In this document: positions 1-24,892 of the stretch, piece after piece
How positions within the stretch are numbered: position 1 is the stretch's first letter
Layout of the letters: each line of letters opens with the position of its first letter
DNA from: a virus
Strand: one strand, 5' to 3'
IMG/VR virus record: IMGVR_UViG_3300029448_007835
Location: 1-24,892 of that record
DNA length: 24,892 nucleotides
Program-made: the position numbers and the translations under genes
Notes under the pieces: model-generated
The model's database searches: none
Told to the model about the DNA's origin: nothing
The model's input: the letters and a program-made list of their open reading frames with translations, nothing else

Positions 1-1740
1 TACAGCTCCGGAGCTGGATGAGGTTACTGTTTGCCCAGCCACAGTTGTGACAGGTTGTGAACTATTTGAGACTGTTACACTACCCCGACCTGTCTGTGTT
101 TGTTGAGAAATTAATATTTCTTGTTGAGTTCTCTGCTCTAAAAGAATATTTTGATATGCAGCATCAATTCGATTAGCGACTTCTGGGCGCAATACTTTAA
201 TGCCTTTTAAATCATTATTACTTTTAACGTATCTATCAAGATAAGTTACTTGTGTTAATAAAGCAGGATTAAAACTTGATAGATTTGCTGTGATATAAGA
301 TTCAAGGTTTGTAGATGCATCGAGCCATGCGCCAGCCTGAGTTGTTTCTGCTGGAGATGTTGCTTTTGCAACACCACCTTCAATATAATTGTTCTTAAAT
401 GTAGAAACTCCAGAAACTTTATATTCATAAACGAAAGCAAATATATTTCCTGTCAAGAAAACATCTAACTGATTATCGACTATATAGAACATATGTACGG
501 TAATATCATATTTACCTGCAGTATTTGTGTCTGCCAAACTAACAGCCTCAGCAAGTTCAGTTTTTAATTCGTTATGAATCTCGGTTAGATCAGTGCCTGT
601 TGGAAAATTATTTGTGAAGTCATTATCAGTTGTAGAGCCAGAGACTCCAAGAAGTTCATCGAGAGTATGGGTGTCTGTTGGATCTTGTACTTTTTCATAA
701 GCAGCAAAACCTGCACTGAATAAAGAACCTTCAGATGTGAAGAATCCTTTGTCAATATTCGATCTTAATACACTAAAGTCATAATTCGCTGAATAATCAA
801 CGTTTGTAGAAACTTCAATATCCTTAACTACAGCAGCATTAATTTGTGCATCTGAGGAACCAGCAAGTTCTAAGTCGAAACTTAAACGTTGTACAAAGGG
901 AGCATTCGGCGTAATATCGACATAGTTGCCTTCTCCATCTTCATAATGATGTGTTGCCAAATATTCTAAAGAAGAAGAGTCCACAACAGCAGAGACTTCA
1001 ACTCCACCTTCTGTTGTAGAAATAACCTCTCCGTTTGTAAAGTTAATAGCATTTTGAAACTCAATAACTTTTACTGTAAAAGTATACTCCTTAAATTCAT
1101 TATCAACTCCAAAGTTATACTTGAAATTAGAATAACCAGAACCACCCTCTAAAATATTTGTCTCTGTTAGTGTTATAATGCTACCATCAGAAACTTTCGT
1201 TGCAGTCCAATTTAATACATCTGTATATCGTTCACCAACAGTGGATAACTCTAATGCAACATGACCAAAGGCATTAGCCTGAACAGTCACAGTGCGTTCA
1301 ACAGGAATGCGTTCAACAATTAATTGTCCTTGATCTAACAGCCTTCGAATAATCTTAGCTTTTTGACCAGAAGTTTTACCTTCGATTTCACTACCAACTT
1401 TAAACTTAGTGCTAAGGTCTGTGCGGGTCAAGATTGTTGTATTTGGATAATCATTTTTTGCCTGAGCGAGAACATCTACGTATGCTCTTGGCCATCCACG
1501 CAACTTAATCTTATCGTTTAAAATATAGAATGTCCAGTGTAAGTCTGGCCGATTATACAGCTTCTGAGAAATTTGATCTGCTCTATCCCCATCCTGCAAA
1601 TCATACTCAGTGTAAAATGATACATCATCCTTCACTTGATCAACAAGGTCGACGTAAATACCTAAATTCTGATAAAGAGTAGGAGATGCTTCTGTCCCAA
1701 AAGTATAATTAATTTGAGGAAAGTTGGTAAAGTATGCCAT
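1..1740 (-). CDS. 53: Baseplate wedge protein, gp53-like, C-terminus cut by window edge
   Basis: A continuous minus-strand frame of 580 codons runs from an ATG at 1740-1738 to the left edge with no stop, so the C-terminus lies outside. The N-terminal ~90 residues (MAYFTNFPQINYTFG, then a YVDLVDQVKDDVSFYTEY segment and DGDRADQISQKLYNRPDLHW) match the T4 gp53 wedge protein, which carries a LysM-like fold and joins wedges into the baseplate. T4 gp53 is about 196 residues; this one is at least 580. The extra part is rich in Thr, Ser, Asn and beta-type sequence, with a Gln-rich stretch (QNILLEQRTQQEI) and Ser/Thr/Val low complexity near the edge. It lies directly downstream of the gp48/gp54-like gene and is probably expressed from the same late promoter at 2604-2611. 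Family assignment of the N-terminus is firm; the role of the extension is unknown. Confidence 0.8.
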   Translation of the reverse strand, partial: MAYFTNFPQINYTFGTEASPTLYQNLGIYVDLVDQVKDDVSFYTEYDLQDGDRADQISQKLYNRPDLHWTFYILNDKIKLRGWPRAYVDVLAQAKNDYPNTTILTRTDLSTKFKVGSEIEGKTSGQKAKIIRRLLDQGQLIVERIPVERTVTVQANAFGHVALELSTVGERYTDVLNWTATKVSDGSIITLTETNILEGGSGYSNFKYNFGVDNEFKEYTFTVKVIEFQNAINFTNGEVISTTEGGVEVSAVVDSSSLEYLATHHYEDGEGNYVDITPNAPFVQRLSFDLELAGSSDAQINAAVVKDIEVSTNVDYSANYDFSVLRSNIDKGFFTSEGSLFSAGFAAYEKVQDPTDTHTLDELLGVSGSTTDNDFTNNFPTGTDLTEIHNELKTELAEAVSLADTNTAGKYDITVHMFYIVDNQLDVFLTGNIFAFVYEYKVSGVSTFKNNYIEGGVAKATSPAETTQAGAWLDASTNLESYITANLSSFNPALLTQVTYLDRYVKSNNDLKGIKVLRPEVANRIDAAYQNILLEQRTQQEILISQQTQTGRGSVTVSNSSQPVTTVAGQTVTSSSSGAV

Positions 1741-2565
1741 TTAGAATCCTTGTTCAACTAACTGTCTTGTCAGTGTTGTTTCTTCCTGGAATGTTAAAGA
1801 GATACCAATCTCAGTAAAATTGCCATCTGTATGGAAACTACCAGATCTTGGATTATATTGAGTTTGCGTAGAGGTCAAATAACAAGGAAGAAGCTTGTTT
1901 GCAACTTCACTTCCTTTATATGTAAATGAGATCTGAAACTTTGTTGGAAATTTATAAACAGCACCACCGATTTCTTCAGGATAAAGATTTTCTCTAAAGA
2001 ACTGCACGATCTCTTTAGATGCATCCGCCTCTTCTGGGGAGAGAGGCTGCATAATAAAGTTAAATGAGAACTGTCTTAGAGCTACGTCTTTAAAAATCGA
2101 ACGTCTATGTGGATTAGCTGTAATGCCCGTACCAGCTGCAACTGCAGCACCACCGAAACGTTCAGCAAGACCAGCTAAGTATGCCTTACCTTCTGTGCTA
2201 GTAAACCCAGACTTTGCTCTGTCGATTGTCGAGATACCATCATTGACGACTTGTTGAATACCTTTTACCAGCCCTTGTTCTTGAAGCGCACCAGCGGCAA
2301 AGGCAATCCCACTACCAATCAACCCAAGGTCAGTGTTTTCATATCCAACCTGATCAGAGATAGTAATACCTTGCGGAAGATATAAACTAACAGAGCCGCC
2401 ATTCGTTTGGACTGTTTGCACAGAACCTCCAGTTCCTGCAGCTGTGCCAACGCCAGCAGCACCACCCGCCCTGTTAGCTACAAAAGAAGATGTGCTGTTA
2501 ATCGCCTGAAAGTTTATTCGTCCCTGATATTTCTCATCTGGTTCTATTGGGAAGGTTAGTGCCAC
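1741..2565 (-). CDS. 48: Baseplate tail-tube cap/initiator protein, gp48/gp54-like
   Basis: 274 residues starting at a GTG codon (2565-2563), preceded by AGGCAGGA on the coding strand as ribosome site. The start MALTFPIEPDEKYQGRINF and the C-terminal half (FSFNFIMQPLSPEEADASKEIVQFFRE, then PTKFQISFTY and a final TEIGISLTFQEE) follow the T4 gp48/gp54 tube-cap pattern, which shares the tail-tube fold. In T4 these proteins cap the baseplate hub and nucleate tube polymerisation. The middle (residues ~20-110) is Gly/Ala rich. It is shorter than T4 gp48 (about 364) and gp54 (about 320). It is adjacent to gp53 and read from the minus-strand late promoter at 2604-2611. Whether it is the gp48 or the gp54 orthologue cannot be settled by eye; gp48 is preferred from the gp53 neighbour and the starting motif. 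Confidence 0.7.
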   Translation of the reverse strand: MALTFPIEPDEKYQGRINFQAINSTSSFVANRAGGAAGVGTAAGTGGSVQTVQTNGGSVSLYLPQGITISDQVGYENTDLGLIGSGIAFAAGALQEQGLVKGIQQVVNDGISTIDRAKSGFTSTEGKAYLAGLAERFGGAAVAAGTGITANPHRRSIFKDVALRQFSFNFIMQPLSPEEADASKEIVQFFRENLYPEEIGGAVYKFPTKFQISFTYKGSEVANKLLPCYLTSTQTQYNPRSGSFHTDGNFTEIGISLTFQEETTLTRQLVEQGF

Positions 2566-2579
2566 TCTAGAGTCCTGCC

Positions 2580-2587
2580 TATAAATA
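2580..2587 (+). promoter_or_regulatory. T4-type late promoter for gp4 and the plus-strand structural genes
   Basis: An exact TATAAATA, the T4 late-promoter -10 element recognised by the gp55/gp33/clamp-modified polymerase. Transcription would start near 2593. This makes the ATG at 2587 unusable and favours the gp4 start at 2620 (or 2611). Confidence 0.75.
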
Positions 2588-2603
2588 TGAGTAATCTTTC
2601 AAG

Positions 2604-2611
2604 TATTTATA
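2604..2611 (-). promoter_or_regulatory. T4-type late promoter for the gp48/gp54-like and gp53 genes
   Basis: The plus strand reads TATTTATA, an exact TATAAATA on the minus strand. A start near 2598 leaves a leader of about 33 bases to the GTG at 2565. It faces away from the plus-strand late promoter only 16 bases away, so the two transcripts overlap for a few bases at their 5' ends. Confidence 0.75.
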
Positions 2612-2619
2612 TGGTTAAA

Positions 2620-3057
2620 ATGAAAACATACAAAGGTAGATATAAAGTAAAGAATCCTAAGAAATATGCGGGCGATCACACAACTGTTGTATATCGTTCA
2701 ATGTGGGAAAGATTTGCTTTTAAGTGGTGTGAAAATAATTCTGAAATTAAATTATGGGCATCAGAGGAGACTGTAATTCCATACATCAGTGCGATTGATA
2801 ACAAATATCACAGGTACTTTGTCGATCTTAAAATTATAATGAAAGACGGCAGAACTATATTGGTAGAAATTAAACCAGAGAAACAAACAAAGCCTCCTGC
2901 TAGCAGAAGAAGAACGAAAAGGCATATTTCAGAATCGCTTGAGTATGTTCGTAATCAGTGTAAGTGGAAGGCTGCAGTAGAATATTGTAAAGATAATGGA
3001 TATGAGTTTCAGATTTGGACTGAGAACGAATTAAAAAAGATGGGAATGAAGTTTTAA
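2620..3057 (+). CDS. 4: Head completion protein, gp4-like nuclease
   Basis: 145 residues from the ATG at 2620. Family features are GRYKVKNPKKYAGD near the N-terminus, VVYRSMWERFAFKWC, EETVIPY, HRYFVDLKI and ILVEIKPEKQTKPP. This is the T4 gp4 (gp50) head-completion family, related to TnsA-type restriction-like nucleases. The Asp of FVDLK and the E-x-K of VEIKP are the likely metal and catalytic residues. In T4 gp4 acts on the filled head before neck and tail join. An in-frame ATG at 2587 lies inside the TATAAATA element and upstream of the expected transcript start, so it was not chosen; 2611 is an alternative. No clear Shine-Dalgarno is seen. The stop overlaps the next start (TAATG). Confidence 0.85.
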   Translation: MKTYKGRYKVKNPKKYAGDHTTVVYRSMWERFAFKWCENNSEIKLWASEETVIPYISAIDNKYHRYFVDLKIIMKDGRTILVEIKPEKQTKPPASRRRTKRHISESLEYVRNQCKWKAAVEYCKDNGYEFQIWTENELKKMGMKF

Positions 3058-3581
3058 TGACATTAAGACTTTATCATGCAGAAGATAGCAACTTAACGTA
3101 CATACGCACGCCTAAATGTGCAGGTATGACCATGGAAAAAACCTTTCTTGGATTATACAAATATGAAAGAGTTGTGGCATATCCAGCAGAAATGATTTAT
3201 CCACACTCGAATTCTACTAAATTTGTTGTTGTTAGAAATCCATGGGATCGAGTTGTAAGTCATTTTGAACATACTAGAAGACGTTATGATGGGTATAAAA
3301 ATTTTAAATTTTATGATTGGTTTTACTCTGAAAGTCATGCTTACGTTAAAAGAGTCTCTGAAAGTTATTTAAACGTTTCTAATTTTTATTTAAAATTTGA
3401 AGACTTAGAAAGAGAAGTGAATAAAAAATTATCTCCGAACAAAAAAGTAACATTATTTTACCTCAACTCTTCTCCAAGAGAATTTTTAAACTATCAGGAT
3501 TATTATGTTGATCAAAGAATGATTGATGTGGTCGCCGAACTAAATAAAGAAGTAATCGAAAAAATTGGATATGATTTTTAA
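3057..3581 (+). CDS. Sulfotransferase family protein
   Basis: 174 residues. The N-terminal RTPKCAGMTMEK (residues ~17-28) fits the 5'-phosphosulfate-binding loop of PAPS-dependent sulfotransferases. KFVVVRNPWDRVVSHF (~55-70) is the 3'-phosphate-binding motif with the expected Arg and Ser. It is shorter than typical carbohydrate sulfotransferases (about 250-300), like other compact phage and bacterial Sulfotransfer_2-type proteins. The predicted reaction moves sulfate from PAPS to a hydroxyl, probably on a sugar; the acceptor is unknown. It sits as a moron between gp4 and tail genes, joined by 1-base TAATG overlaps on both sides, so it should be expressed late with the virion proteins. It looks more AT-rich than its neighbours. 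The fold call is good; the substrate is not known. Confidence 0.75.
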   Translation: MTLRLYHAEDSNLTYIRTPKCAGMTMEKTFLGLYKYERVVAYPAEMIYPHSNSTKFVVVRNPWDRVVSHFEHTRRRYDGYKNFKFYDWFYSESHAYVKRVSESYLNVSNFYLKFEDLEREVNKKLSPNKKVTLFYLNSSPREFLNYQDYYVDQRMIDVVAELNKEVIEKIGYDF

Positions 3582-4168
3582 TGGCTAGCCTGTTTCAAAA
3601 ATTAGAACTGGAAGCATTCCGTAAAGGCATTCAACCAAGGTCGAGAGAATCTATTGCTTGGTTTCGTAGTAAGGCCAGTAAATTAAGACCTTCGAGAACT
3701 GCTTTGCTGAGAGATGAACAAGTACAACTAAGGAGCAGAACTGCGATTGGTAGTATGTACATGTACTTCTATGATCCAAAGACCAAAGACACATTACCAT
3801 TTTATGATAGGTTTCCTCTTACTATCATCGTCGGTCCTGCTCCTGGAGGCTTTTACGGACTAAATTTGCATTACCTTCCGCTCGATACTCGTGCTAAATT
3901 TCTTGATGCTCTGCTTGACACACTAAATAACAAAAAGTATGACGACACAACTCGCTTTAATGTTTCTTATGATATGTTGAGAAGAGCCAGCAAGCTTAGA
4001 GCATTCCGTCCATGTTTTAAGAGATATCTTAGTAAACATGTCCGTTCTAGATTTGCTTTGGTCGCACCTCCAGAATGGGAGATTGCTACGTTTCTACCAA
4101 CAGCTGACTTTGAGAAGGCTAGTTCGTCAACAGTCTACAGAGACTCGAGAAGGAAAATGAGAGCGTAA
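3581..4168 (+). CDS. Conserved T4-type structural/assembly protein of unknown role
   Basis: 195 residues, basic, starting MASLFQKLELEAFRKGIQPRS. A central region reads SMYMYFYDPKTKDTLPFYDRFPL, followed by GGFYGLNLHYLPLDTRAKFLD. I associate this sequence style with a conserved hypothetical of marine T4-type phages found among baseplate and tail genes, but cannot tie it firmly to a T4 gene number. No signal peptide or membrane segment is visible. It overlaps its neighbours by single bases (TAATG at both ends), between the sulfotransferase and the tube-like protein, so it is almost certainly co-translated with tail proteins. A baseplate or tail-assembly role is inferred from position alone. Confidence 0.6.
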   Translation: MASLFQKLELEAFRKGIQPRSRESIAWFRSKASKLRPSRTALLRDEQVQLRSRTAIGSMYMYFYDPKTKDTLPFYDRFPLTIIVGPAPGGFYGLNLHYLPLDTRAKFLDALLDTLNNKKYDDTTRFNVSYDMLRRASKLRAFRPCFKRYLSKHVRSRFALVAPPEWEIATFLPTADFEKASSSTVYRDSRRKMRA

Positions 4169-4674
4169 TGGCAAGCATCGAAGATTTAAAAGGGACAATT
4201 GCGAGAGGAGTATCTCGTGCTGACCGATACAGAGTTCTGCTGCCGGCAGAGTTTGGTGTCGATGGTCGTACAGTTGATGCATTGTGTCGTGCAACTAATA
4301 TTCCGGGTCGTCAGATTGTAACCAATGAAAGAACCATTGGTATGATGACGCAAAAAATGCCATATGCTTTCTTGTCCGAAGATGTCAACCTCACATTCTT
4401 GCTTACTCATGATTACTCAATGAGGACATATTTCGAAAACTGGCAAGGAAGCATCATTGGTACAGATACCTATGAAGTTTCTTATAAAAATGAATACGCA
4501 AGAGACGTTATCATTCAACAGCTAAATCATGGAGATAACTCTGTTGTATATTCTTGTAAATTAATTAGAGCATTTCCTACAACAATGCAAGCAATTGAAC
4601 TAGGTGATGATGCACAAAACCAGTTAACACAATTAAGTGTACAACTCTCATATACTGTATGGGAACCAGCCTGA
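4168..4674 (+). CDS. Tail tube-like protein, gp19 family
   Basis: 168 residues, close to T4 gp19 (163). The pattern DRYRVLLP, LCRATNIPGRQI, EDVNLTFLLTHDYSMRTYFENWQ, then NEYARDVIIQQL and a C-terminal AFPTTMQAIEL with SVQLSYTVWEP matches the gp19/gp54 tube fold: an N-terminal beta strand, an IPG loop, an aromatic W-Q after a short helix, and a terminal beta strand ending in Trp. It may be the main tube subunit or a tube-to-baseplate adaptor, since marine T4-type phages can carry more than one gp19-like gene and the usual gp18-gp19 neighbourhood is not in this window. It lies just upstream of the gp26-like gene. Confidence 0.7.
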   Translation: MASIEDLKGTIARGVSRADRYRVLLPAEFGVDGRTVDALCRATNIPGRQIVTNERTIGMMTQKMPYAFLSEDVNLTFLLTHDYSMRTYFENWQGSIIGTDTYEVSYKNEYARDVIIQQLNHGDNSVVYSCKLIRAFPTTMQAIELGDDAQNQLTQLSVQLSYTVWEPA

Positions 4675-4692
4675 TAATGGAGAAAGTATATT

Positions 4693-5409
4693 ATGGCTTT
4701 ACCAAAACTTAATGAGACGATTAAATATTCTGTTAAGATTCCCTCCACTGGAGAGACTGTAAGATATCGTCCTTACCTCGTAAAAGAAGAAAAAGTGTTA
4801 ATGCTTGCGCTGGAACAAGGCGACGAGCAGATTTCACTCGAAGCGATTGCAGATACATTAGAGGCTTGTATTGAAGAGCCGATTAATGCACGCAGCCTAC
4901 CAATCTTTGACATTGAATATCTCTTCACACAGATTCGATCGAAGTCTGTTGGTGAAACCACAACCATTCAAGCAAAGTGTACAGAGTGTGATACTGCGAA
5001 TGAGATTACTGTAGATATTTCAAAAGTAAATATTAAAGTGCCAAAAGGTGCGAGTGCAAAGACAGTAAAACTTACTAATGACATTACTCTTGAAATGAAA
5101 TATCCTACAATTAAGGATATTGCGCCAAGGATGAATAAATATAAGAACGGTAATCAAACTGATCAAGCATTTGATATGATCGCACAGTGTATTGATGCTG
5201 TGCAGATGAAAGATGAAAGGTTCTCTTTAGCTGATGAATCAGATGAAGAGGTTAATGCTTTTATTGAATCATTCTCGACTGATCAGTTTATGAAAGTTAG
5301 AGATTTTATTGAGAAAATGCCACGTCTTAAACATGATGTTGATTTTGTTTGTGGTAACTGTGGTCATGACAATACATTAACGTTACAAGGAACTGCTGAT
5401 TTTTTTTAG
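4693..5409 (+). CDS. 26: Baseplate hub assembly protein, gp26-like (T4_baseplate family)
   Basis: 238 residues with ribosome site GGAGAAAG upstream of the ATG at 4693. The start MALPKLNETIKYSVKIPSTGETVRYRPYLVKEEK and the FDIEYLFTQIRSKSVGE motif are typical of the T4 gp26-type baseplate protein family. Two Cys pairs, CTEC (~97-100) and CGNC (~222-225), could form a zinc ribbon. T4 gp26 (208 residues) is a baseplate hub/assembly protein. The gene ends GAT TTT TTT TAG, and a -1 slip on that T run gives a C-terminal extension to 5591. Together with the tape-measure-like gene that follows, this suggests a G/GT-style tail assembly chaperone pair; that functional reading is inference. Confidence 0.75.
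   Translation: MALPKLNETIKYSVKIPSTGETVRYRPYLVKEEKVLMLALEQGDEQISLEAIADTLEACIEEPINARSLPIFDIEYLFTQIRSKSVGETTTIQAKCTECDTANEITVDISKVNIKVPKGASAKTVKLTNDITLEMKYPTIKDIAPRMNKYKNGNQTDQAFDMIAQCIDAVQMKDERFSLADESDEEVNAFIESFSTDQFMKVRDFIEKMPRLKHDVDFVCGNCGHDNTLTLQGTADFF
5387..5409 (+). promoter_or_regulatory. Programmed -1 ribosomal frameshift site
   Basis: The heptamer T_TTT_TTT (5400-5406) is in exactly the right phase of the gp26-like frame (GAT TTT TTT TAG) and is followed at once by the zero-frame TAG (5407-5409). An AAGGA Shine-Dalgarno-like stretch (5387-5391) lies 8 bases upstream of the heptamer, a spacing similar to the stimulator of bacterial dnaX frameshifting. The -1 frame then stays open to TAA at 5589-5591. 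No obvious downstream stem-loop was seen. Confidence 0.7.
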
Positions 5410-5591
5410 TATGCCTCTCTCACGACAATCTGAATAATCATTTTCAGGTAAATTTTCAGTTGATGCAACATCATCATTATTCATTGACTGAAATTGAAAT
5501 GATGATACCTTGGGAGAGAGAGGTTTATCTGGCTATGTTAATTACACATCTTGAAGAAGAATCAGAAAGAATAAAACAAAGAGCAGGATAA
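5406..5591 (+). CDS. C-terminal frameshift extension of the gp26-like protein (T-like domain)
   Basis: In the -1 frame after the slippery run, 61 codons read LVCLSHDNLNNHFQVNFQ, then a His-rich HHHYSLTEIE and MIPWEREVYLAMLITHLEEE before TAA. The fusion would be about 299 residues. The part before the first possible ATG (5463) already looks like real protein, and that ATG has no good ribosome site, so a frameshift explains it better than an independent gene. The next gene starts directly after its stop (TAAATG). The His-rich helix plus Trp-Glu-Arg and Leu/Glu-rich tail resembles T domains of tail assembly chaperones. If it were instead translated alone from 5463 it would be a 42-residue protein. 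Confidence 0.65.
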   Translation, partial: LVCLSHDNLNNHFQVNFQLMQHHHYSLTEIEMMIPWEREVYLAMLITHLEEESERIKQRAG

Positions 5592-6992
5592 ATGGCAGAA
5601 GCTACACTCACAGACGTTCGTAACACTCTCTTAGGGTTAAACGAAGAACAAGGTAAGACAACTGAGGTTGTTAGCTCTCTTGTTGATCGTTTCCAAGATA
5701 TGCTCGACTTTCAAAAACGTGCCAAGTTGGATGATGCAGAGGCTGCTAGAGAAGCTGCAGGCAAAGCCAGAGCAGAGAGTAACAGAACTGATAGTGGTGG
5801 ACTCAATACAACTACTGACTTTGGTATCGCTGATAAACTAATAGCTGGAGCAGTGTTAAGTTTAGCAGCGCTCTCTACATTTCTTGATAAAGAAATAGAA
5901 GATATTATTCAATTTATTCGTGATGCGTTTCTTAAATTTTTTATTGATGTAGGTAAGATTGCTATTGCAATAGATAACTTCTTAGTTAAACCCATTAATA
6001 CAAGATTGCTTGCATTAATTGATGATTTTAAAGCAGGACCAATCGCCAAAGCTATCGGCGGTTTCTTCGATGTGTTTAAAGCGACATTTAGATTTATCTC
6101 AGGAACATTAGGTCGAGCAGTTACATTAGTCAGTGGTGGTTTGACTGCATTATTACCAAGCTTTGATTTCCTTAAAGGCATTGCTAGGGTCTTTGGCAAA
6201 CTTTTCTTACCTCTGACTATCTTTATTACTGCATGGGATACTGTTAAAGGCTTTCTTGAAGGATTTGAGGAGGAAGGTATTGTTGGTGGGATCAAAGGTG
6301 CAGTTACCGGATTCTTTAACTCTTTAATTTTTGCTCCGCTCGACCTTTTAAAGCAAGCGACTGCATTTGTTCTTAATAAATTAGGATTCGAGAACGCAGC
6401 TAATTTCTTAAACAGCTTTTCGTTTCAAGACTTGTTTACAAACATTGTAGAGTCAGTCTTTGGTATAGTTGGTCAAGTAGGTAACTTTATCAGTGAGCTA
6501 TTAACAGAGCGTATTCCGTCTCTAGCATCTGATTTATACAAAAATATTGGAGAGTCCTTCGAGAACCTTACTAATCAACTAAGAATTAACTTTCAGATCG
6601 GACTCTTAAAAATTGCTGCTCTAATTCAGAATGTTCCAGATCAACTTCTTAAATTCCTGAGTGATAATCTACGTATTCAGATTCCTCGCATTGCGATTCC
6701 AGTACCATTCTCTGGTGGCAGAGAGTTGGTTATTGCTGAAGCGTCAGAAGTTGGTGTGGGTGGAAGAGAAGGAGCTGCCAGAAGAATCGCAGAACGTAAT
6801 GCTAGATTAGACGCTAGACTCCTTGAATTAAGTAGACAAAACTTGGCTGATGTTGGTGGTGCAGCTGGCACCGGAACTAATATCGTAGTAGATAATTCTA
6901 CCGTAGCTCCATCACAAACATCTGTTGTGAATCAGTTACAAAATCCGATTCCTCTCTCTGAAAGCACAGAAAGAGTTACCCTTTCTGATTAA
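5592..6992 (+). CDS. Tape-measure-like hydrophobic structural protein
   Basis: 466 residues. The N-terminal ~75 residues are charged and helical (coiled-coil-like, AREAAGKARAES). Residues ~80-320 hold repeated hydrophobic segments (KLIAGAVLSLAALSTF, AVTLVSGGLTALLPSF, LPLTIFITAWDTV, GFFNSLIFAPLDLL) with Gly/Phe-rich links such as GFLEGFEEEGIVGGI, as in many phage tape-measure proteins. The tail end is polar and Ser/Thr-rich. Position supports this: it follows directly on the gp26-like gene and its frameshift extension, where a tape measure lies in lambda-like order. T4's own tape measure is gp29 (590 residues); no clear gp29 motif was recognised, so another membrane-inserting structural role remains possible. 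A terminator-like hairpin follows. Confidence 0.5.
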   Translation: MAEATLTDVRNTLLGLNEEQGKTTEVVSSLVDRFQDMLDFQKRAKLDDAEAAREAAGKARAESNRTDSGGLNTTTDFGIADKLIAGAVLSLAALSTFLDKEIEDIIQFIRDAFLKFFIDVGKIAIAIDNFLVKPINTRLLALIDDFKAGPIAKAIGGFFDVFKATFRFISGTLGRAVTLVSGGLTALLPSFDFLKGIARVFGKLFLPLTIFITAWDTVKGFLEGFEEEGIVGGIKGAVTGFFNSLIFAPLDLLKQATAFVLNKLGFENAANFLNSFSFQDLFTNIVESVFGIVGQVGNFISELLTERIPSLASDLYKNIGESFENLTNQLRINFQIGLLKIAALIQNVPDQLLKFLSDNLRIQIPRIAIPVPFSGGRELVIAEASEVGVGGREGAARRIAERNARLDARLLELSRQNLADVGGAAGTGTNIVVDNSTVAPSQTSVVNQLQNPIPLSESTERVTLSD

Positions 6993-6996
6993 AAAA

Positions 6997-7031
6997 ATGG
7001 CTCCCAGCGGAAAGGAAACACTGGGAGCCAT
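6997..7031 (-). terminator. Hairpin terminator between the convergent tape-measure-like gene and gp32
   Basis: A perfect 11-bp stem, ATGGCTCCCAG (6997-7007) with CTGGGAGCCAT (7021-7031), and a 13-base loop. On the minus strand the stem is followed by a run of T (plus-strand A at 6991-6997), giving a strong intrinsic terminator for gp32. On the plus strand the following bases are less T-rich, so action on the structural transcript would be weaker. Confidence 0.85.
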
Positions 7032-7039
7032 CTTATTAT

Positions 7040-7945
7040 CTAGTCTTCAGCAGCTAGTTTAGAGAAATATGACATAGTGTCATCATCCTCCTCATCATCA
7101 CTACTTACACTAGATGGTTCGGAAGGTTCTACAGTCTTCATTGGAGCCGTCTCTGCGGTCGTAGACAAGTCTTCCTGTTGCTGAGGAGTAAAGTTACCCC
7201 CAACACCCAGAACCGCATCCAGACGAGCCTTCAACTCCTCATAGGACTTGTAGTTAGCAGGATCAGTAAACTCTTGAAGAGAGTAACACTGTGCATAGAT
7301 ACGTTCCATGTCTGGATCGTCTGACAGTGCATCAGGATTTGCAAACTCAGAACGATCGTAGTTCCGATAGCCTTCAACCTGACGAATCTTGAGTTTAAAG
7401 TCTGCGCCATCCCAAAGATCAAAAGGATTAACAGGGTCTTCATCTTGGAACTGTGGCTGCATAGAGTCCATCAGTTTATCAAAGATCTTCTTGCCATATA
7501 CGTACAAGAATACCTTACCCTCGTTCTGAGGGTTCTCTGGATCAGACACTATGTAAATATTCGATACATAGTGCAACCGACGTTTCTGACGACGAGCAGT
7601 TTCTTTATCTGCATCAACACCAGAGTTCCAGAGGCGTGAGTTTACCTCACTGACAGGATCCTTTTGACCGATAGAAGTCAACGATTTCTCGATGTACCAC
7701 ATGCCAGTGGTATCACCTTTAAAACCGTGGTCCCAATAACGCACCCATGGCAACTCTTCACCTTCAGGAGCTGGCAGGAAACGAATGACAGCGTAGCCAT
7801 TCCCTGCTTTATCTACTGTTGGTTTCCAAATACGTTCATCCGGACCATTATTATTTGAAGAAGCATTTTCATCCAGCTTTGCAGCCGCAGAAACCAGCTT
7901 TTCAATAGATGAACCACGAGAGCGTTTGAGATTCGAAAGTGACAT
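7040..7945 (-). CDS. 32: Single-stranded DNA-binding protein, gp32
   Basis: 301 residues, T4 gp32 family. Visible are the N-terminal self-association region (SNLKRSRGSSIEKL), KAGNGYAVIRFLP (~46-58), DHGFKGDTTGMWYIEKS (~72-88), NEGKVFLYVYGKKIFDK (~141-157), DFKLKIRQVEGYRNYD (~182-197) and an acidic C-tail (SSDDEEDDD) that in T4 binds replication proteins. It coats ssDNA in replication, recombination and repair. In T4 a zinc is held by one His and three Cys. Here the His-like position is kept (DHGFK), but the Cys sites are replaced (EKS, KDPVSE) and the only Cys in the protein is near residue 220. The ribosome site AAGGAAAA lies upstream of the ATG. It is expressed from its own promoter (7983-8011) and ends at a strong terminator. 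Confidence 0.95.
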   Translation of the reverse strand: MSLSNLKRSRGSSIEKLVSAAAKLDENASSNNNGPDERIWKPTVDKAGNGYAVIRFLPAPEGEELPWVRYWDHGFKGDTTGMWYIEKSLTSIGQKDPVSEVNSRLWNSGVDADKETARRQKRRLHYVSNIYIVSDPENPQNEGKVFLYVYGKKIFDKLMDSMQPQFQDEDPVNPFDLWDGADFKLKIRQVEGYRNYDRSEFANPDALSDDPDMERIYAQCYSLQEFTDPANYKSYEELKARLDAVLGVGGNFTPQQQEDLSTTAETAPMKTVEPSEPSSVSSDDEEDDDTMSYFSKLAAED

Positions 7946-7982
7946 AATTGTATTTTCCTTATATTACAGTGTATGGTATATT

Positions 7983-8011
7983 AATATACTATATGTTTTA
8001 GTGAATGTCAA
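7983..8011 (-). promoter_or_regulatory. Early sigma70-type promoter of gp32
   Basis: On the minus strand TTGACA (8011-8006), a 17-base spacer and TATATT (7988-7983): a near-consensus host promoter, with a start near 7976. The -35 overlaps the stop codon of the upstream small gene. The -10 lies in a perfect 14-bp palindrome (GTATATTAATATAC, 7976-7989) that could also be an operator or leader structure. Confidence 0.8.
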
Positions 8012-8211
8012 TCATTTTTTTCAAAGGTGATTGAGCCTTTTTCTACCTCCATAGATTCTGGAGATTCTTTTTTAGTGAGCAATGTTTCTAAATCAGGATA
8101 TATTGTGATATACCCATCTTGCTCAATTAATTCATATTCTTTAAAGAGTTCCAGCTGTTTCGGAACAGATGCATTCGCACTCTCCGATTGCTGGAGATTC
8201 CGATTGATCAT
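8008..8211 (-). CDS. Small acidic protein of unknown function
   Basis: 67 residues from the ATG at 8211, chosen because AGGAGG lies 6 bases upstream on the coding strand. The longer frame back to 8286 lacks such a site and runs deeper into the preceding gene. The sequence (MINRNLQQSESANASVPKQLELF, then EYELIEQDGYITIYPDLETLL) has no motif I recognise, no membrane segment and an acidic C-terminus. It overlaps the end of the lipoprotein-like gene by 71 bases in another frame. It lies between gp33 and gp32, where T4 has the helicase loader gene 59, but is far too short to be gp59. Its stop codon is part of the gp32 promoter -35. Confidence 0.5.
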   Translation of the reverse strand: MINRNLQQSESANASVPKQLELFKEYELIEQDGYITIYPDLETLLTKKESPESMEVEKGSITFEKND

Positions 8212-8485
8212 CTGGTACCTCCTCTGGTATTTCTTCTTCAGTAACGACATCATCAAAGGTTCCAGATCGTTCATCATCTGCAACATCAGTTTGTAATTCT
8301 GGTTCTGTTGGTGCTTCTTCTGTAGGTTCCTCGATTGGTTCCTGAATTACAGGATCATCGTTATTGAACCTATCTAAAATAGTATCTCTGTAGAAATAGC
8401 CACATCCAGCGATACCAAGAAAGACTAGAATGAATGGGATGTAAATTCCGATTAAACGTAACATAAAATTCCTCAATTTTTTCAT
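8141..8485 (-). CDS. Membrane-anchored or lipoprotein-like acidic protein
   Basis: 114 residues. The basic start MKKLRNFMLRLIG is followed by a hydrophobic stretch ending LGIAGC (Cys about residue 28), which fits a lipobox ([LVI]-A-G-C); a plain N-terminal membrane anchor is the alternative. The rest is a Glu/Asp/Pro-rich linker (EEPTEEAPTEPE) and a Cys-rich end (GECECICSE). The start overlaps the gp33 stop (ATGA), so it is translationally coupled. No known family was recognised. Embedded overlap with the next gene recalls some spanin pairs, but the second partner has no signal, so I do not call it one. Confidence 0.6.
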   Translation of the reverse strand: MKKLRNFMLRLIGIYIPFILVFLGIAGCGYFYRDTILDRFNNDDPVIQEPIEEPTEEAPTEPELQTDVADDERSGTFDDVVTEEEIPEEVPDDQSESPAIGECECICSETAGTL

Positions 8486-8709
8486 AAGGGTAGCTTATTA
8501 ACCTTTTCTAAATAATTTAAATCTCGAGCTTCTGCTTCTATCTTATCTTTGATACTCATATTTAGTAGTGTTGATACCTGCGAGGGATCGATCATATTCT
8601 CATCACAAATTAGTAGAACAGCATCCATGTACGGATGTTTACATCTCTGCACAGAGGCTTCTACGAGAGCACAAAAATTTTCTTTGGTCAATACTTTATC
8701 TTCAATCAT
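8482..8709 (-). CDS. 33: Late-transcription coactivator, gp33-like
   Basis: 75 residues. The pattern KHPYMDAVLLICDENMIDPSQV followed by NMSIKDKIEAEARDLNYLEK matches the short gp33 proteins of marine T4-type phages, notably the IEAEA-LNYL motif. gp33 binds the beta-flap of RNA polymerase and the sliding clamp, so that the gp55-containing polymerase fires at TATAAATA promoters, such as those at 2580, 2604 and 13991. T4 gp33 is 112 residues; the short form is usual in cyanophage-like genomes. Position upstream of gp32 agrees with T4 order (33-59-32), though no gp59 is present between. It overlaps the radical SAM gene stop by ATGA. Confidence 0.75.
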   Translation of the reverse strand: MIEDKVLTKENFCALVEASVQRCKHPYMDAVLLICDENMIDPSQVSTLLNMSIKDKIEAEARDLNYLEKVNKLPL

Positions 8710-9575
8710 AGAGTTAACTCATCCATTTTTATTAAGTTCTCAACATCCACTCTGACCTCTTTATTTAAAGGAGCATTTCTATTACAATTTTGACAAGCAG
8801 GCAATCCCTCTCTACTATTTTCGCAAACTAATTTTTTTCTGTAATAGCTTATAGTTTCATTATAATTTAAAAACTCTGATATATTCTCTTTATATATGTT
8901 ACCTAAAACTAAGGGAGTCCAATCATCACAACAAAGATTATAATCACCATTCCAATTAATGTATATTATATGAGTTAATTTTCTACAGCTTTTGTCAGTA
9001 AAATCGTAGAAGCTTTCTCCGAGAAACCCAGCACGATTAGTCATACCCTCAATATTGCCTGTTCCATATTTTGATTTGACATTGGGATTGTTTCCAGAAG
9101 TTTTAGGAGTAGCGTATTCATTGTAGTTTAGTCCGACATCTGGCTTAATATCAACATGTACGTTCTCATAATTTTTATATTTTTCTAAGATTAATCTTTG
9201 CTGTTTTTCATCTGTAGTATAAACATCATATTTTACTTTAAACTTATTCCCATATGGTTCTAAAAATTTCTCAAGTAAATGTAATCTCTTGCCATTCGTT
9301 GTGATATTGACTTGTTTAATATTTGCACATTCAAGAAACAGCTGTACAATTTTATCAAAATTTTTAGTTAGAGTAGGTTCTCCTCTTCCTGCGAATGTTA
9401 CCTTTCCCTTAAAATTGCAATTTTCTATTTGCTTTATAATCTCTTTTGCGGTATCAATCGACATATGCAAGTTTTGATTAGGATATCCATGCGCTCTTGG
9501 GCAGAAAGAGCACTGCAAATTACAGAGCTCTGTTGGATTAATTTCGATAGCCCTAATTAAACTAAAATGGTCCAT
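8706..9575 (-). CDS. Radical SAM/SPASM domain enzyme
   Basis: 289 residues from the ATG at 9575. This start forms a TAATG overlap with the upstream stop, as at other junctions; a TTG nine bases further upstream is less likely. The radical SAM cluster motif CNLQCSFC is at residues ~18-25, followed by GRGEPTLTKNF. The C-terminal third has SPASM-type Cys groups (CRKL, LCCDDW with LGNIYKE, then CENSREGLPACQNC) expected to hold extra iron-sulfur clusters. Such enzymes use S-adenosylmethionine to start radical chemistry on peptides, sugars or cofactors; the substrate is unknown. It belongs to an accessory run with a GT2 enzyme and GMP reductase, inserted just before gp33. All cluster Cys appear intact, so it should be active. 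Confidence 0.8.
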   Translation of the reverse strand: MDHFSLIRAIEINPTELCNLQCSFCPRAHGYPNQNLHMSIDTAKEIIKQIENCNFKGKVTFAGRGEPTLTKNFDKIVQLFLECANIKQVNITTNGKRLHLLEKFLEPYGNKFKVKYDVYTTDEKQQRLILEKYKNYENVHVDIKPDVGLNYNEYATPKTSGNNPNVKSKYGTGNIEGMTNRAGFLGESFYDFTDKSCRKLTHIIYINWNGDYNLCCDDWTPLVLGNIYKENISEFLNYNETISYYRKKLVCENSREGLPACQNCNRNAPLNKEVRVDVENLIKMDELTL

Positions 9576-9766
9576 TAATACCAATCGCTACCAGATCCAT
9601 TTCGATCAGAGAGATATTCGTTGTACCCATCTAGACCACTTACGATTTCTTTAATATCATGAGAGTGCGCATACTCTTCATCATAAGCAGCGAGAGAATC
9701 TAGACGCTTACTAGCTGCGAATTGCTTGTTTTGTTTTTTACCTACGGCACGTTTGTTCAAAGACAT
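9575..9766 (-). CDS. Small hydrophilic protein of unknown function
   Basis: 63 residues: a basic N-terminus (MSLNKRAVGKKQNKQF) followed by an acidic, Tyr-rich C-terminus ending SGSDWY. No family, signal or membrane segment was recognised. It overlaps the GT2 gene end by 10 bases and the radical SAM start by one base (TAATG), which supports real translation within the operon. A short basic-acidic protein beside a radical SAM/SPASM enzyme could in principle be its peptide substrate, but it lacks the Cys/Gly-rich core typical of known precursors. That idea is speculation. Confidence 0.5.
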   Translation of the reverse strand: MSLNKRAVGKKQNKQFAASKRLDSLAAYDEEYAHSHDIKEIVSGLDGYNEYLSDRNGSGSDWY

Positions 9767-10425
9767 ATTTTATTCCATTCAAAAGTTAACATTTTATGTT
9801 TATGCCAGTCCAAAGGATTAGCAGAGGAGTTAATTCTAATCTCAGCCTCTTTAGCTTTATTCTTTTTCATTTGTTCTTCGGATTGTCGAGTTATTCCAGG
9901 CATTCCTTTTAACGTTCTAGTAAGAAGAGTGCTATTCCATGCGTTTAACATTTCTCTAGAGAACAATTTATCAAGGCGATCTTGCATTAAAAATGTTCCC
10001 CAGCGATATCCATTTAACCTTTCATCATAACCACCAGCAGCGAGGAAATATTTACTAGGAATCATGAACTGATTGTCACCAAACCAAAGCCATTCATTTT
10101 CTTCAAGTTCAACAAACCTTATTATATCGTCAAAAGTTTCAGAAGTCAATATATGATCAACATCTAAAAAGGTAGCCCATTCAGTTTTACATTGAGTTGC
10201 GGCAAGATTCCTAGCCGCATGAGAATTAAATCCGATATCTTCTTTAATCTCATATAAACTTATATTCTCATTTTTAAACTTTGTCAAGACTTTTTTTGCG
10301 GGAAATTTAGAGGATGCATCATCAACGATAATTAAGTGACTGAACACATCCTCTTGAAAATTATATTCTATATATTTTTCAAGATAATCAGGATCTTCAT
10401 AATAAGTTGTAACTAATGTGTTCAT
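9757..10425 (-). CDS. Family 2-like glycosyltransferase
   Basis: 222 residues with a GT-A fold pattern: MNTLVTTYYEDPDYLEKYI, LIIVDDASSK (~31-40, nucleotide-sugar binding), GFNSHAARNLA (~65-75) and ATFLDVDHIL, with the metal-binding DVD at about 88-90. A later GGYDERLNGYRWG resembles the acceptor-binding segment of GT2 and GT27-type enzymes. It transfers a sugar from a nucleotide donor to an unknown acceptor. It starts in an ATGA overlap with the GMP reductase stop and is probably cytoplasmic, as no membrane helix is visible. Likely part of the glycan-modifying functions of this phage. Confidence 0.75.
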   Translation of the reverse strand: MNTLVTTYYEDPDYLEKYIEYNFQEDVFSHLIIVDDASSKFPAKKVLTKFKNENISLYEIKEDIGFNSHAARNLAATQCKTEWATFLDVDHILTSETFDDIIRFVELEENEWLWFGDNQFMIPSKYFLAAGGYDERLNGYRWGTFLMQDRLDKLFSREMLNAWNSTLLTRTLKGMPGITRQSEEQMKKNKAKEAEIRINSSANPLDWHKHKMLTFEWNKICL

Positions 10426-11594
10426 TTAAAAACATTATTTACCTGATTATTAACTTTAACAAATTTTCCAAAAACTGACATTTTTCTCAAATTTGGAGAA
10501 TTAATATACGTGCAAGCTGATCGAAGTCCTCCTAAGATGTCATCAATAGTATCCTGAACTGGTCCTTTATATGGGATTAAAACTTCTTTACCTTCTGCAG
10601 CACGATATCCTTTTAGTCCGCCATTATGTTTATCATTAGCAGTTTTAGAACTCATACCATAAAACTGAACATATTTTTTCTCATCTATAACTGGAACAAA
10701 TCCAGAACCTTGTGGATGCATCATCCGCTCATCGCTCTCTACATACTTTTTAATGATTTCACCCCCACCCTCATCATGTCCAGCTAACATACCGCCGAGC
10801 ATAACAAAATCAGCGCCAGATACAAAAGCTTTAGCGATATCTCCTGGGTTTGTGCAACCACCATCAGAACAAACAAATAATTTACGCCTCATGCTAAGAT
10901 TAATCTGCCGTGCCTGTTTAGATACTTCTAAGATAGCGGATAGCTGTGGATATCCAACTCCAGTTTTAATTCTGGTAGTACATACACTACCTGTACCGAT
11001 ACCAACTTTAACACAATCAGCTCCTGCCATGTATAAATTTAAAGCATGCTCTGAAGTTACAATATTACCCACCATAATAAAAGATTTGTCTCCACAAGTC
11101 TCTCTTACCCTACTTACGAAATGTGGAATATTTGGCAAATATCCGTTTGGAGTATCAATACAAATATTTTTAAATTTATGTTTATGTTGTTCGACTCTAT
11201 CTAGATCAGATTCATTAATCCCAATAGTTAAAAATGCTAGTTCTGGTTCTTGTATTGTATCTAATTCATCATCAGTAATAGATTTAACTAAAGATGTCAT
11301 CATTTTATTTTTACGTAATTGATTATGCATTTCTACTGTACCAACTCCATCCATGTTAGAAGCGATAATCGGTACTGCAAGAATTTTGACTGTAGTGTCA
11401 GTATCAACTTTACTACCTGCTAATCGTGTCCAAGGATCTGAGCGAAAAGAGCTAATTAAACTCACATCGTTTCTAGATAAAATATCTTTATTATTACTTT
11501 TGATCGCAGCTGACACCTCTGTTGAATTTTTTCCCGGAACAATCAACACATCAGAAAAATCGAGCTTAGTGTCATCTGAATAAAATTTGGTCAT
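10422..11594 (-). CDS. guaC: GMP reductase (IMPDH/GMPR family)
   Basis: 390 residues. LDFSDVLIVP near the N-terminus, PIIASNMDGVGT (~75-86), the active-site loop GIGTGSVCTTR with catalytic Cys ~205, GVGYPQLSA, SDGGCTNPGDIAKAF, FVMLGGMLAG, FYGMSS, YRAAEGKEVLIPYKG and ILGGLRSACTY match GMP reductases rather than IMP dehydrogenases: there is no CBS pair, and the loop is of GSVCTTR type with the GMPR-style C-terminus. It would convert GMP with NADPH to IMP and ammonia. It is longer than E. coli GuaC (347), mainly by inserts around residues 25-70. The usual Pro of the active loop is Thr. As an auxiliary metabolic gene it could rebalance host purines toward A for an AT-rich phage genome. The coding strand has an A/G-rich ribosome site upstream. 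Confidence 0.88.
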   Translation of the reverse strand: MTKFYSDDTKLDFSDVLIVPGKNSTEVSAAIKSNNKDILSRNDVSLISSFRSDPWTRLAGSKVDTDTTVKILAVPIIASNMDGVGTVEMHNQLRKNKMMTSLVKSITDDELDTIQEPELAFLTIGINESDLDRVEQHKHKFKNICIDTPNGYLPNIPHFVSRVRETCGDKSFIMVGNIVTSEHALNLYMAGADCVKVGIGTGSVCTTRIKTGVGYPQLSAILEVSKQARQINLSMRRKLFVCSDGGCTNPGDIAKAFVSGADFVMLGGMLAGHDEGGGEIIKKYVESDERMMHPQGSGFVPVIDEKKYVQFYGMSSKTANDKHNGGLKGYRAAEGKEVLIPYKGPVQDTIDDILGGLRSACTYINSPNLRKMSVFGKFVKVNNQVNNVFK

Positions 11595-11629
11595 AAAATA
11601 TACTCTTTTCTTTGTTTGTATATGCTATT

Positions 11630-12340
11630 TTACTGATAATGTTTTTTACTATGTGCAAAATCTCTATACCAATAAGCTAGTTTACTCGCAAAACTTCGCC
11701 GCTGCTGGGTCTCTTCTTTTTCTGTTTGAATACAAAAATTAGATGTCCATCTTTCTCTTTTAAAAGGAAGTAACTGAACTAGTGGTGTTCCTTTCTGAAT
11801 AATAAACTCACCATCTCCCCCTCTCCATATAAAAGGAAAATTTACACTGTGCATTAAATCGGTATCCACTATTCCTGGAAGAACCTCAAAATCTAGATCA
11901 TGATATGAGGGTGGGAAAAATTTAACAGAATATCCTTTTTTCGTATAAATTCTCCATGGATTTATAAATTTAAATAACACACCTCCGACAGAAAATTTTT
12001 CCAATGGGGTGCTTTTAATTTGCTCAACAGAATGAGACTCGATTAATAATGATTCCTCATCGCTCCACCGTGTAAACATTTCTGAACCGTCTTTAAAAAT
12101 ATAAAGGTCTTGGGGCATAGTGATAATATACCCAGATAAAAGTTCATCCTGTATGGGAATACATGCTTTAATTGATAGGTTAGCACCACTTTCTTGATTT
12201 GGCATAACTGGCATTTTAGAGGCGTCAGAAATATGTACGTTCATTTTCTTATACCAATCAGGAACTAACTTTTTCGCTGGCGTCGGATTATCCACAACAT
12301 TATACAGCGACTCTTCAATTTTAAAAGTTATTTCACTCAT
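11630..12340 (-). CDS. Conserved protein of unknown function (DUF6065-like, tentative)
   Basis: 236 residues, soluble, no signal. Features are TPAKKLVPDWYKKM (~20-33), CIPIQDELLSGYIITMPQDLYI (~60-81), FKFINPWRIYTKKGYSVKFFPP (~123-144), then DLMHSVNFPFIWRGG and KGTPLVQLLPFKRERW near the C-terminus. This layout (a P-D-W-Y start, a GY-I-P-D strand, paired 'G-P' strands and a final G-P-Q-P strand) is one I have seen in hypothetical proteins of phages and sugar gene clusters, resembling DUF6065, but the assignment is from memory of pattern only. It lies between the polysaccharide-like protein and GMP reductase. No catalytic motif is visible. Confidence 0.6.
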   Translation of the reverse strand: MSEITFKIEESLYNVVDNPTPAKKLVPDWYKKMNVHISDASKMPVMPNQESGANLSIKACIPIQDELLSGYIITMPQDLYIFKDGSEMFTRWSDEESLLIESHSVEQIKSTPLEKFSVGGVLFKFINPWRIYTKKGYSVKFFPPSYHDLDFEVLPGIVDTDLMHSVNFPFIWRGGDGEFIIQKGTPLVQLLPFKRERWTSNFCIQTEKEETQQRRSFASKLAYWYRDFAHSKKHYQ

Positions 12341-12370
12341 TCAATTTTTACCATATTATAAAACTTATGA

Positions 12371-13276
12371 TTATTTTTCGCTACTCAGATTTGCCCAAAG
12401 CCCATAGTCAAATTTAGGGAGGATCGGAGCATATTTACCTCGTAACTCTGTCGCAGTATTATAGTAAGATTTTATTTCAGCTTCAATAACTTCATCACTA
12501 TCATTAATATTTAAAATTCCAGTATAATTATCAAAGAATTTCCAAAGGGTTTGCTGTTTTTTAATTGTAGTAAGATCGCTGAATTTATTAACATAGTCGT
12601 AAATAGTAAAATATGTACCCGCTTGATTAATTGCTAGGCGACTGATACTTTCGGCTGGCTTGCCCATATCAATGGCATATAATCCCATTTCTGAATTTTC
12701 TGTATAAAACACTTTTGATGCTTGCTTTAAAATGTCCACTCCAGAAAACTCAGGTCCAATAATTCTATAATACCCATATCTCATCCCAATTCTTCTTAGC
12801 ATCTCATCATTGGTTAAGGGATGTACTTTTATAATATTTTTAGGATCCATCATAACCTTATCTAATAAGGCATAATCGATTAACTTTTCTAGATTCGAAC
12901 CAGGAAGAAATACAACTCCATCAATACCGCTCTTTTGAAGATCGCCATCAAAGCTGTTCGTTTCATACTTATCAGCTAAAGTAAAAATACTGCTTTTTGT
13001 TTTTACAAGTTTACTCATGCTCATTGTGTATCGAGCATTAAATTCTGGCGACATTGTCGTTACATAGAACCAATTATTAAAATTAGTATATGTAAATTCA
13101 GTAAAATATGGTTGCTGTAATGGTGCTACATCAAAAGAGGCAGTTAAGGGACAATTAGATTTGATAATTTCCTCAACCTCTTTTAACCTTTCTACATTTG
13201 CTGTAGGTTTTAGGTCTCCGATCCTAGAATCGTCTGATAAATTTTCTTTAATTGTTTGTGATTTTACGCTTTCCAT
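12371..13276 (-). CDS. Polysaccharide-biosynthesis/GT-B-like protein
   Basis: 301 residues. The central region KNIIKVHPLTNDEMLRR (~145-162), then YYRIIGPEFSGVDILKQ and VFYTENSEMGLYAIDMGKP, is the pattern of the C-terminal nucleotide-binding half of capsule polysaccharide synthesis proteins and GT-B transferases (HP loop, then an E-S-x-G-L-A-G-P region). The N-terminal ~45 residues are charged and probably disordered. No membrane segment is seen. AAAGGAAC upstream of the ATG serves as ribosome site. The gene directly follows the repeat-rich fibre gene under the same late promoter, so it may add sugars to a virion protein. That target is inference. Confidence 0.55.
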   Translation of the reverse strand: MESVKSQTIKENLSDDSRIGDLKPTANVERLKEVEEIIKSNCPLTASFDVAPLQQPYFTEFTYTNFNNWFYVTTMSPEFNARYTMSMSKLVKTKSSIFTLADKYETNSFDGDLQKSGIDGVVFLPGSNLEKLIDYALLDKVMMDPKNIIKVHPLTNDEMLRRIGMRYGYYRIIGPEFSGVDILKQASKVFYTENSEMGLYAIDMGKPAESISRLAINQAGTYFTIYDYVNKFSDLTTIKKQQTLWKFFDNYTGILNINDSDEVIEAEIKSYYNTATELRGKYAPILPKFDYGLWANLSSEK

Positions 13277-13287
13277 CGAAAGTTCCT

Positions 13288-13956
13288 TTAAGTCGGAGGA
13301 GTTGGATTATATCTGGATAGCTTTACGGTCCCGATGGAAGACTGAGTTGCCACTGAAGTGTTAAAGGTAGTAACACCCCCAGTGCCTCGGGAGGTAAATC
13401 TTCCTGTTTGACCAGTGGTGGAAAAACTCGTTGATCTATTTGTAAAGCCGATAGTTAATCTATTGGTGGTTGCGGAGGTATTACCACTAGTGAAACGGGA
13501 GGTGGTTCTGCTTGTGAAACTAAAAGGATTGTTAGTAGTAAAGCTAGTAGTAAATGATGTATTACCAGTGGTTATAAAATTTGTAGTAAAACTTGTATTG
13601 CCAGAAGTAGAGAATGATGTGTTTGCAGATGTAGTTCCGGTAGTATTAAAAAATGTAGTAAAGATAGTAATCCCACTAGTAACAGCACTAGTGCTTCGAG
13701 TAGTGTTAAATTCAGGGCCAGTTGTTTGGGTATCCACCGTAATTAGTTCAGTTTTATTATAAAAATCACTAAAGCTCAAAGCACCAGAAGCAGGAATTGT
13801 TTCGTTATTTGCGGTATTGGTTCCTTGATTGTAATATTCAGATAAACTATGAGGAACATCTCCACCAAATCTAACGGAAATACTTCTATCACTTCCAGCT
13901 GTATCACCTACTGAAAGCGCACCTGAAGCTGGAAGAAATGTTCTAGTCAAGCTCAT
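13288..13956 (-). CDS. Thr/Ser-rich repeat fibre-like structural protein
   Basis: 222 residues. The N-terminal part has two copies of an ASGALS motif (LPASGALSVGD ~8-18 and IPASGALSFSDFYN ~54-67), a unit common at attachment regions of marine phage fibre and tail proteins. Residues ~84-204 are a low-complexity array of T, S, N, G, F and R in which 12-residue units can be followed (TSANTSFSTSGN, TSFTTNFITTGN, TSFTTSFTTNNP and weaker ones), with Phe at positions 3 and 7. This suggests a beta-structured shaft. An exact late promoter lies upstream (13991-13998), as expected for a virion protein. The receptor or function is unknown. The many Thr and Ser could be glycosylation sites. Confidence 0.6.
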   Translation of the reverse strand: MSLTRTFLPASGALSVGDTAGSDRSISVRFGGDVPHSLSEYYNQGTNTANNETIPASGALSFSDFYNKTELITVDTQTTGPEFNTTRSTSAVTSGITIFTTFFNTTGTTSANTSFSTSGNTSFTTNFITTGNTSFTTSFTTNNPFSFTSRTTSRFTSGNTSATTNRLTIGFTNRSTSFSTTGQTGRFTSRGTGGVTTFNTSVATQSSIGTVKLSRYNPTPPT

Positions 13957-13990
13957 ATGCTTTACAACCTATTACTATAAAATATAGTAG

Positions 13991-13998
13991 TATTTATA
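13991..13998 (-). promoter_or_regulatory. T4-type late promoter for the fibre-like gene
   Basis: The plus strand reads TATTTATA, an exact TATAAATA on the minus strand, with a start expected near 13985 and about 30 bases of leader to the ATG at 13956. A small inverted repeat (ACTATA/TATAGT, 13974-13988) spans the start site. Confidence 0.75.
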
Positions 13999-14004
13999 TA
14001 TCGC

Positions 14005-14520
14005 CTAACCATAATAACAAGCTTCCCAAAGCATATAACCAAGCTCAATATCGAAATCAGAAAATCCTTTCATCCCTTCGAGCACCGACATGTATTTAGC
14101 CACTGCCATAATAGAAGGATTATCAACATCAATAATATATTTGTTTGGATTAACCCCAACCTCACCAGAGACGAATTTCACATAACGCTCAGAGTCATTC
14201 TCGCTCGGTGGTGCCCACTTATAGATAGCCTCCTTTAGAGTGAGTCCAGAATACAGACGATACAAAAGGTCAAACATAGCGGCATATCCCCAGATTGGAG
14301 AAGAAAAAGATTCATACGTTGCATCAACATTCGTCTCTCCAAAATAGTTTACCAGTGTTTTTCGAATGTTTCCTGGATTATTATTGCGAGTAGGAAGATT
14401 TTTTGATATGTGTGTATAATCACGTGCTTCGACAGTTATCTCAGTACAATTAAGATAGGTCTGCGCCTGAGATACAGATGCAGACCCAATAAAAAGTAAC
14501 AGAATAAAAATATATCGCAT
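14005..14520 (-). CDS. Secreted peptidoglycan-degrading (lysis-type) enzyme
   Basis: 171 residues. The first 20 (MRYIFILLLFIGSASVSQAQ) form a Sec signal peptide with an AxA-like cleavage site. The mature part has NLPTRNNNPGNIRK (~41-54), then GYAAMFDLLYRLYSGLTLKEAIYKWAPPSENDSERYV, a pattern known from phage muramidase or transglycosylase-like proteins of the PRD1 P5 / 'NNPGNIR' type. It would act in the periplasm on the cell wall, as an exported endolysin or virion-associated enzyme. The exact bond cut is not visible from sequence. It is the last gene of the cassette read from the promoter at 15147-15174, and a late promoter for the next gene starts right after its stop. Confidence 0.65.
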   Translation of the reverse strand: MRYIFILLLFIGSASVSQAQTYLNCTEITVEARDYTHISKNLPTRNNNPGNIRKTLVNYFGETNVDATYESFSSPIWGYAAMFDLLYRLYSGLTLKEAIYKWAPPSENDSERYVKFVSGEVGVNPNKYIIDVDNPSIMAVAKYMSVLEGMKGFSDFDIELGYMLWEACYYG

Positions 14521-14528
14521 AATTTTAT

Positions 14529-14762
14529 TTAGTTTACTGTGACTTCCATCCGACGAATCTCGTACTTATCGAGAATAAAGTTTTCATACCAACTCTCTTC
14601 CTCGACCATACCCTTACCAGTTTCCCAGTCGGTGGTATCTTCTACCAGCCGATCGAACTGATCAAGAATGTACTCACGAGCATCTTCGATAGTGTCGAAT
14701 ATGCCACACTGGACGTTGTTAGCAAGCTGGTTTTCGGTAAAGTTGTAGATTACTTCAAACAT
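14529..14762 (-). CDS. Small acidic protein of unknown function
   Basis: 77 residues: FEVIYNFTENQLANNVQCGIFDTIEDAREYILDQF followed by an acidic Trp-rich segment and a C-terminal YEIRRMEVTVN. It looks like a compact alpha/beta protein. No motif was recognised and no signal or membrane segment is visible. AAGGA precedes the ATG. It lies 10 bases after the preceding gene and 8 before the lysis-type gene, so all three share a transcript. GC content appears higher than in the glycan genes. Confidence 0.6.
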   Translation of the reverse strand: MFEVIYNFTENQLANNVQCGIFDTIEDAREYILDQFDRLVEDTTDWETGKGMVEEESWYENFILDKYEIRRMEVTVN

Positions 14763-14772
14763 TATGCATTCC

Positions 14773-15117
14773 TTATGCTGCGAGTTGTTCGAAGCCGAAA
14801 GTATCGACTACGAAAGCTTGATCGTTTTCATCTACGATAATATCGCCTACGGAGACGGAGGAGAAGGTATCGTGTGCCTTAACATCTTTGAGATGATCAT
14901 GAGGAAAGTTACCCTTATAGAATGCATCATCAAGATCAACACCATTGATGGTCAGGACGTGATCGTAGTAACCAAGGTCCATAGCCTTAGTGGCGTTTGG
15001 AACGACGTCCTTACCAAACATATCACTTTTAAGCACGTGCTTACGAAGCTCAATACCGCTGTTGACCATTTCTCTTTCAGCTTCGGAGAGTTGAATCTGG
15101 AGAACTTTGAACTGCAT
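14773..15117 (-). CDS. Conserved marine-phage-type protein of unknown function
   Basis: 114 residues: MQFKVLQIQLSEAEREMVN, then KATKAMDLGYYDHVLTINGVDLDD-type sequence, and a C-terminal SVGDIIVDENDQAFVVDTFGFEQL. The end motif (VGDII, VVD-FGF) is one I associate with small early proteins of marine T4-type phages, with no known role. The ribosome site AAAGGAAA and the leader just before the ATG closely resemble those of the DUF932 gene upstream. It is first in its cassette, behind a stem-loop/promoter module. Confidence 0.6.
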   Translation of the reverse strand: MQFKVLQIQLSEAEREMVNSGIELRKHVLKSDMFGKDVVPNATKAMDLGYYDHVLTINGVDLDDAFYKGNFPHDHLKDVKAHDTFSSVSVGDIIVDENDQAFVVDTFGFEQLAA

Positions 15118-15144
15118 TTCGATTTCCTTTCTTTCTTACACATA

Positions 15145-15186
15145 TGAATATAGGACTTTTTGCAGGAATGTAAAGTCCTATATTCA
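15145..15186 (-). promoter_or_regulatory. Stem-loop with embedded promoter (PeSL-like) before the 14773-15117 gene
   Basis: A perfect 15-bp stem (15145-15159 with 15172-15186) and 12-base loop. The minus strand has TTTACA (15174-15169), 16 bases and TATATT (15152-15147), so both promoter boxes lie in the hairpin. This matches the promoter-early stem-loop elements known from T4-type phages. No T run follows on the minus strand, so termination would be weak there; a T run follows on the plus side. Confidence 0.65.
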
Positions 15187-15188
15187 AT

Positions 15189-15210
15189 TTTTTTTCAACT
15201 ATCGTGTAAA
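15189..15210. repeat. 22-bp direct repeat, copy 1
   Basis: A T run followed by CAACTATCGTGTAAA, identical to 16657-16678. It lies directly after the DUF932 stop codon (in the minus direction), just upstream of the stem-loop/promoter module. Confidence 0.85.
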
Positions 15211-15213
15211 ATT

Positions 15214-16158
15214 TTACATATTTACTGCCAGTTCCAGAGCCTTCTTCTTCACGTTCTGATTGTAACCATACCAAGAAGACTGAAGACGGGTATCGCTGTT
15301 GCGACCCAGAGTATGATCAGTCATGTAAGTAACAGTGTTAAACAGCTGCCAGAAGGTACCTTCACCAAGCTCTGCACCAGCTTGGGTGTGCATGACCTCT
15401 TGAGCCTCACGAGCCTTGTTAGAGTCACGATCAGAAGCAGAGGGGAAGACTTCGTTAAAGTAGTTGATCATTTGATCAACCGTATAGCTTTTCTGAGAGA
15501 GGTGTTCAGCTGCTTCCTTGTAGGTCTCCAGCTTCTGCTGAGCCATACCCAGAGCAGCATGAGCATCTTCAGCGTTAAATGGGCGCTGGTGACCGACACG
15601 TACATACTGATCTACGTTCTGGTTCAGGGAGAGAGTCAGAGTGTTGTTACACACTACACGGATCGGAGTGAATCGAACGTCGATAGACTTGCCGTACTGG
15701 TGTGGATTAGAGAACAGCAGGTAAGACTCAACAGAGTCTTCACCCTGTGCAGTCTTAATAGTGAAGCCATCGTTGACTTTGGCCAGAGCCCAGATCATCT
15801 TGCCGTCCTTGAGGGAACCAGCAGTATGCATCTTCATATCACCAGCATCAACAAACTCACGGAAGAACTCAAATGCTTCTGCGTTCTGTACAGGGTTCCA
15901 GTCAGAACCAACAATGTCCATGACCTTGTTATCAGAGGAGCGTACCAGAGCAGTCTTGCCCGGAACTTCACCCATCTCACCAAGATCATCCATGTAGTAC
16001 ATAGGCTGCTTGGTCACAGACCAGTTGAGTCCAGCAGCTTCCATCATACCATCAGTGCTAATGTCATCAGACACTTCAGTGCCCAGACCATGCCAAGGAG
16101 TCTTGCCAGCATAAGCCATCTGAGCAACACCGTTTACCATTTCAATTTCGTGAGCCAT
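15214..16158 (-). CDS. DUF932 / phage-plasmid-like protein (TIGR03299 type)
   Basis: 314 residues. MAHEIEMVNGVAQMAYAGKTPWHGLG near the N-terminus, IVGSDWNPVQNAEAFEFF (~82-99), DVRFTPIRVVCNNTLTLSL (~160-178) and a long helical C-terminal part with YFNEVFPSASDRDS are the hallmarks of DUF932 proteins found on phages and plasmids. The molecular function is not established; some plasmid and phage members have been linked to antirestriction (DarB-like annotation), but nothing here proves that. The leader has GAAAGGAAATC before the ATG, and a strong early-type promoter lies at 16192-16220. Composition is more GC-rich than the glycan genes. A long antisense frame opposite it is a shadow. Confidence 0.85.
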   Translation of the reverse strand: MAHEIEMVNGVAQMAYAGKTPWHGLGTEVSDDISTDGMMEAAGLNWSVTKQPMYYMDDLGEMGEVPGKTALVRSSDNKVMDIVGSDWNPVQNAEAFEFFREFVDAGDMKMHTAGSLKDGKMIWALAKVNDGFTIKTAQGEDSVESYLLFSNPHQYGKSIDVRFTPIRVVCNNTLTLSLNQNVDQYVRVGHQRPFNAEDAHAALGMAQQKLETYKEAAEHLSQKSYTVDQMINYFNEVFPSASDRDSNKAREAQEVMHTQAGAELGEGTFWQLFNTVTYMTDHTLGRNSDTRLQSSWYGYNQNVKKKALELAVNM

Positions 16159-16191
16159 TTTGATTTCCTTTCATATCAAACTCATGTTTTT

Positions 16192-16224
16192 AATATAAGG
16201 GTTGACACTATAAATGTCAACCCC
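16192..16224 (-). promoter_or_regulatory. Stem-loop with embedded promoter (PeSL-like) before the DUF932 gene
   Basis: A 9-bp perfect stem GGGTTGACA/TGTCAACCC (16199-16207, 16215-16223) with a 7-base loop. On the minus strand TTGACA (16220-16215), a 17-base spacer and TATATT (16197-16192), so the -35 is in one arm and the -10 just beyond the hairpin. It can both end the upstream transcript and start the DUF932 one, and the inverted repeat could also bind a regulator. Confidence 0.8.
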
Positions 16225-16248
16225 TATTTTTAAAAAATTTCAACTTTT

Positions 16249-16581
16249 TTAGTTTTTAAACCCCAGCAATGGTCCTAAGTGCCCCAGAGTTGTAGGGGTA
16301 GCAGGATCAGCTTTGACTGGTCGTAGGTAACTTGGGCCAACTCTCCAACGTTCAAAAGGACTAGTCCGAACAGAGATCGTCTTGCGATTGATCTTTTCGA
16401 TCTTACCACGCTCAACATTACCTTTCTTAGTAGTAAACTCGACGATTTGGCCTACAGTAAATTTAGTTGAAATGCCCTTTAGAAGAACACGACGTCGAAC
16501 ATTGATCTCTTTAAGCAATAAGTTAAGAGTGTCCCAATCAGCGTTATGAATATCTTTAAGGAGTTTTTCGTTAATGACCAT
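16249..16581 (-). CDS. Small basic protein with SH3/KOW-like segment, function unknown
   Basis: 110 residues. The N-terminal helix (NEKLLKDIHNADWDTLNLLLKEINVRRR) is followed by TKFTVGQIVEFTTKKGNVERGKIEKINRKTISVRT (~38-73), which reads like a small beta-barrel of the KOW/SH3 kind used for nucleic-acid binding. The tail is Pro/Gly-rich. GAAAGG lies before the ATG at 16581. It is a one-gene cassette: its own terminator/promoter hairpin lies upstream and another downstream. A nucleic-acid-binding role is inferred only from the basic barrel-like segment. Confidence 0.6.
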   Translation of the reverse strand: MVINEKLLKDIHNADWDTLNLLLKEINVRRRVLLKGISTKFTVGQIVEFTTKKGNVERGKIEKINRKTISVRTSPFERWRVGPSYLRPVKADPATPTTLGHLGPLLGFKN

Positions 16582-16613
16582 ATGAGAACCTTTCGTTTTT
16601 AACTCATAAATAC

Positions 16614-16645
16614 AATATAATAAAAAAGGGTCGCAAAAGCAACCC
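16614..16645 (-). promoter_or_regulatory. Terminator-promoter hairpin (PeSL-like) before the 16249-16581 gene
   Basis: On the minus strand a GGGTTGC-TTTT-GCGACCC hairpin (16645-16628, with one G-U pair) is followed by six T, an intrinsic terminator for the gene at 16682. The same bases hold a promoter: TTGCTT (16642-16637), 17 bases and TATATT (16619-16614). The start would be near 16607. Confidence 0.75.
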
Positions 16646-16656
16646 CTTTTTTTAAC

Positions 16657-16678
16657 TTTTTTTCAACTATCGTGTAAA
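16657..16678. repeat. 22-bp direct repeat, copy 2
   Basis: Identical to 15189-15210 (T run then CAACTATCGTGTAAA). It lies directly after the stop of the 16682-17008 gene in the minus direction. A shorter related stretch (TTTCAACTTTTTT) lies near 16238-16250. Confidence 0.85.
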
Positions 16679-16681
16679 GTT

Positions 16682-17008
16682 TTAGGTATCTAATGGCCAG
16701 CCGAACACATCGAAGCGCCGACCATCCCTTAGTTCATAGTAAGGTTTACCATTTTTAGGTTGAGTGAGTTTAAGGACACCATTGAATGACATCTCACCAT
16801 CAGCCTCGATAACTTTATGCCAATCCTTATTCAAGGATCCATACATCCTTGCAGTCAATCCTTTCTTTTTGGGATTGTAGTTTGACCAGACGATATGTCC
16901 TTTCTGAAACTGAAGATTTTCTGTTGATTCAATATCATCTGGACGAGTCATACCCCCATCATGTTTTTTAGGTTTATTTTTTGATCCTTTTGGACGACCA
17001 CGTGGCAT
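16682..17008 (-). CDS. Small AT-hook-like basic protein, function unknown
   Basis: 108 residues. The start MPRGRPKGSKNKPKKH contains an RGRPKGS AT-hook-like core typical of minor-groove DNA binding. The remainder (FQKGHIVWSNYNPKKKGLTARMYG, then VLKLTQPKNGKPYYELRDGRRFDVFG) looks like a small beta-rich domain. AAGGAG precedes the ATG with ideal spacing. The start overlaps the stop of the 17008-17205 gene (TAATG). It ends at the terminator-promoter hairpin 16614-16645. DNA binding is likely from the motif; the target and role are unknown. Confidence 0.6.
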   Translation of the reverse strand: MPRGRPKGSKNKPKKHDGGMTRPDDIESTENLQFQKGHIVWSNYNPKKKGLTARMYGSLNKDWHKVIEADGEMSFNGVLKLTQPKNGKPYYELRDGRRFDVFGWPLDT

Positions 17009-17205
17009 TATAGTTCTCCTTCGTTTTGAACGATAATATTATCATTGCCTCGCTCAGCAAGAATTTGTTTAATCACCTCGAGACGAACTTGACGTCGAGG
17101 ATAAATCGATCCACCGCCAAACTCAATAATGTGAGCAGTTTCAGCGAGCTCTTTAGTAGAGCGATTTTCGTAAAGGCGACGTTCACCTGCGTACCAGTTA
17201 TTCAT
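17008..17205 (-). CDS. Small protein of unknown function
   Basis: 65 residues: MNNWYAGERRLYENRSTKELAETAHIIEFG, a basic middle (YPRRQVRLEVIKQILAERG) and a short tail. It is probably helical; no known motif. AAGGA upstream of the ATG is a good ribosome site, and TAATG coupling to the AT-hook-like gene supports translation. It is separated from the KdsB-like gene by 11 bases with no room for a promoter, so it may be read through from the glycan cassette. Confidence 0.55.
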   Translation of the reverse strand: MNNWYAGERRLYENRSTKELAETAHIIEFGGGSIYPRRQVRLEVIKQILAERGNDNIIVQNEGEL

Positions 17206-17216
17206 TAGATTAGTCC

Positions 17217-17981
17217 TTACTCTTTAGTAACAAGATGACTATACTCTAAAAATAATGGGTCGTCAACCATTTTTTTACAAATAATTTCATATTGTTCTGG
17301 AACATCAACAGGAGTGTATTCTCGTTCTAGTTCAAAAGTTTTGATATTTAATCCCATATCGATTGCTCGAAGATGTTCGATACCTTCAATCTTTTCAAGG
17401 TCAGTTTCAGGCTCAGCTTCAAACTCATACAAAGCATCTGCTCTAAATGACTGAATACTCAAAGTCTTTTTGTACGGAATCTTTTTTCTAAAGTTTGATG
17501 GAATCGGATTTCTAGAAATAAGTAAAATATTATCATAAGAATCTGTCACGATATGACCGGATAAAAGATCTGTTCTCGGCTCTTCCATTTTAATGTGAGG
17601 AAGTATAATGTCCACGTCAGAGTTTTTCTTATGATAATTTGCGAGCGCAATTAAATCTTCAGGATTGACCATAGGATCGTCTCCCTGCACGTTCACTACG
17701 ATGTCTGATCCAGATAATCCTAGTTTATCTGCTGCTTGTGCGATTCGCTCAGTGCCGTTCACAGGGAGTTGATCAGTCTCGATATATTCAATACCTAATC
17801 GCTCACACTCCTCCATAATCTCAGTATTATGTGTGCAAACGAAAACGTTATCATTATCTCCCACTGCCATCAGAGTGCGGAAATATACATGAGCAAACAT
17901 TGGAAGTCCACAAATATCCAGCAAAGGTTTATTTGGATACCGAGTGCTTTCTAATCTACAAGGAATTAAATACGTTATCAT
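17217..17981 (-). CDS. kdsB: 3-deoxy-manno-octulosonate cytidylyltransferase-like (CMP-Kdo synthetase)
   Basis: 254 residues, the usual KdsB length. The signature RLESTRYPNKPL (~9-20) and PMFAHVYFRT (~27-36) form the nucleotide-binding start; NVQGDDPMVNPEDL (~97-110) is the cytidylyltransferase metal loop (QGDEP in most members, Asp for Glu here); GIEHLRAIDMG and a C-terminal TPVDVPEQYE complete the family. It activates Kdo or a related 3-deoxy or nonulosonic-type sugar acid as the CMP form for transfer to lipopolysaccharide, capsule or a protein. No kdsA or kdsD is in the window, so the sugar acid must come from the host or from genes elsewhere. The start forms ATGA with the radical SAM stop. 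Confidence 0.85.
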   Translation of the reverse strand: MITYLIPCRLESTRYPNKPLLDICGLPMFAHVYFRTLMAVGDNDNVFVCTHNTEIMEECERLGIEYIETDQLPVNGTERIAQAADKLGLSGSDIVVNVQGDDPMVNPEDLIALANYHKKNSDVDIILPHIKMEEPRTDLLSGHIVTDSYDNILLISRNPIPSNFRKKIPYKKTLSIQSFRADALYEFEAEPETDLEKIEGIEHLRAIDMGLNIKTFELEREYTPVDVPEQYEIICKKMVDDPLFLEYSHLVTKE

Positions 17982-19627
17982 GATGCCGCTGCCATAACCT
18001 CAAATCTAAATGAAGAACTTTCATCGTGTTTAGCACAGCCTTTTGACCATGCTTTTATACCAGATGGTTCAGTATACTTCGATTTAATTTTTTTGTCAAT
18101 CCTTTTAATTCTAGTTTTACCACCTTCTTGGTATTTCGACCAATGCAAGCTTTTATACTCATCCAACAATTGCTGATACTTTGTTTTATCATTCAGCGAA
18201 GCTTTAATCTCATCCCAACGTGACTCATCAAAGAATGCCAGGAGAGAAAAGATTTTTTGATAATCATAAACTTCATTAGATTGAACATAAGGCTTTGGCA
18301 TGTTAAGAACATAATTTCCTAACAATCCACCCTCAAGATCATCTGTAAAATCTTTATCTACAAATCCTGCATTTTCGGCCATAGTTCGGAGACCTGTTCC
18401 AACATATGGAACAAATGTTGATATCGTCACTCCATCATATCCTCTAGCACGATGTACTAATCTCGCTGTATCCTCAATCATTGATGGTGTCTCATATGGC
18501 ATACCAATAATGGCATTTAAAGAATATGGAATATCTGATTCATTAATATATTCAAAATATTCATGATACACTTCTTGTTTTACATTTCTTGAAAGAACCT
18601 CTTTTCGATACTGTTCATTTCCCGATTCGAGGCCAAATGTCATGCGATAAATTCCTGCATGATTCATCATGTCTAAAACTTCGGGAGAACAATTTTCTAC
18701 ACGTGTATTCATCCAAAAAGGAACTTTATACTTGGACCACATATTAGAAAATTCTTCAAGTTCTTTCTTGGGACGAGCTAAGAAAGAATCGTCAATGAAT
18801 AATATTAAATCCGGAGAGTATGATTCCAAATAATGCTGCAGCTCTTTCTCGATAACATCTGCACTTTTTCTGCGCATAAAGTTACCTTGATTATTCTCTT
18901 TAGAAAACGCTCTTTGTGAAGGTGAATTGCAATAAGTACAATTGTATGGACATCCCCTATAAGTTTCCATAGGAATCGCAGTCCTGAAAGACCTCCCACC
19001 CATTGGGCGAATCCAACGATTTTGATCAAACAAAGAAAAATCTGGCATAACCTCAGAGAGATTACAAAGTTCTTGCTCTGGATTTACATGCGCATGATCA
19101 TCAAACCGATATGTTGTTCCAGGAATATCATGTAATGGTTTATTTTCTTTGAGGCGTTGAATGGCGTCTCGGACAACACCTTCTCCTTCATGATGACAAA
19201 TCTGATCTACGGCATCATGTTTTAAAAGAAACCTTTTACCATCTCTAGCAAAAACTCCACCTACAATGTTTGGAATATTTTTTTCTCGAATAGATTCGAG
19301 CATTTCAATACCTTGAGTATAAACATTCTCAGTCAAAGACATTAAAATTAAATCTGGTTTAAATGATTCAACCTTTTCTTTGAAATCAGGAATGACATTC
19401 TTTGGATCTCTAGTTGTCAGAATCTTCTTGCTGTCTTCATATCCACCATTGTTGGCTCCAACATTAGCCATTTCAATGTGTCTATTTATAAACTGATTTG
19501 TATAGTATGTGGTCTCAAAAATATCTACTTCACATTCTTGCTCTTTTGCAATAGCTGTAAAGATACCCACACTGATTGCCGGAGAAAACATTAGCGGCAA
19601 ATTTGGATATGCTATTAAGATTTTCAT
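17978..19627 (-). CDS. B12-binding-type radical SAM enzyme
   Basis: 549 residues. Residues 1-~165 form a Rossmann-like cobalamin-binding-type domain (MKILIAYPNL, PDLILMSLTE, IVGGVFA, HHEGEGVV), without the classical DxHxxG, as in many B12 radical SAM enzymes. The radical SAM core follows: YRGCPYNCTYCNSP with cluster Cys ~226, 230 and 233, LILFIDDSFLA, MTFGLESGNEQ and NAIIGMPYETPSM. A ~120-residue C-terminal domain is Lys/Trp-rich. Such enzymes methylate unreactive carbons or rearrange substrates; the substrate is unknown. It lies between the KdsB-like gene and a GT42-like gene, so a sugar or lipid substrate is plausible but unproven. The start overlaps its upstream neighbour by ATGA. Confidence 0.82.
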   Translation of the reverse strand: MKILIAYPNLPLMFSPAISVGIFTAIAKEQECEVDIFETTYYTNQFINRHIEMANVGANNGGYEDSKKILTTRDPKNVIPDFKEKVESFKPDLILMSLTENVYTQGIEMLESIREKNIPNIVGGVFARDGKRFLLKHDAVDQICHHEGEGVVRDAIQRLKENKPLHDIPGTTYRFDDHAHVNPEQELCNLSEVMPDFSLFDQNRWIRPMGGRSFRTAIPMETYRGCPYNCTYCNSPSQRAFSKENNQGNFMRRKSADVIEKELQHYLESYSPDLILFIDDSFLARPKKELEEFSNMWSKYKVPFWMNTRVENCSPEVLDMMNHAGIYRMTFGLESGNEQYRKEVLSRNVKQEVYHEYFEYINESDIPYSLNAIIGMPYETPSMIEDTARLVHRARGYDGVTISTFVPYVGTGLRTMAENAGFVDKDFTDDLEGGLLGNYVLNMPKPYVQSNEVYDYQKIFSLLAFFDESRWDEIKASLNDKTKYQQLLDEYKSLHWSKYQEGGKTRIKRIDKKIKSKYTEPSGIKAWSKGCAKHDESSSFRFEVMAAAS

Positions 19628-20232
19628 TTGTGAACAATAACCTCTACGTTATCTGGTTTCTTAACTTTCATATTACTATGCTTATGATGAACGATAAACT
19701 GAATATTATTAAACTCATTAAATATACCATGAGTAATTGATCGCCATGTCTGCGACAGTCGTTGTGTATTCATTCCGCCTCTATCAGAGCAAAGATAAAA
19801 GTCTGTTCTTGAACGAATATCAAAGTCCATTAATGAATCAAACCCCCAGATATGCACTTCCTCTGGCTTAATTTTATTACATGTGTAGTGTAGAGCAAAA
19901 TGTCCACAATTAAAATTAGTATAACCTTGCCCACCATTACCTGCATATTTAGGCAAAGTAGTATAAAACTCTTTTACCTGTGCCATATGCTTTAATCTAA
20001 AGTCGCTATGATTCTCCATATACATCTTTGGACGCATACCTAACACCCAAGTATATGGGTTTTCTAACGATCCCTCATAAAGAGCTTTCATCATCTTGAA
20101 ATCTACCATACAAGATAAAGCAATATTCGGAATTTCAAAAGGAGGTAAGTTACAACAAATCTTCATTCCTTTTTGAGGAGTGTAAAGATTAGATGCATGA
20201 CCATTACCAATAACATGAGCAACTCTAGGCAT
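19624..20232 (-). CDS. GT42/DUF115-like protein (possible glycosyltransferase)
   Basis: 202 residues from the ATG at 20232; a TTG six bases upstream is less likely. The start MPRVAHVIGNGHASNLY carries the GNG loop seen in DUF115 and family-42 sialyltransferase-type proteins (usually GNGPS). FNCGHFALHYTCNKIKPEEVHIWGFDSLMD (~108-138) parallels their SG-x-A ... I-x-L-x-GFD segment. CMP-sugar use would suit the KdsB-like enzyme two genes away. It is smaller than GT42 enzymes (about 250-430), so it may be a divergent or minimal form. It overlaps the GT8-like gene upstream by 8 bases. Confidence 0.5.
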   Translation of the reverse strand: MPRVAHVIGNGHASNLYTPQKGMKICCNLPPFEIPNIALSCMVDFKMMKALYEGSLENPYTWVLGMRPKMYMENHSDFRLKHMAQVKEFYTTLPKYAGNGGQGYTNFNCGHFALHYTCNKIKPEEVHIWGFDSLMDFDIRSRTDFYLCSDRGGMNTQRLSQTWRSITHGIFNEFNNIQFIVHHKHSNMKVKKPDNVEVIVHK

Positions 20233-20878
20233 TTTCAATCATCTTTCTTATCTGCGCTTTACCTTTAAAACCTGTCCAATGAATAATTTTTTTCTTTGAA
20301 GAGTCCTGACCATCTAGAAGCTGAATACGTAGCCAGTTGTAAATATTAGGCAAGTCTTCAATATATATTCGCTTCTTTAATGGATCGCCTCTTAACATTA
20401 AGTGTAAGACCTCTTGATCTCCAACAGTCGGACTTTCATTAATCTGAGTTCTCCAATCTCTTAAGATTTTGGGCGTACCCTCAAATAAAACGACTCCAGA
20501 GTTATGCCATGTCTCTCCTCTGCGTTTTGACCAGGGTAAGTCTTCAACCATTCCCAGTTTATTTTCCTGACAGTAGTTAAAAATCGTTGAAATACTCCGT
20601 AACACCTGACAATCAGTGTCAATCCAACAAGTTTTCTTTGAGAACTTTGATGCACGAATCATAGCCTCTGGTTTCAAAAACCAGTTTTTATCTTCTCGTC
20701 CAGTTAGCGTGATGACCTTGGCAAAATTTTTTTCAGCATATTCTCGAATCTGTTTACTAACACCAAAGTCAGCAAAAATAACTGGAATAGTATTATGCTT
20801 TGAATATTCAGTAAACCACCACTTCAACATCCATTCTGTGTTATCATCACAGCCTGTCAGGAAAGCTTTATCGAACAT
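20225..20878 (-). CDS. Family 8-like glycosyltransferase
   Basis: 217 residues. MFDKAFLTGCDDNTEWMLKWWFTEY, a lysine-rich linker (NWFLKPEAMIRA) and CWIDTDCQVL, with the metal-binding DTD at ~87-89, then ETWHNSGVVLFEG (~122-134), GDQEVLHLML and a C-terminal KKKIIHWTGFKGK follow the GT8/GT-A fold order: DxD, NSGV loop, D-Q pair and HxxG-type end. It would transfer a hexose or similar sugar from a nucleotide donor. It is cytoplasmic by sequence and overlaps the neighbouring GT25 gene by 11 bases. The acceptor is unknown. Confidence 0.7.
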   Translation of the reverse strand: MFDKAFLTGCDDNTEWMLKWWFTEYSKHNTIPVIFADFGVSKQIREYAEKNFAKVITLTGREDKNWFLKPEAMIRASKFSKKTCWIDTDCQVLRSISTIFNYCQENKLGMVEDLPWSKRRGETWHNSGVVLFEGTPKILRDWRTQINESPTVGDQEVLHLMLRGDPLKKRIYIEDLPNIYNWLRIQLLDGQDSSKKKIIHWTGFKGKAQIRKMIENA

Positions 20879-21518
20879 TAATAATATCCATCTTACCTTT
20901 TATCAGGAAATTATGTTTAGCCTGAATACCATCTTCTCTTTGAATCGTTGTAAACGAATCACGTGCCTCTACTGGCCAAGGGTAATATTCAGTAACCTCA
21001 AACTTTTCACGTCGAATAAAAATATCAGTAGGTTTCGCCATTCGCTTTGCCTCGACAATGAGATCTTTTGCGCCTTTTGGTGTGATATAATATCCATGCG
21101 CTCCGGGCAAAAATGGCTTGGAAGTAAGTCGCCCCTCTCCAAGCTTTGTCGGGATGTCAAACTTACCATAAGATGGCTTTCCTAAATTAATAATATCGCC
21201 TCGAAGAAATGTCGGGATATCGTCAATTATAACTGCATCATGTTCAAGGATCAAGTAATCTTCTTGACGGCGAAAACATTCTAACCATAAACTGTAATGA
21301 GACATAAATGCTGACAAAGCATTTTTATATCTAGACCACTTTTCTCTAAAAAATCGAGTATCGATTTCATGATCATATACAAGTTGATCTACATTTTTAG
21401 GTGTGACTGCATTAAAATATTCAACATTTATACCATTCGCTGCACCTGATTCAACACATCTTTCAGCAACCTTAACAGACTGTGGAGTATTCATCAAGGT
21501 AATCACTTTGGCTATCAT
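20868..21518 (-). CDS. Family 25-like glycosyltransferase (LPS type), copy A
   Basis: 216 residues. AKVITLMNTPQSVKVAERCVESG at the N-terminus, ALSAFMSHYSLWLECFRRQEDYLILEHDAVI with the EHDA motif at ~92-95, and FLPGAHGYYITPKGAKDLI (~135-153) match GT25 enzymes that extend lipooligosaccharide or modify proteins. A late region PTDIFIRREKFEVTEYYPWPVEARD resembles the acceptor-site segment. It is a paralogue of the next gene upstream (21522-22211), with low but clear motif identity. It lies 3 bases from that neighbour, so the pair was probably acquired or duplicated together. Confidence 0.75.
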   Translation of the reverse strand: MIAKVITLMNTPQSVKVAERCVESGAANGINVEYFNAVTPKNVDQLVYDHEIDTRFFREKWSRYKNALSAFMSHYSLWLECFRRQEDYLILEHDAVIIDDIPTFLRGDIINLGKPSYGKFDIPTKLGEGRLTSKPFLPGAHGYYITPKGAKDLIVEAKRMAKPTDIFIRREKFEVTEYYPWPVEARDSFTTIQREDGIQAKHNFLIKGKMDIINVR

Positions 21519-21521
21519 AAT

Positions 21522-22211
21522 CTAACTCGTTGTTGTTGAACGTTTTTGCTCTACTCTAGTTATATAGGGGTAATAAGACTTGAGCTTTCTCGGAAAGAAC
21601 TGCTTACAGAGTAAAGCATCATTCGGCCAAAGACCAATCTTTTCTTGTAAATCTGCTGCTTTCTTTGCAGCTGCAGGTGTAATTACATATGCACTATTTC
21701 CAGCGAGACCATCTGGATTTTTTTCATCAGGCATATTTACACCATCAACAACATGCATACCATAGTCCCATTTAATGATGTTTTGATGATACATCTGACC
21801 TCTTCGAGTAGCCCCACGTGGATCATTGATCATACAAATATCGCCATCTTCGATATGGTTAGAGATTCTTGAAAGTTTAAATTTTCTAGTAAAGACAGCA
21901 TCATGCTCAAGAATAATAATTGGCTCGTTCTTTTCTACACAAAGGTCCCAGAGTTTAAGATGGGAAATAGCGCATGCCATAATTTTTCTGTGATTGTCTG
22001 AACGATAGCCTACTAAGTGTAAACCATGATCTTCTTTTTTCTCTCCCTGTAAAGGGTAAGTGTACTCCCAATTAATAGTTTCTCCAGGAGTAGTAGCCTT
22101 CACCATTTCAATATGTAGATCTCGATTAAAATGTCGAGCAGTATCTACAGTCCTTCGAGCGCAGGTTATACTATACTGATCATTAAAAAGTGCAATGACA
22201 TATGCTTTCAT
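21522..22211 (-). CDS. Family 25-like glycosyltransferase (LPS type), copy B
   Basis: 229 residues. KAYVIALFNDQYSITCARRTVDTARHF opens the protein, ACAISHLKLWDLCVEKNEPIIILEHDAVF carries EHDA at ~102-105, and GLAGNSAYVITPAAAKKAADL (~168-188) with LWPNDALLC are GT25 landmarks. Compared with copy A it has a longer middle (GDICMINDPRGATRRG) that could change the acceptor. It ends 3 bases before copy A and starts in an ATGA overlap with the methyltransferase stop. It likely adds one sugar of a multi-step glycan. Confidence 0.78.
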   Translation of the reverse strand: MKAYVIALFNDQYSITCARRTVDTARHFNRDLHIEMVKATTPGETINWEYTYPLQGEKKEDHGLHLVGYRSDNHRKIMACAISHLKLWDLCVEKNEPIIILEHDAVFTRKFKLSRISNHIEDGDICMINDPRGATRRGQMYHQNIIKWDYGMHVVDGVNMPDEKNPDGLAGNSAYVITPAAAKKAADLQEKIGLWPNDALLCKQFFPRKLKSYYPYITRVEQKRSTTTS

Positions 22212-22825
22212 CGATTTACTCTAATAACATAACTATCTGGAGTAGTAAAATACCGAAGATCCCAATGTTTAGTTTTATAAGGAGAAATTTCATTTAAAAA
22301 TTGCATATATTTAAAAAGATTATATTCATCAGGATTTGCTTTTAACCAATCATGCTGAAGTTCTGTCTGAGTCATGATATCAAACGGCCAAACATCTTCG
22401 ACATAATATCTACCTTCTTCTTTTAAGAAAGGAAAGGTATGCCTAAATGTTAACTGATTTGCTTCTGGTGTATGTTTACCATCGTCAATTATAATATCGA
22501 ATTTAATATTACCCCAAGCTTTCTTAATTTCCTTCACAATCTTAGGAGATGTGCTATCTCCCTTCAACCATTTAGTTCTATCTTTTGATAAGACTGGCAC
22601 TTCCTCTGGAGTTACTCTCGTAAAAATATCAATCCCATAAACTGTTGCGTTTGGGAAGTAATCCAACCAAGCCTCCATTGACGCACCTTTCCATATGCCA
22701 ATGTCTAAGATATTAATTGATTGTTCTTTTAGAGCTTTAAATTCAGGCTCATAGACTTCCTCATAGTTATGAAACCAACCTTTGTCACATTTATATTTGT
22801 CAAAAAGCTTTCTCATCTCACTCAT
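22208..22825 (-). CDS. Class I SAM methyltransferase (CmcI/TylF-like)
   Basis: 205 residues. ILDIGIWKGASMEAWLDYF (~39-57) is the SAM-binding motif I and TVYGIDIF (~61-68) motif II. KFDIIIDDGKHTPEANQLTF (~108-127) and a downstream GRYYVEDVWPF give the D-D-H metal/acid pattern of O-methyltransferases like CmcI and macrocin O-methyltransferase, which act on sugars and small molecules. The N-terminal KYKCDKGWFHNYEEVYEP segment is typical of this subgroup in glycan clusters. Methylation of a sugar hydroxyl is the best guess. ATGA overlaps on both sides place it firmly in the cassette. Confidence 0.75.
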   Translation of the reverse strand: MSEMRKLFDKYKCDKGWFHNYEEVYEPEFKALKEQSINILDIGIWKGASMEAWLDYFPNATVYGIDIFTRVTPEEVPVLSKDRTKWLKGDSTSPKIVKEIKKAWGNIKFDIIIDDGKHTPEANQLTFRHTFPFLKEEGRYYVEDVWPFDIMTQTELQHDWLKANPDEYNLFKYMQFLNEISPYKTKHWDLRYFTTPDSYVIRVNR

Positions 22826-23403
22826 GGCTTAGTTCCTTCGACTACTACAGACTCCCAATTACGAACACCATCATTAACTTCAATACCATTGAGAGCCTCA
22901 TGTTCAGATTTACCATACTCAACACTTTTAACATCAACAAATCCTGCCTTAGCTACTTGATCAATAAGTTGTTGTGTTGTTGGAACCCAAACATGCCCCT
23001 GCTCAAACAAAGTCCTATCAGAAATGCGCTTAGAAACGCCAAAGGAAGGCTCTCTGTTAAAAATTTTTCTAGAATAATTTACGACGAACGGATGATCGTC
23101 ATTCCCAGGTAGAGACTCAAAAAAACCACGCTCAGGGCAAGAGACTCGAATCACGCCTCCACTTTGTAAACATCTAAATGCTTCTTTTAGGAATACTAAT
23201 CCTTTTTTAGCTGGAATATGCTCAATCATATGCTCGCTCAATACATACTCAAATGTGTTATCTTCATGAGGCCAAGTTGTAGTTGCATCCATAAACGTGA
23301 TTGGATAATTAACTCGTTGATGTTTTTGTGTATTGTCAACGTTTAACCAGCCATCTCTAGTTTCCCAACCACAACCAACATTAATTTTTGTATACTCATT
23401 CAT
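22822..23403 (-). CDS. Class I SAM methyltransferase (Methyltransf_11 type)
   Basis: 193 residues. KINVGCGWETRDGWLNVD (~6-23) with the N-V-G-C-G SAM loop, DNTFEYVLSEHMIEHIPAKKGLVFLKEAFRCLQSGGVIRVSCPE (~48-91) and GHVWVPTTQQLIDQVAKAGFVDV (~136-158) match predicted methyltransferases common beside glycosyltransferases in O-antigen and phage glycan clusters. The SEHMIEH helix is characteristic. The acceptor is unknown: sugar or nucleotide sugar. It overlaps the GT8-like gene upstream by 8 bases and the next methyltransferase by ATGA. Confidence 0.78.
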   Translation of the reverse strand: MNEYTKINVGCGWETRDGWLNVDNTQKHQRVNYPITFMDATTTWPHEDNTFEYVLSEHMIEHIPAKKGLVFLKEAFRCLQSGGVIRVSCPERGFFESLPGNDDHPFVVNYSRKIFNREPSFGVSKRISDRTLFEQGHVWVPTTQQLIDQVAKAGFVDVKSVEYGKSEHEALNGIEVNDGVRNWESVVVEGTKP

Positions 23404-24091
23404 AATATTCCTCTATGTATTTTTTCTTACCGCCAGTATAATGAACGAAGTTCATTTCTTTAGGCTCTTTACCTTCATAAAATCTAAATTTAGGATAGCA
23501 GTTCCATTTTAACTCTAGTTCTGTATAATCTAAATGTTTCTGAACCTGACCATTTATATATGGCTGATCTAAAGACATGTTTCCTTCAAGTATATAATGC
23601 CATCTTTCCCAGTTCATAAACTGTTTAGCAGCCTTTTGTATTCCTTCTTTTGACCAAAGAATAACACCACTGTTAAACATTAAATATGAAGCTTTTACTG
23701 TCTTCGGAGTATAAACAGGAACTTTAAAATATGATGCAGCTAGTTTATATTGAATTTCGACTTTTGTCAATCCAAAAAATGGATCAGCATTCATACCCTT
23801 TGGCCTGTATTCTGGAATTAATCCAACATCTCTAATTTTTTCATCGAAGATATTATTGAAGTTTTCTGGTATAACATCCACATCAACATATAATACTCTA
23901 TCGTACTTAGAAAATAATGGATCATGTAATACTCTTAGATTTTCGAAGTAAGAGTTATTACAGTATTTTAATTGATTTGAAAATATATAATCTGCGCCAA
24001 CAGCATCAGCATATTCTTTAAACTTTCTCTTGCTGATCTTGACCCACTGAGGTTCTGCACCAATCCAATATTGAAAAATACAAGTCTTCAT
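23396..24091 (-). CDS. GT8-like glycosyltransferase with DVDV motif
   Basis: 231 residues. KFKEYADAVGADYIF (~23-37), FENLRVLHDPLFSKYDRVLYVDVDVIPENF with the metal-binding DVDV at ~70-73, ASYLMFNSGVILWSKEG (~134-150, the NSGV loop), SLDQPYINGQV and MNFVHYTGGKKKY at the C-terminus give the full GT8-type order. It is related in design to the enzyme at 20225-20878 but not a close copy. Its start overlaps the upstream stop by one base (TAATG). It is cytoplasmic and has no membrane segment. Donor and acceptor are unknown. Confidence 0.72.
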   Translation of the reverse strand: MKTCIFQYWIGAEPQWVKISKRKFKEYADAVGADYIFSNQLKYCNNSYFENLRVLHDPLFSKYDRVLYVDVDVIPENFNNIFDEKIRDVGLIPEYRPKGMNADPFFGLTKVEIQYKLAASYFKVPVYTPKTVKASYLMFNSGVILWSKEGIQKAAKQFMNWERWHYILEGNMSLDQPYINGQVQKHLDYTELELKWNCYPKFRFYEGKEPKEMNFVHYTGGKKKYIEEYYE

Positions 24092-24831
24092 TAAATTAAA
24101 AACTCTGAAGATACACTTCTATCTGGGTTGGCTAATCCAGATATAGAAATATGATTATTATTTTTAGAAAGAACTTGCCACCAGCCAAACTCTGCAGCGA
24201 GAAGTAGTTTTTCTTTATGTAGCTTCCATACATTATCAGTATTAAATATTTTCTTTGGATGAATAATTAATTGATCAAAAAGAAAATTATAATGATACCC
24301 CTCGTTATCAGAAATATTAAAAGGTTGATTAAACATACTCCAATGCTCTTTTAAAGTGCCAAAGCCTACTGCACAATTTATCGCTGCAGCCATTTTAGCA
24401 AAATTATTAAAATGTTTCTTGGCGTTTTTAGCTGTCCATGTATCCCAACGTGCTCTAACTATAATATCATAATCAGATGTAATATAATCAACTGCATATG
24501 CATGAGCTAAAATTTGTTTCGTTTGATGAGAAGAAGTTTCTCGAAATACTTTATTTTGCTTCGCTTGATTAATAGTCTTTTCAAGCTTGGGGGTAACTTC
24601 ATGAAAGTCAATATCTGCATCAACGAAAGGATGATAATTAACCTTTGGTTCAGGAAAAAATGCTACTGTTTTATCAGGGAAATATTTACTAATATACTCT
24701 CTTTGACTTAACCATGTGCTAAAATAAAAATCGGCATCAGGGAAATTTTCTTCGAGCCGTTCAATGTTAGGTCTAACATCCTCCCTGATACTGCTTCTTG
24801 GCAAGCCCGAGACGCAAACTGCAACTTTCAT
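24091..24831 (-). CDS. Glycosyltransferase-like protein of surface-carbohydrate type
   Basis: 246 residues. MKVAVCVSGLPRSSIREDVRPNIERL at the N-terminus, FPDADFYFSTWLSQREY (~30-46), then a linker ending TSSHQTKQILAHAYAVDY and YDIIVRARWDTWTAKN (~120-135) resemble phage and polysaccharide-cluster proteins annotated as glycosyltransferases, with an 'I-V-R-x-R-W-D' element. A C-terminal FDQLIIHPKKIF and FGWWQVL follow. The match is to a general type, not a defined family. It overlaps the partial gene upstream by one base (TAATG) and the next gene downstream likewise. Confidence 0.55.
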   Translation of the reverse strand: MKVAVCVSGLPRSSIREDVRPNIERLEENFPDADFYFSTWLSQREYISKYFPDKTVAFFPEPKVNYHPFVDADIDFHEVTPKLEKTINQAKQNKVFRETSSHQTKQILAHAYAVDYITSDYDIIVRARWDTWTAKNAKKHFNNFAKMAAAINCAVGFGTLKEHWSMFNQPFNISDNEGYHYNFLFDQLIIHPKKIFNTDNVWKLHKEKLLLAAEFGWWQVLSKNNNHISISGLANPDRSVSSEFLI

Positions 24832-24892
24832 TATAATTCCTCAAACATCTTTGGAATATTGTATCTGTAATCCCCAACATAATGCGCAAAGT
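24831..24892 (-). CDS. C-terminal end of a further cassette gene (cut by window edge)
   Basis: A minus-strand frame ending in TAA at 24833-24831 reads FAHYVGDYRYNIPKMFEEL from the right edge. Its stop overlaps the next start as TAATG, the same junction style as its neighbours, so it is probably the 3' end of another cassette gene. The 19 visible residues do not show the function; an HY-x-G-like element before the end recalls the C-termini of GT8-type enzymes (compare VHYTGG in the gene at 23396). Confidence 0.5.
   Translation of the reverse strand, partial: FAHYVGDYRYNIPKMFEEL

Follow-up and report, generated by a model that had tools for sequence, protein, structure and literature searches.

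A conserved slippery heptamer predicts short and long tail assembly chaperones from a single gp26-like gene of T4-type phages

In a viral record of 24,892 bases from a marine T4-type phage, the whole of which is here called the window, a gp26-like gene ends on a slippery heptamer and is continued in the -1 frame by a coding extension, and very probably this one gene gives rise to both a short and a long tail assembly chaperone (TAC-N and TAC-NC) via -1 programmed ribosomal frameshifting. Most ribosomes would halt at the TAG at 5407 to give the gp26-like protein of 238 aa (TAC-N), and a minority would slip one base back on U_UUU_UUU to give a fusion of 299 aa (TAC-NC) with a C-terminal domain of 61 residues, the slip probably being aided by the Shine-Dalgarno-like AAGGA upstream and by the stop codon that adjoins the shift site. 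If the parallel with lambda gpG/gpGT holds, the part common to both products would bind the tape measure protein, and subunits of the tube or of the tube initiator would be recruited through the C-terminal domain. We infer the frameshifting itself, its rate, its stimulators and the chaperone action of the products. The features of the locus are shown in Table 1.

Table 1. Features of the gp26-like locus and its flanking genes, in window coordinates
Feature	Position	Strand	Evidence or remarks
Tail-tube-like protein, gp54/gp19 type	4168-4674	+	Phage_T4_gp19 Pfam E 4e-8; PHROG 45 tail tube E 8e-32
gp26-like gene, short product, TAC-N candidate	4693-5409	+	238 aa; PF12322 T4_baseplate E 8e-62, PHROG 150 E 1.8e-67
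AAGGA, Shine-Dalgarno-like, possible stimulator	5387-5391	+	Sequence; 8 nt 5′ of heptamer
Slippery heptamer T_TTT_TTT	5400-5406	+	In gp26 phase; within 8-T run 5400-5407
-1 frame extension, 61 codons + TAA, putative C-terminal TAC domain	5406-5591	+	PHROG 634 E 1e-25
0-frame stop TAG	5407-5409	+	Adjoins heptamer 3′ end
Tape-measure-like protein, 466 aa	5592-6992	+	PHROG 991 + 58 tail length tape measure, E about 1e-6

The gp26-like protein scored 209 bits against PF12322, for which the curated cut-off is 24.5, and is thereby placed in the T4_baseplate family; PHROG 150 (baseplate hub) covers it at profile positions 5-232 of 282. It contains two cysteine pairs, CTEC and CGNC, and its closest annotated relatives, at about 42% identity, are from Kyanoviridae phages. 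The genes are ordered tube-like, gp26-like, -1 extension and tape measure, which is the position of a tail assembly chaperone. The gpG/gpGT gene of lambda likewise lies between the genes for the tube and the tape measure. A sequence-only reading of the window had described the gene as ending GAT TTT TTT TAG with T_TTT_TTT in the correct phase, AAGGA 8 bases upstream and a -1 frame open for 61 codons up to a tape-measure-like gene, all of which was confirmed. The last codons are GAT (5398-5400), TTT, TTT and TAG, and a tandem -1 slip would be followed by reading of TTA at 5406-5408, the frame being open over 5406-5588 up to the TAA at 5589-5591, directly after which comes the tape-measure-like ATG at 5592. 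The predicted fusion length agrees with the approximately 299 residues expected in that reading.

Conservation of the junction was examined in relatives gathered with the window protein (80) and with a broader profile (80), some contigs being common to both sets; after dereplication at 90% identity and removal of truncated loci, 103 IMG/VR relatives remained, the window included. T_TTT_TTN was in phase in all 103 of these non-redundant relatives. The last base of the heptamer was T in 56, C in 30, A in 11 and G in 6, the codon before TTT TTN was GAT, AGT, TCT, AAT or GCT, and the final 0-frame codon was TTT, TTC, TTA or TTG; because the last encoded residue thus alternates between Phe and Leu, the nucleotide run is taken to be the conserved unit. 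The six Ts were unvarying in 52 of 52 aligned sequences. The 0-frame stop ended 3 nt past the heptamer in 58 relatives, 6 nt in 42, 12 nt in two and 30 nt in one. At other places in this gene family T_TTT_TTN was in phase at 5 of 23,811 codon positions, and the invariant choice of NNT-TTT under codon usage alone has a log10 P of about -30 on the assumption of independent loci, which are not entirely independent. The in-phase heptamer is far beyond chance. A T run is also the slip site of P2 E/E'.

The T run invites two other explanations. RNA polymerase slippage could add one U in some transcripts and so bring the extension in frame, and the 8-T run of the window, with a counterpart of 8 Ts in 42 of the 103 relatives, would suit such slippage; however, 47 of the 103 have only six Ts, a short run for polymerase, and what is conserved is a ribosomal heptamer in phase, its last base free to vary and a stop codon next to it; polymerase slippage is accordingly held to be very improbable. 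Homopolymer runs are moreover error-prone in some sequencing technologies, and the frame change might be put down to a sequencing or assembly error or to decay of the gene, but the same frame relation recurs in all 103 non-redundant contigs and in the genomes of 20 named phages, and selection acts on the extension. The comparative data refute error or decay, the probability of which is considered negligible.

Selection on the extension was assessed by dN/dS over 696 moderately close pairs. In the -1 frame it was 0.07 for extension codons 3-18, which read LSHDxLxNHYxxNF, and 0.10 for codons 19-36, and it exceeded 1 in the other two frames. In each of the 103 relatives the -1 frame is free of stops and both of the others contain them. 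A slippery site near the end of the short gene and a conserved coding -1 frame, the combination expected of a tail assembly chaperone gene, thus occur together (103/103; dN/dS about 0.07-0.10). The extension corresponds to PHROG 634, 'baseplate hub assembly catalyst' (gp51), and also matches PHROG 150 at positions 236-276 of 282, beyond the part of the profile covered by the short protein; it is the 'gp51' that cyanophage records list as a separate gene. The sequence-only reading had judged the -1 frame convincing as protein without naming this family. Searches of the extension against Pfam and NCBIfam gave no match above cut-off. Predicted alone and without an alignment, the extension forms three helices (pLDDT 73).

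Cyanophage records, like most database records, treat the extension as a small gene in its own right, gp51, with a start codon of its own, which would be translated either independently or through reinitiation once ribosomes have terminated at the gp26 stop. Reinitiation would be possible at the TAATG/TGATG overlap found in 7 of 22 named phages (VH1_2019, Moby, Atu_ph04, W-14, phiM19, Ds9CZ and 1.255.O), and the window has internal candidates, a TTG at 5460, which is the first possible start and follows LVCLSHDNLNNHFQVNFQ, and an ATG at 5463. A start of its own upstream of the conserved residues was, however, not found in the window, and in 92 of the 103 relatives the first ATG of the extension is at codon 19 or later, some having a GTG or TTG ahead of it. 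No ATG thus precedes codon 19-20 in the window and most relatives, yet purifying selection acts on codons 3-18 in the -1 frame. Since these codons are selected and most relatives have no start upstream of them, they appear to be translated although no start codon serves them directly; a shift out of the gp26 frame accounts for this, and an independent gene does not. A separate gene also leaves the invariant six-T run with its free last base unexplained, and in T4 gp51 the domain is fused to a gp26-like part. We therefore regard a separate gp51 gene as improbable. The outcome named beforehand as speaking against frameshifting, an independent extension gene that has its own start and lacks a slippery run, is what the database annotations claim and what the sequences contradict.

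The T4 genes for gp26 and gp51 (7803-8429 and 8480-9229 of the T4 locus) bear further on a frameshifted origin of the long form. T4 gp26 matches PHROG 150 at positions 14-235, has GAG TTC TTT (G_TTC_TTT) near its C-terminus in the place of the heptamer, and is followed by no -1 extension. The gp26 gene of Marfavirus pzk-kv8 has GAG TTC TTT too, and no -1 extension. T4 gp51, encoded on the strand opposite gp26, matches PHROG 150 at positions 13-280 of 282 as well as PHROG 634, and in a profile comparison its residues 12-203 corresponded to the gp26 family and residues 206-244 to the extension. In T4, then, gp51 has the appearance of the long form and gp26 that of the short form, and since gp51 appears to be a gp26-family protein with an in-frame extension, T4 would have two paralogous genes instead of a frameshift. 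Whereas T4 has two diverged paralogues on opposite strands, the window has one gene with a heptamer for both forms: the gp26-like part and the extension domain are both present at its locus, and they would form a single product only via the predicted -1 shift. The sequence-only reading had proposed that the gene and its small downstream partner make up a frameshifted tail assembly chaperone pair, and this proposal gains support from the heptamer, the conservation of the -1 frame upstream of the usual starts, the gene order and the T4 gp51 fusion.

T4 gp26 and gp51 are classed as hub assembly chaperones, gp51 being required yet absent from the virion (PMC3004832). Cyanophage gp51 was described as reaching about 20% of T4 gp51 in length and as being without its first ~200 residues (PMC3037559, Sullivan et al. 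2010); these residues would be missing because gp26 supplies them via the frameshift. The 'gp51 baseplate hub assembly catalyst' of that paper is the same short C-terminal domain, treated as a reduced stand-alone gene, and the word 'frameshift' is absent from its text.

The arrangement extends well beyond the IMG/VR relatives, the heptamer and the -1 extension being kept in 20 of 22 named phage records. The carriers include cyanophages, Pelagibacter and Methylophilales phages, KVP40-type and other Vibrio phages, Aeromonas phiAS5, Citrobacter Ci1, Pseudomonas Astolliot and pf16, Stenotrophomonas Moby, Sinorhizobium phiM19, Agrobacterium Atu_ph04 and OLIVR5, Delftia W-14 and the jumbo Klebsiella phage K64-1. 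The alignment of homologues suggested in the sequence-only reading, for a conserved slippery run plus -1 frame, thus came out in its favour in both sets. None of the gp26 records examined is annotated as a joined gene, many giving a separate gp51 or nothing. Both the heptamer and a TAATG/TGATG overlap are found in five of the named phages (phiM19, VH1_2019, Moby, Atu_ph04 and W-14), and this co-occurrence points to a possible third product by reinitiation, a free extension protein.

The two exceptions among the 22 are Ackermannviridae, which have kept the -1 extension and lack the canonical heptamer. Before the stop they read ATTTTC or CTTTTTC, with sites such as ATTTTCAT or CTTTTTCGC-like sequences replacing T_TTT_TTN; the junction sequence is GAAATTTTCATTTAA and the -1 extension reads LIFEIDLLSYFVMCDELK...SMPWHLDLL. 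In Kuttervirus no start codon lies ahead of the conserved LIFEIDLLSYF, which makes a shift at a non-canonical site likely. The Limestonevirus group and 1.255.O have TAATG overlaps instead.

Taken jointly, these comparisons incline us, with some reserve, towards a frameshifted gp26-gp51 gene that is ancestral across T4-type phages (marine, KVP40-type, Aeromonas, Rhizobiales and jumbo phages), the free gp51 of marine phages being an annotation artefact, the two-gene state of T4 a derived duplication with loss of the slippery site, and the Ackermannviridae shifting at the non-canonical ATTTTCAT in the same gene. For marine T4-type phages, a large group, the annotation would be corrected from two hub genes, gp26 and 'gp51', to one gene with two products. 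These phages would then conform to the pattern, general among long-tailed phages, of one short and one long tail assembly chaperone, and T4, long cited as the exception, appears derived.

Possible stimulators of the shift were examined on both sides of the heptamer. A Shine-Dalgarno-like core lies no more than 25 nt 5′ of it in 92 of the 103 relatives, mostly 8-10 nt away, and is missing in 11. The mean anti-SD duplex energy was -5.86 near the site and -1.85 elsewhere in the gene; with synonymous codons resampled for the same amino acids (L-x-G) it was already -5.01, and because the encoded L-x-G alone gives this value, the upstream energy appears to be mostly a by-product. Downstream, alifold of 52 sequences gave 0 consensus pairs and single-sequence folding was only modestly better than that of shuffles, and a stimulatory RNA structure was rejected as a conserved element on both grounds. 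The heptamer with its adjacent stop is the most economical signal, with a contribution of the Shine-Dalgarno-like sequence possible. In E. coli U_UUU_UUU slips less readily than A_AAA_AAG (PMC5009743).

The AlphaFold2 model of the short protein (pLDDT 89.6) matched gp26 relatives in a viral structure library. Against the PDB no match was obtained at 0.001; the HK97 tail assembly chaperone 2ob9 appeared at ranks 4 and 13 as a weak, non-significant match (E 0.46 and 1.5, probability 0.47, TM by target 0.37-0.45). A sequence search of the PDB with the gp26 and extension profiles gave no meaningful match.

Among the closest known systems is lambda gpG/gpGT, in which a short protein and a -1 fusion are made and the rare long form links the tape measure and a tube subunit (PMC5009743). 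The window differs from it in having U_UUU_UUU and a contractile T4-type tail, and the likeness drawn here is one of arrangement. The same source gives lambda-type G/GT frameshifting as widely conserved except in T4, and cites P2 E/E' (FETUD operon) for a -1 frameshift in the tail operon of a contractile-tail phage (PMC5009743); the P2 protein is of another family. In the Vandenendeviridae and Andersonviridae the tail assembly chaperone, as in phage Adele, likewise has a -1 extension family-wide that used to be recorded as a separate hypothetical gene; these are other phage families, however, and their conserved motif is GTTTTT, not T_TTT_TTN (PMC12846349).

Tail assembly chaperone genes of T4-like phages were identified by Vladimirov, Gautam and Davidson (2022, Virology 566:9-15), as related in PMC10885494 and PMC12846349. 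According to the former, that work found that some T4-like phages use no frameshifting, having instead one gene for the short form and another, fused gene for the long form, and the latter attributes to it poly-T -1 signals in T4-like TAC-N genes. The T4-like chaperones so related, gp26 as the short and gp51 as the long form, belong to the same families as those tested here, the short form being PHROG 150 and T4 gp51 being PHROG 150 plus the extension. Since that work is credited, in these accounts, with both the T4-like chaperones and the poly-T signals, the interpretation of a frameshifted chaperone appears to have been published in its essentials. To this the present analysis adds a measure of how far the site is conserved, the selection ahead of the usual starts, the breadth of lineages and the Ackermannviridae variant, and with the general idea already in print the gain is mainly in breadth, in a quantified slippery site and in lineages to test.

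Several other genes of the window were recorded. A sulfotransferase-family protein (3057-3581, + strand, Pfam E 4e-5) is encoded in the tail/neck operon between the head-completion and DNA end protector genes. Two radical SAM proteins lie at 8706-9584 (-) and 17978-19627 (-), one carrying a SPASM domain and the other giving a weak B12-binding match, and a CTP_transf_3 cytidylyltransferase is found in the same stretch as the pair (17217-17981). A phage-encoded enzyme of the IMP dehydrogenase/GMP reductase family occupies 10422-11594 (-; Pfam IMPDH E 2e-54), and a low-complexity protein without a Pfam match, composed of repeat units rich in T, S, N and F (GNTSFTTSFT...), is encoded at 13288-13956 (-).
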